From Gammaproteobacteria bacterium (GTDB taxonomy: Bacteria; Pseudomonadota; Gammaproteobacteria; Burkholderiales; Burkholderiaceae_C): a stretch of DNA of 64,000 nt. Below the pieces are notes generated by a model. That model did no database searches. It was not told the DNA's origin and saw only the letters and a program-made list of their open reading frames with translations. The stretch spans positions 1-64,000 of the forward strand of contig JANYHL010000048.1 in NCBI GenBank assembly GCA_025359085.1. Direction: 5' to 3'. Positions 1 to 64,000 of the stretch are shown one piece after another. The position numbers and the translations under genes are program-made. Every line of letters begins with the position of its first letter. The first letter of the stretch is position 1.

Positions 1-299
1 CAAAAGCGCCAAAGAACCCAACACCATGAACACGGTTTTTTTGATAATTCCCACGAATTGCGGCTCCGTCAGTCAGGTTATCGGCGCAGCAGGATCAGAG
101 CGTCGTGTTCGATGTCAGCGGTGGCAGTGAGAAATTCCAGCGCACCTTTGAGACCGAGCTCGGGATCATTCGCGCCGCTTTGACGCAGCGCTTGGCGACG
201 CTGCCTCCACCTGCGCCGATAACCTGACTGACGGAGCCGCAATTCGTGGGAATTATCAAGAAAACCGCATTGATGGTGCTTGGCTCTTTGGCGCTTTTG
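1..299. repeat. Inverted repeat, arms 1-89 and 211-299
   Basis: The reverse complement of 1-89 matches 211-299 at 82 of 89 positions; the 49 bases nearest the 121-bp centre are identical. Each arm carries the end of one gene and the ribosome site, GTG start and first codons of the next. The seven mismatches fall in the coding part; four are silent and three change two residues (V/A, F/L). The left arm therefore looks like a diverged second copy of the 246-809 gene start, read on the minus strand from base 54 and leaving the window. It may be a true inverted duplication or a join between related sequences. Confidence 0.85.
84..227 (+). pseudogene. C-terminal fragment of an unrecognised gene
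   Basis: An open frame ending in TGA at 225-227 gives about 47 residues (starting AQQDQSVVFDVSGGSEKFQR, ending PPPAPIT). It has no start codon: upstream it runs into the left arm of the inverted repeat and meets a stop at 45-47. The 18-base gap to the next gene suggests it was once the preceding member of the same operon and was cut at about base 89. I do not recognise the protein. Confidence 0.45.
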
Positions 300-809
300 C
301 TGGTGTTGGGTTTTGCCGATCCAACTAACGTCCGCTTGATGCCGTCCATCAAGGTGCATTTTACAAATTTGTTGCGGGCACTGGGCGGCGTCGAACTGAA
401 GAACGAGCCCGTTGCAGAAGGGATATACCCCGCGATCATCGAGTTCAACCGCAAGCTGTCGCTGGCCTACCTGGCGCTCAATGCGGCCGCGCTAACAGAT
501 GCGGTGATGGATGACGGTCTGCGGCAAAACTATATTGAAGAGATCAATTTTTTGCAAAAGGACGGCCGGGCGCTGGAGTTGACGGTGCAGAACATACAAA
601 TAAAAAAAGTGAGCAAACTCGACAAGCTGATGCTGAGTGTGGACACGCTTGAATCCGTCAAAGTCAGGTACCTGAAGGTGGCTGACCGCACCGAAATCGT
701 TGCCTCTCCCGTAGCAAGCTATGCGATGAACTATACGCTGGACAAGGCTGCCTCCGGCTGGAAGATTGTGGGCGTGGAGACCAGGAAGCCTGGAAAAGGC
801 AATGAATAG
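246..809 (+). CDS. Unknown membrane-anchored protein at head of cytochrome c cluster
   Basis: The product has 187 residues. A hydrophobic N-terminal segment (about residues 7-22) looks like an uncleaved signal anchor, which would place the rest in the periplasm. The C-terminal half has alternating hydrophobic strands ending in GWKIVGVE, which resembles the last strand of NTF2-like folds; that is inference only. A GTG start at 246 is preceded by GGAG at 233-236. The end overlaps resB by 8 bases, so it is probably translated with it and may serve cytochrome maturation. I cannot name the family. A diverged copy of its start lies inverted at 1-54. Confidence 0.7.
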   Translation: MGIIKKTALMVLGSLALLLVLGFADPTNVRLMPSIKVHFTNLLRALGGVELKNEPVAEGIYPAIIEFNRKLSLAYLALNAAALTDAVMDDGLRQNYIEEINFLQKDGRALELTVQNIQIKKVSKLDKLMLSVDTLESVKVRYLKVADRTEIVASPVASYAMNYTLDKAASGWKIVGVETRKPGKGNE

Positions 810-2148
810 CGGGCAATTGAATCCAGCGCAGTTAGTGACAAAGATATGGGCGCTGGCAGGCTCCAGAAATTTTTCGGTGTTTGTGCTGGTCATGAGCATC
901 AGCTATGTGCTGATTCTCGCGGTATTTGGCTTGCTGGTTGAACCCAAGTGGCTCGACATCCTGTCCGGACTGCTTCCCTTCCAACTGCTGTACGGGCTGT
1001 TTTTTCTAAACCTGGTCCTGATTGGGATCAGGCGGGTGCCTGCTGTGATGCGGCAGTGTCAAAAAACCGGATTACCGCAGGGTAGAGAAGAACTCAACCG
1101 CTTTAACCCAGCAACACCCACCCAGGGTGCCGGCTTCAAGGTGCAGGAATTAACGCACTACCTGAGGCGGCGTGGCTACCAGGTTCAGCTTGACCAGGGC
1201 GCGGGTAACGCTGCCCCGGGCATGCACCCGGCAACGCTTCTTTACGCCAGCAGCGGGCGTTTTTCTCCGCTGGGCAACCTGCTGTTTCACGCCAGCTTTC
1301 TGCTGCTCCTGGCGGGCGCCGTGACGAACGTTTATTACCGGTTTGAAGGGACGACGCTTATTGCCGAAGGCCGTCCATTTAGTGGCGCCAAAGCCGAGTA
1401 CCGGACCATCGGCGGGGCCGCTGGTGCCGCGCTGCCCAAGGTTGATTTTGATGTTGAAACCATCGCCGCCGATTTTTGGGACGGCAGGCTGTTTTTTACC
1501 CGGCTCGAGGCACAAGTTCTGCATCGCGGTGGGCGCGATATTGCAAAATTGAGCAGTGCTGTGCAGGTAGGGAATGCGGCAGTCTCGATCGCCGGTTACG
1601 GTTACGTTCCGAGGTACGAATTGAAAAACAAGGCGGGCCAAACCGTCGATGAGGCTAATGTCATGCTGAATATATTCGCTCCGGGCAGCGAAGACAGTTT
1701 TAAGGTGCGCGGCTATCCACACAAGATATTTGTTTCGTTTTTCCCCGACCATGCGAAAGTGAAAGGGGAAATCGTCAACAAGTCAATGAACCCGGTCAAC
1801 CCGGCTTATTTCGTCCGAGTACTGCGAGGCAGAATTCCGGTTTATACCGGGTTTATCAAGCCGGGAGAGTGGGCGCAGTATGACGGCTTGAGCTTGTCTT
1901 TCCCGTCTTACATCAGGTCGGGGGAATTTCAAATCGTCAGAAATCCGGGTCATCCCTTCATCTGGATCGCCTTCATCTTGATGGGGGTTGGACTAACCTG
2001 GAAATTGCTGTTTTACCGCAAAGAGCTGGTGCTGTGGCAGGACGGCGCGGGCCGCACCTGGCTGGCCGGGCGTTTCGATTATTACCCCAAGCTGCATGCC
2101 CACTGGCTGGCTCGCCTGGCTGAGACATTCAAGGGTGAGACGGCATGA
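802..2148 (+). CDS. resB: ResB-family System II cytochrome c biogenesis protein
   Basis: This is the ResB/Ccs1 partner that, with CcsA/ResC, exports haem and attaches it to apocytochrome c outside the membrane. The 448-residue protein has hydrophobic segments near residues 22-45 and 57-76, a third around 160 (LLFHASFLLLLAGAV), a long soluble domain and a last segment near 388-408, the usual ResB layout. I chose ATG 802 because it overlaps the end of the upstream gene; the frame is open further upstream to 766. The stop overlaps the next ATG (ATGA), so resB and ccsA are coupled. Family assignment is firm, substrate unknown. Confidence 0.85.
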   Translation: MNSGQLNPAQLVTKIWALAGSRNFSVFVLVMSISYVLILAVFGLLVEPKWLDILSGLLPFQLLYGLFFLNLVLIGIRRVPAVMRQCQKTGLPQGREELNRFNPATPTQGAGFKVQELTHYLRRRGYQVQLDQGAGNAAPGMHPATLLYASSGRFSPLGNLLFHASFLLLLAGAVTNVYYRFEGTTLIAEGRPFSGAKAEYRTIGGAAGAALPKVDFDVETIAADFWDGRLFFTRLEAQVLHRGGRDIAKLSSAVQVGNAAVSIAGYGYVPRYELKNKAGQTVDEANVMLNIFAPGSEDSFKVRGYPHKIFVSFFPDHAKVKGEIVNKSMNPVNPAYFVRVLRGRIPVYTGFIKPGEWAQYDGLSLSFPSYIRSGEFQIVRNPGHPFIWIAFILMGVGLTWKLLFYRKELVLWQDGAGRTWLAGRFDYYPKLHAHWLARLAETFKGETA

Positions 2149-2990
2149 CTTTTTTAGAGACCTTGTCCCTTGCGGTGGCCGGTGCGCTTTATTTGGCCGC
2201 CTTTTTCCTGGCGCGAAGCGGGTTGGTGCGCTACGGTTTTTTTGGCCTTGTGGCCGGTCTTGTCTTCCAACTCTCTTCTGTCGCCATGCGGTGGGTGGGG
2301 GTTGGCCATCCGCCGGTTTTTGGCACCTACGAAGCCACCTTGAGCGCAAGTTGGTTTCTGCTGCTGTTTGTCGCGTTTTCTTACCGCTCCGTGCATGGCT
2401 CTTTCCGATTGCTGGTTTTGACTTCTGTGCCGATGGCGTTGCTCCTCCTGCTGTATGGCCTGGCCTTTTTCAACACCGAAAGAATGCCGCTGACGATCTC
2501 GGAGCTGAGCCTGTGGGTTGACTTTCACGCGCTCTTTTCCTGGCTCGCCTTTGCGCCATTTACCCTGGCGTTTTGTCTGTCCGGGTTCTATCTGTGGGCA
2601 AGCCGGAGCGACGCCGCCAGTGCAGGAAAGAAAACCGCGCCGGTCAACACGCAGCCGCAACTGGCCATCATCGATGAACTCGCCTTTCGTTACATCAACT
2701 TCGGTTTTGTCAATCACACGGTCATGTTTGCCCTGGGCAGCTACTATTCTTCGATCCTGTTCGGGACCTGGTGGCGCTGGGACCCGGTGTTTTCGATTTC
2801 GCTGATGGCCTGGCTTATGCTCGGCCTGACTATCCATCTGCGGCTGTTTTTTAACTGGAACGGCCGACGGGCCGCCTGGCTTTTTGTCACCGTTTTTTCG
2901 GTGATCAACTTTTCATATTGGGGAATGGTTTTTCTTACGGCGGGGAGCACATTTCATATCTTTGATGTTGACCTGAAGCTGCAGCATTAA
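2145..2990 (+). CDS. CcsA/ResC-type cytochrome c assembly protein (first copy)
   Basis: This 281-residue polytopic protein of the CcsA/CcmC/CcmF haem-handling family has about eight hydrophobic segments. It carries the tryptophan-rich haem-binding motif as GTWWRWDP (about residues 206-213) and an earlier GHPP motif near residue 54. Conserved histidines flank the WWD loop (VNHTVMF before, TIHLRLFF after). It starts inside the resB stop (ATGA) and would form the haem channel with ResB. It differs clearly from the second CcsA directly downstream, so the two are paralogues with possibly different roles. Confidence 0.85.
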   Translation: MTFLETLSLAVAGALYLAAFFLARSGLVRYGFFGLVAGLVFQLSSVAMRWVGVGHPPVFGTYEATLSASWFLLLFVAFSYRSVHGSFRLLVLTSVPMALLLLLYGLAFFNTERMPLTISELSLWVDFHALFSWLAFAPFTLAFCLSGFYLWASRSDAASAGKKTAPVNTQPQLAIIDELAFRYINFGFVNHTVMFALGSYYSSILFGTWWRWDPVFSISLMAWLMLGLTIHLRLFFNWNGRRAAWLFVTVFSVINFSYWGMVFLTAGSTFHIFDVDLKLQH

Positions 2991-3054
2991 GGCTTTCTTT
3001 AGCAAGACCTTTACCGATCTTGTACATTACCGACTCATTCAAGTTTTTGATTCC

Positions 3055-3882
3055 ATGCTGACTGTACTCTCCGTCCTTTTCTGGCTGACCGCCATTGTCT
3101 ATGCACTCGGTTTCGGTCTGTTCACCGTGGCGCTGGTGTTTCGCAAACCGCGCCCGCTGGAGCTTGCCATTTTGGTCGTGTGGGGCGGCTTCCTCTTGCA
3201 TACTGTGGTGATTGCTGCGCGATGGGCACAGACCGGCCATCCACCCTTTGTTTCCTACTTTGAAGCCATGTCTGCCACGGCCTGGTTCGGCATGCTCAGC
3301 TATCTGGTGCTACAGCAGTGGAAGCCCTTCCTGCGTGCGACCGGAGTAGGGCTGATGCCATTTATCGTGCTGCTGATGGGATGGGCTGGAACGCACCCGA
3401 TCGGCGGAGAATCGCTGCCGGTGAGTCTGCAAAGTTTCTGGCTCTTTGTGCATGCCGGGTTTGCCACGGCGGCGGCGGGTTGTTTCATGTTTGCGGCGGG
3501 CGTGGCGGCCATGCGCCTGTATCAGCAACGCCAAAATGTACTGACGGACCCGGCTTTGGGTATCGAGCCCGGCGACCGCTACGATGAGTTCAACTTCCGA
3601 CTCATGCTGCTGGGTTTTGTATTCTGGGGCATCATGATTGTGTCGGGCGCCGTCTGGGCCGATGCCGCATGGGGGCGCTACTGGGGCTGGGATCCAATTG
3701 AGCTATGGAGCCTCATCAGTTGGCTGGTGTATGTCATCTATCTTCATATTTATACCGTGTGGAAGAAACTGCGTGGCGTCTTTCTGGCCTGGTATTCCAT
3801 CGTGGGAGCGCTTTTTGTTGCGTTTTCGCTCTGGGGAATCCGTTTTCTCTACGATACGGTCCACTCCTACGGAGGCATCTGA
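3055..3882 (+). CDS. ccsA: CcsA/ResC-type cytochrome c assembly protein (second copy)
   Basis: This 275-residue membrane protein has the canonical CcsA signature: GHPP near residue 61 and a WWD-type loop GRYWGWDPIELWSLI near residue 208, followed by a helix with a likely haem-ligand histidine (VYVIYLHIY). This is closer to textbook CcsA than the first copy. A 64-base gap separates it from the first copy and a 3-base gap from the next gene. Two adjacent CcsA-type genes for one ResB is unusual; one may deliver haem to a special cytochrome or a modified haem. Confidence 0.88.
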   Translation: MLTVLSVLFWLTAIVYALGFGLFTVALVFRKPRPLELAILVVWGGFLLHTVVIAARWAQTGHPPFVSYFEAMSATAWFGMLSYLVLQQWKPFLRATGVGLMPFIVLLMGWAGTHPIGGESLPVSLQSFWLFVHAGFATAAAGCFMFAAGVAAMRLYQQRQNVLTDPALGIEPGDRYDEFNFRLMLLGFVFWGIMIVSGAVWADAAWGRYWGWDPIELWSLISWLVYVIYLHIYTVWKKLRGVFLAWYSIVGALFVAFSLWGIRFLYDTVHSYGGI

Positions 3883-3885
3883 GGC

Positions 3886-4923
3886 ATGAACTGGCATTTG
3901 AAGCGCTCGCACTGGGCCATCGCGCTCGTGCTGCTGGCAGCGGTGTTGACCGGATTGGGCATCGCTTATTTCACCCGGACGGTGATGGAGCGCGCCGCCA
4001 CCATGACCGAACCCACCGCGTTCAATCAGCCGCCTGTCTTCATCGGCTTGCAGCCAACGCCGGAACCCGACAAGTTGAGACCTTTCGCGCTGGCGCTGCA
4101 CGAAAGAAAGCTGCTGGTCTCCTACCTGAGTTCGGACCGTGTCGATGAATTCTCCGACAAACTCGTGCACTTGCGCACGCTGCATCTGCTTGACAACGAA
4201 CCGGCATCGATCACCGGTCTGGCTGTGGAGGGCGACCGGATTTATGCCACCGATTTCAAATCGGGCGACTTGCTGTTCGTGGACTACAAGACCGGCAAGC
4301 TGCTGCAGGCGTATGGCTGGCAGCCCGATCAAAAAACGCGCATGAAGGCCTTGGGTGTGGCTTTTTATAAAAACAATTTGTACGTCTCCGATGTGGCCTC
4401 CAGGCAAATGCTGGCGATTGGCGCGCAGGACGAAAAGGATATGACTGCAGAAGGCGAGCTGATTGCCCGTTTTCCGAACGGCGGGGCGGCCGAGTTCGAG
4501 CTCGGTTATCCGACCTCGGCCACGGTCACGCCCGATGGCCGCCTGCTGGTGAGCGATGCCAAGAGCGGCGAAGTGAAGGCCTTTACCTGCAGCGGCAGGT
4601 CGGCGCATCTGTTTGAAAAAGACGGCGCTGCAGCCCTCAAGGCGCCGATGGGCATCGCCCTGGATGACCTTCCATCCCCCGCGCTGCTGGAGAAGAAAGC
4701 CAAGGAATTCACACCGTCCAAGAACCGCGTCAACGACCAGGGGAGGATTCATGTGGTCGATGCGGCGCCGGCAGGAGTCAAAGTGTTCGACTCGCTGGGA
4801 AAATATGTCCTGAGCTATGGAACGGAGCTACGGCAGCCGAACGGCATTGCGATCGATCAAAAGAGAAGGTTGATTTTTATTTCGGATACCGCATTGCATG
4901 CCATTGCGGTTTACAAGTATTGA
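3886..4923 (+). CDS. Membrane-anchored NHL/beta-propeller repeat protein
   Basis: The 345-residue protein has an N-terminal hydrophobic anchor (about residues 9-28) followed by blades of NHL type: segments of the form hydrophobic-DGRLLVSD or GIAIDxxRRLIFISD recur (for example near 208-222 and at the C-terminus PNGIAIDQKRRLIFISDTA). Such propellers are common partners of periplasmic c-type cytochromes and usually act as protein-binding scaffolds. It lies 3 bases after the second ccsA and 3 bases before the next gene. Its ligand cannot be read from sequence. Confidence 0.75.
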   Translation: MNWHLKRSHWAIALVLLAAVLTGLGIAYFTRTVMERAATMTEPTAFNQPPVFIGLQPTPEPDKLRPFALALHERKLLVSYLSSDRVDEFSDKLVHLRTLHLLDNEPASITGLAVEGDRIYATDFKSGDLLFVDYKTGKLLQAYGWQPDQKTRMKALGVAFYKNNLYVSDVASRQMLAIGAQDEKDMTAEGELIARFPNGGAAEFELGYPTSATVTPDGRLLVSDAKSGEVKAFTCSGRSAHLFEKDGAAALKAPMGIALDDLPSPALLEKKAKEFTPSKNRVNDQGRIHVVDAAPAGVKVFDSLGKYVLSYGTELRQPNGIAIDQKRRLIFISDTALHAIAVYKY

Positions 4924-4926
4924 TTT

Positions 4927-5307
4927 ATGGACCATTCCACACTCGCCATTTTCGTCATGTTGAACAACTGGTTCCATGACTTTTCGGTAGCGCTGCTGTT
5001 TTGCAGCCTGCTTTTATTGTGGTTCATCTATCGGAAAACGCAGGAACAACCCGATGCAAGCTGGATTGGGTTTGCGCGGGATCTTGCCAAAAGTTTGAAC
5101 CAGGTGACTCGCGTCTGCTGGGCCCTGCTTATTTTGCTCGGCATCGGTCGTACCCTGTCGTATGAAAAGTTCGAATGGGCAGAGGCGGCCGGCAGCGGGC
5201 AAGTGGCGGCGCTGGTTTTGAAGCATGTTTTGCTGGTGTCGCTGGTGCTAGGCGGGACGGTGATTCAGTTGCGTCTGCGGAAATTTTTTAAGGAGTGCAA
5301 GATTTGA
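4927..5307 (+). CDS. Small membrane protein, unknown
   Basis: The 126-residue protein has three hydrophobic segments (about 17-36, 60-75 and 92-112) and two histidines near the membrane edges (HDFS at 17 and KHVLL near 99) that could in principle bind haem. It lies in the operon between the propeller gene and the radical SAM gene; its TGA overlaps the TTG start of the latter. I do not recognise a named family. The context suggests a membrane partner of the cytochrome or haem pathway. Confidence 0.65.
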   Translation: MDHSTLAIFVMLNNWFHDFSVALLFCSLLLLWFIYRKTQEQPDASWIGFARDLAKSLNQVTRVCWALLILLGIGRTLSYEKFEWAEAAGSGQVAALVLKHVLLVSLVLGGTVIQLRLRKFFKECKI

Positions 5308-6791
5308 AGAACCTGCCCAAAATATTGTTTGTCACCGCACCCTACCATTGCTGGGGCGTTCAGGTGGTGGGCTCGTGGCCGCCATTGCATCTGGTGTATC
5401 TGGCCGGTGCCGTGCGTGGCGCTGGCGTGGAGCCGAAAATCTACGATGCAATGAACAAGTCACACTCGTATGTGGAAATCCGGGCCGAGATAGAACGCTT
5501 CAAACCCGACTACGTGCTGACTTACGACTACCTTCCGGTGACCGGCGCCATCAGCACCGCTGCCATGCCGGATTCAATTGCGATTTTGAAACTGGCCAAG
5601 GAGATCAACCCCGCAATTGTGACCATACTGGGCGGGCCGCACCCCACTTTCTTGCCGGCGGAAGTGTTTGAGTCTGAAAAAGATGCGCTCGACTATATTA
5701 TTCTTGGCGAAGGAGAATTGATATTAAAAGCGCTGTTGTTGGCTTTGCAGGAGGGCACGCCCGGTGCGGTCAAAGAGGTCAAGGGGATTGCCTACCGCGA
5801 GCACGGCAAGACGGTTATCAATGCCAGGCAGGAGCAGATACGCAATCTGGATGAATTGACGCCAGCCTGGGATCTGCTGGAGTGGGAGCTTTACAACTAC
5901 TGGGTTCATCCGGGTGGGAGAATGGCTTCCATATTGACTTCGCGCGGTTGCGAGATGAGCTGTAGTTTTTGCAGTCAACGGCTTTTCTGGCGCGGCAGTT
6001 GGCGCGCCAGGGAGCCGGAAAAGGTGATCGAAGAAATTGTTTTTCTGCATGAAAAACATCAGGTCATGGTGTTTACTCTGATTGATGCTTATCCGACCCG
6101 GGACCGGCACCGCTGGGAACGCCTGCTGGACTTGCTGATTGAAAAAAATCTGCCGATATCACTGCTCATGGAAACGAGGGTCGAAGATATTGTGCGCGAC
6201 CAGGATATCCTGGACAAATACAAGAAAGCCGGGGTCATCCATATCTACATGGGGGCCGAAAGCGGCGATGACGATGTTCTGAACAGCCTGAACAAGGGCA
6301 TTGAGATGAAAACCACCAAGCTTGCGCTTGAGTTGCTGAATAAGGCCGGGATCGTCACGGAAGCGTCTTTCATGGTCGGCTTTCCGGAGGAAACCTGGGA
6401 CTCCGTCAAGAAAACCATTGCGGCGGCAATTTATCTCAACCCTGACGTTGCCGTTTTCCCGATCGTGACGCCCTGGCCTTACACACCGATGTACAAGGAG
6501 ATGAAGGACAGAATCCGGGTTTTTGATTATTCCAAATACAACCTGGTCACACCGATCATCGAACCCTTGCAAATGACGCTGGAAGAGGTGACTCAGGCAT
6601 TGGCAAAATGCTATATGGAGTTTTACAGTCACAAGATGCAGGAAATATTTACCCTTGAAGAAGGCTTCAAAAAAGATTACATGATGAGTGCCATGCGTTT
6701 GATGATGAAGGAGCAATGTTCTGCCTTCAGGATGACGGGCATGAAAATGCCCGATCTGGGCGCTTTTTTCCCGGCGCAAGCGCTAACTTGA
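5304..6791 (+). CDS. BchE-like B12-binding-domain radical SAM enzyme
   Basis: The 495-residue protein has an N-terminal cobalamin-binding-type domain (about 5-150) with SWPPLHLVYLAGAVRGAG and YDAMN, then a radical SAM barrel with C216-x3-C220-x2-C223 for the [4Fe-4S] cluster. Family marks shared with anaerobic Mg-protoporphyrin monomethyl ester cyclase BchE include CSQ..FW after the cluster, TPWPYTPMY and DYSKYNLVTPI near the C-terminus. I chose TTG 5304: AAGGAG at 5290-5295 is 8 bases upstream and TTG overlaps the previous TGA. A GTG at 5295 would sit on the Shine-Dalgarno itself. No bacteriochlorophyll genes are nearby, so the substrate is open; a tetrapyrrole is inference. Confidence 0.85.
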   Translation: MKNLPKILFVTAPYHCWGVQVVGSWPPLHLVYLAGAVRGAGVEPKIYDAMNKSHSYVEIRAEIERFKPDYVLTYDYLPVTGAISTAAMPDSIAILKLAKEINPAIVTILGGPHPTFLPAEVFESEKDALDYIILGEGELILKALLLALQEGTPGAVKEVKGIAYREHGKTVINARQEQIRNLDELTPAWDLLEWELYNYWVHPGGRMASILTSRGCEMSCSFCSQRLFWRGSWRAREPEKVIEEIVFLHEKHQVMVFTLIDAYPTRDRHRWERLLDLLIEKNLPISLLMETRVEDIVRDQDILDKYKKAGVIHIYMGAESGDDDVLNSLNKGIEMKTTKLALELLNKAGIVTEASFMVGFPEETWDSVKKTIAAAIYLNPDVAVFPIVTPWPYTPMYKEMKDRIRVFDYSKYNLVTPIIEPLQMTLEEVTQALAKCYMEFYSHKMQEIFTLEEGFKKDYMMSAMRLMMKEQCSAFRMTGMKMPDLGAFFPAQALT

Positions 6792-6793
6792 CG

Positions 6794-8194
6794 CTACTGC
6801 ATTGCGCTAGGAGTGCTGTCTTGCTGCGACGTTTCAAGGGGTTCGCATTCTTCGAGTTTTCGGTAAAGGCTGGACAATCCGATGCCTAGTTTTTGCGCCG
6901 CGCAACGGCGGTCGCCGTCGGCTTCGCTGATGGCATTGGAAATGACCGACAGCTCGAAGCGGCGTACCTGATCGCGCAGATTTTCACCCGATGCCGACTC
7001 AGTCGGTCGGCTTAACGCCATGCGCGTGATCTGGGAGGGTAAATCGGAGCAGCCAATGTGTCCCTCCTCGGCCAAAATCAGCGCACGATCAATGACATTT
7101 TCCATTTCTCGCACGTTTCCCGGCCAAGCATAAGCACTCAGCATTTCCTCCGCTTCTGGGTCAATGGAGATGTTGTGTTCATCACCTGAGTGTTTTGCGT
7201 TGCGCTGGAGCAGAAAGCGCAGCAGATCGGGGATGTCCTGCCGGTGTTCGCGCAATGGCGGTATATGCACATGGAAAACGGTCAGGCGGAAATACAGGTC
7301 CTGACGAAATTTGCCGTCAACGACCATCTGTTTGAGATCGCGGTTGGTCGCCGCGACAATGCGGACATCGGCATGGCGAAATTGCTCGCTGCCAACCGGG
7401 CGAACCATTTTTTCCTCGATCACATGCAACAGTTTTACCTGCAATTGCAGCGGCAGATCACCGATTTCATCCAGAAAAAGGGTGCCTTTGTCGGCTTCCA
7501 GGAACAGTCCTTTGCGTGCCTTGTCGGCGCCCGTGAAAGAGCCCTTGGTGTGGCCGAATAATTCGCTTTCCATCAGGTTCTCTGGAATGGCGCCGCAATT
7601 GACCGGAATAAAGGGTGCATCGGCGCGCCGACTTTGCTGGTGGATCAGGCGTGCGATCACGCCTTTGCCGGTTCCGCTTTCTCCGGTCACCAGAACCGTG
7701 CTGTCGGTTGGCGCGACCTTGCTGATCAGGCGCTCCACCTGCTGCATGGCGGGCGAACCAAAGCCGAACATGTCTTCCTTTTTGCCCTGAACCAGTCTGC
7801 GCAGCACCCGATTCTCGTCGCGCAGACCGCGCAGATCGCCAACTTTCACCAGCCGGTGCATGATCTCTTCATTGCGCAAGGGCTTGATCATGTAATCAGC
7901 AGCGCCAGCCTGAATTGCTTCAATTGCGGTGTCCACCGACGCATAGGCCGTCATCATGATGAAGTTGGTGTCGATGCCAGCGGCACGGGTGCGTCGTACC
8001 AGTTCGATGCCAGTGATGCCCGGCATCTGGATATCGCAGAGGGCCACATCCACATCGCCTTTGGAGAGCCGCTCGAACGCATCGGTGCCGTTGGCGGCCT
8101 GGCTAACGAAGTGCCCGGCCTTGGTTAAATAGGCGGCCAGTATCTGCCGGATTGCAGGCTCGTCGTCGATGACCAGCACGACCAGTGATTTCAT
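6794..8194 (-). CDS. NtrC-family sigma-54 response regulator
   Basis: The 466-residue protein has a receiver domain at 1-120 (VLVIDDEP, phosphoacceptor Asp in CDIQMPG), an AAA+ domain with Walker A GESGTGKG and the sigma-54 contact loop as GSFTGA (usual form GAFTGA), and a C-terminal Fis-type helix-turn-helix (DGDRRCAAQKLGIGLSSLYRKL). The frame runs upstream to 8317, but ATG 8194 begins the receiver and overlaps the kinase stop (ATGA), so kinase and regulator are coupled. Its stop is 2 bases from the convergent radical SAM stop with no terminator between. The target promoters are unknown. Confidence 0.92.
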   Translation of the reverse strand: MKSLVVLVIDDEPAIRQILAAYLTKAGHFVSQAANGTDAFERLSKGDVDVALCDIQMPGITGIELVRRTRAAGIDTNFIMMTAYASVDTAIEAIQAGAADYMIKPLRNEEIMHRLVKVGDLRGLRDENRVLRRLVQGKKEDMFGFGSPAMQQVERLISKVAPTDSTVLVTGESGTGKGVIARLIHQQSRRADAPFIPVNCGAIPENLMESELFGHTKGSFTGADKARKGLFLEADKGTLFLDEIGDLPLQLQVKLLHVIEEKMVRPVGSEQFRHADVRIVAATNRDLKQMVVDGKFRQDLYFRLTVFHVHIPPLREHRQDIPDLLRFLLQRNAKHSGDEHNISIDPEAEEMLSAYAWPGNVREMENVIDRALILAEEGHIGCSDLPSQITRMALSRPTESASGENLRDQVRRFELSVISNAISEADGDRRCAAQKLGIGLSSLYRKLEECEPLETSQQDSTPSAMQ

Positions 8195-9747
8195 GCAGTA
8201 TTTGCCTCGTTGAAGGCGACCTCGGTCAGAGCGAAAAAGACCTGCACCGAGGTGCCGGTGCCTAGCGTGGAGTCGATGCTGATGGAGCCACCATTTTTCT
8301 GCATGATTGAGTAACACAGCGACAAGCCCAGCCCGGTGCCCTTGCCCACCGGCTTGGTTGTATAAAAGGCCTCGAACGCGCGGCTCAGGGTTTTTTCATT
8401 CATGCCACGCCCATTGTCCTGCACCGTCAGACGCGCGCACTGGGCCTCGGCGTGCGTGGTCAGCGTAATGACCGGAGTGGGATCACTCACGTCTTCCAGT
8501 GCATCCATGGAATTGATCAGAAGATTCATGATGACCTGGGTGAACTGGTCTGCGACCCCGAAAATCGCCGGCAATTGATCGTCAAGCTCGAGTTTGAGCG
8601 CCACGCGGCGCAGACGCTTGTCATACCGAAGCAGGCTGGCGGTGCTGCGCAGTAAGGCATTCAGGTCGAGCAACTGCGGCTCGATGGTCTGATACGCGGC
8701 CAGCGATGAGATTTCACGCGTGATGGCTGCCAGGCGCTGTGTCTGCACCTGAATCAGATCGGGCCGACAAGACTCGCATTCTCCGGGCCCACAGCGGCTG
8801 TCGCGACGTTCGTTCATTTCTTGTGCCAGGCCGGAAATGGCGGCGATTGGATTGCCGATTTCGTGCGCCACACCAGCCGCCAGCGCGCCAATGGCTGCCA
8901 TTTTTTCTTGGTGAAAATATTTTTGACGCTCCAGCATCAACTCTTTTTCGTGCTTGTCGAGCGTGCTCGCCATGCTGTTAACGGCTTTCATCAACTGGCC
9001 GACTTCATCATGGCGCCGGATCGGAAGGGCGTCGCCACGATAGCCTTTGACGATGTCCAGGGCGCGTTTTTGCAAGGAGCCCAAGTCGTTGGTCAAGCGC
9101 CGGAAAAACAGCCATGTAATTGCGCCCAGCGAGGTCAGCCCCAAGACTCCGAAAAACAGCGCTGTCATTGCCACCGAATCACTTTTAGTGTGGTAATTAC
9201 GTGATAGTTGATCTCTGTTTTTTTCTGACTTTTCGGCCAGCCGCGAGATTTCATTCTTGGTTCTTACCAGTTCACGAATCAACTGATCCATATTGCCGCG
9301 GGAGGGGTTCGCGGTGACTTCAGTCAAAGCGGCATTGACCGACTTCAGGCTAAAACTGTACTGGGGCATGCGCGCTGTAAGCTCTTCCTGTTTGTTGACG
9401 AGCCTCTGATGGTACATAAGGATGAATTGCATCCCCGCTTCCCGATCAGTCGCATTGATGTTGGGAATGATTGACATGACCGAGTGAAAAACGGCCATGT
9501 CCACCTGTTTGAGCACGCTATCAATTTCCTGCGATTGCTGGATTTCCTGAAAATCGTGCAGTAACAGGTTTTTTTGATGCAGTGCAAAAACGGCAATCGC
9601 CATGGCATAGATGACCAAGAGGCCAATGACGATCAGGCCTTTGGCTCGAACCGACAGGGCATGACCAGTGATTGCGCTAGCACCAGACATGGCGGGATGG
9701 CCGCCTCCGACATCGGCAGTGCTCGTAAGCATGACAGATCCATCCAT
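8191..9747 (-). CDS. Membrane sensor histidine kinase with Cys motif
   Basis: The 518-residue kinase has TM1 near 37-56, a helical periplasmic sensor of about 130 residues, TM2 near 192-215, then HAMP, HisKA with H295 (AAGVAHEIGNP) and an HATPase domain (NLLINSMDAL, DNGRGM, GTGLGLSLC). Just after the H-box sits C319-x4-C324-x2-C327, which could bind metal or an Fe-S cluster or react with oxidants. ATG 9732 (residue 6) is an alternative start. The pair may regulate the cytochrome cluster it faces; that is inference from position. Confidence 0.9.
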   Translation of the reverse strand: MDGSVMLTSTADVGGGHPAMSGASAITGHALSVRAKGLIVIGLLVIYAMAIAVFALHQKNLLLHDFQEIQQSQEIDSVLKQVDMAVFHSVMSIIPNINATDREAGMQFILMYHQRLVNKQEELTARMPQYSFSLKSVNAALTEVTANPSRGNMDQLIRELVRTKNEISRLAEKSEKNRDQLSRNYHTKSDSVAMTALFFGVLGLTSLGAITWLFFRRLTNDLGSLQKRALDIVKGYRGDALPIRRHDEVGQLMKAVNSMASTLDKHEKELMLERQKYFHQEKMAAIGALAAGVAHEIGNPIAAISGLAQEMNERRDSRCGPGECESCRPDLIQVQTQRLAAITREISSLAAYQTIEPQLLDLNALLRSTASLLRYDKRLRRVALKLELDDQLPAIFGVADQFTQVIMNLLINSMDALEDVSDPTPVITLTTHAEAQCARLTVQDNGRGMNEKTLSRAFEAFYTTKPVGKGTGLGLSLCYSIMQKNGGSISIDSTLGTGTSVQVFFALTEVAFNEANTA

Positions 9748-9980
9748 AGCTGTAAATTACCAATCAAATGTGTGATGGATTATGCCGCTTTCTTGCTGCC
9801 AGCAGTTGTGCGAAAGCGTGTAAATAGGGTGCCTTGTCCAACGAGGTATGCGAATGAAGGCGCCGAATTTGCTAGTGCAACATCCTTTCTGTAATTTCCC
9901 CAAACCTGGCGCTTGCCTTGTTCATCCAGAAAAAATCTATCATTGCTTTCAGCAAGTATTGAACTTGAGTGACCTCGTCA

Positions 9981-10013
9981 CAAAAGCAAAACGCCAACAT
10001 CAAGTTGGCGTTT
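9981..10013 (-). terminator. Rho-independent terminator after rplQ and tRNA-fMet
   Basis: A perfect 10-bp stem (AAACGCCAAC at 9989-9998 with its complement at 10004-10013, 5-base loop) is followed on the minus strand by a T-rich tail. It lies 26 bases past the tRNA and would end the whole spc-alpha transcript. Confidence 0.8.
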
Positions 10014-10039
10014 ACTTACGGGGAAAGCCCCGCATCTAT

Positions 10040-10116
<77 letters not shown>

Positions 10117-10137
10117 ATAAGTGTTAATTATACCTGA

Positions 10138-10536
10138 TTAACCTTGGCTTTTCTCGTCGGCAGGAGCTTCTATCAGCTCAGGACGATCCACCAACTCAAC
10201 CAGAGCCATCGGCGCATTGTCACCCACACGGAAACCCATTTTCAAAATGCGGGTATAGCCACCGGGACGGGCCTTGAAACGGGGGCCCAGGTCGTTAAAC
10301 AACTTGACAACACTGTCACGATCGCGCAAACGATCAAACGCCAAACGACGGTTGGCAACCGTAGCTTCTTTGGCCAATGTGATCATGGGCTCAACCACAC
10401 GACGCAGCTCTTTAGCCTTAGGGAGTGTGGTTTTGATGACTTCATGCTCAATGAGCGAGTTCATCATATTGCGCAGCATTGCCAAGCGATGCTCGCTAGT
10501 GCGATTAAGTTTACGTAGTCCGTGTCCGTGACGCAT
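10138..10536 (-). CDS. rplQ: Ribosomal protein bL17
   Basis: A 132-residue 50S protein beginning [20 protein letters not shown], the invariant L17 start. It is the last protein gene of the alpha operon, 82 bases after rpoA and 21 bases before tRNA-fMet. Length is normal with the short acidic tail common in beta-proteobacteria. Confidence 0.98.
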
Positions 10537-10618
10537 GGTGCTTTCCTTGAATAATTAAACAGGCAGCCGTATCAGGTACTGTCTGTGGCACAGAGCTCCT
10601 TTTCAGGTCTCTAAAAAA

Positions 10619-11608
10619 TTAACGCTTTTCGAGAGCGGCTGGAGGCCAACTTTCAAGCTTCATGCCCAAAGTCAGACCACGGGAAGCCAGCACTTCCTTT
10701 ATTTCATTGAGCGACTTACGCCCCAGATTCGGCGTTTTAAGCAGCTCGTTTTCTGTCCGCTGAATCAGGTCGCCGATATAGTAAATATTTTCGGCCTTCA
10801 AGCAATTAGCCGAACGAACCGTTAGTTCAAGTTCATCCACCGGACGCAGCAAAATAGGATCAAACTGTGTGCTGCCTCGTGGGGACGGCGCATCAAACGC
10901 CGCTAACTCGCTGCCTTCCAACTGCGCAAACACAGCTAATTGCTCAACAAGAATCTTTGCCGAAGCGCGAACTGCATCTTCTGCAGAAATAGCGCCATTG
11001 GTTTCTATGTCAACAACTAACTTGTCAAGATCCGTGCGCTGCTCAACCCGCGCACTTTCAACCGTATAACTTACCCGCTTTACTGGAGAAAAAGAAGCGT
11101 CCAAAATAATGCGCCCGATCGACTTGGTGGGCTCATCGCCATGACGACGCATCGTTCCAGGCACATAGCCGCGACCTTTTTCAACCTTGATTTGCATATC
11201 CAACTTGCCGCCTTGCGACAAGTGTGCAATCACATGGTCAGGATTAATGATCTCGACATCATGGGGCGTCTGGATATCGCTGGCCGTAACAAGTCCTTCT
11301 GCGTCTTTGCGCAGGCTCAGGGTCACCTCGTCGCGGTTGTGAAGCTTGAACACAACACCCTTGAGGTTCAACAAGATATTTACAACATCTTCTTGCACCC
11401 CGTCAATAGAGGAATACTCATGCAAGACGCCAGCAATGGTAACTTCAGTGGCAGCATAGCCAGGCATTGAGGCTAGCAAAACCCGACGCAATGCATTGCC
11501 GAGCGTATGACCATATCCCCGTTCAAAGGGCTCAAGAGCAACTTTGGCACGATTGCCACCCATTTGCTCGACATTGATGGCCTTGGGTTTCAATAAACTA
11601 TTTTGCAT
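10619..11608 (-). CDS. rpoA: RNA polymerase alpha subunit
   Basis: This 329-residue subunit scaffolds polymerase assembly. The N-terminal dimer domain shows [20 protein letters not shown] (about 26-45); the C-terminal DNA- and activator-binding domain (about 250-320) shows [19 protein letters not shown] and [13 protein letters not shown]. Its place after rpsD and before rplQ is the standard alpha operon order. Confidence 0.99.
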
Positions 11609-11724
11609 GGGAACTCCCTCTCAATACCCCCGGCTCGTTACACCGGTAAGGTTGACGAAGCACCTGGGACGTGGTTATTTACGTCTCAGGAACAATTTCA
11701 AATTAAATCGTGCGGATCGCGCGA

Positions 11725-12348
11725 TTAACGCGAATACAACTCAACAATCAGTGATTCATTGACATCGGCGGCAAACTGATCCCGATCAGGAACCGATTTA
11801 AACGTACCTTCAGCTTTTTCAACATTAATCTCAACCCACGCCGGCATGCCTACTTGCTGAGCCAGTTGAAGCGCCTCCACAATACGGTTCTGTTTCTTCG
11901 ACTTATCACGAACAGCAATCATATCGCCCGCTTTAACCATGTACGACGGAATGTTGACGCACTTACCGTTGACGGTCATGGCTTTATGAGAAACAAGCTG
12001 TCGAGCTTCAGCGCGAGTTGAGCCAAAGCCCATGCGGTACACGACATTGTCGAAGCGAGATTCCAAAAGGGACAGCAGATTTGCACCGGTGTTGCCTTTG
12101 CGGCGGTCAGCTTCTTCGAAGTACCGACGAAACTGCTTTTCGAGAACACCATACATGCGTTTGACCTTTTGCTTCTCGCGAAGCTGCAAGCCGAAGTCGG
12201 ATGTCCGTGCACCCGATGTGCGCCCGTGCTGACCGGGTTTGGAGTCAAATTTGGCCTTATCTCCAATTGAACGACGAGCACTCTTCAAAAAGAGATCAGT
12301 GCCTTCACGGCGGGATAATTTGGCCTTGGGGCCGAGGTAACGTGCCAC
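11725..12348 (-). CDS. rpsD: Ribosomal protein uS4
   Basis: A 207-residue 30S assembly initiator that in many bacteria also represses its own operon. It starts [20 protein letters not shown] and carries an S4 RNA-binding domain (about 97-160, [11 protein letters not shown]-like and [14 protein letters not shown]). Gaps to rpsK and rpoA are 93 and 116 bases, room for leader structures, though I do not resolve one. Confidence 0.98.
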
Positions 12349-12441
12349 GTGAACTTCCTTTATGTCATCTGCCGTGCATGAGCACGGGAGCCATAAGCGC
12401 TGGGCTTGTGGCGGTGGGCTTGGTTAAAAATGCGATGCGAA

Positions 12442-12846
12442 TTAGATACGACGGCGCTTCTGCGGGCGGCATCCGTTATGCGGCACTGGCGTTACATCCG
12501 CAATCATATTGATGCGAATGCCGAGAGCGGCAAGAGCGCGAACTGAAGATTCCCGACCTGGCCCTGGGCCTTTGATTTCGACGTCAAGGTTCTTGACACC
12601 CTGCTCAATGGCGGCACGGCCAGCCACCTCTGAAGCCACCTGGGCTGCGAAGGGCGTGGACTTGCGGGAGCCTTTGAAACCTTGACCACCAGATGACGCC
12701 CACGACAAAGCATTACCTTGCCGATCCGTGATTGTGATGATGGTGTTGTTAAACGAAGCGTGGACGTGCGCAATGCCATCCGCAACGTTTTTACGAACTT
12801 TCTTACGAACACGTTGGGCCGCATTATTGGCGGGAGCTTTTGCCAT
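12442..12846 (-). CDS. rpsK: Ribosomal protein uS11
   Basis: A 134-residue 30S platform protein with the hallmark [19 protein letters not shown] and the conserved end [18 protein letters not shown]. It follows rpsM by 19 bases in alpha-operon order. Confidence 0.98.
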
Positions 12847-12865
12847 GGTGATCTTTCAATGCCTG

Positions 12866-13231
12866 TTATTTCTTCAGTGACTGGGCTGCCTTACGCGGCC
12901 CCTTACGGGTGCGGGCGTTTGTGCGTGTACGCTGGCCACGCATGGGCAAGCCGCGACGATGTCGGAAACCTCGGTAGCAACCGATATCCATCAATCGCTT
13001 GATGTTCATTGTTGTTTCCCGACGCAAATCACCCTCGATAGTAAATTGCGCGACTTGGTCGCGAATTTTTTCCAAATCCAAATCGGTCAAATCCTTGACC
13101 TTTTTGGAGTAAGCGATGCCACAAGCATCGCAAATTTTGCGAGCGCGGTTGCGACCAACTCCAAAAATAGCGGTCAAGCCAATCTCTGAATGCTGTTGCG
13201 GCGGAATATTGATGCCAGCGATACGTGCCAT
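12866..13231 (-). CDS. rpsM: Ribosomal protein uS13
   Basis: A 121-residue 30S head protein contacting the P-site tRNA. It starts [19 protein letters not shown] and ends in the basic [19 protein letters not shown] tail typical of S13. It is the first gene of the alpha group, 24 bases after rpmJ. Confidence 0.98.
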
Positions 13232-13255
13232 TTTCGTCCTCTAAAACTCTTGTAA

Positions 13256-13369
13256 TTAACCCTGGCGCTGCTTATGACGTGGATCAGTACAGATCACACG
13301 TACGACGCCCTTGCGTCGTATTACCTTGCAGTTACGACATATTTTCTTGACCGAAGCAGAAACTTTCAT
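13256..13369 (-). CDS. rpmJ: Ribosomal protein bL36
   Basis: A 37-residue protein read from ATG 13367-13369 to TAA 13256-13258: [20 protein letters not shown], then a tail ending DPRHKQRQG. The C-x2-C...C-x4-H zinc ligands are present, so this is the zinc-binding (C+) form. It lies between infA and rpsM, the standard place. Confidence 0.96.
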
Positions 13370-13434
13370 TTCATTTTCCTTAAACAATATTTAATAATTC
13401 GACATTACGTCGCTTGGCAAAAATACCATCGCTG

Positions 13435-13653
13435 CTATTTAGCCCTGAATACAATTCTTGCCCGGCTCAAATCGTAAGGCGTCAACTCAACGGTGACCTT
13501 ATCCCCTGGAAGAATACGAATGTAGTGCATCCGCATCTTCCCTGAAATATGACCAAGTACCACATGGCCATTTTCAAGTTTCACACGAAAAGTTGCATTG
13601 GGTAGATTTTCGACTACCTCTCCCTGCATTTGAATAACATCGTCTTTTGACAT
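13435..13653 (-). CDS. infA: Translation initiation factor IF-1
   Basis: A 72-residue OB-fold protein ([47 protein letters not shown]). ATG 13653 is chosen over an in-frame TTG at 13662 because it matches the family length and AAGG near 13666-13669 is better placed. It lies 14 bases after the secY stop, a position common in beta-proteobacteria. Confidence 0.97.
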
Positions 13654-13667
13654 ATTTACCAATCGCC

Positions 13668-14978
13668 TTATGAAGACTTGAAATTAGCCTTCTTCAACAG
13701 CGATTCATATTGCTGCGACATCATGTAATTCTGCACCTGTGCCATGAAATCCATAGTCACCACAACAATAATTAGAAGTGATGTCCCACCAAAGTAAAAC
13801 GGTACGTTGTACTTCAAGATCAGGAATTCGGGCAACAAACAAACCATTGTGATGTAAATCGCGCCAGCAAAAGTCAGACGAAGCAAAATCTTATCAATGT
13901 ATTTAGCGGTATGGTCCCCCGGTCGAATGCCCGGAATAAATGCGCCGCTCTTTTTTAAATTGTCAGCCGTTTCACGACTGTTAAATACCAATGCAGTATA
14001 GAAAAAGCAGAAAAATATAATAGCTGCTGCGTACAGCATCACATAGATAGGCTGCCCTGGCGTCAGAGACCCCGCAATGTCTTTCAACCAGCGCATGGAC
14101 TCGCCAGCGCTAAACCAACCCACCACCGTTGCTGGTAACAAAATAATAGATGAAGCAAAAATCGGGGGAATTACCCCTGCCATATTCAACTTTAAGGGCA
14201 AATGAGATGACTGTCCGCCATAGACTTTATTACCCACCTGTCGTCTTGCATAATTAACCAGTATTTTTCTCTGTCCGCGTTCAACAAAAACAACAAAATA
14301 AGTAACCAACGCCACCAAGATCACAATGAAGAGGGCAACAATAATGCTCATCGCCCCCGTTCGAACAAGTTCAAGCAAGCCGCCTATGGCATTGGGGAGA
14401 CCAGCGGCTATGCCGCCAAAAATAAGTATGGAAATACCGTTGCCCAAACCACGCTCTGTGATTTGCTCCCCTAACCACATCAGGAACAATGTTCCCGACG
14501 TCAATGTCACGATCGCGGTCATGCGAAATCCAAATCCAGGTGCAATCACCAAGCCCGGCGAACTTTCAAGCGCAATGGCAATTCCCATTGATTGAAATAG
14601 TGCCAGACCAAGAGTGCCATAGCGGGTGTACTGCGTAATCTTGCGCCGACCTGCTTCGCCCTCTTTTTTCAATTGCTCGAAGGCAGGCAGCACGTAAGTC
14701 AACAACTGCATGATGATGGATGCCGATATATACGGCATGATCCCCAATGCAAACACCGTAAAACGTGACAAAGCCCCACCTGAAAACATGTTGAACATGC
14801 CCAAGATCCCGCCCTGTTGACCCTTGAAGAACTGCGCCAACTGAACCGGGTCAATGCCAGGAACAGGAATATGCGCGCCCACACGGTACACAACCAGGGC
14901 AAGCAACAAAAAGACAAGCCGTCGACGCAAGTCGCCGAATTTGCCATTTTTTGCCAGTTGCGTCGCGTTAGTTGCCAC
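13668..14978 (-). CDS. secY: Preprotein translocase subunit SecY
   Basis: The 436-residue channel of the SecYEG translocon has ten predicted membrane helices. Family marks include VPGIDPVQL near the first helix, the [14 protein letters not shown] plug/loop region and [22 protein letters not shown] near residue 350. It is the usual end of the spc operon, 24 bases after rplO. Confidence 0.98.
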
Positions 14979-15002
14979 TTGTAATTTCTTTCAAATACAA
15001 GC

Positions 15003-15434
15003 TTAGGCGAGACTTCCGCCGGCAGCTTCAATGGCGAGTTTGGCGGCCGCTGTTGCACCAATACCCGTTAGCCTCACAGCTTTGGTGAGTTTGCCAGTCA
15101 TGATCACTTTAACGACTTTAGCCAACTCCCCAACCAAGCCAGCTTGCTTCAGGGTAACCAAATCCACATCACTCGCACCCAACTGCTCCAACGCGCTCAA
15201 TGTCACTTCGGCATTGAACTTTAGCAATTGAGACTTGAAGCCTCGCTTGGGCAGCCGACGCTGCATAGGCATCTGCCCCCCCTCAAAACCAACTTTGTGG
15301 TAGCCACCAGCACGAGATTTTTGCCCCTTATGCCCCCGACCCGCAGTTTTTCCGATGCCGGATCCGATACCACGACCGACACGACGCTTGTAATGCTTTG
15401 CGCCATCAGCGGGCTTAATACCATTAAGTTCCAT
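15003..15434 (-). CDS. rplO: Ribosomal protein uL15
   Basis: A 143-residue 50S protein with the glycine/arginine-rich N-terminus [22 protein letters not shown]. Starts at TTG 15440, ATG 15437 and ATG 15434 are all in frame; ATG 15434 gives the family N-terminus [13 protein letters not shown] and has AAGAGG about 6 bases upstream. Confidence 0.96.
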
Positions 15435-15444
15435 CATCAACCTC

Positions 15445-15627
15445 TTAGAGCACTTTGATCAAGTAACTGATCTTGTTAATCATCCCACGGACTTCGGGTG
15501 TATCAACCAACTCGCTCGTGCTGCGAATTTTTCGAAGGCCAAGTCCTCGAACAGTGGCTCGATGTGATTCTTGGCACCCAATCGGGCTACGAATCAACTG
15601 AACCTTAATTGTTTGTTGTGTTGTCAT
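15445..15627 (-). CDS. rpmD: Ribosomal protein uL30
   Basis: A 60-residue 50S protein with the L30 core [20 protein letters not shown] and [11 protein letters not shown]. It is spaced 14 bases from rpsE and about 10 bases from rplO. Confidence 0.96.
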
Positions 15628-15641
15628 TTTGCGACGCCTGC

Positions 15642-16166
15642 CTATACAAAAAGTTCTTCAATCGTCTTGCCGCGCTTAGCGGCAACTTGAGACGGCGTCC
15701 TATCATGAGACAGCGCATCAAGCGTCGCACGAACCATGTTGTAGGGGTTGGTCGAACCATGACTTTTAGCCACGATATCGGTAATACCAATAACCTCAAA
15801 GACTGCACGCATCGGGCCACCAGCAATGATGCCCGTGCCTTTTGGCGCTGGCGCCATCATGACAGAAGCGGCGCCATGCTGACCCATCACCTTATGATGA
15901 ATCGATCCGTTCTTGAGTGTCATCTTGGTCATATTTCGACGGGCTTCTTCCATAGCCTTCTGAACGGCTGCAGGAACTTCTTTTGATTTACCCTTGCCCA
16001 TACCAACACTACCGTCTCCGTCGCCCACTACTGTCAAGGCGGCGAAACCTAAAATTCGCCCCCCTTTGACAACTTTGGTAACGCGATTAATCGCGATCAT
16101 TTTTTCGCGCAGGCCATCCTCAGGCCCTACGGCCTTACCCTGCATTTTCGCTTGAACTTTAGCCAT
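15642..16166 (-). CDS. rpsE: Ribosomal protein uS5
   Basis: A 174-residue 30S protein involved in decoding fidelity. It has the double-stranded RNA-binding-like N-terminal domain ([39 protein letters not shown]) and the second domain with [20 protein letters not shown]. It sits in standard order between rplR and rpmD. Confidence 0.98.
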
Positions 16167-16183
16167 CTTAATTTCCGATCTGC

Positions 16184-16549
16184 TTAGAACTGCAAGCCCG
16201 CTTCACGTGCTGCATCTGCCAGCGCCTTGACGCGGCCATGGTACGCAAAGCCTGCACGATCAAACGCAACTTTTTCAACACCAACCGCCTTGGCTTTTTC
16301 AGCCAGGCGCTTGCCAATGGCTTGGGCAGCGGCAACGTTACCGCCTTTACCCGAACCGCCCAACGCTTTGCGCACTTCGACTTCCGCCGTGGATGCGCTT
16401 GCTAATATTTTGGTGCCATCGCCAGAAATGACGCTCGCATAGATATGCAGGTTTGTACGGTTTACCGTCAGACGGGCAACACCTTGAATGGCTATCCGAA
16501 TCCGGGTTTGACGCGCCCTGCGAAGACGCTGCTCTTTTTTGGTCAACAT
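16184..16549 (-). CDS. rplR: Ribosomal protein uL18
   Basis: A 121-residue 5S rRNA-binding protein, recognised by [20 protein letters not shown] and the C-terminal [20 protein letters not shown]. It lies 11 bases after rplF. Confidence 0.97.
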
Positions 16550-16560
16550 GTTGCAGCTCC

Positions 16561-17094
16561 TTATTTCTTCTTGGTTTCTTTGATCGTGATCTTTTCGTCC
16601 GAATAACGGATGCCTTTGCCTTTGTAGGGCTCGGGTGGACGAATCGCACGAATTTCAGCAGCCACTTGGCCTACGCGCTGGCGGTCCGCACCCTTGATCA
16701 CGATCTCGGTGGGGGTCGGGGTCGCAACAGTGATGCCCGCTGGCATGTCTTTATTGACCGGATGGGAATAGCCCACTGTAAGATTTAGTTTTGCGCCTTG
16801 CGCCTGGGCCTTGTAACCCACACCAACAAGATTCAATTTCTTCTCAAAACCTTTGGTCACCCCAACCACCATGTTATTCACCAGCTGACGCATGGTGCCA
16901 CTCATGGCGTTTGCTTCGCGAGAGTCGTTGGCGGGCTGAAAACTCAGATTGCCAGCATCACTGCTCACTTTGACCAAAGCATTTTGAGTCAGGAACAGAC
17001 TACCACCAGTGCCTTTGACACTGATTTGATCTGCCTTAACCAAGACATCCACGCCAGCCGGAACGGCGACGGGCATTTTTCCTATTCGGGACAT
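16561..17094 (-). CDS. rplF: Ribosomal protein uL6
   Basis: A 177-residue 50S protein with the start [17 protein letters not shown] and end [20 protein letters not shown], both diagnostic. It lies 26 bases after rpsH. Confidence 0.98.
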
Positions 17095-17120
17095 TTTCTA
17101 TTTCTCCTCAATGTCACGCT

Positions 17121-17516
17121 TTAGGCGACGTAGCACAACACTTCGCCACCGACACCGGTAGCGCGTGCTTTGCGATCAGTCATAACGCCCTTGGGGGTTG
17201 TGACTATTGCCACACCCAGGCCGTTCTGGACTTGGGGGATGGCATCACTGCCACGGTAAATGCGCAAGCCGGGACGGCTAACGCGCTCAATACGCTCAAT
17301 TACTGGGCGACCAGCGTAATATTTCAAGACAATTTCGAGTTCAGGCTTGCCGTCATTGGCATTAACCTTAAAACTATCGATATAGCCCTCTTCAGTCAAA
17401 ACTTGTGCAATTGCAATCTTCACTTTGGAAGAAGGAACTGTCACCGTCGTTTTAGCCACCATTTGTGCATTGCGAATGCGCGTCAACAGGTCGGCAATGG
17501 GATCACTCATGCTCAT
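17121..17516 (-). CDS. rpsH: Ribosomal protein uS8
   Basis: A 131-residue 30S assembly protein, which in E. coli also represses the spc operon. It has [18 protein letters not shown] and the C-terminal [20 protein letters not shown]. Both Met1 and Met3 are possible starts; Met1 is kept as usual in the group. Confidence 0.97.
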
Positions 17517-17534
17517 ATCAATGTCTCCTACCGC

Positions 17535-17840
17535 TTACCAGCTGGCCTTGACTATGCCGGGAATTTCCCCGGCAAAAGCCATTTCACGAATTTTTGCACG
17601 CGCCAGACCAAAATGCTGGAACGTACCACGAGGGCGCCCGGTGATTGCGCAGCGATTACGCTGGCGAGTCGGGTTCGCATTGCGAGGGAGTTTTTGCAAA
17701 CCCAGACGAGCAGCAGCACGCTCTTCATCGCTGCGCTTCACATCGCCTGCAATTGCCTTGAATTCCGCGTGTTTTTTCGCGTATTTAGCGACCAGGTTGT
17801 CGCGCTTCAGCTCGCGCTGGATTAAAGCCATTTTAGCCAC
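17535..17840 (-). CDS. rpsN: Ribosomal protein uS14
   Basis: A 101-residue protein of the long, zinc-free S14 type (no CxxC), with the conserved [20 protein letters not shown] and end PGIVKASW. It lies 8 bases after rplE. Confidence 0.97.
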
Positions 17841-17848
17841 GGGTCACC

Positions 17849-18388
17849 TCAGTTTTTGAACGGGAAACGGAAACCCGTGAGCAGTGCTTTGCACTCTTCA
17901 TCGGTCTTGGCCGTTGTGGTGATGCTGATATTGAGACCACGCAAGGCGTCAACCTTGTCGTATTCAATTTCAGGGAAGATGATTTGCTCTTTGACGCCGA
18001 TTTTGTAGTTACCACGGCCATCAAACGCACGGCCGGAAATACCCCGAAAGTCACGAACACGTGGCAGAGCCACAGTTACAAAGCGATCCAAAAATTCAAA
18101 CATCTGGACGCCGCGCAGCGTGACCATGCAGCCAATTGCCTGATTCTCACGAATCTTGAAGCCGGCAATGGCTTTCTTGGACATGGTGACTACTGGTTTT
18201 TGACCTGCAATCTTGCTGAGATCGCTGACCGCGTGATCCATAACTTTTTTGTCGGCGACGGCCTCACTAACCCCCATATTGAGAGTGATCTTGGTAAGAC
18301 GAGGAACTTGCATTGGAGATGTGTAGCCAAACTTGGCCATCAGCTCCGGCGCTAATTTTTCGCGAAAATGTTGTTGCAAACGAGCCAT
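17849..18388 (-). CDS. rplE: Ribosomal protein uL5
   Basis: A 179-residue 5S rRNA-binding protein with [39 protein letters not shown] and [14 protein letters not shown]. It lies 2 bases after rplX, indicating coupled translation. Confidence 0.98.
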
Positions 18389-18390
18389 GC

Positions 18391-18711
18391 TTATGCCACC
18401 TTGATTTCTTCACCACTGGACTTGTAAACGCGAACACGCTTACCGTCAGCCGCCAGCTTGATACCAACCCGATCAGCCTTACCAGTAGCAACATTGAAAA
18501 TGGCTACGTTAGACTGGTGAATCGGCATGGACTTTTCAATGATGCCACCAACCGCACCCTTAAGTGGGTTTGGCTTGGTATGCTTTTTGACTACATTGAT
18601 ACCTTCGACGAGCACGTAGGAGTCATCTTTGCGCAAAGCAATTTTGCCGCGCTTCCCCTTGTCGCGCCCAGTGAGCACGATGATGTCGTCGCCTTTGCGA
18701 ATCTTGTTCAT
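18391..18711 (-). CDS. rplX: Ribosomal protein uL24
   Basis: A 106-residue protein with an N-terminal KOW motif ([20 protein letters not shown]) and [11 protein letters not shown], typical of the 50S assembly initiator L24. It lies 9 bases after rplN. Confidence 0.97.
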
Positions 18712-18720
18712 GGCGCGTCC

Positions 18721-19089
18721 TTACAAAACTTCAGGAGCCAAAGACACGATCTTCATAAACTTCTCAGTGCGCAATTCACGCGTTACTGGGCCGAAGATAC
18801 GGGTGCCGATTGGCTCTAATTTAGCATTCAGCAACACAGCTGCATTGCCGTCGAATTTGACCAGCGAGCCGTCACTACGACGAATGCCTTTGGCCGTGCG
18901 AACCACCACTGCACTGTAGATCTCGCCTTTTTTGACGCGACCGCGGGGCGCGGCTTCTTTGATACTTACTTTAATGACATCGCCAACGCTTGCGTAACGA
19001 CGCTTGGACCCCCCGAGCACTTTGATGCACAGAACGGACTTTGCGCCGGTATTGTCGGCAACTTCTAATCGAGATTCAACTTGGATCAT
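18721..19089 (-). CDS. rplN: Ribosomal protein uL14
   Basis: A 122-residue protein beginning [20 protein letters not shown], the invariant L14 start; the open frame extends 13 codons further upstream but not as L14. It is the first gene of this ribosomal block. The usual upstream S10 operon (ending rpmC-rpsQ) is absent; a degraded, insertion-sequence-bearing stretch lies upstream instead. A weak TTGTGG/AATAAT promoter pair may lie just before it. Confidence 0.97.
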
Positions 19090-20034
19090 TTCAATTATTC
19101 CCAACTTGCACCAATAACCACAATCCACCCGTATTTAAGACAGTGTTTTGCAATTTTTCAGTCAGTCTTGGGCCTGTCGGCAGCGATATGAACCACTCAC
19201 ATCGCGTTCGTTAGGCAGATACTTCATGCTTTTTTAAGCGAAGCCTGCAATTATGCAACCGTTTACCTCGGTCGTCAACATTATTTTGACTATTTTTACG
19301 AAAATCTGCCTTAGACCTTCACGGTCAACGCAAAACCAGTTCGTATTGCTTGCAGCTTCGCCGTCTGGACAACAGAAAACCTGGCGCCCTGATGGCTGAC
19401 AAGCTGCGGGGAAGCGGGTGGCGCACGGCCTCTTGCGGATATCTGCAACTCTTGGGTGACTGGTGTTCACTTCAACTCAGGGGGACACGTGCACACTCCA
19501 AAAATTCAATGCTGTCAGTGGGTGGTCGGTGCGGTCGCGCTGGCTAACGGACTCAACGCCAACTTGCTGCGTCGCTGGATGGTTGCGTCTTTACAGTGCA
19601 ACGATACCCGGCCATCAAGAACGACGAGGCTGTTGGCATCTGTGGCGTGCAATTGCAGCCACTGGTCGATGCACTCAAGGACGACATTCTCGACCACTCG
19701 GTCTTGCATGCCGATGAGACGCCGTGGAAATGATCAAGCCTGAAGTTGCCCAGCCACTTACCCCTATGTTGCATCTTTTAAGCATCACGCAAGCGCATTG
19801 GGCAACTATGCCAACGAGCATGGGGCGTCGATGGTAGCCCCGCCGATTTCCAGACCATCGAAAACTTCTTCTTGCGGAACTTCTTTGGTCGGTCTTGAGG
19901 CCCGGAACATCCGCTAAGCGCGCTGCTCAGACTTTTGATGCCACCTTGATCGGGGGGCCACCGTGTTTGCGAGTCGTGCGCTGGCAGCTCCAGTTAGCGC
20001 CATGGGGCTATTTTTGACATTTTTTATAAAATAT
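19090..20034. other. Degraded intergenic stretch upstream of rplN
   Basis: About 0.95 kb without an intact gene. The only recognisable content is the IS66 remnant at 19500-19735. Short open frames on both strands in the rest have no recognisable motifs and inconsistent codon use. The stretch sits exactly where the S10 operon would normally join rplN. Confidence 0.6.
19500..19735 (+). pseudogene. IS66-family transposase remnants
   Basis: Two pieces in different frames. About 19518-19587 encodes VVGAVALANGLNANLLRRWM, the helix-turn-helix of IS66 TnpA (compare VAALAMQHGVNANLLRKWI in the intact copy at 37396). About 19631-19727 encodes VGICGVQLQPLVDALKDDIL followed by HSVLHADETPW, the region around the first catalytic Asp of IS66 TnpC. 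The frames are broken and everything between is deleted, so the element is long dead. Confidence 0.75.
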
Positions 20035-20063
20035 TTGTCAACTATTTATTTTTGCAGCATAAT
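20035..20063 (+). promoter_or_regulatory. Sigma-70-type promoter for the RRM gene
   Basis: TTGTCA at 20035-20040, a 17-base spacer and CATAAT at 20058-20063 make a near-consensus promoter in very A+T-rich DNA. Transcription would begin near 20070, giving a leader of about 140 bases before the ATG at 20210. Confidence 0.7.
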
Positions 20064-20209
20064 CTAACAGTAATGCCAAAAAAGGTTTTACAAGTTTGCG
20101 GTGTTTAGTCAGTTTCGCGTCTGCTTGAAGTCTTCATTCGTTTGTTGATTGCGTGGTATTAGCGGTTTTGGACTCCATCGCGTTTTGAGTTATTTTGAGG
20201 AGTCCTTTC

Positions 20210-20650
20210 ATGGGCAACAAACTTTACGTGGGCAACCTGCCCTACACTTTCCGTGACGAAGACCTGCAGCAAGCATTTGCCGCACATGGTACCGTTACTA
20301 GCGCCAAGGTCATGATGGAACGTGATACCGGCCGCTCCAAGGGCTTCGGCTTTGTGGAAATGGGCAGCGACGCTGAGGCGCAAGCCGCCATCAGCGGAAT
20401 GAACGGTCAGCAATACGGTGGCCGCGGTCTCGTGGTGAACGAAGCCCGTCCGATGGAAGCCCGTCCTCCCCGCACTGGCGGCGGCGGCTTCGGTGGTGGC
20501 GCTGGGGGCGGTGGTTACGGCGGCGGCGCTGGCCGTAGCGGCGGCGGTGGTGGTGGCGGCTACGGTGGTGGCGCTGGTGGCGGCGCTGGTCGCAGTGGCA
20601 GTGGCGGTGGCGGTGGTGGTGGTTACGGTGGTGGCCGCAGCAGCTACTAA
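20210..20650 (+). CDS. RRM RNA-binding protein with glycine-rich tail
   Basis: The 146-residue protein has one RNA recognition motif (about 1-80) with RNP-2 LYVGNL and RNP-1 KGFGFVEM, then a tail of about 55 residues almost entirely Gly with Tyr, Ser and Arg (GGGGYGGGAGRSGG type). This architecture is the bacterial/cyanobacterial cold-induced Rbp type, thought to act as an RNA chaperone. ATG 20210 follows GAGGAG at 20197-20202. It has its own promoter and terminator, so it is monocistronic. It lies between two insertion-sequence remnants. Confidence 0.92.
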   Translation: MGNKLYVGNLPYTFRDEDLQQAFAAHGTVTSAKVMMERDTGRSKGFGFVEMGSDAEAQAAISGMNGQQYGGRGLVVNEARPMEARPPRTGGGGFGGGAGGGGYGGGAGRSGGGGGGGYGGGAGGGAGRSGSGGGGGGGYGGGRSSY

Positions 20651-20688
20651 GCACACACACTCGCCTGGCATTAGGTCAGTTGAGAATT

Positions 20689-20713
20689 AAAGGGCTCTTG
20701 TGGCCCTTTTTTT
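20689..20713 (+). terminator. Rho-independent terminator of the RRM gene
   Basis: A 7-bp stem (AAAGGGC at 20689-20695 with GCCCTTT at 20703-20709) with a 7-base loop and a T-run, 38 bases after the stop. Confidence 0.85.
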
Positions 20714-20762
20714 ATGTCATCTTGATTGAAAACTCTCCAGATGGCTGGCCCTGCAGACCGTC

Positions 20763-20845
20763 TGACTGCGCGGCGACATCACGATTTGGTTTACCGAAGA
20801 AGCGATCAATAGGCGTCAAGATTTAATCGGCGCCAACAAGCACGC
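20763..20845 (+). pseudogene. IS5-type transposase fragment
   Basis: After an in-frame TGA, the frame from 20766 reads LRGDITIWFTEEAINRRQDL, matching the N-terminal RGDITxWxxEEAI segment of IS5-family transposases. Nothing else of the element is visible. The fragment abuts the 3' end of lptC, where lptA and lptB would normally follow. Confidence 0.55.
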
Positions 20846-20858
20846 CACCTTAATCTAT

Positions 20859-21476
20859 TTATTTGACCGCACCCGGCACAAGCGTTCCCTTGACGCGCCC
20901 TTTAAGTTCCATCACGCGACTCCGATTGTCAAAGTTCATCGTATCCGCAGTAAATTTGTCGCTCCCATGTGTCAGTTCCACCGGTTTGTGTGATTGGACA
21001 CGCTCGGTGTCCATAAACGCATGCAAAAACTCACTTCGAAATTCCATTCGGGGTTGAACTTGCCCGGCCTTGTCTGTCAGCGGCTCACGCACCACGTGTG
21101 CTTCGCCTAACAGTTGCACCTCGGAGGCATCAGCATTCGTGACTGCACGTCTTGCGGTTGCGGTCGTCAGGCCGCCCTCGGCGGTGAATGTGCGGATGCG
21201 AACTAAATCAATTTCCAAGGTATCTGAGTCTGGAAAATGGCGCGCATCGGACCCGAGTACTTCGCTTTTGAGCTGCCCCGCACCATCAAACGACTTGACC
21301 GAGAACTTGCGCATAAAGTAGTCTGGCTCATGCAGCATCGGTGTTTCTTGCCCCTGCAATATCATGAGCGGAGTGCTTCTAACCAGCCAATAGGTACCCA
21401 ACGCCAAGATGCCCATGAGAATAATGGGCAGGTAAAGCGAAATTCGATCCCCCCATACACGTATCAGATTAATCAC
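20859..21476 (-). CDS. lptC: LPS export protein LptC
   Basis: A 205-residue bitopic membrane protein that passes lipopolysaccharide from LptB2FG to LptA. It has one N-terminal helix (about 14-32, YLPIILMGILALGTYWLV), then a periplasmic beta-jellyroll (SDTLEIDLVRIRTF, KFTADTMNFDNRSRVMELKG). Its ATG overlaps the kdsC stop, giving the operon kdsD-kdsC-lptC. lptA and lptB, which usually follow, are not here. Confidence 0.9.
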   Translation of the reverse strand: MINLIRVWGDRISLYLPIILMGILALGTYWLVRSTPLMILQGQETPMLHEPDYFMRKFSVKSFDGAGQLKSEVLGSDARHFPDSDTLEIDLVRIRTFTAEGGLTTATARRAVTNADASEVQLLGEAHVVREPLTDKAGQVQPRMEFRSEFLHAFMDTERVQSHKPVELTHGSDKFTADTMNFDNRSRVMELKGRVKGTLVPGAVK

Positions 21477-22024
21477 TGGCGATGCTCCTCCAGCAACGCG
21501 GCGTATCGCCCGCTTGCCGTCAGCAGCAGATCACACAGCTCTCTGGCCGCCCCTTCACCTCCTCTGGCATGGGTAATGTAATGCGCCACCGCCTTAACCT
21601 CCGGGTGACCATTACAGGGCGCGCAAGCCAATGCGCAACGCACCATGACGGCAAGGTCTGGCCAATCGTCCCCCATCGCCGCAGCCTGCTCCCAGTTCAC
21701 CCCCAAGACTTTGAGCGTGTGTTCGGCGGCCGGGCGCTTGTCTTCAGTGCCATAGTGGACATGTTCAATGCCCAAGGCGGCCAACCGCAGACGCAGGGGT
21801 TTTGAGTCGCGACCGGTGATGACAACCGGGATGATGCCAGCGCGTTGCAATAACTTGAGCCCATGCCCATCCAGCGTATTAAAGCGCTTGATGGTTTCAC
21901 CTTGCTCGGTGAAATACAGGCCACCATCAGTCAGGACGCCATCCACATCAAAAAAAACCACACGAATGCCCTGGGCCCGAAGCAGCAACTCAGGTGAAAA
22001 ATTGAGTGCGACGAGCATTGTCAA
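21473..22024 (-). CDS. kdsC: 3-deoxy-D-manno-octulosonate 8-phosphate phosphatase
   Basis: This 183-residue HAD-superfamily enzyme removes phosphate from KDO-8-P in lipopolysaccharide core synthesis. It has motif I FFDVDGVLTDG (about 25-35), motif II VVITGRDS and motif III MGDDWPDLAVM. It is cap-less, as KdsC should be. ATGA overlaps on both sides couple it to kdsD and lptC. Confidence 0.95.
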   Translation of the reverse strand: MTMLVALNFSPELLLRAQGIRVVFFDVDGVLTDGGLYFTEQGETIKRFNTLDGHGLKLLQRAGIIPVVITGRDSKPLRLRLAALGIEHVHYGTEDKRPAAEHTLKVLGVNWEQAAAMGDDWPDLAVMVRCALACAPCNGHPEVKAVAHYITHARGGEGAARELCDLLLTASGRYAALLEEHRQ

Positions 22025-23022
22025 ATCACCTTCGCGCGCATCAGGTCATTGCTGTTGAGTGCGCCACAGAGCTGGCCCGACGCATCCACCACCAGCACAC
22101 TGGTAATACAACGTAATTCCATCATTTCGGCCGCCTCTACCGCCAGAGCATCGCGGGCGATGGTGCTGGGGTTCGGGTGCATCACCTCGGCGGCGGTGGT
22201 GGTGCGCAAATCAAGACCCTGCTCCACCAGGCGACGCAAGTCACCATCGGTGAAAATTCCCAGCACGTTCAAATGATCATCCACAACGGCGGTGGCACCC
22301 AAACCTTTGACGCTCATTTCCCGCATCAATTCGCTGAAATTGGCATGCGGTCCAACGTGGGGGACGGCATCGCCCGAGCGCATGACATCACTGACATGCA
22401 TGAGTAACTTACGCCCCAATGCACCGCCGGGGTGAGAACGGGCAAAGTCTTCGGCCTTGAAGCCCCGTGCATCCAGCAGCGCCACCGCCAGCGCATCACC
22501 CAGCGCGAGCTGCGCGGTCGTGCTGGCGGTTGGCGCAAGATTCAAGGGGCAGGCTTCTTTCTCAACCCCACAGTCAAGAAAAACATCCGCATGACGAGCC
22601 AAAGTGGATTCGACATGGCCCGTCATGGCAATCAGAGGCACGCCCAGGCGCTTGAGTACCGGCAGAATCGCAGTCAATTCCTCAGACTCACCACTGTTTG
22701 AAATGGCCAACACCAAGTCAACCGATTTAATCATGCCCAGATCGCCATGACTGGCCTCTGCCGGATGCACAAACAAAGCCGGTGTGCCGGTCGAGGCCAA
22801 CGTTGCGGTGATTTTCCGCCCGATATGCCCGCTCTTACCCATGCCCATGACCACCACGCGGCCGCGCACGTCAAGCACCATCGCCACGGCGCGCGCGAAC
22901 GACTCGCCCAAGTTTTGTTTCAGGCCCAGCACCGCAGCGGCTTCAATATCCAGAGTGTCGCGGGCCAAACGCAGCGCCCGCTCGGCTTGGAGTGTGGGCG
23001 CTGAGGTGTGTTCAAGTGTCAT
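22021..23022 (-). CDS. kdsD: D-arabinose 5-phosphate isomerase
   Basis: This 333-residue enzyme converts ribulose-5-P to arabinose-5-P, the KDO precursor. It has a SIS domain (about 45-180, VVVMGMGKSGHIGRKI, HPAEASHGDLGM, SNSGESEE) followed by two CBS domains (about 210-330). It is first gene of kdsD-kdsC-lptC and divergent from the Kef-type gene with only 43 bases between them. Confidence 0.95.
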   Translation of the reverse strand: MTLEHTSAPTLQAERALRLARDTLDIEAAAVLGLKQNLGESFARAVAMVLDVRGRVVVMGMGKSGHIGRKITATLASTGTPALFVHPAEASHGDLGMIKSVDLVLAISNSGESEELTAILPVLKRLGVPLIAMTGHVESTLARHADVFLDCGVEKEACPLNLAPTASTTAQLALGDALAVALLDARGFKAEDFARSHPGGALGRKLLMHVSDVMRSGDAVPHVGPHANFSELMREMSVKGLGATAVVDDHLNVLGIFTDGDLRRLVEQGLDLRTTTAAEVMHPNPSTIARDALAVEAAEMMELRCITSVLVVDASGQLCGALNSNDLMRAKVI

Positions 23023-23065
23023 CGGTCCATTTTATCGATACCCGGGCGCTTGTTAGTATCCAAGG

Positions 23066-25051
23066 GTGAACCCACTTGATTTGACACTACTTTATTTACT
23101 GGCCGCTGTGCTGGGCGTGGTGGCCTGCCGCTCTTTGAAGTTGCCGCCCATGCTCGGTTATCTGGCCGTTGGAATCGTGATTGGACCGAACGCTTTGGCT
23201 TTGGCAAAGAATGCGGATGGCGTGCGGCATTTGGGTGAATTTGGCGTGGTATTTCTGATGTTTGTCATTGGACTGGAGTTCAACTTGCCGAAGCTGCGCG
23301 CCATGCGCAGCCATGTTTTTGGTCTTGGGTTTTTCCAGGTGCTGTTCACCATGCTGGGCGCCACGGCAGCCATGCTGGGTTTCGGAATAATGGCTCCGAC
23401 GCTTTGGGGCGTGGGCTGGCAAACGGCGTTGGCGCTCTCAAGCGCGTTGGCCATGAGCAGCACGGCCATTGTGGTCAAGCTAATGACCGAGCGTCTGGAG
23501 ATGGAATCGGAACATGGCAAACGAATCATGGGCGTGCTTTTGTTTCAAGATTTGGCAGTGGTGCCGCTGTTGGTACTGATACCGGCGCTGGGGGCGTCAG
23601 CCGAGCTGCTTTTTGAAACCCTGGCCTTTGCCAGCCTGAAGGCGGCACTGTTGATTACCTTACTGCTGGTCGGCGGTCCGCGCGTGATGCGTTTTTGGTT
23701 GACGCTGGTGGCCCGGCGCAAGAGCGAAGAGTTGTTTGTCCTGAACCTCCTGCTGATTACGCTGGGACTGGCCTGGTTGACAGAGCTGGCCGGCTTGAGT
23801 CTGGCGTTGGGTGCCTTTATTGCAGGCATGTTGATCTCCGAGACACAATACAAACAACAGGTGGAGTCGGACATCCGACCTTTTCATGACGTGTTGCTGG
23901 GTCTGTTTTTCATCAGCATCGGGATGATGCTGGATTGGCGACTGGTACTGGAACGTTGGCCCCTGGTGCTGTTGCTGGTCTGCGTTCCGGTGGTTTTCAA
24001 GGCCGCGTTGGTGGGCCTGCTGACACGAGGCCTGGGTGCCACCACCGGCGTTTCGCTGCGCACGGGCTTGTACCTGGCACAAGCGGGTGAATTCGGTTTT
24101 GTGTTGTTGACCCTCGCTCAGTCCCATGCGTTGGTCCCGCCCGCACTGCTCAATCCGATCCTGGCCAGCATGGTGCTCTCGATGTTGGCCACGCCATTCA
24201 TCATCATGTACAGCAACCGATTCGTTTTGAAGTGGGTCAGCAGCGAATGGCTGCAACAGTCCCTGCAAATGACGTCCATTGCGCGCAAGTCGATCAAGGC
24301 CAACAAACATGTCATCATTTGCGGTTACGGCCGCTGCGGGCAGAATCTGGCGCGCATGCTTGAGCAAGAAAACATACCCTATATCGCGCTCGATCTCGAT
24401 CCCGACCGCGTCCGTCAGGCCGCTGTCGCCGGCGACTCGGTGGTCTTTGGGGACGCGGCCCGATTGCAGGCACTGATCGCCGCTGGACTCGCCCGGGCCA
24501 GCGCCGTCGTCATCACTTACCTGGAAGTCCAAAGCGCCCTGAAAGTTCTGGCCCACGCGCGAGGCCATGCGCCCCAGGTGCCAGTCATCGTACGAACGCA
24601 GGATGATCACGATCTGGAGGCACTGCGCAAGGCGGGTGCGACCGAGGTGGTCCCGGAGGCGATTGAAGGCTCGCTGATGTTGGCCAGCCACGCCCTGGCT
24701 TTGGTGGGTGTGCCGATGCGGCGGGTGATTCGCATTGTGCGCGACCAGCGCGATGCGCGTTACGCCCTGCTGCGCGGCTACTTTCACGGGGCCGACGACG
24801 ACTCAGTCGACGAGCTAAACCAGGACCGTCTCTCGACATTGACGCTGCCGCCAGGCGCCAAGGTAGTTGGCAAACCGCTCAGCCAACTGGCCGCGTTGGC
24901 AGCAGGTATTCGCATTGTCAGCCTGCGCCGTAGCGGAGGTCAGGTCAAGTCGATCAACCAGGATTTGCTGATTGAAGAAGGCGACACGCTCGTGCTCTCG
25001 GGCAAGACCGAAGCGCTGGCATTGGCCGAACAGAAATTGCTCAAGGGTTGA
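23066..25051 (+). CDS. Kef-type monovalent cation:proton antiporter
   Basis: The 661-residue protein has about 12 membrane helices of the CPA2 family in residues 1-385 (GYLAVGIVIGPNAL, VFLMFVIGLEFN, AMSSTAIVVKLM), a RCK/TrkA-N nucleotide-binding domain (about 410-530, HVIICGYGRCGQNLARML) and a TrkA-C domain (about 570-655). The layout matches KefB/YbaL-type potassium efflux systems. It begins with GTG 23066 after a weak AAGG. Substrate (K+ or Na+) is not determined by sequence. Confidence 0.88.
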   Translation: MNPLDLTLLYLLAAVLGVVACRSLKLPPMLGYLAVGIVIGPNALALAKNADGVRHLGEFGVVFLMFVIGLEFNLPKLRAMRSHVFGLGFFQVLFTMLGATAAMLGFGIMAPTLWGVGWQTALALSSALAMSSTAIVVKLMTERLEMESEHGKRIMGVLLFQDLAVVPLLVLIPALGASAELLFETLAFASLKAALLITLLLVGGPRVMRFWLTLVARRKSEELFVLNLLLITLGLAWLTELAGLSLALGAFIAGMLISETQYKQQVESDIRPFHDVLLGLFFISIGMMLDWRLVLERWPLVLLLVCVPVVFKAALVGLLTRGLGATTGVSLRTGLYLAQAGEFGFVLLTLAQSHALVPPALLNPILASMVLSMLATPFIIMYSNRFVLKWVSSEWLQQSLQMTSIARKSIKANKHVIICGYGRCGQNLARMLEQENIPYIALDLDPDRVRQAAVAGDSVVFGDAARLQALIAAGLARASAVVITYLEVQSALKVLAHARGHAPQVPVIVRTQDDHDLEALRKAGATEVVPEAIEGSLMLASHALALVGVPMRRVIRIVRDQRDARYALLRGYFHGADDDSVDELNQDRLSTLTLPPGAKVVGKPLSQLAALAAGIRIVSLRRSGGQVKSINQDLLIEEGDTLVLSGKTEALALAEQKLLKG

Positions 25052-25117
25052 ACCGTCACGGCCCGCCCAGAAGCAAGCACGAGGCACAATGCCCACTTAG
25101 CATTAATACGATGTTCC

Positions 25118-25672
25118 ATGCAAAATTTCAGTGTCACCCAGTATCTCCGCGCTCACATTCGCACCGTCCCTGATTGGCCGGCGCCAGGCGTCCAGTTTCG
25201 CGATATCACGCCGCTTTTACAGGATGCCAAGGTATTTCGGGTATTGATCGACGCCTTTGTACACCGCTATATGGACCCCTCCATGCGGCCCGATGTGGTC
25301 GCCGGTTTGGATGCGCGCGGCTTCATTTTGGGTGCGGTGATTGCTTATGAGCTGAATGTGGGCTTTATACCCATTCGGAAAAAGGGCAAGCTACCGTTCA
25401 CCACGGTCGCAGAGACCTACGAATTGGAATATGGCAGTGCCACCGTTGAGCTTCACACCGACGCCGTCAAACCCGGTGACCGCGTGCTACTCATTGACGA
25501 CTTGATCGCTACCGGCGGCACCATGATGGCCGGCATGAAATTACTTGAAAAACTCGGGGCTCAGGTGATAGAAGGGGCCGCCATTGTTGACCTGCCGGAG
25601 CTTGGCGGCTCTGACAAACTCCGGGCTTCAGGTCTTGCGCTTTTCACGCTGCTTGATTTTGCCGGGCAATGA
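25118..25672 (+). CDS. apt: Adenine phosphoribosyltransferase
   Basis: A 184-residue purine salvage enzyme forming AMP from adenine and PRPP. The PRPP loop is [17 protein letters not shown] (about 126-142), and [25 protein letters not shown] and EYG are typical of Apt. It is convergent with the next gene. Confidence 0.95.
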
Positions 25673-25687
25673 CCGCCCATTAGGCTT

Positions 25688-26407
25688 CTACTTTAGTTCG
25701 CCGTACTGGGTGACGCCCAAAGGTGAGGCCCGTTTATCTGGGTCTACCATTTGGGTGTCTTCGAATTCTTCGGGCGGCGCCGGGTTGCGCCGCCCCGACG
25801 TCAAAATTTCCCCCGATGCTGACAGCGGCCTGGGTGCGCTTGCATTTGCCAGCGCCCGCTTGAACGCAGCCACTTCATCTTGGTGCAGCGGCTGAAAACG
25901 AGGTCTTTGGCTGTGCGCCACGGCGGGGCTTTCGGGCGGGCTGGCTACCTGGGAGTCAGACGTCTTACCAAGCGTCTGTGAAAGGTGGATCGGCTGACCA
26001 GGCGGTGCCGACGAGACGTGATCGCTCACACGCCAGTAAACAGCTGTAACCAAAATATCATGCCGCATTTTGGCCGCCTGAACCATCAAGGCCTCAATCT
26101 TGGCCAGAAGTGCGGTGTCGCCCGCCCCCTTGTCGGCTATATCCATCATCACAAGATACTGGAGCCCGGCCGCATCCAGCGACAACACCTTAAATTTGTA
26201 ACTGGCTTCCAGTACGCCGGCGCTGATCATCGAGTCACGCACCACGCCATAAAGGAGTTGCCGTCGTTCAAGACGCGTCGTTTTCCGGTCCGCATCGTGG
26301 ATGCTTGGCGGGGTCGCCGTGACATCGCCCGGCCCCGGTTTCAAGCCAGCGTCGGTCGAAACTATATTTTCCGACTGTTTTTTAGTGAACCAATTGAATA
26401 TTGACAT
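25688..26407 (-). CDS. Unknown soluble protein
   Basis: The 239-residue protein has no signal or membrane segment. Residues 45-140 look folded (RRQLLYGVVRDSMISAGVLE, QYLVMMDIADKG, MRHDILVTAVYWRVSDHV); the rest is Pro/Ser-rich and probably disordered. I recognise no family or catalytic motif. The start MSIFNWFTKK resembles a short amphipathic membrane-binding helix, but that is weak. It stands alone between convergent apt and mnmE. Codon use fits the genome, so it is probably a real lineage-specific gene. Confidence 0.6.
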   Translation of the reverse strand: MSIFNWFTKKQSENIVSTDAGLKPGPGDVTATPPSIHDADRKTTRLERRQLLYGVVRDSMISAGVLEASYKFKVLSLDAAGLQYLVMMDIADKGAGDTALLAKIEALMVQAAKMRHDILVTAVYWRVSDHVSSAPPGQPIHLSQTLGKTSDSQVASPPESPAVAHSQRPRFQPLHQDEVAAFKRALANASAPRPLSASGEILTSGRRNPAPPEEFEDTQMVDPDKRASPLGVTQYGELK

Positions 26408-26502
26408 ATTTTCTTTTACCCTGGGAAAAAGGTTGTCCCTCAGTCATGCGACGAGCTGACGCCTGCACGCGGCCCTGCTCTATTAACAGAGATCAACCGA
26501 CA

Positions 26503-27912
26503 CTATTTCCCTATACAAAATTGCGAGAATATCACTCCGAGAAGATCGTCCGACGAGAATTCACCCGTTATTTCGCTCAACGCGTTTTGTGCCAAGCGAA
26601 GTTCTTCAGCCAGCAGATCAAGCGCCTGGGCAGGGGCCGTCAGGTGGGCACGGGCCGCCATCAAATGAACTGCCACCTGGTGCAATGCCTGGACATGCCG
26701 TTCCCGAGCCATGTAGACACCTTCAGGCCTGGACTGCCAACCCGCGACCTCCAACAGCCGGTGGCGCAAGGCGTCAAGGCCAGCGCCGGTCTTGGCTGAC
26801 AACAGCAGGCCCCGTTCGCAACACGCACCATCCACCGCATCGGCCTTGTTCCAAATTTCGATCACAGGGACTTTTATAGACAACTTTTCGGTGATGGCCC
26901 TTGCTATGGCTTCTTCATCAGCTATGTAATCTATAGCATATTTACGCGTCAGATCATGCAAAAACAAAACCGCGTCAGCGGTTTCGATCACATCCCAGGC
27001 ACGAGCAACGCCTATTTTTTCAATGACATCGTCGCTGTCGCGCAAGCCTGCGGTGTCAATCACATGCACCGGCACCCCCTCAATCTGAATGGTTTGCTGC
27101 ACTTTATCGCGGGTCGTACCCGCAATTGGCGTCACGATGGCCAGTTCAGCCCCGGCGAGCGCATTCAGCAAGGACGACTTGCCGACGTTGGGCTGACCCG
27201 CGATCACGACTCTGATTCCTTCGCGCAGCAGGGCGCCCTGGCTCGCCTTTTGCAGCACGGATTGCAGCGTCTGCTGTAGGTTCAACAATTGTCCATACGC
27301 GTCGGCCTGGCGAAGAAAATCAATTTCTTCTTCCGGAAAATCCAAGGTCGCCTCCACCAGCATGCGCAGATGAATCAATGCCTCACGCAGTTTATGAATT
27401 TCTTGGGAGAAAGCACCTGCCAAAGAGCGGCTGGCGCTGCGCGCCGCCGCCTCGGTACTGGCATCAATCAGGTCAGCGATAGCCTCAGCCTGGGCCAGAT
27501 CAATCTTTCCATTCAGGAAGGCACGCTCTGAAAACTCACCCGGCAGCGCGGGCCGCAGCCCTGCCAGCCGGGGTCGCTGACCGACGGGATCAAGCTCTGC
27601 CCCCGCCTCCAGGCAGCGGGCCAGCAATAGCTGCAACACCACCGGCCCACCATGCGCCTGCAACTCCAGCACGTCCTCACCGGTAAACGAGTGAGGCGCT
27701 GGGAAATAAAGCGCGATGCCTTGGTCAATCGCCAGTCGGCTGTGATCAAGAAAGGGCAGGTAGGTCGCCTCGCGGGCCCGGAGTTGCCGCCCGAAAAGCG
27801 CTTGCATCAAAGGCCCCACTTGTTTCCCGCTGAGCCGCACCATGCCCACCGCGCCCCGACCGGGTGCGGTGGCAATGGCAACAATCGGGTCTTGATGACG
27901 CGGCAGCGACAC
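26503..27912 (-). CDS. mnmE: tRNA modification GTPase MnmE
   Basis: A 469-residue enzyme that with MnmG makes the cmnm5 group on wobble uridine. It has an N-terminal tetrahydrofolate-binding domain (1-120), helical domain, and inserted G domain (about 230-370) with [18 protein letters not shown] and NKAD; the C-terminal CIGK tetrad carries the catalytic Cys. It closes the conserved rpmH-rnpA-yidD-yidC-mnmE block. Confidence 0.97.
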
Positions 27913-27966
27913 AGGCAGCTCAGTTGCAGCCGAGCCGCCCCTGCGGTAAAGGTATGCCGGGGCCCA

Positions 27967-29682
27967 TCATTTGAAACTGGGCAGATGGAACTTCGGCGGC
28001 ACCCCCATGCGGGTGTTGATCAGCCACTGCTGCGCGATGGACAGGATGTTGTTGGTAATCCAGTACAAGACCAAGCCTGCGGGGAAGAAGAAGAACATGA
28101 CGCTGAAGGCCAGCGGCATGAACCACATCATCTTGGCCTGCATCGGATCCGGCGGCGCTGGATTCAGGGAGGTCTGCAACACGGTCGTCAAGGTCATCAC
28201 CAACGGCAAAATATAAAAAGGATCAGGCGACGAAAGATCGTGTATCCACAGTATCCAGGGTGCGTTGCGCATCTCCACGCTGGCCAGCAGCACCCAATAC
28301 AAGGCAATGAACACCGGGATCTGGATCATGATCGGGAAACAGCCACCCATCGGGTTAACTTTTTCCTCGCGGTAGATGCGCATCATCTCCTGCTGCATTT
28401 GCTGTGGGTTGTCCTTCAGGCGCTCGCGCATTTCGGTGACCTTCGGATTGACCGCCTTCATTTTGGCCATGCTGGCATAAGCCTTGGCATTGAGCCAGTA
28501 AAAGGCCGCTTTCAGCAACAACACCAAGGCGACGATCGACCACCCCCAGTTGCCGATGAAACTTTCAATTGCATGGAGTAACCAGTACAGCGGCTTGGCC
28601 AAAATGGTGAGCCAGCCATAGTCCTTGACCAACTCCAGGCCCGGCGCCAGCGCCTCAAGCACCTTTTCTTCCTGAGGACCCGCAAAGAAGCGTGCCTCCA
28701 CAGACTTGCTGGCGCCGGGCGCAATATTGTCCAAGGAGGTGATCATGCCCACGGCATACAAATTGGTATCAACCTTGCGCAGGAACAGATCGCGTTTGAT
28801 GCCATCGCCCAACAACCAGGCACTGGCAAAGTAATGCTGCACCATGGCCACATAGCCGCTTTCCGCCGTCTTTTCGACATCGACCTTGTTGTTTTCGATG
28901 TCCTTGAAGTCGACCTTCTGGTATTTTTTGGCTTCGGTATAGATCGCCGGGCCGGTGAAGGTGGAATAGAACTTGGACTCTCCCAGCGGCTTACTGCCAT
29001 CGCGTACCAACTGCAGGTACAACTGGGGCGAAACCCCAGCGACACCGACATTCAACACCTCGTGCTTGACCGCCACCGCGTAGGCGCCACGGGTAAAGGT
29101 AAAGGTTTTGAGCAGCTTGACGCCGCCGAGCTCCGGGGATTCGAACCGTATGACCAGTTGATTGCTGCCGTCTTGGAGTGTGCGCTCACCTGGTGCGACG
29201 GCCATGACTGTCTTGTGCGTCGGGAAAGCCCCCCCGGTCGCCCCCGCAATCAGGCCGGTTTGCGCCATGTAGGTATGGTCTTTGTTGTTATCCAGCAAAA
29301 CAAAGTTTTTGCTCTTGTCTGCCATGTCGGCGTGCTTGACAAACTCGGTTTGCACCACCGACCCGCCTTCGGTATCAAAAGTGAGCTTGAGTACATCGGT
29401 CGTCACGACCAAGCGTTCGTGGGCGGCAGCAGACGCCTCGGTTGCAGGAGTGAATTGGCCTGTAGCCCCCGTCGTCTTTGCGTCAGCAGCTACAGTATTT
29501 GCAGTAGGAACGCCCGTTGGCACACTGGCGGCAGGCGGCGCCGGGCGCGCCGTTGCGGCTGGGTTGACCGCGCTGGGGAAAAAGGTAGCTTTGTGGCCGT
29601 TAAAAACCTGCCACTGATCCCACAGCAAGACCATGGAAAAGCCAAAAATCACCCACAAAATGGTGCGGCGAATATCATTCAT
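27967..29682 (-). CDS. yidC: Membrane protein insertase YidC
   Basis: A 571-residue inner-membrane insertase of the long proteobacterial type. It has an N-terminal anchor (about 5-22), an Ala/Pro-rich linker, a large periplasmic beta domain (about 85-350) and the conserved C-terminal helices (GNWGWSIVALVLLLKAAFYW, GGCFPIMIQIPVFIALYWVL, PLVMTLTTVLQ). Its ATG overlaps the yidD stop. Confidence 0.97.
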   Translation of the reverse strand: MNDIRRTILWVIFGFSMVLLWDQWQVFNGHKATFFPSAVNPAATARPAPPAASVPTGVPTANTVAADAKTTGATGQFTPATEASAAAHERLVVTTDVLKLTFDTEGGSVVQTEFVKHADMADKSKNFVLLDNNKDHTYMAQTGLIAGATGGAFPTHKTVMAVAPGERTLQDGSNQLVIRFESPELGGVKLLKTFTFTRGAYAVAVKHEVLNVGVAGVSPQLYLQLVRDGSKPLGESKFYSTFTGPAIYTEAKKYQKVDFKDIENNKVDVEKTAESGYVAMVQHYFASAWLLGDGIKRDLFLRKVDTNLYAVGMITSLDNIAPGASKSVEARFFAGPQEEKVLEALAPGLELVKDYGWLTILAKPLYWLLHAIESFIGNWGWSIVALVLLLKAAFYWLNAKAYASMAKMKAVNPKVTEMRERLKDNPQQMQQEMMRIYREEKVNPMGGCFPIMIQIPVFIALYWVLLASVEMRNAPWILWIHDLSSPDPFYILPLVMTLTTVLQTSLNPAPPDPMQAKMMWFMPLAFSVMFFFFPAGLVLYWITNNILSIAQQWLINTRMGVPPKFHLPSFK

Positions 29683-29963
29683 GAAGACTTCTTTTCAGAG
29701 GAAGGGTGAATCAGTTGGGTAAACAACTGGGAGTTGAATCGGGGTGGGTCACTCGGAACCGGATCAGAACCGCCGGCGCACCAGGGATGGCAACGCACCA
29801 GTCGCGTCAGCGTCAAATAACTGCCCGCTGCCGCGCCGTGCGTTTGCAAGGCCTGCAGGGAATACGCAGAGCAAGTCGGCTCGAATCGACAGGCCGACCC
29901 CAGCCACGGGCTAAGCAGCAAGCGGTAGCCCTTGACCAAACCGATCAGCAGGGTCTTGATCAT
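29679..29963 (-). CDS. yidD: Membrane protein insertion efficiency factor YidD
   Basis: A 94-residue protein with the Cys-containing family core GYRLLLSPWLGSACRFEPTC, SAYSLQALQTHGA and RLVRCHPW. It associates with the inner membrane and helps insertion by YidC. It overlaps both rnpA and yidC by 4 bases. Confidence 0.96.
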   Translation of the reverse strand: MIKTLLIGLVKGYRLLLSPWLGSACRFEPTCSAYSLQALQTHGAAAGSYLTLTRLVRCHPWCAGGSDPVPSDPPRFNSQLFTQLIHPSSEKKSS

Positions 29964-30406
29964 GGAGTCCCCTCCTTCAACACCAGGCCTGGCGAGCGCG
30001 CTACGGCCCGTGCAAACAACTGCTGCAATTCTTGCCGAACCGCCATTTTGAGTTCCTCGGACGTGGCGCTGACGAACTGTTGACGATCAAAAGCGGCGCG
30101 CAAGCGCACAACATGGGCCGCCACCGGCAGCGTTGCGGCAAAGTCTGCGCTCAGACTGTAGATTTGCCGCTTGATGGCATTGCGTGTGACCGCCCGTTTC
30201 GCCCAGCGTTTGGCCACCATGGCGCCTAGCCAAACGTCGCTTAAAGCAAAAAGTACCGGCTTCGCCGTTATTGCCGACACCGCTGCCTCATTGCTGACCG
30301 CCGGACCATCCAGCGCCACGCAGTGCAAAGCGAAGTGTGCCGTTCGAGCCACGGTGCTGCCAGCCAACACAGCCTGAAACTGACTTCGCGTTTTCAGTCG
30401 CTGCAA
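29960..30406 (-). CDS. rnpA: Ribonuclease P protein component
   Basis: Protein cofactor of RNase P for tRNA 5' maturation. The core shows WLGAMVAKRWAKRAVTRNAI followed by KRQIYSLSADF, the RNR-type RNA-binding helix, with the family C-terminus. The frame is open to a TTG at 30430; TTG 30406 is chosen because it gives the expected start MQRLKTRSQF, but no clear ribosome site supports either. It lies downstream of rpmH. Confidence 0.9.
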   Translation of the reverse strand: MQRLKTRSQFQAVLAGSTVARTAHFALHCVALDGPAVSNEAAVSAITAKPVLFALSDVWLGAMVAKRWAKRAVTRNAIKRQIYSLSADFAATLPVAAHVVRLRAAFDRQQFVSATSEELKMAVRQELQQLFARAVARSPGLVLKEGTP

Positions 30407-30462
30407 TTTCAAGCGGCGCCAGAACTGCAAATCACAGCTGCAAAGCAGGCGGGCGGCCAGAC

Positions 30463-30597
30463 TCAGACCGCCAGGCGCTTGCGCCCTTTGGCGCGGCGAG
30501 CGTTGATCACGGCGCGGCCGCCCCGGGTTTTCATGCGAACCAGAAAACCGTGAGTGCGGGCGCGGCGAATCTTGGAGGGTTGGTAAGTGCGTTTCAT
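30463..30597 (-). CDS. rpmH: Ribosomal protein bL34
   Basis: A 44-residue very basic protein: [20 protein letters not shown], then [20 protein letters not shown] and RLAV. It is read from ATG 30595-30597 to TGA 30463-30465. It is first gene of the block that diverges from dnaA, a classic origin neighbourhood. Confidence 0.97.
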
Positions 30598-30659
30598 TTT
30601 GGAAATCCTAAAGGGCTCAATGACGGCCCGCAACTTTCTAAAAATTACCGGGCCGCTGT

Positions 30660-30860
30660 CTTAACTCCCCTAATACGTTCAGAGGAACCCGTGATTATCG
30701 CAAACTTTCCAGGCGTCGGCAAACTCTCTCTTGCATGCAGGGTGCGCCGCCTTCGACGCCGGTGCTGCCAGTCGCCTTCCTCGACTTGTGGATAAAGGCT
30801 TGATAAATTATAATTTCCGCTTACGCCAGCCTATAACTATCCACAGAAATCAATCAAAAA
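30660..30860. other. oriC: Probable replication origin region (oriC) upstream of dnaA
   Basis: The gap between divergent rpmH and dnaA holds a perfect DnaA box on the minus strand (TGTGGATAA, 30787-30795), a one-mismatch box on the plus strand (CTATCCACA, 30837-30845) and an A+T-rich stretch between them (about 30800-30815). Only two good boxes are visible, so the functional origin may need weaker sites or extend beyond this gap. The boxes could also serve dnaA autoregulation. Confidence 0.65.
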
Positions 30861-32273
30861 ATGACAGCGGGACAATACGTCACCCCCCCCGATTTCAAGG
30901 GCGCTGGCGATGGGCAAAGTTTGTGGCAAACCTGTATTGATCAGCTGGCACTGGAACTCCCGGAACAGCAATTCAACACCTGGATCAAGCCGCTGTCGGC
31001 CCAGGTCACGGACGATCTGTCCCTCATCACCATTTTCGTTGCCAACCGGTTCAAACTGGATTGGATCAGGGCCCAGTACAGCAAACGCATTGCCCATCTC
31101 TTGGAATTGTTTTCAGGTCAGTCCATTCGAATGGAGTTAGCGCTTGCTCCTCGGGAAATTATTGCCAGAAGCTACTCTACCCAGCGTTCCGCGGAACCAA
31201 TTCCAATGGAAGGGGCGCCCGAATTGGGAGAGGAACGAAGCCCGGGCAGCCTCAAAAACCGGCTCAACACGGCCCTGACCTTTGACACCTTGATTGAAGG
31301 GACCGCCAACCGCATGGCGCGCGCGGCAGCGATGCACGTCGCGGGCATGCCTGGACACCTGTACAACCCGCTTTTCATCTACGGCGGCGTTGGTTTGGGC
31401 AAGACCCATTTGATGCACGCGGTTGGCAATCGACTGCTCGCAGACCAGCCGACCGCCAAAGTTCTCTACATCCATGCCGAGCAATTTGTATCTGATGTGG
31501 TTAAGGCTTACCAGCGCAAGACTTTTGATGAATTCAAAGAGCGTTACCACTCGCTGGATTTGTTGCTGATTGATGACGTCCAGTTTTTTGCCAACAAAGA
31601 ACGCACGCAAGAAGAATTTTTCAATGCCTTTGAGGCTTTGCTGGCCAAAAAGTCGCACATCGTTATGACCAGCGACACCTATCCCAAAGGTTTGACAGAC
31701 ATTCATGAGCGTCTGGTGTCCCGCTTTGACTCCGGATTGACGGTGGCGATTGAACCCCCCGAGCTGGAAATGCGGGTCGCCATCCTGATCAACAAGGCGC
31801 GGGTTGAAGGCATTGTGATGCCGGAAGAGGTGGCCTTTTTTGTGGCCAAAAATGTGCGCTCCAACGTGCGCGAACTCGAGGGCGCGTTACGCAAAATTCT
31901 GGCTTATTCCCGCTTCAACCAAAAAGAGATCTCGATCTTGCTGGCACGCGAAGCTTTGCGCGACCTGCTTTCCATCCAGAACCGTCAGATTTCCGTCGAA
32001 AATATCCAAAAAACAGTGGCGGACTACTACAAGATAAAAATTGCAGACATGTACTCCAAAAAGCGGCCAGCCAGTATTGCCCGACCGCGCCAGATTGCCA
32101 TGTACCTGGCCAAGGAACTGACGCAAAAGAGCCTTCCTGAAATTGGTGAATTATTTGGTGGACGCGACCACACGACCGTCCTGCATGCTGTACGAAAGAT
32201 CGGCGGTGAGCGCCAGCAAATGACCGAGCTGAACCAGCAGCTTCACGTGCTGGAGCAAACGCTCAAAGGCTGA
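30861..32273 (+). CDS. dnaA: Chromosomal replication initiator DnaA
   Basis: The 470-residue protein has an N-terminal DnaB/DiaA-interaction domain (about 1-85), a variable linker, an AAA+ domain with Walker [15 protein letters not shown] (about 172-185) and Walker [11 protein letters not shown], and DNA-binding domain IV with [15 protein letters not shown] near the C-terminus. It opens the dnaA-dnaN-gyrB run next to the DnaA boxes. Confidence 0.98.
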
Positions 32274-32368
32274 TTTCGGGAATAAACAGGGGAAAATGGC
32301 AAAGCTAAAAAATTTAGCTAGCCCGATTCGTTATTGATTTGAATTGCAGATATTAAAAAGAGGTTGAC

Positions 32369-33475
32369 ATGATTGTTCTGAAGGCCACCCAAGACAAAGT
32401 TTTATCGGTTTTGCAATCGGTAGCGGGCATCGTCGAGCGTCGACACACCTTGCCTATCCTGGCCAATGTGTTGATTCGCAAAACTGGCTCTTCGCTCCAG
32501 TTCACCACCAGCGACCTTGAAATCCAGATTCGCACCACGGCAGAACTTGAGGGCGATACAGGCGACTTCACCACCACGGTGGGCGCGCGCAAGCTGATTG
32601 ATATTTTGCGCACCATGCCGGCGGATCAAACCGTGTCGCTGGAATCCAGTGCCGCCAAGCTCATTCTCAAAGGCGGCAAGAGCAAGTTCACGCTGCAAAC
32701 CATGGTGGCCGAGGACTTTCCGCTGGTGCAGGAAGCCGCCAGCTTCGGCCCGGTGTTCAGTGTGCCGCAGAAAACGCTGAAGGCCCTGCTCAGCCAGGTG
32801 TCATTTGCCATGGCGGTGCATGATATTCGCTACTACTTGAACGGGATTTTGTTCGTTGCCGAAGGCAACCAACTCAGCCTGGTGGCGACGGACGGTCACC
32901 GCCTGGCCTTTACTTCCGCCACGCTGGATGTGGAAGTGCCCAAGCAGGAAGTGATCCTGCCACGCAAAACCGTCATTGAACTGCAGCGTTTGCTCTCCGA
33001 CACGCAAGGCGCCATTGAGATGCAGTTTGCCAACAACCAGGCCAAATTCAGCTTTGATGGCATGGAATTCGTCACCAAACTGGTCGAAGGCAAGTTCCCG
33101 GACTACAACCGGGTCATTCCGAAAAATCACCAGAACAGCATCACGCTGGGCCGCAGCGCGTTGTTGGCCACCCTGCAGCGCACCGCCATCCTGACCAGTG
33201 AAAAATTTAAAGGGGTGCGCTTGAACATCGACCCCGGCACCCTGCGGGTAGCGTCCAACAACGCCGAGCAGGAAGAGGCGGTGGACGAACTCGATATTGA
33301 TTATGGCGGTGACAGCATAGAAATCGGTTTCAACGTCACTTATCTGATTGATGCGCTGACCAATATGAGTCAGGACATGGTGCGCCTGGAGCTGTCGGAC
33401 GGCAACAGTTCGGCCCTGTTCACCATCCCCGACAACGCCACCTTCAAATATGTAGTGATGCCAATGCGAATTTAA
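32369..33475 (+). CDS. dnaN: DNA polymerase III beta clamp
   Basis: A 368-residue sliding clamp of three repeated domains, starting MIVLKATQDKVLSVLQSVAG and ending with the conserved peptide YVVMPMRI. Family signatures include RRHTLPILANVLI and DYNRVIPKN. AAGAGG at 32357-32362 precedes the ATG. It lies 95 bases after dnaA and is probably co-transcribed. Confidence 0.98.
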   Translation: MIVLKATQDKVLSVLQSVAGIVERRHTLPILANVLIRKTGSSLQFTTSDLEIQIRTTAELEGDTGDFTTTVGARKLIDILRTMPADQTVSLESSAAKLILKGGKSKFTLQTMVAEDFPLVQEAASFGPVFSVPQKTLKALLSQVSFAMAVHDIRYYLNGILFVAEGNQLSLVATDGHRLAFTSATLDVEVPKQEVILPRKTVIELQRLLSDTQGAIEMQFANNQAKFSFDGMEFVTKLVEGKFPDYNRVIPKNHQNSITLGRSALLATLQRTAILTSEKFKGVRLNIDPGTLRVASNNAEQEEAVDELDIDYGGDSIEIGFNVTYLIDALTNMSQDMVRLELSDGNSSALFTIPDNATFKYVVMPMRI

Positions 33476-33628
33476 GGCCACCAAGTTTGTGGCGACACAA
33501 ATCCCGAACCGGCGATAGAGAAGAAATTCATGGCTGGTTTGGCCATTCAAGCGTTTGAAAAATTATTGAAACCTGGTGGGGCAGACCGCCGCTATGCCAA
33601 GCAAGCAAGCCCTGTCCCCAACCGATAA

Positions 33629-36253
<2,625 letters not shown>

Positions 36254-36261
36254 CGTCGCGG

Positions 36262-36287
36262 TGTAGGTAACCTCATAAGCTGAGAAA
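36262..36287 (+). repeat. Left terminal inverted repeat of the element
   Basis: Begins TGTAGGTAACCTCATAAGCT, directly after the CGCGG copy and 8 bases past the gyrB stop codon. Three mismatches to the right end (positions 9, 11 and 19). Confidence 0.8.
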
Positions 36288-36292
36288 TTGAG

Positions 36293-36318
36293 ACCCATAA
36301 GTTGAGAAACTTATGGGT
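36293..36318. repeat. Palindrome just inside the left end
   Basis: Perfect 11-bp arms (ACCCATAAGTT and its complement) around GAGA. Its left half repeats the end motif CATAAGTTGAGAA, so it is more likely a transposase-binding array than a terminator; no T-run follows. Confidence 0.7.
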
Positions 36319-36320
36319 AA

Positions 36321-36524
36321 AACTTTGTTCCTGACGAAGGTCGAAAAATCAGCTATGAGACACACCGCAGGGTTCTGGCACGAAGCCTCGCACGGCATAC
36401 AGCCATTAAGGGGCTGGTTGATTCTCTCGAGCCATACCCAGAACTACGTTCCGAGTTCGAATTTCAATCTGCGCTACTGACGATGGAACGTGCCACGGCG
36501 GTTATGCGTCTTGATGCAAAATGA
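36321..36524 (+). pseudogene. Unrecognised 67-residue frame inside left end
   Basis: A stop-to-stop frame with no start codon reads NFVPDEGRKISYETHRRVLA and ends in LTMERATAVMRLDAK before TGA 36522-36524. It looks protein-like (helical, charged). It may be the remnant of an original element gene. I cannot assign a family. Confidence 0.35.
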
Positions 36525-37311
36525 AATGCCAGCCCCGAGTAACGCTGCTACGACCCCAGTTCGAAAGCCTATCGCGGTGTTTTTGGTGGTTGTACGCAGC
36601 CCCTGACAGGCAGTTAGAAAGACTCTCCTTACCGCTGACGCCAGAATCTGCACGCAGGGGTGACGACCTGTCCATGCTCGTTGCAATGCAAAAGTGTTTG
36701 AAAGTCAACCAGATGCTCCAACACCCATCGTCGCCAAACTCCAAGCTTACAAATACATCGGTCGGAGGACCTGAACAGTTACATCCAAAGGGGCATCCAT
36801 CCGCTATCCCGCCTCGTCGCGGGCTATCTGCCTCAACTGGTCTTCCACGCAAATTGCAACTCGAATGGATTCAGAAAGTTGGCGACCCAGCTACGATGCC
36901 GCATGACAGGAGTTCCAAAGCACCAGGTGAAGCGGCGCAGGCCAATTGATGAATTTTTCGATTGCTTTCATCCTATAAATTGACCAACAACTAAATCTGG
37001 TCAGACTCCATTCAACTTGAATTCCCGATTAATTTTTAAATTTTGACGCCATTGGGTTTAGTTTCTCTTTCACTCGAGTCCTTGAATACCCAGTAGCCGC
37101 TTGATTGAACCCTTCGAGGTAAGGAAACAAGTTCCAAGTTCAGTTTGCCATCACTAAGGACTTCGCAGGTACCGGTCCCATCGTTGATAGGTGTCTTTGT
37201 CAATCCATAGAGCGCGGCTCGCAGCTCCATTCCAAGATGGTGGTTGCTTTGAGGCGCTCTGCAATGCACGCACAGGTTACGGAAGCTCCAGTTTCTCCTT
37301 CTCATATAAAC
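36525..37311. other. Unassigned stretch between element left end and IS66
   Basis: Nearly 0.8 kb with lower G+C than the flanks. Open frames of 60-140 codons exist on both strands (for example 37036-37305 on the minus strand, containing SLPRRVQSSGYWVFKDSSER) but none has a recognisable motif or a good ribosome site. It is probably decayed element DNA. Confidence 0.5.
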
Positions 37312-37395
37312 GTAAGCGCTCCATTAACTACGCCCTATCTTTGAAGCACGAAATCTGGGATGCTGGTGTCCACGTTAACAAGGTGGACACATGTG

Positions 37396-37854
37396 ATGGA
37401 GAACAACTCAGAAGTATTGAGCGGCTTGGTTGTCAGACGCATCCGAGATGGGCGCTGCCGCTATGACCCGCAGGTCAAGCAAGAACTGGTGAAGCGCTGC
37501 CTGCAACCCGGCGTATCGGTGGCTGCGTTGGCCATGCAGCACGGGGTCAACGCGAACCTGCTGCGCAAGTGGATCACAAAGTGGCAATATCGAAACGCCC
37601 TGCAGCAAGCTGCATCTGAAGAGGTCACGCAAAACGCATCGCCATTTCTTGCGTTGCCAGTCAACATCGGGACACCCCATGCTGCGGTGACGGTGGCAAC
37701 AAAAGTATCTGCAGCATCGAACAATTCGGTCGCACAGCCAATGCACTTGCGTGTTCAATTGCCTAACGGCGTTGCGGTCGATCTTGGTCAAACCAGACTG
37801 CAGGATTTGTCCATGGTGATGCAAACGTTGTGTACTCTGCCATGTTCGAGCTAA
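37396..37854 (+). CDS. tnpA: IS66 accessory protein TnpA
   Basis: A 152-residue protein with an N-terminal helix-turn-helix of the IS3/IS911-OrfA type (YDPQVKQELVKRCLQPGVSV, ALAMQHGVNANLLRKWI at about 26-60), needed with TnpB and TnpC for IS66 transposition. ATG 37396 is chosen from alternatives because upstream codons from 37360 do not match the family. Its end overlaps the tnpB start. Confidence 0.85.
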   Translation: MENNSEVLSGLVVRRIRDGRCRYDPQVKQELVKRCLQPGVSVAALAMQHGVNANLLRKWITKWQYRNALQQAASEEVTQNASPFLALPVNIGTPHAAVTVATKVSAASNNSVAQPMHLRVQLPNGVAVDLGQTRLQDLSMVMQTLCTLPCSS

Positions 37855-38195
37855 ACGCCACGCGCATGGTGTACCTGCACCGAGACGCCATCGATTTCAG
37901 AAAAAACATCAATGGCCTAGCCAGCCTGGTGGAACACGCCCTGGGCATGAACGCCTTTGCCAACGCCGTGTTTGTCTTTGGCAACCGCAGGCGTGACCGC
38001 ATCAAAATACTGGGCTGGGATCGCAACGGCTTTTGGTTGCTGCAAAAGCGATTGGAAGATGCCCGCTTTATCTGGCCACGCAAAGAGCGCAGCGTCATCG
38101 AACTCAGCGTGCAGCAACTGCACTGGCTGCTTGCCGGAATTGACCTTGAGGCCATGCGCGGGCACACTGCTGTGGTCTATCAAAAGGCGGCATAA
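37842..38195 (+). CDS. tnpB: IS66 accessory protein TnpB
   Basis: A 117-residue protein of the IS66 Orf2 family, recognised by RDAIDFRKNINGLASLVE, FVFGNRRRDRIKILGWDRNG and LSVQQLHWLLAGID. ATG 37842 lies inside the end of tnpA (13-base overlap), implying translational coupling. Its biochemical role in the family is unclear. Confidence 0.9.
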   Translation: MFELNATRMVYLHRDAIDFRKNINGLASLVEHALGMNAFANAVFVFGNRRRDRIKILGWDRNGFWLLQKRLEDARFIWPRKERSVIELSVQQLHWLLAGIDLEAMRGHTAVVYQKAA

Positions 38196-38281
38196 AAGTC
38201 ATCCAAAAAGTGTTCAAAATATCCTTGTTTTATAGTGGCTTTTAGGGAACTTTTTGAGAGGCAATATGGTCTAAAACGTCA

Positions 38282-39877
38282 ATGAATTTGACATCCGCCA
38301 CCGAAGAAATTGCAGCCCTGCAAAAGGCATTGGCATCCGCCAAAAGCGAACTGATTCTGGTGCGCACCGAGCGTGACCTGCTCAAAGAGCGGCTCAACAA
38401 ATTCATGCGCAAGATCTTTGCTGCCAAGAGCGAAGTCAGCAGCCAAAGCCAGAAGGATATGTTTTTTAACGAGGCAGAAGGCCTTGGCGCACAAGCCCAG
38501 CCTGCACAGCAGGAAGAAGTCCAGCCTGATGCCGATGGTGCTACCACCATCGATGTACCTGCCCACCAACGCGCCAAGCGTGGGCGCAAACCCCTTGATC
38601 CTGCCTTGCCACGGCATGTGGTGCGCCACGAGTTGCCACAATCCGAGCGTATCTGCCCCCATGATGGCTCAGTCCTGAAGGAAATCGGCGTTGAGGCCAG
38701 CGAACAGTTGGACATCATCCCCCAGCAAGTACGCGTGATTCGCCATGAGCGCGTCAAATACGCCTGCCCTTGCTGCGATGGCGCATTGCGCCTGGCAGCC
38801 AAACCAGCCCAGGTGATCCCCAAGGGTTTGCTCAGCGAAGGACTGCTGGCTTGGGTGATTACGTCCAAGTATTGCGATGGCCTGCCGCTTTACCGCCAGG
38901 CTGTCCTGCTTGGACGTTTTGGCGGTAGTGACCTCTCGCGCAACACACTGGCGGCCAGCGTCGTGCGTGTGGGTGAGGCGGTGCAGCCGATCATCAACTT
39001 GTTGCGGGATCATTTGCTTGAGGCGCCTGTGACCCATGGCGATGAAACCCAGATTCAGGTGCTCAAGGAGCCGGGTAAAAGTGCGCAGTCCAAAAGCTAT
39101 ATGTGGGTGCAGATGACTCAAGGCAGCGGCGCTGACGGTACCGGACCGCCAATTCGGTTGTTTGCATACGCTGCCTCACGCAGTACGGCGGCGGCGCAAA
39201 TCCTGTATGCGGGCATGCGACCTGGTGCTGTGTTGATGACCGATGGGTATGCGGTATACGACCAGATTGCCAGTGCGCACCAATTGGTGCACTTGGGGTG
39301 TTGGGCGCACTGCAGACGCGATTTCAATGATGCGTTGCAGGCGTTGCCCAAGAATGCCCGCACCGCGGACCAGTTGGCTGCGCAGTTCATGGCGCTGATT
39401 GGACAGTTGTATGCGCTGGAAGCCAAAGCTCGTGAGCGCGGACTCAGCCCAAACGATTTGCTGGAACAGCGCCAACTCCACAGTGTGCCAGTGCTGGGCA
39501 AGATCGAGGCTTTGCTGCTGGCCAATTTGCATGCGGTGCTGCCAGGCAGTTTGCTGGGTAAAGCCTTGCATTACCTGAGCAGTCAGTGGTCCAAGCTGGC
39601 GTTGTATGTCACCAATGGCACCTATCCAATTGACAACAATGCGTGCGAGAATTCAATTCGTCCGTTTGTGGTGGGCAGAAAAAATTGGTTATTCAGCGAC
39701 ACGGTGGCCGGTGCCAACGCAAGCGCCAATTTGTATTCGCTGCTGCAGACCTGTGCGGTCAATGGTGTTGATGGCTACCAATACTTGCGCGACTTGCTGG
39801 TGGCGCTACCCAAAGCTCAAAGTGCTGATGATTACGAGGCGCTGTTGCCTTGGAACATCGACTTGAAAGTTGACTGA
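38282..39877 (+). CDS. tnpC: IS66 transposase TnpC
   Basis: A 531-residue DDE transposase. It has an N-terminal leucine-rich coiled coil (about 5-45), a zinc-finger-like segment (CPHDGS and CPCCDG, about 125-165) and the catalytic domain with THGDETQIQV, LMTDGYAVYDQ and the final NACENSIRPFVVGRKNWLF. It is full length with all catalytic residues, so the element may be active. Confidence 0.93.
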   Translation: MNLTSATEEIAALQKALASAKSELILVRTERDLLKERLNKFMRKIFAAKSEVSSQSQKDMFFNEAEGLGAQAQPAQQEEVQPDADGATTIDVPAHQRAKRGRKPLDPALPRHVVRHELPQSERICPHDGSVLKEIGVEASEQLDIIPQQVRVIRHERVKYACPCCDGALRLAAKPAQVIPKGLLSEGLLAWVITSKYCDGLPLYRQAVLLGRFGGSDLSRNTLAASVVRVGEAVQPIINLLRDHLLEAPVTHGDETQIQVLKEPGKSAQSKSYMWVQMTQGSGADGTGPPIRLFAYAASRSTAAAQILYAGMRPGAVLMTDGYAVYDQIASAHQLVHLGCWAHCRRDFNDALQALPKNARTADQLAAQFMALIGQLYALEAKARERGLSPNDLLEQRQLHSVPVLGKIEALLLANLHAVLPGSLLGKALHYLSSQWSKLALYVTNGTYPIDNNACENSIRPFVVGRKNWLFSDTVAGANASANLYSLLQTCAVNGVDGYQYLRDLLVALPKAQSADDYEALLPWNIDLKVD

Positions 39878-39966
39878 CTGACCGGCCAGCGGCTGTCAGC
39901 TTCACCGGCAAATCACAAGATCAGATCTGCGCCTCTCGCAAGGGCGGGGTTAAATGACCGCATACG

Positions 39967-41340
39967 ACGGCCCTCGCAGAGGAGTTGGTGCAAGCCCTCA
40001 AAGCCGATGCCCACCGCCACAAACAAGACCAACGCACAGGCAAAGCACTGTTTGCCCAAATCAAGGCCAGTGGCTACCTGGGTGGCTACAGTCGCGTGAC
40101 TGACTTCATCCGGGAATGGCGCCAGAGCGAAGGCAAGAAGCCCCACGCCTTTGTGCCCTTGAAATTCGATCTGGGAGAGGCGTTCCAGTTCGACTGGAGC
40201 GAAGAAGGCTTGGTGGTCGGTGGCATTTACCGGCGCATGCAGGTGTCCCACATGAAGTTGTGCGCCAGTCGTGCCTTCTGGTTGGTGGCTTACCCCAGCC
40301 AGGGTCACGAAATGCTGTTCGATGCCCACACCCGCTCCTTCGCGGCACTGGGTGGCGTTGCCAGGCGTGGCATCTACGACAACATGAAGACCGCCGTGGA
40401 CAAGGTCAAAAAGGGCAAGGGCCGCGTCGTCAACGCCCGCTTTGCGGTCATGTGCGCGCACTACCTGTTTGATGCTGACTTCTGCAACGTCGCCAGTGGC
40501 TGGGAGAAGGGCGTCGTGGAGAAGAACGTCCAGGACAGCCGCCGGCGAATCTGGATTGAGGCGCAGACGCGCCAGTGGCATTCCTTTGATCAACTCAACG
40601 CCTGGCTGGGCGAGCGCTGCCGTGCCCTGTGGGGTGAGATCCGCCACCCCGAATACAAGCACTTCAGTGTGCTTGAGATGCTCGAACAAGAGCGCACCGA
40701 GATGATGCCCATGCCGACCCCATTTGACGGCTACGTGCAGAGGGAAGCCAAGGTCACGAGCACCTGCCTGGTCAGCGTTCAGCGCAACCGCTATTCGGTG
40801 CCCTGTGAATTCGCGGGCCAGCGGGTCAGCACCCGGCTGTATCCCACGCGCATCAGCGTGGTGGCAGGCGACGTGGTGGTGGCTAGCCACGAGCGCCTAT
40901 CGGATCGCGGGCACACCAGCTACGACTGGCAGCACTACATCGATTTGGTGCAGCGCAAACCGGGCGCCTTGCGAAACGGCGCCCCCTTTGCCGATATGCC
41001 CGAGCCTTTAAAGAAATTGAAGCTGGGCCTGATGCGCCATGACGGCGGCGACAAGGTCATGGCTCAGGTGCTCGCTGCGGTGCCAACCACTGGGCTGCAG
41101 GAGGTGTTGGTGGCGGTTGATTTGGTTGTTGAGTCCGGTGCGCTCAGTACCGAGCACGTTCTCAACGTGCTGGCCCGGCTCACTGCCAACCCTCGGCCAG
41201 AAACGGTGGAGACGACGTTGCGGCTGCAGGAGCCGCCCGTGGCCAACACGGCACGCTACGACAGCCTGCGTGGGGCGTTGGAGGCTCCACAGGAGGCGCC
41301 GGCAGCAGCAGTAGCCACCAATGCAGGGGATCAATCATGA
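39967..41340 (+). pseudogene. istA: IS21-family transposase IstA, N-terminally truncated
   Basis: About 457 residues of IstA remain: helical DNA-binding part (HKQDQRTGKALFAQIKASGY), the DDE integrase core (LGEAFQFDWSEE with catalytic Asp, GIYDNMKTAVDK, GWEKGVVEKNVQDSRRRIW) and the C-terminal beta-barrel. The frame begins flush with the IS66 right end at 39965, with no natural start and the N-terminal helix-turn-helix missing; TTG 39985 is the first possible start. The catalytic core is intact, but loss of the DNA-binding domain should inactivate it. The stop overlaps istB (ATGA). Confidence 0.8.
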
Positions 41341-41642
41341 AGCGTGATGTCAGCACCGAACTCAAAGAGCTGCGACTGCATGGCATGGCCGGCGCCTGGA
41401 CGGATCTGATGGCCCAGGGGGAGTCATCAACGGCGTCCTCAAAGTGGTTGATCGAGCACCTGCTGCAGGCCGAACATACCGACCGCGCCATGCGCTCAGT
41501 GCGTCACCAAATGAGCGCGGCCAAGTTCCCGATTCATCGTGATCTGGCTGGGTTTGACTTCGCCTGCTCCAAGGTCGATCAGGCGCTGGTCAAGCGGCTC
41601 GCCACGCTGGCGTTTACGGCGCCTCAAAACGAGGTCGGATAA
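41337..41642 (+). pseudogene. istB: IS21-family helper ATPase IstB, C-terminally truncated
   Basis: The first 101 residues of IstB: KRDVSTELKELRLHGMAGAW through LATLAFTAPQNEVG, then TAA. Homology ends just before the expected Walker A loop (GGxGTGKTHL), so the AAA+ ATPase domain is missing. The break lies about 20 bases before the HEPN-like gene. Confidence 0.8.
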
Positions 41643-41661
41643 ACCCAAAAAGGCGGAAAGT

Positions 41662-42285
41662 ATGGACGGCGATGAACTCCGCAAAGCGCAAGACGACGTT
41701 CAGCTTCGCTTGGGCAAGTGCCTCGTACAAATTCAGGTGTTCGAGTACATGCTCAAGCGCTTGCTTGCCGTCAGGAGTTTTGGGGGGGCTATCGACACCC
41801 TTGAAATGCAGCTGGCCACTAGGCACCAGGACTACAAGACCAATACGCTTGGGACACTGGTGAAGGAACTCTTGATGGTTTTCGCACTCCCTGTAGGCAA
41901 GGAGCCGCCCCCAGCCAAGGAAGACCCAAACTGCGACAAACCTCAGCTTCACTTCAGCATGAGCATGCAGTTTCCCGAAGAAAAACTGGCAGACATCAGC
42001 CAGTCACTGGGTAACCTGGTGGTCTTCCGCAACAACGTTGTTCACCACCTACTCGAGTTGCACCCCCTGCGAACCACCGAGGGCTGCCAACAGGCGGTTC
42101 ATTACCTGGAGGATTTCGCTGCCCTTACGGCTCACCACCGCAAGCAGTTGGAAGAATGGGCAGAAGTCCACGACAAGGCGAAGCAGAAGATGAGCGAGTT
42201 CATTCAGTCACCTGCTTACAAAAATTTGCTCATAGACGGTATCACCGCAAATGACACCTTTTCCTGCATGCCACTATTAACGTGA
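41662..42285 (+). CDS. HEPN-like cargo protein
   Basis: A 207-residue, mainly helical protein without membrane segments. Near the middle it has FRNNVVHHLLEL (R123 to H128), the R-x4-H signature with Asn after Arg seen in HEPN-domain RNases and toxins, here followed by a second His. A long C-terminal helix follows (ALTAHHRKQLEEWAEVHDKA). ATG 41662 is preceded by GGCGGA; the open frame runs back into istB, so an earlier start lost at the junction is possible. Defence or toxin activity is inference; no partner antitoxin gene is evident. Confidence 0.6.
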   Translation: MDGDELRKAQDDVQLRLGKCLVQIQVFEYMLKRLLAVRSFGGAIDTLEMQLATRHQDYKTNTLGTLVKELLMVFALPVGKEPPPAKEDPNCDKPQLHFSMSMQFPEEKLADISQSLGNLVVFRNNVVHHLLELHPLRTTEGCQQAVHYLEDFAALTAHHRKQLEEWAEVHDKAKQKMSEFIQSPAYKNLLIDGITANDTFSCMPLLT

Positions 42286-42736
42286 GCAGGTAACTCTTTC
42301 GAGAGCTGGAGCAAATCATTGCTTCCGAACTTGAACAACGACACCTCGGGTAGCACGCGGTCATCTAGGTGCCAGTTCCAACGACCACACCCAGCCTGTT
42401 CCGTCCAGTCAGCATGCACCGGTTCGTGCAACAAAAGTTCGGGCAAATGGAGACACTTCGGTGAGTTTTCAACTTAACTCATTTGCATGGTCACCGCGCA
42501 CTGCTGATGTACAGCGGAGGCCCAATTTTTGTGTCATTGGCAGAGCGGAAAGGTATAAAATTTGCGGCAGTCCTTGACCGCAAATCTGCCTCCCTTTCGG
42601 ACCTCCTATGGGAGACCCATGGTGAGACTAGCCCGTGTAGAGCCCACCAAGCCGATGGGTAGCCGGATTTCGCAGGTTATGGGTGAGGCTGTCTCAAGTT
42701 TTGCCCTTCGGGTGTCCGCTTTTGAGAGAGAAGCCG
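42286..42736. other. Non-coding right part of the element
   Basis: No gene is convincing here. A minus-strand frame at 42216-42446 is protein-like but unrecognised and overlaps the HEPN-like gene. There is an 8-bp hairpin (ATTTGCGG and complement, about 42559-42584). The last 70 bases hold diverged copies of the end motif at 42668-42684 and 42692-42703. Confidence 0.5.
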
Positions 42737-42762
42737 TTTCTCAACTTATGAAGCTACCTACA
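42737..42762 (-). repeat. Right terminal inverted repeat of the element
   Basis: Read inward on the minus strand it begins TGTAGGTAGCTTCATAAGTT, 23 of 26 identical to the left end, and is followed outward by CGCGG at 42763-42767. Confidence 0.8.
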
Positions 42763-42813
42763 CGCGGGCCGTGCCGAAACCACACGAAATGTGGCTACCC
42801 GAGGCCCAACCGA

Positions 42814-43242
42814 CTACCTGCTGATGTAATTCGTCAGCTGCGAAATCGTTTGCTCCTGGTCGGCAATGATGTCGTCCATCAGGTCTCGGATCGAGATCAA
42901 GCCCACGACCTCCGTGCCATCCAGCACCGGCAAATGGCGGATTTTTTTCTGGCTCATCAACACCATGCAAGCATTGGCCCTGGTGCTGGGGGTGACCGTA
43001 ATGACATCGCGGGTCATGATGTCGGCCACCGTCGTTTCTTTGGAGTTTTTGCCCTGCAGCGCCACCTTGCGGGTGTAGTCACGCTCGGATACCACCCCAA
43101 CCAGTTTGCCATTCTCCATGACCGCCAGCGCACCCACCCCATACTGAGCCAACAGCTGGAGCGCCTCAAAAACACTGACGGATGGGCTCACCTGATGAAC
43201 CGTTGAATTACGATTCTTTAACAATTCCGAAACGGGCTTCAT
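42814..43242 (-). CDS. CBS-domain protein
   Basis: A 142-residue protein made of two CBS motifs (about 10-65 and 75-130), with VVSERDYTRKVALQGKNSKE and VTPSTRANACMVLMSQKKIR followed by HLPVL. Stand-alone CBS pairs bind adenine nucleotides and regulate other proteins; the partner is unknown. ATG 43242 starts the domain; the frame extends upstream to 43350 without homology. Its 3' end lies 47 bases from the mobile element. Confidence 0.88.
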   Translation of the reverse strand: MKPVSELLKNRNSTVHQVSPSVSVFEALQLLAQYGVGALAVMENGKLVGVVSERDYTRKVALQGKNSKETTVADIMTRDVITVTPSTRANACMVLMSQKKIRHLPVLDGTEVVGLISIRDLMDDIIADQEQTISQLTNYISR

Positions 43243-43720
43243 CAAAACTCCAGTTAATTTGTTGACATGAGACTCGCAGTGTAAACAAACTGCTGTGCAA
43301 GGCAATAGAAAGCGACCCCCAAGACGCGTGCGGCGGCCTCGTCCGGTCAAGCCCGCCGCCCAAGCGATCGAGCAGGCCCGTGCCGAAGCGGTGGCGAACC
43401 GGTACGAGTGGTGAAACGGTCCGTCGATTGCTATTTATTTAATAGCTATATAAGAAGCAAGGGAAAGGGCTAGAACCATAAAACGCCCCAATAAATTTTG
43501 AATTTTTCACGCCGGAAGTACCAGGGGCTGAGGCACGTCCGCGCTTGGACTTCTTCCTGACATCTTTGTCTGAGTTGTTCTTTGAACGCTGGCGGTCCAA
43601 TGGTGTGCCCGGTCGGTTTAAGTCAGATTGACATGAAAGGCGTCAAGATTCATGGTTACATTTAGGCCTTGTCCCGGATGACTTTAGCGATACCGCTATT
43701 TTTGATAACCAAAATACTTC
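43243..43720. other. Intergenic stretch with repeat copy
   Basis: No gene is convincing. A 39-codon Arg/Pro-rich frame (43295-43414) looks like the C-terminal scrap of a basic protein. Copy A of a dispersed repeat lies at 43425-43477. Confidence 0.5.
43425..43477 (+). repeat. Dispersed intergenic repeat, copy A
   Basis: Contains an A+T-rich inverted core (GCTATTTATTTAATAGC) followed about 20 bases later by GGGCTAGA. Shares this pattern, in the other orientation, with 59992-60043 and 60824-60880. Confidence 0.55.
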
Positions 43721-44950
43721 ATGACTGCCAACAAGCCTTTTGAAATTGGCGGTGAAACGCTGAGCCAGATCACCGCAAGCAAAATGGCGCCCAGGCCCCT
43801 CAACTACCAGGCTATCTACCCCCAAGTTGCGGGGGTGGCCGGCGTCTCAGGCGAGCTGAGCGCACCGGCGTTGACGGCCGCTTTTTTTCAACAAATGGCG
43901 CGGCTGATTGAATACACGCTGCCGGCACTCGGAACCGATGATGACCGATTCAATGAGCAGACCCAGGCCTTGCTCAAGGCCATGCGCCAACCGGACGCTG
44001 ACGCGCTGGCGCTCAAATTAATGCTGGGTAGCTTTAACGACCGGCTCTCCTTTGCCGCCGAAGACCAGGCCGAGATCAGAGTCACGCTGCTCAAGCTGCT
44101 GCACCTGATCATCGAAAACATTGGCGAACTCAGTCTGGACGACCGTTGGCTCAAGGGCCGGGCCCTGGAGGCGCAGGAAGAAATGCGCCAGGTGCTGGCC
44201 ACCTTCATCGAACGGCTGTCGCAAATGACCGAGTCCACCAGCGCCTACCACGGCAAGCTGGAAGAAAACGCGCGCCTGATTGAGCAGGCCAAGACCCTGG
44301 CTGAAATTACACCCGTCTTGAAAGAAGTGGCCGGGGCGACCCGCACCATGGCGCACGACTGCCTGTCGGCACGCGATGAACTGCGCGGCATGCGCGAGAA
44401 TGCCCTGGTCACCGAAGCCGAGCTCGTCCAACTGCATCAGGAACTCGACCGCCTCAGCGCTCAGACGCGCCACGACCCACTGACCGGCGCCCTCAATCGC
44501 AAAGGGCTGGAGGAGGCGGTGGATCGCGAAGTCTCCAGCGTGCGGCGCAAAGACACGCCGTTGAGCATGGCTCTGCTCGACATTGACAACTTCAAAGTGC
44601 TCAACGACCGGCTGGGCCACGCCACCGGGGATCAGGCGCTCGCCCATTTGGCGACGGTGACGCGCGCCGTCATGCGCCCGCAAGACACCCTGGCACGCTA
44701 TGGCGGTGAAGAGTTTGTGATTCTGATGCCCGACACCCCCTTGCACAACGGGGTTGAAGCCATGAGCCGATTACAGCGCGAACTGACCCAACGTTTCTTT
44801 CTGGCAGGCACCGAAAAAGTGCTGATTACTTTCAGCGCCGGGGTGGCGCAACTCGCCGCCAACGAGACCGGTCAGAGCGCCATCAAGCGCGCGGACCAGG
44901 CCATGTACCTGGCCAAGCGCTCGGGCAAAAATCGCGTGTTGGGCGCCTAA
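43721..44950 (+). CDS. Diguanylate cyclase
   Basis: A 409-residue cytoplasmic protein with a helical N-terminal region (about 1-235) of unknown ligand and a GGDEF domain (about 245-405). The active site is intact as RYGGEEF (GGEEF about 328-332), and the inhibitory RxxD site (RPQD) is five residues upstream, so it should make c-di-GMP with product feedback. There is no membrane segment. Confidence 0.92.
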   Translation: MTANKPFEIGGETLSQITASKMAPRPLNYQAIYPQVAGVAGVSGELSAPALTAAFFQQMARLIEYTLPALGTDDDRFNEQTQALLKAMRQPDADALALKLMLGSFNDRLSFAAEDQAEIRVTLLKLLHLIIENIGELSLDDRWLKGRALEAQEEMRQVLATFIERLSQMTESTSAYHGKLEENARLIEQAKTLAEITPVLKEVAGATRTMAHDCLSARDELRGMRENALVTEAELVQLHQELDRLSAQTRHDPLTGALNRKGLEEAVDREVSSVRRKDTPLSMALLDIDNFKVLNDRLGHATGDQALAHLATVTRAVMRPQDTLARYGGEEFVILMPDTPLHNGVEAMSRLQRELTQRFFLAGTEKVLITFSAGVAQLAANETGQSAIKRADQAMYLAKRSGKNRVLGA

Positions 44951-44966
44951 CTGCAACAAAGTTCTT

Positions 44967-45545
44967 ATGACCTATTTAATTCTCGGACTCTTCCTTTTTT
45001 TGGGGGTGCACTCGGTGCGCATCGTGGCGCCGGACTGGCGCACCCGCACCACAGCGCGTATCGGCGTACTGCCCTGGAAGAGCCTGTACTCGGTGGCCTC
45101 GCTACTTGGTTTTGCATTGATCGTGTGGGGTTTTGGCTTGGCGCGCCAGCAACCGGTGCAGCTATGGAGCCCGCCCCTGGCCATGCGGCACCTGGCCGCC
45201 TTGATGACCCTGCTGTCGTTTGTTTTGCTGGCGGCGGCCTATGTGCCCGGCAACAGCATCAAAGAACGTATTCATCATCCCATGGTGCTGGGGGTCAAGG
45301 TCTGGGCGCTGGCGCATTTGCTTGCCAATGGCAACCTCAGCCATGTGGTGCTGTTTGGCTCCTTTCTGGCTTGGGCGATGGTCGATTTCACCGTTGCACG
45401 TCGGCGTGACCGCACACTGGGTACCCGCTACCCCGGTGGCACTGCGGGCGCGACCGGCATCACGGTGGCGCTGGGCGTGGGCGCCTGGATTGCCTTTGCG
45501 CTCTGGCTGCATGGTCTGCTGATCGGGGTGCGGCCACTGGGCTGA
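44967..45545 (+). CDS. NnrU-family membrane protein
   Basis: A 192-residue protein with about five or six membrane helices matching the NnrU family (FLFLGVHSVRIVAPDWR, HHPMVLGVKVWALAHLLANG, HVVLFGSFLAWAMVDF). NnrU was first linked to nitric oxide and nitrite reduction; its function is unresolved. It lies 16 bases after the cyclase gene and 19 bases before the acetyltransferase gene. Confidence 0.88.
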   Translation: MTYLILGLFLFLGVHSVRIVAPDWRTRTTARIGVLPWKSLYSVASLLGFALIVWGFGLARQQPVQLWSPPLAMRHLAALMTLLSFVLLAAAYVPGNSIKERIHHPMVLGVKVWALAHLLANGNLSHVVLFGSFLAWAMVDFTVARRRDRTLGTRYPGGTAGATGITVALGVGAWIAFALWLHGLLIGVRPLG

Positions 45546-45564
45546 AACCGCTGGAGGTCACATC

Positions 45565-48237
45565 ATGAGCATCCGCCACCTCGACTCACTGTTTGCCCCC
45601 GCCTCCATCGCCGTGTTTGGCGCCTCCCTGCGGCCCGGGAGTGTCGGCACCACGGTCTGGCACAACCTGAGTACCGGCAACTATCAGGGCGCGCTGTACG
45701 CCGTCAACCCCAAGCACCGCAAGCTCGGGGCTCATCCGGTGGTGGCCAAAGCCGCTGATTTACCTGAGGTTCCCGATCTGGCGGTGATCTGTACCCCACC
45801 AGCCAGTGTGCCGGGCCTGATTGAAGCCCTGGGCCGCCTGGGCACGCGCGCCGCCGTGGTGATGACCCCTGGCATGACGGGCCAGCAAAAGCAAGCCATG
45901 CTGGACGCCGCCAGCACCTACTTGTTACGCATCCTCGGGCCCAACTGCATGGGGCTTTTGGCGCCCCATCAAGGCCTGAATGCCAGCTTTTCCCACGTTG
46001 ATGCGCAACCCGGTGAGGTGGCGTTCGTGTCGCAGTCAGGCGCCCTGGTGACCGCCATGCTGGACTGGGCGCAGGGTCGCGGCATCGGTTTTTCCTACTT
46101 TGTCTCGCTGGGCGAACACGCCGACGTGGACTTTGGCGACATGCTTGACTACCTGGCCAGCGACGCCAAGACCCGTGCCATTCTGCTGTATGCCGAATCA
46201 ATCGAGTCACCGCGTAAATTCATGTCGGCGGCGCGTGCGGCGGCGCGCAACAAGCCGGTGATTGTGGTCAAGGCCGCGCGCTCGGCGCCGGGCCAACTGG
46301 CAGCGCTTTCGCACGCCGGCGCGCTGACCGGCTCCGACATGGTGTTTGAGGCCGCGATCGCGCGCGCCGGCATGTTGCGCGTGAACACTTTGCAAGAACT
46401 GTTTTTGGCGGCCGAGACGCTGTCGCGCTTTCGCACCAACACCAGCGACACCATGACCATTCTGACCAATGGGGGCGGGGCCGGGGTGATGGCGGCCGAC
46501 GCGGCCGCCTATGCCGGGGTCAAACTGGCAGCACTCAGCGACCGCACACGCCACAAGCTGGATGCCTTGTTACCCGCCAGCTGGTCGCACGACAATCCGG
46601 TCGACATCCTTGGCGACGCGCCGGTGGCGCGCTATGCACAGGCCTTGCAAATACTCAAGGACGACCCCGGCAGCGGGGCCGTGCTGTTTATTCACGCCCC
46701 CACGGCCCTGGTGCCGAGTGCGGATATTGCACGGGCACTGGTGCCGATCGCCCAGCATCAACCCGGCATGCCGCCACGGCTCATGAGTTGCTGGCTGGGC
46801 GACAAGGCGGTCTTGCAGGCGCGCCGGCTGTTTCAGGACGCCGACATTGCCAACTTTGACACACCAGAGCTGGCCGTACGCGCGTTTTCCATGCTGCAAC
46901 GCTACCGGCGCAATCAAGCGGAACTCATTGAGGCGCCACCGGCCTTGGTGGCGGACATGCGCCCCGACACGGCAACAATCCGGGCGCTGATTCAGGACGC
47001 CTTGGCCAGCGGACGTGAGCTGCTGAGCGAGTCCGAGGCCAGAGCGGTGCTGGATGCCTGCCACATTGCGGTGGTGCCGACGCGGCGCATTCGCGCCAAC
47101 GCCAGCGCCGCCGTCAAGGCCGCGCTGGCGATCGGATTTCCGGTGGTACTGAAGATATTGTCGGATGATATTTCCCACAAATCAGACGTCGGCGGGGTTG
47201 CCCTCAATTTGCATGACGAGAGCGACGTGCGCGCGGCCGCCCGGGCCATGCTGGCCCGCGTCAAGCGCCAGCAGCCCAACGCACGGGTTCAGGGGTTTAC
47301 GGTGCAGACGATGGTGCAACGCCAGCATGCGCAGGAGCTGATTGTGGGCAGCGCCATTGACCCCGTGTTTGGCCCGGTCATTCTGTTTGGTCAGGGCGGC
47401 ACGGCGGTCGAAGTTACCACTGATCGCGCCGTCGCCTTGCCTCCCTTGAATGTGCCGCTGGCCAAAGCGCTGGTGTCGCGAACCCGGGTGGCGCGCCTGC
47501 TGGCTGGTTGGCGCGACACGCCCGCTGCAGACGAGGCGGCGCTGCATCGGGTGCTGGTGGTAGTTTCGCAATTGCTGGCCGAAATCCCCGAAATTGCCGA
47601 GCTCGATATCAACCCGTTGATCGTCAACTTTGAAGGCGCGGTGGCGCTCGACGCGCGCATCCGCCTGAGTGCAGCAGCCCCGGCCGGGGCCAGCAATTTT
47701 GCCATCCGACCTTACCCGGCCCAACTGGAGGAAACCCTCCAGTGGCAGGGGCGTGAGCTGTTGTTGCGCCCGATTCGGCCCGAGGACGAAGCCTTGCACA
47801 TGGATTTTTTGCAGCACCTGGACCCGCAAGACGTTCGGATGCGGGTTTTTTACACCCGACGCAGCATCGAGCGCTCGGAGCTCGCCCGGCTGGTGCAAAT
47901 TGATTACGCGCGTGAAATGGCTTTTGTCGCGCAAGCCACCGGGACGGATGGCCTGCTGCAGACCCTGGGTGTGGCCCGCGCCATGGTCGACCCTGACAAC
48001 GTGGACGCCGAGTTTGGCGTGATTGTGCGTTCAGAACTCAAAGGCACGGGTTTGGGGCGCTTGTTGATGGAAAAGTTGATTACCTACCTGCGCGCTCAGG
48101 GCACCCAGCGGCTGGTGGCTACCGTGCTGGACTACAACGAGCGCATGCTCAGGCTGGCCAAAGACATGGGCTTCCAGGAAGACTCTTCAAAAACGCAAGA
48201 AGAGGGGACGAAAGGCATTTTCCTGACGCTCACTTGA
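45565..48237 (+). CDS. Pat-type acyl-CoA-synthetase-like protein acetyltransferase
   Basis: The 890-residue protein joins an ADP-forming acyl-CoA synthetase-like part (CoA-binding and ligase domains about 1-460, ATP-grasp about 480-700 with VVLKILSDDISHKSDVGGVA) to a C-terminal GNAT acetyltransferase (about 730-890, FGVIVRSELKGTGLGRLLM). This is the layout of E. coli PatZ/Salmonella Pat, which acetylates and controls acetyl-CoA synthetase. The first part is usually non-catalytic. Target is inferred from the family. GGAGG precedes the ATG. Confidence 0.9.
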   Translation: MSIRHLDSLFAPASIAVFGASLRPGSVGTTVWHNLSTGNYQGALYAVNPKHRKLGAHPVVAKAADLPEVPDLAVICTPPASVPGLIEALGRLGTRAAVVMTPGMTGQQKQAMLDAASTYLLRILGPNCMGLLAPHQGLNASFSHVDAQPGEVAFVSQSGALVTAMLDWAQGRGIGFSYFVSLGEHADVDFGDMLDYLASDAKTRAILLYAESIESPRKFMSAARAAARNKPVIVVKAARSAPGQLAALSHAGALTGSDMVFEAAIARAGMLRVNTLQELFLAAETLSRFRTNTSDTMTILTNGGGAGVMAADAAAYAGVKLAALSDRTRHKLDALLPASWSHDNPVDILGDAPVARYAQALQILKDDPGSGAVLFIHAPTALVPSADIARALVPIAQHQPGMPPRLMSCWLGDKAVLQARRLFQDADIANFDTPELAVRAFSMLQRYRRNQAELIEAPPALVADMRPDTATIRALIQDALASGRELLSESEARAVLDACHIAVVPTRRIRANASAAVKAALAIGFPVVLKILSDDISHKSDVGGVALNLHDESDVRAAARAMLARVKRQQPNARVQGFTVQTMVQRQHAQELIVGSAIDPVFGPVILFGQGGTAVEVTTDRAVALPPLNVPLAKALVSRTRVARLLAGWRDTPAADEAALHRVLVVVSQLLAEIPEIAELDINPLIVNFEGAVALDARIRLSAAAPAGASNFAIRPYPAQLEETLQWQGRELLLRPIRPEDEALHMDFLQHLDPQDVRMRVFYTRRSIERSELARLVQIDYAREMAFVAQATGTDGLLQTLGVARAMVDPDNVDAEFGVIVRSELKGTGLGRLLMEKLITYLRAQGTQRLVATVLDYNERMLRLAKDMGFQEDSSKTQEEGTKGIFLTLT

Positions 48238-48442
48238 TGCCGATCGCCCACTGGATCAAATACTTTGCGACAAAGCCGGTCATGCCGAACGCCAGACCCA
48301 AAAAAATGACGAAAGTACCAAATTTGCCGGCTTTGGATTCCCAGGCCAGATGGCCAATGATGAACAGCATGTAGAGCATGAAAGCGCCGACGCCAAAACT
48401 CAGGCCGAAAGCGGCGATCTGCTCTTCCGAATAACCGAACAT
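48230..48442 (-). CDS. DUF2788 small membrane protein
   Basis: A 70-residue protein with two membrane helices (about 15-33 and 42-62): EEQIAAFGLSFGVGAFMLYM, then ESKAGKFGTFVIFLGLAFGM. This matches DUF2788, common in beta-proteobacteria and without known function. Its 3' end overlaps the convergent acetyltransferase gene by 8 bases, and its start overlaps the stop of the next gene upstream. Confidence 0.85.
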   Translation of the reverse strand: MFGYSEEQIAAFGLSFGVGAFMLYMLFIIGHLAWESKAGKFGTFVIFLGLAFGMTGFVAKYLIQWAIGIK

Positions 48443-49293
48443 CAGCCGGCCTCCTGGTCCAATGCCTCGCGCCGCGGCAGGCCGGAGGCATCCACCAGAT
48501 CACGGTAGGCGTGCCAGCTGGCATGCCCCAGCAGCGGCATCACGAGGACCAGACCCAGCAGTGCCGTCGCCATGCCCAACAGGCTCAGGCCCATGATCAG
48601 CGCGGCCCAGAACGCCATCGGCAGGGGATTGGCCAGCACGACGCGCCAGCTGGTCAGCACCGCCTGCAGCAAGCCAAGCCGCCGGTCCAGCAGCAAGGGG
48701 ATGGTAATGACTGTTGAAGCAAAAATCGGCCCGGCCAGCAGCCCGCCCAGCACCAGCCAGAGCTCGAACAGAAAGCCGCTGCGGGCCAGCACCACATGCT
48801 GGACAAAGTCGAACGGGTTGTTGATCGGTACCGGCGCCAGCCAGGTGATGAGCGCCGCCGAGGTCAGCACCCAGCCCGCGCCCGCCAGGGCCAACAAGGC
48901 GCCGAACTGCACCAGACTCCAGTAGTCGTTGCCCCATTTGTTGAGGTGATTGTTTTGCCAGTTCAACCAGGTTTTCAGTACCACCCGGGCATCGGCGGGT
49001 TCGCCGCGCTCCAGGGCGCGGCTCAAGGCATACAGGCTGCTCGCCAGCACCGGGGCCACCACCAGAAAACCGGAAATTGCCCCGGCCAGCAACCAGAAAC
49101 GGCTGTAGGTGCTGGCCACAATGGCCGCGCCCACCAGCGCCAACGCCAGCCCGTGGGCCAGGCTGATCCCGCCACAACGGGCCAGGTCGCGCCAGGCGAG
49201 TCGCAACCAATGCAGGGGTCGGGTCAGCTGGATGCTGCGCACAGCAGGCAGGGCGGGGGGGCAGAAAGCGAGCGGCGGTGGAGATGGGTGCAT
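48442..49293 (-). CDS. BPSS1780-family membrane protein
   Basis: About 283 residues with five or six membrane helices (for example LVGAAIVASTYSRFWLLAGA, LMGLSLLGMATALLGLVLVM). The family is widespread in Burkholderiales and has no known function. Starts at 49323 and 49293 are both in frame; 49293 leaves room for the divergent promoter. It is translationally coupled to the DUF2788 gene. Confidence 0.8.
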   Translation of the reverse strand: MHPSPPPLAFCPPALPAVRSIQLTRPLHWLRLAWRDLARCGGISLAHGLALALVGAAIVASTYSRFWLLAGAISGFLVVAPVLASSLYALSRALERGEPADARVVLKTWLNWQNNHLNKWGNDYWSLVQFGALLALAGAGWVLTSAALITWLAPVPINNPFDFVQHVVLARSGFLFELWLVLGGLLAGPIFASTVITIPLLLDRRLGLLQAVLTSWRVVLANPLPMAFWAALIMGLSLLGMATALLGLVLVMPLLGHASWHAYRDLVDASGLPRREALDQEAG

Positions 49294-49376
49294 GAGACTT
49301 GCCAGTTTAGTACGTGGGTGCAAACGATGGAAGCCGGCAAAGCATAATGCCTGTTTTGCCGCCCCAGGAGATTGCC

Positions 49377-49742
49377 ATGCCGCGTCCGATACTTGACGAA
49401 TCCCACATTCACCCCGCGATTCGGGAGAACGTTGCCACCCATCAACAAGCCATCGTGCGCGAGGTGCAAGCCGCCGTAGCGAAATTCCCGGTGGTGGTAG
49501 TGGGCATGGGCCTGAACCCCTTTCCCAAGAAAGCGCGCAAAGCGCTGACCGACGCAGGGGTCGCGCATCAGTATCTGGAATACGGCAATTACTTCAACAG
49601 TTGGCGCCAACGCAATGCGCTCAAGTTGTGGACCGGTTGGCCGACCTTGCCCATGGTGTTCGTCAAAGGGTCGCTGGTCGGCGGCGCCAGCGATCTGAGC
49701 AAGCTGATTGACAGCGGTGAGCTGAAGAAGCTGCTGACCTGA
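49377..49742 (+). CDS. Glutaredoxin-like protein lacking cysteine
   Basis: The 121-residue protein aligns with monothiol glutaredoxins of the Grx4 type: VVVVGMGLNPFPKKARKALT in place of the active-site loop, then WPTLPMVFVKGSLVGGASDL, the conserved glutathione-binding WPT-P and GG-D segments. The CGFS cysteine is gone and the whole protein contains no Cys, so it cannot do thiol chemistry. ATG 49377 follows AGGAG at 49366-49370. It may bind glutathione or a client without catalysis; function unknown. Confidence 0.82.
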   Translation: MPRPILDESHIHPAIRENVATHQQAIVREVQAAVAKFPVVVVGMGLNPFPKKARKALTDAGVAHQYLEYGNYFNSWRQRNALKLWTGWPTLPMVFVKGSLVGGASDLSKLIDSGELKKLLT

Positions 49743-49744
49743 CG

Positions 49745-49780
49745 CAAAAAAGCCGACCTCCGCTGCCTGCGAAGGTCGGC
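49745..49780 (-). terminator. Terminator after the Spy-like gene
   Basis: An 8-bp stem (GCCGACCT at 49752-49759 and complement at 49773-49780) with a T-run on the minus strand. It lies just after the stop of the convergent plus-strand gene and may act in both directions. Confidence 0.75.
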
Positions 49781-49811
49781 CGGACGGCGCTCAACCAAGA
49801 GCAACACGGCC

Positions 49812-50357
49812 TTACTGCTTGGGTGCAACCATCCCTTTATGACTCATGTGGCCGCCCTTGCGGCCTTCCTGGCCGTAGAACTTGGCGGTACTGACGTCAA
49901 ACACTTTTTGCTGTTCCGGCGTCAGCACGGCGTAAAAAGCTTTGGCGGCTTCGCCACGTTGCGACATGGCGGCACTCATGTCGGCCATGCGTTGGGTGTG
50001 AAACGCCTTCATTTTGTCAATGCGCTCGGGAGTCGGCAGGGTGGCGAGTGCAGCGTGATCGGGACGATTGGCCATCATGGCCGCCGGGGGCTTCATGGCC
50101 GCGGTAAAGGTGGTCCACGCAGCCTCCTGGGCGGGACTGAGCTTGAGCTGCGCTTTGAGTGCGGCAGCACGCTGGTCCATGCGAGCCTGCATTTTGGCGG
50201 GGTTCATATTGCCCATGGGTGCGCCTTCCATACCGCCATGCATTCCGCCTTGGCCCATCATGCAGTCCTGGCCAGCGGCCGGCATCTGGGAAAAAGCGGC
50301 GAAAGCGGCCGTCGCCAACACACCAGCGAGCAACACCGGTTTAAACAATGATTTCAT
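49812..50357 (-). CDS. Spy/CpxP-like periplasmic protein
   Basis: A 181-residue protein with a signal peptide (about 1-24, MKSLFKPVLLAGVLATAAFA), a Gly/Met-rich stretch (GQGGMHGGMEGAPMGNMNPA) and two LTxxQ-type motifs (LKLSPAQEAAW and LTPEQQKVFD). This is the Spy/CpxP envelope chaperone family. AAGGAG lies 7 bases upstream. The Met/His-rich part could bind metal; that is inference. Confidence 0.87.
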   Translation of the reverse strand: MKSLFKPVLLAGVLATAAFAAFSQMPAAGQDCMMGQGGMHGGMEGAPMGNMNPAKMQARMDQRAAALKAQLKLSPAQEAAWTTFTAAMKPPAAMMANRPDHAALATLPTPERIDKMKAFHTQRMADMSAAMSQRGEAAKAFYAVLTPEQQKVFDVSTAKFYGQEGRKGGHMSHKGMVAPKQ

Positions 50358-50544
50358 GGGTATCTCCTTAAAGATGGGTCTGACGCGCAGAACTTGGCAT
50401 CAGGTTGTATGAGAGTTTGCGCTCCCAGTGTATCGTTTGCATGACGCCGACCCGCGCTTTTGTAAAGTTAAGTTACATGATTGATACGTCATTTGATGGG
50501 ATGATCGACGTCGCAGAAATTGAATTTTTTTGGAAAGAGTGCAA

Positions 50545-51441
50545 GTGTTCAAAAACGTAATTGTGTATCAAATCGGGGCGGGCTGGTCTGCCACCGTGGC
50601 CCAAATCGAGGAGGGTCTTGTGTCCGACCGCTTTATCGAATGTGGCGCCTCGCAGGAGAAATCAGTTGGCTGGATCGAGCCCCGCGGCGAAGCGCATGGC
50701 CCGCTGCTGGAAGCCGTGAATGGTCAATTGATTCTTAAACTGATGGTGGAAACCCGTGCCCTGCCGGGCTCGGTGGTGACGCGCAAAGTGAAGGAGCGGG
50801 TGGCCCAGATTGAAGCCAGCACCGGGCGCAAACCAGGCAAGAAGGAAACCCGCGACCTGAAGGATGACATCCGGCTGGAGCTTTTGCCGCTGGCCTTTAC
50901 CAAGCAGGCCACGGTTCTGGTCTGGATCGATCCGCAGGCTCGGTGGCTGGTGATCGATGCGTCGAGTCAAGCGCGCGCCGATGAAGTGGTGACGATGCTG
51001 GTGAAGTCCCTCCCCGGCTTGGCGGTGACACTGCTCAACACCCAGGTCTCGCCCACAGCCGCCATGTCCGAGTGGCTGCTCAGCCAGGAGCCGCCGACCG
51101 GCTTCACGGTGGACCGGGAGTGCGAGCTCAAGGCAGCCGATGAATCCAAGGCGGTGGTGCGCTATGCGCGCCACCCGCTCGACACCGAGGAAGTCAAACA
51201 GCACGTTGCCGGCGGCAAGCTGCCGACGCGGTTGGCACTCACCTGGGACAGCCGCGTGTCGTTTGTCCTGACCGAGGGCCTGCAACTCAAGAAACTGACG
51301 TTTCTGGAAGTGGTGTTCGAAGGCACCGCTGCGGGCAAGGACGATGGCTTTGACGCCGACACCGCCATTGCGACGGGTGAACTGCGCAAACTGCTGCCCG
51401 ATTTGCTGGAAGCGCTGGGCGGCGAAGTGGCATTGGCCTGA
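50545..51441 (+). CDS. rdgC: Recombination-associated protein RdgC
   Basis: About 298 residues of the ring-shaped, non-specific DNA-binding RdgC family that moderates RecA (FKNVIVYQIGAGW start, GRKPGKKETRDLKDDIRLEL, FTKQATVLVWIDPQARWLVI). GTG 50545 gives the family start (M)FKNV and has GAAAGAG just upstream; in-frame TTG 50530 and GTG 50539 are alternatives. Confidence 0.95.
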   Translation: MFKNVIVYQIGAGWSATVAQIEEGLVSDRFIECGASQEKSVGWIEPRGEAHGPLLEAVNGQLILKLMVETRALPGSVVTRKVKERVAQIEASTGRKPGKKETRDLKDDIRLELLPLAFTKQATVLVWIDPQARWLVIDASSQARADEVVTMLVKSLPGLAVTLLNTQVSPTAAMSEWLLSQEPPTGFTVDRECELKAADESKAVVRYARHPLDTEEVKQHVAGGKLPTRLALTWDSRVSFVLTEGLQLKKLTFLEVVFEGTAAGKDDGFDADTAIATGELRKLLPDLLEALGGEVALA

Positions 51442-51528
51442 TCGGCCAGGCAGAGCAAGCGCTCCCTGGCGGGTTTTGGCAACAAGCCGATATTCAGTGG
51501 GGGCGCTTCAACTGAACCTGCAAAACAC

Positions 51529-51543
51529 TAGACGACCGGTCTA
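51529..51543. promoter_or_regulatory. TetR operator 1, before the regulator gene
   Basis: TAGACGACCGGTCTA, with TAGAC and GTCTA as inverted arms, sits just upstream of the -10-like CATAAT at 51551-51556. A near-identical site lies before the dehydrogenase gene. The regulator would repress itself here. Confidence 0.75.
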
Positions 51544-51562
51544 CTTGTGACATAATCACGCC

Positions 51563-52183
51563 ATGCTTATTGATCAATCCGGCGCCAAACACCACATCCT
51601 CGATTGCGGCGAGCGCCTGGTCGCGAGCAAAGGCTTTGTCGGCGTCGGGCTGGCCGAGATCCTGAGCGTGGCGGGTGTCCCCAAGGGCTCGTTCTACCAT
51701 TACTTCAACTCGAAAGAACGCTTTGGCGAGGAGTTGCTGGCTCGCTATATGGAGCGCTACCTGGGACAGCTGGATGCCTTGCTGCAGTCCGACGGAACAC
51801 CGGCTCGGGCGCGTTTGATGCGCTACTGGTCTTACTGGAACGTCACGCAGTGCGGCATTGCCGGCGCTGACTGCGCCGAGCCTCAAGCGGGGGCCAAGTG
51901 CCTGATCGTCAAGCTCAGCGCCGAGGTGGCCGATATCTCGGAGACCATGCGCCTGACCTTGCGCGACGGCACCGACCGGGTCGTGCAGCGCCTCGCCCAG
52001 TGCCTGCAAGAAGCCCGTGTCGATGGCTCCGTGCCGTGCGCCCTTGTGGCCGACGCAACCGCCCTCACCCTGTACGAGTTGTGGCTCGGCGCCAGTCTGC
52101 TGGCCAAGCTGCGCCGCGATGGCAGTCCGTTTGAGCATGCCCTGCGCAGCACCGAATTGCTGCTCGGTCCCTCCAGCATTTAA
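51563..52183 (+). CDS. NemR/AcuR-like TetR-family regulator
   Basis: The 206-residue repressor has an N-terminal helix-turn-helix (about 25-50, LAEILSVAGVPKGSFYHYFN) and a ligand domain with cysteines at 97, 104, 113, 147 and 159. In E. coli NemR, similarly spaced cysteines sense quinones, aldehydes and hypochlorite. It heads a module of aldehyde-detoxifying enzymes, and matching operators precede it and the next gene. ATG 51563 is only 6 bases past the -10-like CATAAT with no ribosome site, so its mRNA may be leaderless. Confidence 0.88.
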   Translation: MLIDQSGAKHHILDCGERLVASKGFVGVGLAEILSVAGVPKGSFYHYFNSKERFGEELLARYMERYLGQLDALLQSDGTPARARLMRYWSYWNVTQCGIAGADCAEPQAGAKCLIVKLSAEVADISETMRLTLRDGTDRVVQRLAQCLQEARVDGSVPCALVADATALTLYELWLGASLLAKLRRDGSPFEHALRSTELLLGPSSI

Positions 52184-52219
52184 GAAGGCATTTCAACTCA
52201 ATTTTTTCTTTCAATTTAC

Positions 52220-52234
52220 TAGCCGACCGGTCTA
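52220..52234. promoter_or_regulatory. TetR operator 2, before the alcohol dehydrogenase gene
   Basis: TAGCCGACCGGTCTA differs from operator 1 by a single base; the identity extends to CTAG and ACTT on the flanks. It would put the downstream enzymes under the same repressor. Confidence 0.75.
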
Positions 52235-52285
52235 CTTTTACCACTCTTTCACCTTAAACCAACCTCCACCACTACAAGGACTGCC

Positions 52286-53446
52286 ATGCTGAACTTTGAT
52301 TTTTACAACCCCACCCAGATAGTTTTCGGCAAAGACAGAATCGTCGATCTCACCAAGCTCGTGCCCGCCGGCGCCAAAGTCCTGATTCTGGTCGGTGGCG
52401 CCAGCGCTGAAAAGACCGGCACGCTGGCTGAGGTGCGTCAGACCCTGGGCACACGCCAGCACGCTACCTTCAGCGGCATCGAGCCCAACCCGAGCTTCGA
52501 CACCGCGATGCAGGCGGTGCAGCAGGTGCGCGATGGCGGCTTTGATTTTCTGCTGGCGGTCGGTGGTGGCTCGGTGATTGATGCCGCCAAATTTATCGCC
52601 GCGGCAGTTCCGTTTGAAGGCGATGCGTGGGACATTCTGCTCAAGGGCGGGCGCAACATCAAGAGCGCCTTGCCTTTTGGCACGGTGCTGACCCTGCCCG
52701 CCACCGGCTCCGAGATGAACAACGGCTCGGTCATCACCCGGCGTGACATCGGCGCCAAGCTGCCGTTTCGCAGCCGCCTGCTGTTCCCCTTGTTCTCGGT
52801 GCTGGACCCGACCAAGACTTACACGCTGCCGCCGCAGCAACTGGCCAACGGCGTGGTCGACGCCTTTGTGCACACCGTCGAGCAATACCTGACCTACCCG
52901 GTGAACGCGCCGCTGCAAGACCGCTTTGCCGAGAGCCTGCTGCAAACGCTGGTTGACATTGGGCCGCGCCTGCTGGCCGCCGCCGAGCCCGACTATGACG
53001 ACCGCGCCAGCCTGATGTGGGCGGCCACTCTCGCGCTGAATGGCTTGATTGGGGCCGGTGTGCCGCAAGACTGGGCGACGCACATGATCGGCCACGAGCT
53101 CACGGCGCTGCACAATATCGACCACGCGCGCACGCTGGCGATCGTGTTGCCGGCGATGTTGAACGAACGCCGCGTGCAAAAACACGACAAGCTGCTGCAG
53201 TACGGCGAGCGCGTCTGGGGCATCCGCACGGGTAGCGATGACGAGCGCATCACGGCCGCGATTGACCAAACCCGCGACTTCTTTGAGCGCATGGGCATTG
53301 CGACCCGACTGAGCGCCTATGGGCTGGGGGCGGACGCCATTGAGGTGGTGGTCCGTCAGCTGGAAGCGCATGGCATGACCAAGCTCAGTGAGCGCGGCGA
53401 CATAACCCCCGCAGTGAGCCGCCGCGTGCTGGAAGCGGCGCTTTAA
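52286..53446 (+). CDS. Iron-containing alcohol dehydrogenase (YqhD/BDH type)
   Basis: A 386-residue enzyme that probably reduces reactive aldehydes with NAD(P)H. It starts MLNFDFYNPTQIVFGKD; has the nucleotide loop VGGGSVIDAAKFIA (about 92-105), LTLPATGSEMN, and metal-binding histidines in HMIGHELTALHNIDHARTLA (about 270-289). AAGGA precedes the ATG. It is controlled, by inference, by the upstream TetR regulator through operator 2. Confidence 0.92.
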   Translation: MLNFDFYNPTQIVFGKDRIVDLTKLVPAGAKVLILVGGASAEKTGTLAEVRQTLGTRQHATFSGIEPNPSFDTAMQAVQQVRDGGFDFLLAVGGGSVIDAAKFIAAAVPFEGDAWDILLKGGRNIKSALPFGTVLTLPATGSEMNNGSVITRRDIGAKLPFRSRLLFPLFSVLDPTKTYTLPPQQLANGVVDAFVHTVEQYLTYPVNAPLQDRFAESLLQTLVDIGPRLLAAAEPDYDDRASLMWAATLALNGLIGAGVPQDWATHMIGHELTALHNIDHARTLAIVLPAMLNERRVQKHDKLLQYGERVWGIRTGSDDERITAAIDQTRDFFERMGIATRLSAYGLGADAIEVVVRQLEAHGMTKLSERGDITPAVSRRVLEAAL

Positions 53447-53484
53447 ATCACGCCTCCAACCCTCCTTCCTTGAAAGCAAGTCAC

Positions 53485-54519
53485 ATGTCCCAAAGCACAA
53501 CCATCAACCGCCAGGTCCAGCTCGCCGCGCGCCCCGTCGGCGCGCCCACCGCAGCCAACTTCCAGCTCGCAAACAGCACCGTGCCGAGCATCGGGCCGGG
53601 CCAGCTGCTGCTGCGCACCGTGTATTTGTCGCTCGACCCCTACATGCGTGGCCGCATGAGTGACGCCGCCAGCTACGCCGCCTCGGTCGCTGTGGGCGCG
53701 CCGATGGTCGGCGCCACCGTCTGCCGCGTGCAAGGCAGCCAGCACGCCGGCTTTGCCGTGGGCGACTGGGTGCTGGCCTACACCGGCTGGCAAGACTACG
53801 CCGTGTCCGATGGCACTGGCCTGACCCAGCTTGACCCGGCCCTGGCCCGCCCCTCTTACGCCTTGGGCGTGCTGGGCATGCCCGGCTTCACCGCCTACAT
53901 GGGGCTGCTCGACATCGGCGCGCCCAAGGCCGGTGAAACCGTGGTGGTGGCCGCAGCCACCGGCGCGGTCGGCGCCGTGGTCGGGCAAATCGCCAAGCTC
54001 AAGGGCTGCCGCGTGGTCGGCATCGCCGGGGGTGCGGACAAGTGCCGCTCGGCGGTGCAAGAACTGGGCTTTGACGCCTGCATTGACCACCACCGCCCGG
54101 ACTTGGCGGCACTGCTGGCGGCTGCCTGCCCCCAGGGCATTGACGTTTATTTTGAAAATGTCGGCGGCAAGGTGTTCGACGCCGTGCTGCCGCTGCTGAA
54201 CGCGGCCGCCCGGGTGCCGGTGTGCGGCCTGATTGCGCAGTACAACGCCACCGCGCTGCCCGAAGGCCCGGACCGCAGCCCGCTGTTGCTGCGCACCCTG
54301 CTGACCAAACGCATTCGCATGCAAGGCTTCATCATTTTTGACGACTACGGTCACCGCTACCTCGAGTTCGCCAAAGACATGAGCCAGTGGCTGGCGGCGG
54401 GCAAGATCAAGGTGCGAGAGGATATCGTCGACGGCCTGGAGAACGCGCCGCAGGCCTTCATCGGCCTGCTCGAAGGCAAGAACTTCGGCAAACTGATCGT
54501 GCGCGTGGCGCAAGACTGA
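53485..54519 (+). CDS. CurA/YncB-type NADPH-dependent enone reductase
   Basis: A 344-residue zinc-free medium-chain reductase of the leukotriene B4 dehydrogenase/CurA group. It has YLSLDPYMRGRMSDAASYAA, VVVAAATGAVGAVVGQIAKL (Rossmann glycine motif, about 155-175), DVYFENVGG and IRMQGFIIFDDY. Such enzymes reduce the double bond of alpha,beta-unsaturated carbonyls. ATG 53485 is used; the frame extends 5 codons upstream. Confidence 0.92.
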   Translation: MSQSTTINRQVQLAARPVGAPTAANFQLANSTVPSIGPGQLLLRTVYLSLDPYMRGRMSDAASYAASVAVGAPMVGATVCRVQGSQHAGFAVGDWVLAYTGWQDYAVSDGTGLTQLDPALARPSYALGVLGMPGFTAYMGLLDIGAPKAGETVVVAAATGAVGAVVGQIAKLKGCRVVGIAGGADKCRSAVQELGFDACIDHHRPDLAALLAAACPQGIDVYFENVGGKVFDAVLPLLNAAARVPVCGLIAQYNATALPEGPDRSPLLLRTLLTKRIRMQGFIIFDDYGHRYLEFAKDMSQWLAAGKIKVREDIVDGLENAPQAFIGLLEGKNFGKLIVRVAQD

Positions 54520-54573
54520 TCGCGCCACGCATCCATTTCCCCAACCGTTCATCAACACACTGAAAGCAACAAC

Positions 54574-55266
54574 ATGAACAAGATTCTCATGGTTCTGACC
54601 TCACACGACCAACTTGGCAACTCCGGCGCCAAAACCGGCTTTTGGTTGGAAGAGTTCGCCGCGCCTTATTACGCCTTCAAGGACGCCGGCGCCGCCATCA
54701 CGCTGGCGTCGCCGCTGGGCGGCCAGCCGCCGCTGGACCCCAAGAGTGACGATGCCGCGTCCCAGACTGAATCGACCGAGCGCTTCAAGGCCGACCCCGC
54801 CGCCCAGGCGCTGCTGGCCAGCACGCACAAGCTGAGCGCGGTCAACGCGGACGAGTTTGACGCGGTGTTTTACCCCGGTGGTCACGGTCCCTTGTGGGAT
54901 CTGGCCGAAGATGCCACTTCGATTGCGCTGATTGAAGCCATGCTGGCCGCCGGCAAGCCGGTCGTCGCTGTCTGCCACGCGCCGGCCGTGCTGCGCCACC
55001 CCAAGACGGTTGATGGCAAGTCCGTGGTGCACGGCAAGTCGGTGACCGGCTTCACCAACACCGAGGAAGCCGCGGTCGGCTTGACCAGTGTGGTGCCGTT
55101 CCTGGTGGAAGACATGCTCAAGGCCAACGGCGGCCACTATTCCAAAGGAGCGGACTGGCAGCCCTATGTGCTGACCGACGGCCTGCTGATCACCGGGCAA
55201 AACCCGGCCTCGTCAGAGCCCGCTGCAAAGGCCTTGCTGGACAAGCTCGGGGCGCTATCGCGCTGA
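54574..55266 (+). CDS. DJ-1/PfpI-family protein (possible glyoxalase III-like)
   Basis: The 230-residue protein has the class I glutamine-amidotransferase-like fold: TGFWLEEFAAPYYAFKDAGA, YPGGHGPLWDL and the nucleophile elbow AVCHAPAVL with the reactive Cys (about residue 134). Related proteins act as glyoxalases or chaperones against methylglyoxal. It is the last gene of the aldehyde module and shares its direction. The enzymatic activity is inferred. Confidence 0.88.
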   Translation: MNKILMVLTSHDQLGNSGAKTGFWLEEFAAPYYAFKDAGAAITLASPLGGQPPLDPKSDDAASQTESTERFKADPAAQALLASTHKLSAVNADEFDAVFYPGGHGPLWDLAEDATSIALIEAMLAAGKPVVAVCHAPAVLRHPKTVDGKSVVHGKSVTGFTNTEEAAVGLTSVVPFLVEDMLKANGGHYSKGADWQPYVLTDGLLITGQNPASSEPAAKALLDKLGALSR

Positions 55267-55398
55267 GATGGGCTGTCGGCCTGCGCGTGACTGCTCGGGT
55301 CAGCAGGCGTCCTTGAGGCGCCCCAACACGGCGGCGCGGTGGGGCTTGAGACTGCTACGATGGCGGCGCCGATCCCGGCGTGCTCCCAAGAAGACCCC

Positions 55399-56475
55399 AT
55401 GATCCCTACCGACGAACAAGCCACCGCTGCCTTTGCAAACCGCGCGTTGTTGCCGCTGATGGTGGTGGTGACTCTGGCGCTGGGCTGGATCTTGCTGCCG
55501 TTCTACGGCGCCATCATGTGGGGCGCCATCATCGCGCTGCTGTTCACGCCGGTGTACCGGCGCCTGCTGGCACGGCTCAAATGGCGGCGCACCCAAGCCG
55601 CCCTGCTGACGCTGCTGGTCATCGTGCTGGTCCTTGTTTTGCCGTTTGCGCTGCTCACCGCCGCGTTGGCGCGCGAAGCGGCCTTGTTCTATCAGCAGTT
55701 GCAATCGGGTGAGGTGAATCCGGGAGTTTACTTCCAGGGTGTATTCAACGCCCTGCCGGACTGGATCACAGCGCTGCTGGACCGCGTCGGACTGGTCAAC
55801 TTCGCCACCCTGCAACGTCGGCTGGCCGCTGGTCTGGCGCAAGGCAGCCAATACTTCGCCTCCCAGGCGCTGGGCGTGGGACAGCTCACTTTTGAATTCG
55901 TCACCAGCCTGTTCATCACCTTGTACCTGGCGTTCTTTCTGATCCGGGATGGCGACGGCGTGGCACACGCCCTGCGCAACGCGATCCCGCTGGCCCCCGA
56001 GCATAAAAAAGAATTGATCAGCAAGTTCACCACCGTGATCCGGGCCACGGTGAAAGGCAACTTGCTGGTGGCCCTCATTCAGGGCGCGCTCGGCGGCCTG
56101 GCGTTCTGGTTCCTGGGCGTCGGCGGTGCTGTGCTGTGGGCGGTGTTGATGGCCTTTCTGTCATTGCTACCGGCGATTGGCGCCGGCTTGGTGTGGCTGC
56201 CCGTGGCGGTTTATTTCTTCATCACCGGCGCCCTCTGGCAAGCCGTGGCGCTGACCGCCTGGGGCGTGCTGGTAATCGGCCTGATCGACAACCTGTTGCG
56301 CCCCATTCTGGTCGGCAAGGACACGCGCATGCCGGACTACGTGGTGATGATCACCACGCTCGGGGGCATGGTGGTGTTTGGCATCAACGGCTTTGTCATC
56401 GGCCCTTTGATTGCCGCCATGTTCATGGCGGTCTGGCACATTTACGTAACGACGCGCATTGAGGCCGCACCCTGA
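55399..56475 (+). CDS. AI-2E (PerM/YhhQ-type) family transporter
   Basis: A 358-residue membrane protein with seven or eight helices: paired N-terminal helices (LLPLMVVVTLALGWILLPFY, AIIALLFTPVYRRLL), a central soluble region, and conserved C-terminal GLIDNLLRPILVGKDTRMPD. The family includes TqsA and various antiporters; the substrate cannot be told. ATG 55399 is chosen, as the 20 upstream codons do not resemble the family. Confidence 0.85.
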   Translation: MIPTDEQATAAFANRALLPLMVVVTLALGWILLPFYGAIMWGAIIALLFTPVYRRLLARLKWRRTQAALLTLLVIVLVLVLPFALLTAALAREAALFYQQLQSGEVNPGVYFQGVFNALPDWITALLDRVGLVNFATLQRRLAAGLAQGSQYFASQALGVGQLTFEFVTSLFITLYLAFFLIRDGDGVAHALRNAIPLAPEHKKELISKFTTVIRATVKGNLLVALIQGALGGLAFWFLGVGGAVLWAVLMAFLSLLPAIGAGLVWLPVAVYFFITGALWQAVALTAWGVLVIGLIDNLLRPILVGKDTRMPDYVVMITTLGGMVVFGINGFVIGPLIAAMFMAVWHIYVTTRIEAAP

Positions 56476-56536
56476 ACGTTGAAGCGCCGGGTGCACCGCG
56501 GAGTCGTCCGTCTGGCGCGGCGCACCGGCCCCACCG

Positions 56537-56734
56537 TCAGTTTTTGCTTTTCACCTGGCAGGTATTGATGCCCAGCAGGGCGTACAGCGCGCACCAGCCC
56601 AGCAGACCAGTGGCCAGCGGCACCACGCCAAGCCAGCCCCAGACGCCAATATTGCCGTTCAACGTCAAACCAATCAGCGCCAAGCCCGCGACGATGCGCA
56701 AGATACGGTCGATACCGCCTTCGTTTGTTTTCAT
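56537..56734 (-). CDS. DUF2892 (YgaP-like) small membrane protein
   Basis: A 65-residue protein: N-terminal EGGIDRILRIVAGLALIGL, two membrane helices and the C-terminal GWCALYALLGINTCQVK. This is the DUF2892 domain, also found at the C-terminus of rhodanese YgaP. The Cys pair near the end may be functional; role unknown. Confidence 0.85.
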   Translation of the reverse strand: MKTNEGGIDRILRIVAGLALIGLTLNGNIGVWGWLGVVPLATGLLGWCALYALLGINTCQVKSKN

Positions 56735-56937
56735 GAAGAACTCCAGTCAGGGTTGTTGATGGCTGCATTAGACGCGCTATGACAGCGCGCCTCGGTGACA
56801 AAAGTATGAAACGGGCCCAGCCGACTCCGTCAGGGACGCCGGCCCTGATAGCGCTGGCGCCTGGCTAAGCAAGGATGTGTTCATGACAAAAAATGGATCC
56901 AGCCCTTATATTACATGGATATTATGCTATAAAAATA

Positions 56938-57393
56938 CTAGCAACATGTGCCTGCCAGATCGTCCAGTATCGGGCAGTCTGGCCGCCCATCACCGTGGCA
57001 GTGGTCGAGCAAGGCGGACAAGGTACGCTGCATCGCCTGCAGGGCTTTGATGCGGTGCGCCAGCTCGCTCAGGTGCTTCTGGGCAATGCGCTTGACGCTG
57101 GCACTGGCGCGTTGGCGGTTATGCCACAGGCCCACCAGTTCGGCAATCTCGGCCATCGAAAAGCCCAGATCACGCCCCCGCTTGATGAATTGCAGGGTGC
57201 GCACGTCGGCCTCGTTGTATTGCCGGTAACCGCTGTCGGTGCGCGCCACGGGTGCCAGCAGCCCGAGCGATTCATAGTGCCGCACCATCTTGGCCGACAC
57301 CTTCGAGAGGCGCGCTGCGACGCCAATGGCGACCGGCCAAAGCGTGCCGTCCAGCGTGCCGACCGCCCTCGGCGCCGGGGCGGTCAATTTCAT
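56938..57393 (-). CDS. cueR: CueR-like copper-responsive MerR regulator
   Basis: A 151-residue MerR-family activator with a winged helix-turn-helix (about 22-60, VAARLSKVSAKMVRHYESLG), dimerisation helix and metal loop C-x7-C (CHGDGRPDC) near the C-terminus, typical of Cu(I)/Ag(I) sensors. It has about 20 extra N-terminal residues compared with usual CueR; the extension overlaps copZ, and no better internal start is seen. It forms a unit with copZ and diverges from copA. Confidence 0.9.
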   Translation of the reverse strand: MKLTAPAPRAVGTLDGTLWPVAIGVAARLSKVSAKMVRHYESLGLLAPVARTDSGYRQYNEADVRTLQFIKRGRDLGFSMAEIAELVGLWHNRQRASASVKRIAQKHLSELAHRIKALQAMQRTLSALLDHCHGDGRPDCPILDDLAGTCC

Positions 57394-57587
57394 GCGGCGA
57401 CGACGTAGCCTTCTTCGGCAATGGCTTGGGCCAGCAACTCGCGCGACTGTTCAGACTGCACTTCGACCTTGTTGGCGGCGCGGTCGATACTGACCTCAGC
57501 TTGCGGGTCGGCCTGTTTCACGGCGCGGGTGACGGCTTTTTCGCAGTGGCCGCAGGTCATGCCGGTGACGGTAAAAGTTTGGTTCAC
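57390..57587 (-). CDS. copZ: Copper chaperone CopZ
   Basis: A 65-residue heavy-metal-associated domain: FTVTGMTCGHCEKAVTRAVK with the C-x2-C Cu(I) site. It would carry copper to CopA, encoded divergently. AAAGGAG precedes its ATG. The stop overlaps the cueR start by 4 bases. Confidence 0.94.
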   Translation of the reverse strand: MNQTFTVTGMTCGHCEKAVTRAVKQADPQAEVSIDRAANKVEVQSEQSRELLAQAIAEEGYVVAA

Positions 57588-57612
57588 GGAAAAACTCCTT
57601 TAAATATGAAAG

Positions 57613-57655
57613 AGCATAGCCTGAACCCTGCCACCGTGGGAAGGTCAATGCTCAA
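57613..57655 (-). promoter_or_regulatory. CueR-type promoter for copZ-cueR
   Basis: On the minus strand, TTGACC (57643-57648 reversed) is followed by a dyad TTCCCACGG/TGGCAGGGT, the pattern of CueR sites, at MerR-like spacing from a weak -10 near 57618-57623. It mirrors the copA site 20 bases away. Confidence 0.6.
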
Positions 57656-57664
57656 TTTCAGGGC

Positions 57665-57695
57665 TTGACCTTGCCATGATGGGAAGGATTACGCT
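57665..57695 (+). promoter_or_regulatory. CueR-type promoter for copA
   Basis: TTGACC at 57665-57670 and TACGCT at 57690-57695 are 19 bases apart, the long spacing typical of MerR-family promoters, with the dyad ACCTTGCC...GGAAGG in the spacer. The copA ATG follows only 6 bases after the -10. Confidence 0.78.
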
Positions 57696-57701
57696 TAAGG
57701 C

Positions 57702-59990
57702 ATGAATACTGCTTCCATCCCCTCCGTTTCCGCTGGCTCCCTGGACATGGGCATTGGCGGCATGACCTGCGCCTCCTGCGTCGCGCGGGTCGAAAAAGCC
57801 CTGAAAAAAGTGCCCGGCGTGCAAAGTGTGGCGGTCAATCTGGCCACCGAGTCGGCGCGCATTGCCTATGCGCCGACGGAGCAAATGGAGGCCCGGCTGC
57901 GCCGGGCGGTGCGCGATGCCGGTTACGAGCCGGTGGCCGCCGACGCCGCCATCGACGCCCCCGATGCCTCGCCCTGGGCGGGCTTCATGCCGGTGGCGAT
58001 CGGCTTGGCGCTGTCAGCACCGCTGGTGCTGCCGATGCTGGGCAACCTGGTGGGCGGGCACTGGATGCTGCCGGCCTGGCTGCAATTTGCGCTGGCCACG
58101 CTGGTGCAATTCATTCTGGGGGCGCGTTTTTACAAGGCGGGCTGGCACGCAGCCAGGAATCGGGCCGGCAACATGGACTTGTTGGTGGCCCTGGGCACCA
58201 CGGCGGGCTGGCTGCTGTCGATGTGGCTGTGGCTGAACGCCGCGCCGGGCGTCATGCCGCACCTGTACTTTGAGGGCTCGGCTGTGGTCGTCACCATGGT
58301 GCTGCTGGGCAAGTGGCTGGAAACCCGCGCCAAGCGCCAGACCACGTCGGCGATTCGGGCGCTGCATGGCCTGCGGCCAGCCACCGCGCATTTGATCGGC
58401 CTTGACGGCGAAGTGGATGTGCCGGTGGCCGAAGTGCTGGTGGGCGACCGGCTGGTGGTGAAACCGGGCGAGCGCTTGCCAACCGACGGCGTGCTGCAGG
58501 AGGGCCAGACCCAGGTTGATGAGTCGATGCTGACGGGCGAGCCGCTGCCGGTGGTCAAAGACCCCGGCGCTCTGCTCACCGGCGGCTCCATCAATGGCGA
58601 CGGTCGCATCGTGATGCAGGTCAAGGCGGTGGGCAGCGAGACGGTGCTGGCCCAGATCATCCGCCTGGTGGAAGACGCGCAGGCGGCGAAAGCGCCGATT
58701 CAGCGCCTGGTCGATCAAGTTAGCGCGGTGTTTGTGCCGGTGGTGCTCGCTATTGCCCTGGTCACCCTGTTGGCTTGGTGGCTGACCGGCCACCCGTTTG
58801 AAGTGGCGGTGATCAACGCCGTGACGGTGCTGGTAATTGCCTGCCCGTGCGCGTTGGGTCTGGCGACACCGGCGGCGATCATGGCCGGCACCGGGGTGGC
58901 TGCCAAACACGGCATCTTGATCAAGGACGCGCAGGCGCTGGAGCTGGCGCACAAGGTGGATCTGGTGGCGTTTGACAAGACCGGCACCCTGACCGTGGGC
59001 CAACCGCGTTTGACGGCATTTCAACCCGTAGCCGGGGGCGACGAAATGACGCTGCTGGGGGCTGCGGCCAGCTTGCAGAGCGGCAGCGAACACCCGCTGG
59101 CGCGCGCCGTGGTGGCGGCGGCCCGCGAACGCGGCTTGGTCATCCCTGCGCCCGTGACGGTGCGCTCGGTGCCGGGTCGCGGCACCGAAGGCGAGCTGCG
59201 CGCGGCGGATGACAGCGAGGCAGCGCAACCAGCCTACCTGATCGGCAGCCTGCGCTGGATGGACGAGCTGGGGGTCGACTGGCGCGCCCTGGCGGCGCCT
59301 GCCGCGACGCTACAAGACAGCGGGGCCACCGTGTCGCTGCTGGCGCGGCGCCGGGCTGCAGCCAGCGCGGAAAACAACGAAGGGATCGAGGTGCTGGCGC
59401 TGCTGGCGTTTGCCGATGAACCCAAACCCGGCGCGCAGGCCGCCCTGGCCGCTTTACGCGCGCGCGGCATCAAGACCGTGATGATTTCCGGCGACAACCA
59501 GGGCGCCGCCGAAGCGATGGCGCGGCGTCTGGGTTTGCGCCCTGAGAGTGGCGAAGTGCGCGCCGAGGTGCTGCCCGGCGACAAGGCGGCGCAGGTGCTG
59601 GCACTCAAGCGCGACGGCCATACCGTGGCGATGGTCGGCGACGGCGTCAACGACGCGCCGGCCTTGACCGCCGCCGATGTCGGCATGGCGATGGCCAACG
59701 TGGGCGGCGGTGGCTCCGATGTGGCCATGCACGCGGCCGGCATCACGCTGATGCGCGGCGACCCGGCGCTGGTGGCGGCTGCGCTGGACATCTCCGACCG
59801 CACCGTGGCCAAGATCCGGCAAAACCTGTTCTGGGCCTTTGCCTACAACGTAGCGGGCATTCCGCTGGCCGCGCTGGGTTTTCTAAACCCGGTGGTGGCC
59901 GGTGCCGCCATGGCGATGAGTTCGGTCAGCGTGATGAGCAACGCGCTGCTGCTGAAGCGCTGGAAGCCCAAGAGTTTAAAGACAAAATAA
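57702..59990 (+). CDS. copA: Copper-exporting P1B-type ATPase CopA
   Basis: A 762-residue Cu(I) export pump. It has one N-terminal HMA domain ([16 protein letters not shown], about 19-34), eight membrane helices with the CPC site ([18 protein letters not shown]), the TGE loop (MLTGEPLPV), phosphorylation site [10 protein letters not shown] and hinge [15 protein letters not shown] directly abuts the ATG, too close to be a ribosome site; with the promoter this close the mRNA may be leaderless. It is regulated by the divergent cueR. Confidence 0.95.
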
Positions 59991-59991
59991 G

Positions 59992-60043
59992 GCTGTAGCC
60001 CGCATCCTTATTTGGTAGTTAGCTATTTTTTTAATAGTTACTG
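59992..60043 (-). repeat. Dispersed intergenic repeat, copy B
   Basis: Read on the minus strand: an A+T-rich core with AATAGCTAACTA, then GCGGGCTACAG after about 20 bases. It matches the pattern of copies at 43425-43477 and 60824-60880 and begins 2 bases after the copA stop. Confidence 0.6.
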
Positions 60044-60124
60044 TTTTTCTGGATGCCGAGCAGTGAGCGCCCGCCAACGTAGCGCCGACGGCAGGCGCGA
60101 AGAATCTGGCGCCCCGCCCTGCGC

Positions 60125-60514
60125 TCAGTCGGTATCGGGCGTTTTCAGCCCGCGCTTGCTCGGCAACAGCGGCACCGGCCGATGATCGGCCAGCAAATGC
60201 TTGATGCCCAGAACCGGGTGCCTGAGCAGCATGCGCGGCCCGGCCCAGCGCATCACCACCCTGATTCTTTCGCGCATATCGGTGTTGTAACAGTGCACGA
60301 CGCACTTGGCGCAGTTTGGTTTGGCGTCGCCAAAAACGCAGCGCTGCAAACGGCGCTCGGCATAGTCCATCAGATCGGCGCAGTCGGCGCACAGCGGGGC
60401 GCCGCCATGGTGACGCGAACAATACATGTCGACCATCACGCGAATCGTCTTGAGTTCGCGCACGCGCCGGACGAACTGCTTGTCGGTCGTGAATTCAATG
60501 AACTGATCTGCCAT
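60125..60514 (-). CDS. YgbA-like (nitrous-oxide-stimulated promoter family) protein
   Basis: A 129-residue Cys-rich protein with RVMVDMYCSRHHGGAPLCAD, CADLMDYAERRLQRCVFGD and KPNCAKCVVHCYNTDMRERI. These match the YgbA_NO family, whose genes respond to nitric oxide in enterobacteria. The ordered cysteines suggest an Fe-S cluster or other metal site. ATG 60514 begins the domain; the frame is open upstream to 60685 without homology. Confidence 0.82.
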   Translation of the reverse strand: MADQFIEFTTDKQFVRRVRELKTIRVMVDMYCSRHHGGAPLCADCADLMDYAERRLQRCVFGDAKPNCAKCVVHCYNTDMRERIRVVMRWAGPRMLLRHPVLGIKHLLADHRPVPLLPSKRGLKTPDTD

Positions 60515-60886
60515 CGGTTTGACTCGTGATCTTTCTGACTGGCGCCACGCGAACGCGGGGGCGCATTTTCTCTGACACCCGCACAGCCCGCAGCGCAAAC
60601 CGTTGCAGGTGTCAGCCTGAGTGGGCGAGTTTAAACAGCTCTGGCCTTGGCGGGTATTTGGCATAGAGCTTGCAGGGCTTTTCACCCCGTCGGCTTTTCC
60701 GACGAGGTAGCGCTGGTCGCCGGTGCTGAAGGGGAATTCGGCCGGGCCACGCCACGGGCGTCATGCCGCGCCCTTGGGCCGCCATGCCAGGCCGGCGCCC
60801 CATCAGAAAAATATAGGATAAACCGGGCTCTAGCCCGCGTTCAATATGCTTTAGCAGCTATTAATTTAGTAATAATTCAGTTCGGT
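60515..60886. other. Intergenic stretch between ygbA-like gene and eutC
   Basis: No convincing gene. A 63-codon minus-strand frame (60612-60803) has no family features. The right part holds repeat copy C at 60824-60880. Confidence 0.5.
60824..60880 (-). repeat. Dispersed intergenic repeat, copy C
   Basis: Read on the minus strand: TTAATAGCTGCTAAAGCATA, then about 8 bases on, GCGGGCTAGAGCCCG. It is the best-formed of three related copies in the window; the end GGGCTCTAGCCC is itself palindromic. Confidence 0.65.
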
Positions 60887-61744
60887 TTAACCGGGCCCGG
60901 GCAACAAAAAGTTGCCGCGTTCCGCCGCTGTCGCCAGGCCTGCCAACGGATCTGTCTCATCTTTCAACGCCACACCCGAGCATTGGCGTCGCCGGGCTTG
61001 GGTCAGCAGTGCATGCAGTTTGGCGGCGGCGGCGTCGACCGACAAGCCGGCCGGACGGATGTTGGAGAGGCAGTTGCGGCTGGCGTCGGTCAGCCCGACG
61101 CGCGGCGCCCAGGTCAGGTAGGCGCCCAGGCTGTCGGGCGAGCTCAAACCAGGGCGCTCGCCAATCAGCAGCAGCACCGCTTGTGCGCGCAGGGTCTGGC
61201 CGATTTCGTCACCCACGGCCACACGCGCCTGCTCAACCACGGCGATGGGCGCCACCGTCCAGGCCGCTTCAGGGTCGGCTTGCAGGCGCTGCAGCGTGGC
61301 GGCCACCAGCGCGACAGCGCTTTGATGCACGGCCCGGGCTGACAGGCCGTCGGCAACCACCAAGGCAAGATCGAACGCGGGGCTGCCGCGGAACGCCTGG
61401 GTGACCAGTGTTTGGTGCGAGCGGGCGTCCAGCTGGCGACCCAGGTCGGGGCGTTGCAGGTAGGTCGTGCGGTCCGCCGCCGCGCTGTGCAGCAGCAGTG
61501 ATTGCAGCCCGAGCGCCTGCAACGCCGTGCCGAGACCGACGCTGTCCAGCGGCAACTGGACCGCATCGCGCGCCTGCGCATGCGCCAGTTGAAACGCCAG
61601 GTGGGCGGCGGTGGGCAAGCTGTGGCCGGCCCGACCCAGCGCCACGCGCGCCTGGGTGAACTGGCGCAGCGCCTGCCAGTGCGACTCGGTCACTGCGGCT
61701 GGCGGCAATAGCCGTGACGGCGGCTGGGGCGGCTTTGGCAGCAT
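60887..61744 (-). CDS. eutC: Ethanolamine ammonia-lyase small subunit
   Basis: About 285 residues of the light subunit of the adenosylcobalamin-dependent lyase that turns ethanolamine into acetaldehyde and ammonia ([75 protein letters not shown]). ATG 61744 shares one base with the eutB stop (TGATG), so the pair is coupled; the frame extends 8 codons upstream. Confidence 0.95.
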
Positions 61745-63156
61745 CACACGCTGCCCAGCCGCTGCCACACCGGCGCCAAGGGTGGTGCCAGGCCCGGTGC
61801 CAGCCGGGATTGTTCGCCCGGCGCAAAAATACCCATTTGCTGCAGCCAGCCTTCAAATTCGGGCGCGGCGCGCAAGCCCATGATCTGGCGCATGACCAGG
61901 GCATCGTGAAACGACGTGCTTTGGTAGTTGAGCATGATGTCGTCGGCGCCCGGCACGCCCATGATGAAGTTGCAACCGGCCGCGCACAGCAGCGTCAGCA
62001 GCGCGTCCATGTCATCGGAATCGGCCTCGGCGTGGTTGGTGTAACAGACGTCACACCCCATCGGCAGCCCCAGCAGCTTGCCGCAAAAATGATCTTCCAA
62101 CCCGGCGCGCATGATTTGCTTGCCATCAAACAGGTATTCCGGGCCGATAAAGCCGACCACCGTGTTGACCAGCAAGGGCTTGAAATGGCGCGCCACGGCG
62201 TAAGCGCGGGCTTCCAGCGTTTGCTGGTCGCAGCCGTGGTGCGCGCCTGAACTCAAGGCGCTGCCCTGGCCGGTTTCAAAATACATGACGCGATCGCCGC
62301 GCTGGCCATCGGCAAACAGCGCGCCGCGCTGCAGGGACAGTACCGCGTCCTGCGCCTGAGCAAGCAGCGCCAGATCGATGCCAAAGCTGGTGTTGGTGGC
62401 CTCGGTGCCGCCGATAGATTGAAACACCAGATCAACCGGTGCCCCGCGCTCGATCGCCTGCAAGGTGTTGGTTACATGGGTCAGCACGCACGATTGCGTT
62501 GGAATCTGGTAGCGCGCAATCACGTCGGCCAGCATTTGCAGCAAGCGCACCACCTGCGCCACGTTGTCGGTGGCCGGGTTGATGCCGATCACCGCGTCGC
62601 CGCTGCCGTGCAGCAGGCCGTCCAACAGGCTGGCGGCAATGCCGGCCAGGTCGTCGGTCGGGTGATTCGGTTGCAGCCGGGTGGCCAGGCGGCCGCTCAA
62701 ACCCAGGGTATTGCGAAAGCGCGTCTGCACCTGGCATTTGCGCGCAATCAAGACCAAATCCTGCAGGCGGCACAGCTTACTGACGGCGGCCACCATTTCG
62801 GGCGTCAAACCCGGCGCCAGGGCCGCCAGAGTCTGGCTGTTGGCGCCGTCGCTGAGCAGCCAGTTGCGCAAGTCACCAACCGTGAAATGGCTGACCAGCT
62901 GAAAGGCCGCTGCGTTGTGCGTGTCGATGATCAGGCGGGTGACCTCATCAATCTCATAAGGGATGATGACTTCGCTCAGGAAGCGCGTGAGTGGCAGCTC
63001 AGCCAGGGCCATTTGCGCCGCGACACGCTCTTGCGCCGTGGCCGCCATGACACCGGCCAGCCGGTCGCCGGAGCGGGCTGGACTGGCGCGCGCCAGCAAG
63101 GTACGCAAGTCGTCGAACTGGTAACGCCGCAGGCCGATGGTGTGGGCGTAAGGCAT
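61744..63156 (-). CDS. eutB: Ethanolamine ammonia-lyase large subunit
   Basis: The 470-residue catalytic subunit of TIM-barrel fold ([76 protein letters not shown]). Length is normal. No microcompartment or reactivase genes are visible, fitting the simple eutBC type of proteobacteria that use ethanolamine without a shell; an upstream permease would lie outside this pair. Confidence 0.97.
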
Positions 63157-63204
63157 GGCAGGCGGCGCTAGCGGTGTGAGTGGCGCTCAGGGGGCGAAGG
63201 CGGG

Positions 63205-63465
63205 CTAACGCAAATCAGGCAGCTCAATCTTGACTTCAAGCACTTCCAGGTTGTCCTGGCGCTCCACATTGACCTTGATGTCGGCTAGATTGATCTTGAC
63301 GTATTTACTGATGACCGCCATCAACTCGCGCTGCAAAGCAGGCAGGTAGTCGGGCGCGCAGGCGTTGCGGCCGCTGCGCTCGTGCGCCAGGATGATCTGC
63401 AGCCGCTCCTTGGCGACGCTGGCGGATTTTTTCTTTTCGCCCACAAAAAATGAGAAGAAGGACAT
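63205..63465 (-). CDS. minE: Cell division topological specificity factor MinE
   Basis: An 86-residue protein: membrane-binding start [20 protein letters not shown], anti-MinCD region [20 protein letters not shown], and the dimerisation domain. It releases MinD from the membrane to drive pole-to-pole oscillation. ATG 63465 matches the family; six upstream codons in frame are ignored. It lies 4 bases after the minD stop. Confidence 0.96.
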
Positions 63466-63469
63466 GGTG

Positions 63470-64000
63470 TTATTTCCCCCCAAAGAGCCGCTTTAAAAAC
63501 CCGGGTTTGGGCGCGTCGATAAAGCGCATGGGTTTTTCTTCACCCAAAAAGCGGTCAATCACGTCCTTGTAGGCCTCGGACACATCGCTGCCCTGCATGT
63601 GCACCGCCGGCACGCCCTGGTTGGAGGCCTGCAGCACCGCTTCACTCTCGGGAATGACGCCAATGAGTTTGATACGCAAAATATCCTTGATGTCTTCCAG
63701 TGACAACATCTGGCCCTGGTCAACCCGGGCCGGGTTGTAGCGAGTGATGAGCAAATGCTCCTTGACCGGCTCCAGGCCTTGCATGCCGCGCCGGGTCTTG
63801 CTTGACAGCATACCCAGAATGCGGTCCGAGTCGCGCACCGACGACACCTCGGGGTTGGTCACCACCAGCGCTTCGTCGGCAAAATGCATCGCCATCAGGG
63901 CGCCGGTTTCAATCCCCGCCGGTGAGTCGCACACAATATATTCAAAGTCCATCGCGGCCAGGCCGTTCAAGACCTTCTCGACCCCGTCTTGCGTCAAGGC
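63470..64000 (-). CDS. minD: Septum site-determining ATPase MinD (C-terminal part)
   Basis: The visible 176 or so residues are the C-terminal two thirds of Min[21 protein letters not shown] (Walker B/switch II), [20 protein letters not shown] and the amphipathic membrane-targeting tail FLKRLFGGK. The N-terminus with the deviant Walker A motif lies beyond the right edge of the window. Confidence 0.96.

Follow-up and report, generated by a model that had tools for sequence, protein, structure and literature searches.

Why should a radical SAM enzyme that resembles BchE, which is known from bacteriochlorophyll synthesis, be encoded at the end of a run of cytochrome c maturation genes? The window, by which we mean the whole stretch of 64,000 nucleotides that was analysed, begins with seven such ORFs (Table 1), all on the + strand, in which adjacent genes overlap by 4-13 bases or are separated by gaps of 3-64 bases. 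The enzyme gene starts 13 bases inside the preceding gene for a small membrane protein, and the next listed gene-sized ORF lies on the - strand (6794-8317). Pfam matches for ResB (E = 1.5e-26), the two CcsA proteins (Cytochrom_C_asm; 1.9e-21 for CcsA1 and 2.3e-33 for CcsA2), the NHL propeller (4.6e-11) and the enzyme (Radical_SAM 2.9e-23, B12-binding 5.8e-21) confirmed the seven-gene operon proposed in the sequence-only reading. The start of ResB was taken from the sequence as ATG 802, the ORF list giving a TTG upstream at 766.

Table 1. Features at the start of the window.
Feature	Position	Strand	Basis or remark
Inverted, diverged copy of nearby sequence, contig end	1..92	none	Disagrees with contig C133
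C-terminal end of second ResB (ResB')	93..227	+	Body on contig C133
p1, membrane-anchored, NTF2-like family	246..809	+	Family profile match, hhalign
ResB, System II cytochrome c maturation	802..2148	+	PF05140 93.7 bits, gathering cut-off 24.6
CcsA1, haem-handling cytochrome c synthase subunit, variant tryptophan motif	2145..2990	+	PF01578 77.1 bits
CcsA2, canonical tryptophan motif	3055..3882	+	PF01578 116 bits
Anchored NHL beta-propeller	3886..4923	+	PF01436 42.6 bits, cut-off 20
Small membrane protein, unnamed family, 126 aa	4927..5307	+	Profile search and alignment
BchE-like B12-binding radical SAM enzyme, clade A	5295..6791	+	TIGR02026, motifs, trees

The beginning of the unit had been placed wrongly at base 246, as the frame before it reads as the final part of an additional ResB (ResB'), the body of which is on C133, another contig of the same genome (L152:49-1527, - strand). 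The 44 residues of this frame are the same as the end of the C133 protein except for 2, and the DNA of the two contigs overlaps with 78/78 and 81/81 bases identical and a single mismatch in between, from which we infer that C133 joins the start of the window. Bases 41-89 are the exact reverse complement of 211-259, with a match that runs on imperfectly, and bases 1-92 are probably an assembly artefact. Besides the second ResB, with which the second CcsA of the window may belong, C133 adds 10-haem, 4-haem and tri-haem cytochromes, two NHL-type proteins and a PPIase.

This content resembles the gene list of Uet (undecahaem electron transfer; Tenderiales, Gallionella), with its cytochromes, PPIase and NHL genes, as given in excerpts of PMC10734462; the published cluster is uetABCDEFGHIJ in excerpts of PMC12575090. 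The comparison is one of published gene lists, and 10 CxxCH were counted in the large C133 cytochrome. When the UetC porin was sought, a 677-aa protein between the isomerase and tri-haem genes was found to have no family match. Unlike the window, the Uet gene lists in these excerpts hold neither ResB/CcsA nor a radical SAM gene. A Uet-like cluster thus appears, from gene content, to lie directly upstream of the window operon, and the overlap with C133 together with this likeness suggests that the maturation half of a cluster of this kind probably lies in the window; electron transfer through the cell surface is probable for the host. We propose, with confidence slightly short of even, that the enzyme tailors haem or a haem precursor for dedicated attachment to the cytochromes of the cluster, to which the operon contributes the maturation half.

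The enzyme is kin to BchE in the wide sense. BchE was the top of its 34 NCBIfam matches, with 381.8 bits against TIGR02026 over residues 9-475, below the cut-off of 481.35, followed by HpnR (145.3 bits, cut-off 650) and HpnJ (135.7 bits, cut-off 577.6); when this enzyme and that of the related locus L120 were scanned, no NCBIfam cut-off was passed among the matches listed. The likeness to BchE runs over the full length and includes the B12-binding and radical SAM domains, CxxxCxxC and the C-terminal motifs. CSQ..FW, TPWP and YN(F/L)VTPI, which had been read as BchE-type, proved genuine and align with three BchE-grade proteins from the same genus and family; L089, one of the three, belongs to a genome in which BchH is present as well. 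The window enzyme differs from BchE in its score below the curated cut-off, its separate clade, an 8-residue insertion in the B12-binding domain and the lack of the extended C-terminus. An AlphaFold model from a two-row alignment (window and L003) had a mean pLDDT of 41.

Phylogeny, first suggested as a check on this kinship, placed the enzyme, in the trees that were built, outside any clade of known unrelated function. The 12 BchE rows of the tree (3 annotated, 2 from genomes with BchH and 7 by similarity; L086, L090 and L091 were left out on thinning of the genus, and a weaker member from L054, 422 aa, by the score limit) form a separate clade with support of 100/100, while the window enzyme forms a lone basal branch of clade A (100/99), without near kin. 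In one related locus, L113, a prenyl synthase gene lies nearby, as does, by eye, a UbiE-like gene. This locus and the rank of HpnR and HpnJ as next best families would suit an enzyme acting on a lipid or quinone of anaerobic electron-transfer membranes, with a neighbourhood that reflects co-regulation only; we consider this very unlikely, since BchE outscores both families by more than 230 bits, prenyl or quinone genes came to notice at that single locus only, and BchLNB genes occur in another relative, L116. A polypeptide or other partner, such as a cytochrome precursor, p1 or the propeller, could instead be modified, for example by C-methylation or cross-linking, reactions carried out by several B12 radical SAM proteins, and both the recurrent tie to cytochrome genes and the predominant link of B12 radical SAM enzymes to methylation (excerpts of PMC13142503 and PMC13331322) agree with that; it is nevertheless quite unlikely in our judgement, given that RiPP-type families fall far below BchE (best ApyD, 113.9 bits) and that among the mapped ORFs of at least 70 aa no conserved small peptide stood out next to the enzyme.

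The earlier statement that bacteriochlorophyll genes are absent holds for BchH and BchN, the two that were sought across the whole host genome (97% complete); neither was found, and two genomes of the same genus, G862 and G895, were positive controls for BchH. Of 89 genomes from the genus of the host, one carries the enzyme itself, and the 7 other matches there are BchE-grade. In L116, the genes run cytochrome-ResB-CcsA-BchL-BchN-BchB, in convergent orientation to the enzyme. All three subunits of dark-operative protochlorophyllide reductase (DPOR), absent from the window, are present there. BchN there is over one curated cut-off and BchL and BchB are slightly below theirs; a PCP_red domain was found, and the PDB matches of BchN and BchB are to DPOR. 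These genes differ from the known system in sitting behind CcsA, in a genome in which BchH was not detected while the two control genomes were positive. DPOR genes were present in 1 of 46 enzyme-bearing genomes. As far as gene order can tell, BchLNB between CcsA and the enzyme in such a genome points to a tetrapyrrole.

Part of the enzyme's relatives share the neighbourhood, whose lack of conservation had been named as a refuting outcome, and ResB/CcsA recur in several arrangements. For the class, 369 genomes were sampled in the searches, and for the phylum 398. The enzyme had ResB and CcsA within 8 kb at 14 of the 32 loci of clade A and 7 of the 10 of group C in Actinomycetota, and at none of the 18 of clade B; no ResB/CcsA was seen within this distance at the other 18, 3 and 18, respectively, some of these stretches being short. 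A cytochrome with at least five CxxCH, counting by ordinary CxxCH motifs, was nearby at 15/32, 5/10 and 5/18. In the tree, clade B nests next to group C, so the tie to ResB/CcsA either arose or disappeared inside the enzyme family. Arrangements with ResB/CcsA comprise the convergent L003 type, L062/L069, L067, L120 (resB-ccsA-small membrane protein-rSAM on a single strand), L115/L119 and the window, and their companions are multihaem cytochromes, the small membrane protein or, at two loci, NHL proteins.

This distribution bears on two further explanations. If the enzyme served haem supply, as an oxygen-independent step of ordinary haem synthesis or salvage for very haem-rich cytochromes, its place next to genes for the export and ligation of haem, in genomes rich in cytochromes, would be accounted for, as would the many clade-A copies and all 18 examined clade-B copies that stand apart from ResB/CcsA, as for a housekeeping step; BchLNB in L116 and the rarity of the enzyme in the host's genus would be left unexplained, and we regard this as unlikely. 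The least probable explanation is chance or hitch-hiking, the gene having arrived with a transferred cytochrome cluster in which it plays no part. The patchy distribution and the 18 clade-A loci elsewhere agree with it, but the same partners recur in several arrangements and in distant hosts, the gene overlaps the preceding one in the window, and the ResB/CcsA link is missing from all 18 clade-B loci examined.

The pair of CcsA genes, which had been put forward for a co-occurrence search, is not conserved: within the stretches examined, 18 of 20 related ResB/CcsA loci have one CcsA. A tryptophan-rich motif and conserved histidines have a role in CcsA. Alignment showed that four histidines are conserved in both window proteins and that the motif is canonical in CcsA2 and variant in CcsA1, a variant common to the L120 CcsA, whereas 13 of 14 linked clade-A loci have CcsA with a near-canonical motif only. 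Both proteins missed the cut-off of the NCBIfam CcsB equivalog TIGR03144 (93.1 and 145.4 against 187.6 bits). Despite the likeness to System II in these residues and in Pfam matches over the cut-offs for ResB and CcsA, the window set differs in apparently having two ResB and two CcsA, one of the latter variant, and in the addition of p1, the propeller, the small membrane protein and the BchE-like enzyme. The host also has its own System I gene, as contig C120 encodes an NrfE/CcmF-type protein over one cut-off with an adjoining Cytochrom_C_asm gene, CcmC by position, and the System II set is therefore extra.

Two further proteins accompany this set. p1 (187 aa) had no Pfam match at E <= 0.01 and was matched by an NTF2-like family profile (E 1.1e-8 in a single-sequence search; hhalign E 6.5e-5, probability 64), together with a weak ARC6-like IMS match below the cut-off; its NTF2-like family also turns up next to ResB or CcsA at related loci. 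The small membrane protein, below every Pfam cut-off, has invariant N..HD, G..R and KH in a profile search and alignment, and is encoded close to the enzyme at 7 loci besides the window. Its identity as CopD (PF05425) was rejected at 19.4 bits against a gathering cut-off of 32.1. HemJ was considered because of the His/Arg/Lys pattern, which resembles HemJ features, and was dropped, as there was no HemJ match in Pfam at E <= 10.

In the scheme that we infer, from haem as the substrate and the reaction to the order of steps and the activity of every protein, the BchE-like enzyme would act in the cytoplasm before export, oxidising or remodelling the rim of haem or a haem precursor by analogy with BchE on Mg-protoporphyrin ester. 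The small membrane protein, with its HD/R/KH residues, may bind or hand over the altered tetrapyrrole; ResB', ResB, CcsA2 and CcsA1 would carry it through the inner membrane and attach it to the apo-cytochromes that are encoded upstream and exported, with p1 and the NHL propeller probably helping on the outer side of this membrane. A dedicated, partly variant ResB/CcsA would thereby route altered haem to the cytochromes of the cluster, while the host Ccm would serve the others. Haem or tetrapyrrole tailoring, as first proposed, gains from the recurrent ResB/CcsA and from BchLNB in L116; its restriction to one special c-type cytochrome was too narrow, because the unit seems to be part of a whole Uet-like cluster. 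Several observations weigh against haem tailoring: the clade-A, group-C and clade-B loci that lie away from ResB/CcsA, the single genome with DPOR genes, the score below the BchE cut-off, the ordinary CxxCH motifs by which the cytochromes were recognised, the near-canonical CcsA motif at 13 of 14 linked clade-A loci, and the isolated position of the window enzyme.

It is the general assumption that c-type cytochromes contain haem c, made from haem b. That the pairing of enzyme and haem attachment recurs in other bacteria suggests that some cytochromes may carry a chemically altered haem. A bolder version, which we hold to be doubtful, is that a BchE-family enzyme, in one lineage with a DPOR-like complex, builds an iron chlorophyll-like or rim-modified tetrapyrrole that dedicated ResB/CcsA attaches to extracellular multihaem cytochromes, giving a new c-type haem. 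If true, this would place chlorophyll-type chemistry outside phototrophy and within cytochrome maturation. A recurrent link of BchE/DPOR-type enzymes to cytochrome ligation would make the haem c assumption testable, provide a means by which the potentials of cytochrome wires could be tuned, and be relevant to the origin of chlorophyll synthesis from haem synthesis. Whether or not the substrate is another one, the enzymes form a sizeable B12 radical SAM group with specific partners in part of the group. A limited word search of the literature found no paper that brings together three of BchE, radical SAM, multiheme cytochrome and ResB, and excerpts of PMC3543383, PMC5972617 and PMC13386937 held nothing against the haem-tailoring reading.

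Plasmid searches gave zero matches for the small membrane protein and 7 distant ones for CcsA1, cytochrome biogenesis proteins where annotated. The enzyme had 11 matches (28-37% identity), named BchE or Mg-protoporphyrin ester cyclase where annotated.

The sequence-only reading described a seven-gene operon and named its families, and both were confirmed by the ORF map and by family profile matches, although the setting proved richer than that reading had it; the operon is best classed as a System II maturation set that also includes a BchE-family enzyme. The window covers the first 64,000 bases of its 65,066-base contig (C87), in a genome of 3.16 Mb that is 97% complete. Ribosomal protein genes, read by eye in the ORF listing, lie farther along this contig, so the operon is native to the host bacterium, probably a Rhodoferax or a close relative, unless the contig is chimeric. 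Elsewhere, the host encodes an MtrABC set with all three members above their cut-offs (contig C75), and a CcmF/NrfE-type protein above the TIGR00353 cut-off, with another Cytochrom_C_asm gene just before it (contig C120).

Features discussed in the text, by sequence
Feature	Location	Strand	Remark
Operon, seven ORFs	window 246-6791	+	small gaps or overlaps between neighbours
BchE-like radical SAM enzyme	window 5295-6791		
ResB' C-terminal end	window 93-227		ResB body on C133
Shared stretch 1	window 100-177		C133 99-176, reverse complemented
Shared stretch 2	window 179-259		C133 17-97, reverse complemented
Inverted copy	window 1-92		imperfect copy of nearby sequence, at contig end
4-haem ORF, then shorter 2-haem ORFs	L152:12042-13852 (G000:C133)		two matches there contain a stop
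BchL, BchN, BchB homologues	L116:7106-10632 (G1505:C99)		behind ResB-CcsA; actinobacterial genome without detectable BchH
Additional B12 radical SAM genes	L113:1132-2853 and 6969-8399		one of them clearly within TIGR04190 (641.5 bits against a cut-off of 500)

BchE was the top of the enzyme's 34 NCBIfam matches (381.8 bits, against 145.3 for the runner-up). The enzyme shares 53-59% identity with 13 aligned relatives, which belong to the class of the genome carrying locus L003 and which we take to be Coriobacteriia. No other member at that similarity turned up in samples, each including the host, of its class (369 genomes, E <= 1e-130), phylum (398, E <= 1e-140) and family (150, E <= 1e-60), nor in 89 genomes of its genus (E <= 1e-20). 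The family search returned five other matches at 36-39% identity, taken as BchE, and the genus search seven at E 1e-108 to 1e-112. In a tree of 76 rows (LG+G4), the 12 BchE rows (three annotated on plasmids, two from BchH-bearing genomes and seven assigned by similarity only) formed one clade (100/100), and the window enzyme stood alone at the base of a separate clade A with 32 relatives (100/99); an earlier 55-row mixture-model tree agrees on both placements. Clade B, with 18 rows (100/100), sits nested next to group C, a set delimited by search score that does not form a single clade. The order in which the large groups branch has weak support (91/52). In the alignment, clade A carries eight additional residues within the B12-binding domain relative to BchE and clade B.

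Neighbourhoods were counted within 8 kb of the enzyme (mean flank present 12-14 kb of a possible 16) for 32 of 33 clade-A hits, leaving out that of G651, whose contig spans 3.3 kb, as well as an incomplete copy in G151, for 18 of 24 clade-B hits and for all 10 of group C; locus L116 has two enzymes and is counted twice. ResB with CcsA was found in 14/32 of clade A and 7/10 of group C and was absent from clade B (0/18). NHL proteins like the window's propeller appeared in 2/10 of group C and in none of the 32 clade-A or 18 clade-B neighbourhoods. The small membrane protein was present in 5/32, 0/18 and 2/10 of clade A, clade B and group C, respectively, and a cytochrome with at least five CxxCH motifs in 15/32, 5/18 and 5/10. 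Fisher tests on the ResB and CcsA counts gave 0.0007 for A versus B and 0.0001 for C versus B; these figures ignore kinship, and 10 of the 14 linked clade-A cases belong to a single subclade of 12 rows in which one convergent arrangement is found. The independent weight for the link is in the differing arrangements: L067 (co-directional, downstream of a giant cytochrome ORF that has 68 CxxCH), L062/L069 (a further distinct arrangement), L056 (convergent like L003, yet outside the subclade), L120 (resB-ccsA-membrane protein-rSAM), L115/L119 (NHL-NHL-cytochrome-resB-ccsA-rSAM) and the window. Giant cytochrome ORFs of more than 3,700 aa adjoin ResB/CcsA in L159/L160 (G604:C40, 68 CxxCH) and in L161 (G572:C41, 75 CxxCH, with masked stretches).

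The NTF2-like family of operon protein p1 has 14 proteins in 13 fetched loci, beside ResB or CcsA, and the link of the window's p1 to it is significant but modest. For the small membrane protein no Pfam family was accepted; eight rows share nine invariant positions, including N14, H17, D18, R75, K99 and H100, and the protein adjoins the enzyme or lies between it and CcsA, except in L113, where it is about 1.3 kb away. The tryptophan motif of CcsA1 is non-canonical in the same way as that of the L120 CcsA, and partly as that of the second CcsA of L056; it is near-canonical in the other 21 of 24 rows, and all 24 keep four His (counts that omit a weak relative on host contig C113, which keeps one of the four).

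Sequence overlap suggests that contig C133 (20,232 bases) joins the window at ResB'. Together with the inverted copy at window 1-92, the overlap points either to variant strains or to a fold-back in the assembly. Towards the window, with haem numbers given as CxxCH counts, C133 encodes an 8-haem cytochrome, TPR proteins, a mono-haem cytochrome, a 4-haem cytochrome, shorter 2-haem ORFs, a peptidyl-prolyl isomerase, a 677-aa protein with no family match, four tri-haem proteins, two NHL-type proteins, a 10-haem cytochrome (714 aa) and ResB'. The 4-haem and 2-haem ORFs may be an interrupted second copy in this assembly. According to PMC10734462, the Uet complex comprises tetrahaem, trihaem and undecahaem cytochromes, an isomerase, NHL units and a porin. 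By gene content C133 resembles such a cluster, with tetrahaem and trihaem cytochromes, the isomerase and the NHL-type proteins; its large cytochrome has 10 CxxCH, and the 677-aa protein lies between the isomerase and the tri-haem genes.

BchH was detected in none of 17 enzyme-bearing genomes tested, the host and G1505 included, although incomplete assemblies may miss genes; across genomes the search covered BchH and BchN. Within the genus, seven genomes besides the host (of 89) have BchE-grade proteins, BchH was positive in both of those tested, and a third genus genome, one without a BchE-grade protein, was negative. In L116, the genes directly downstream of CcsA, and on its strand, are BchL, BchN and BchB (32-base gap, 13-base overlap and 27-base gap, in order). 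BchL (334, cut-off 345) and BchB (461.7, cut-off 490) score below their cut-offs, and BchN is above one (400.7, cut-off 324) and below that of a second model (392, cut-off 420). A PCP_red domain was found in the set, DPOR subunits are the best PDB sequence matches of BchN and BchB, and what we take to be the cluster-ligand Cys/Asp positions look conserved in these alignments. BchN of that kind occurs only in G1505 among 46 enzyme-bearing genomes, two others giving weak matches.

The sequence-only reading proposed that the enzyme tailors a tetrapyrrole or haem-linked substrate for a special c-type cytochrome. Gene content, gene order and the recurrence of the neighbourhood are direct observations. 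In such a mechanism the enzyme would act on a tetrapyrrole, possibly haem or a haem precursor, and the product would be attached to the neighbouring cytochromes. BchE-type chemistry would leave the vinyl groups, the sites of the thioether bonds, free. Counting against the haem reading, many relatives of the enzyme are located elsewhere. In the limited collection of literature searched, no publication linking BchE with ResB or multihaem cytochromes was found. According to PMC9686372, whose main text does not contain the words 'radical SAM', two OPB41-lineage Coriobacteriia isolates encode 18 and 17 multihaem cytochromes, and some of these cluster with genes for cytochrome c biogenesis. The dedicated CcmF beside giant cytochromes in ANME archaea (PMC9012536) is a System I parallel to the window's System II set.

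Different contexts were also seen. Judged by eye, many of the 18 clade-B enzymes (L077-L085, L122-L130) neighbour a protein of 367-390 aa resembling a PilT-type ATPase, and the clade-A enzymes of L051 and L054 are accompanied by ParA/Mrp-like ATPases and by small proteins of NifX-like appearance. In L113, the additional B12 radical SAM genes are near a prenyl synthase gene.
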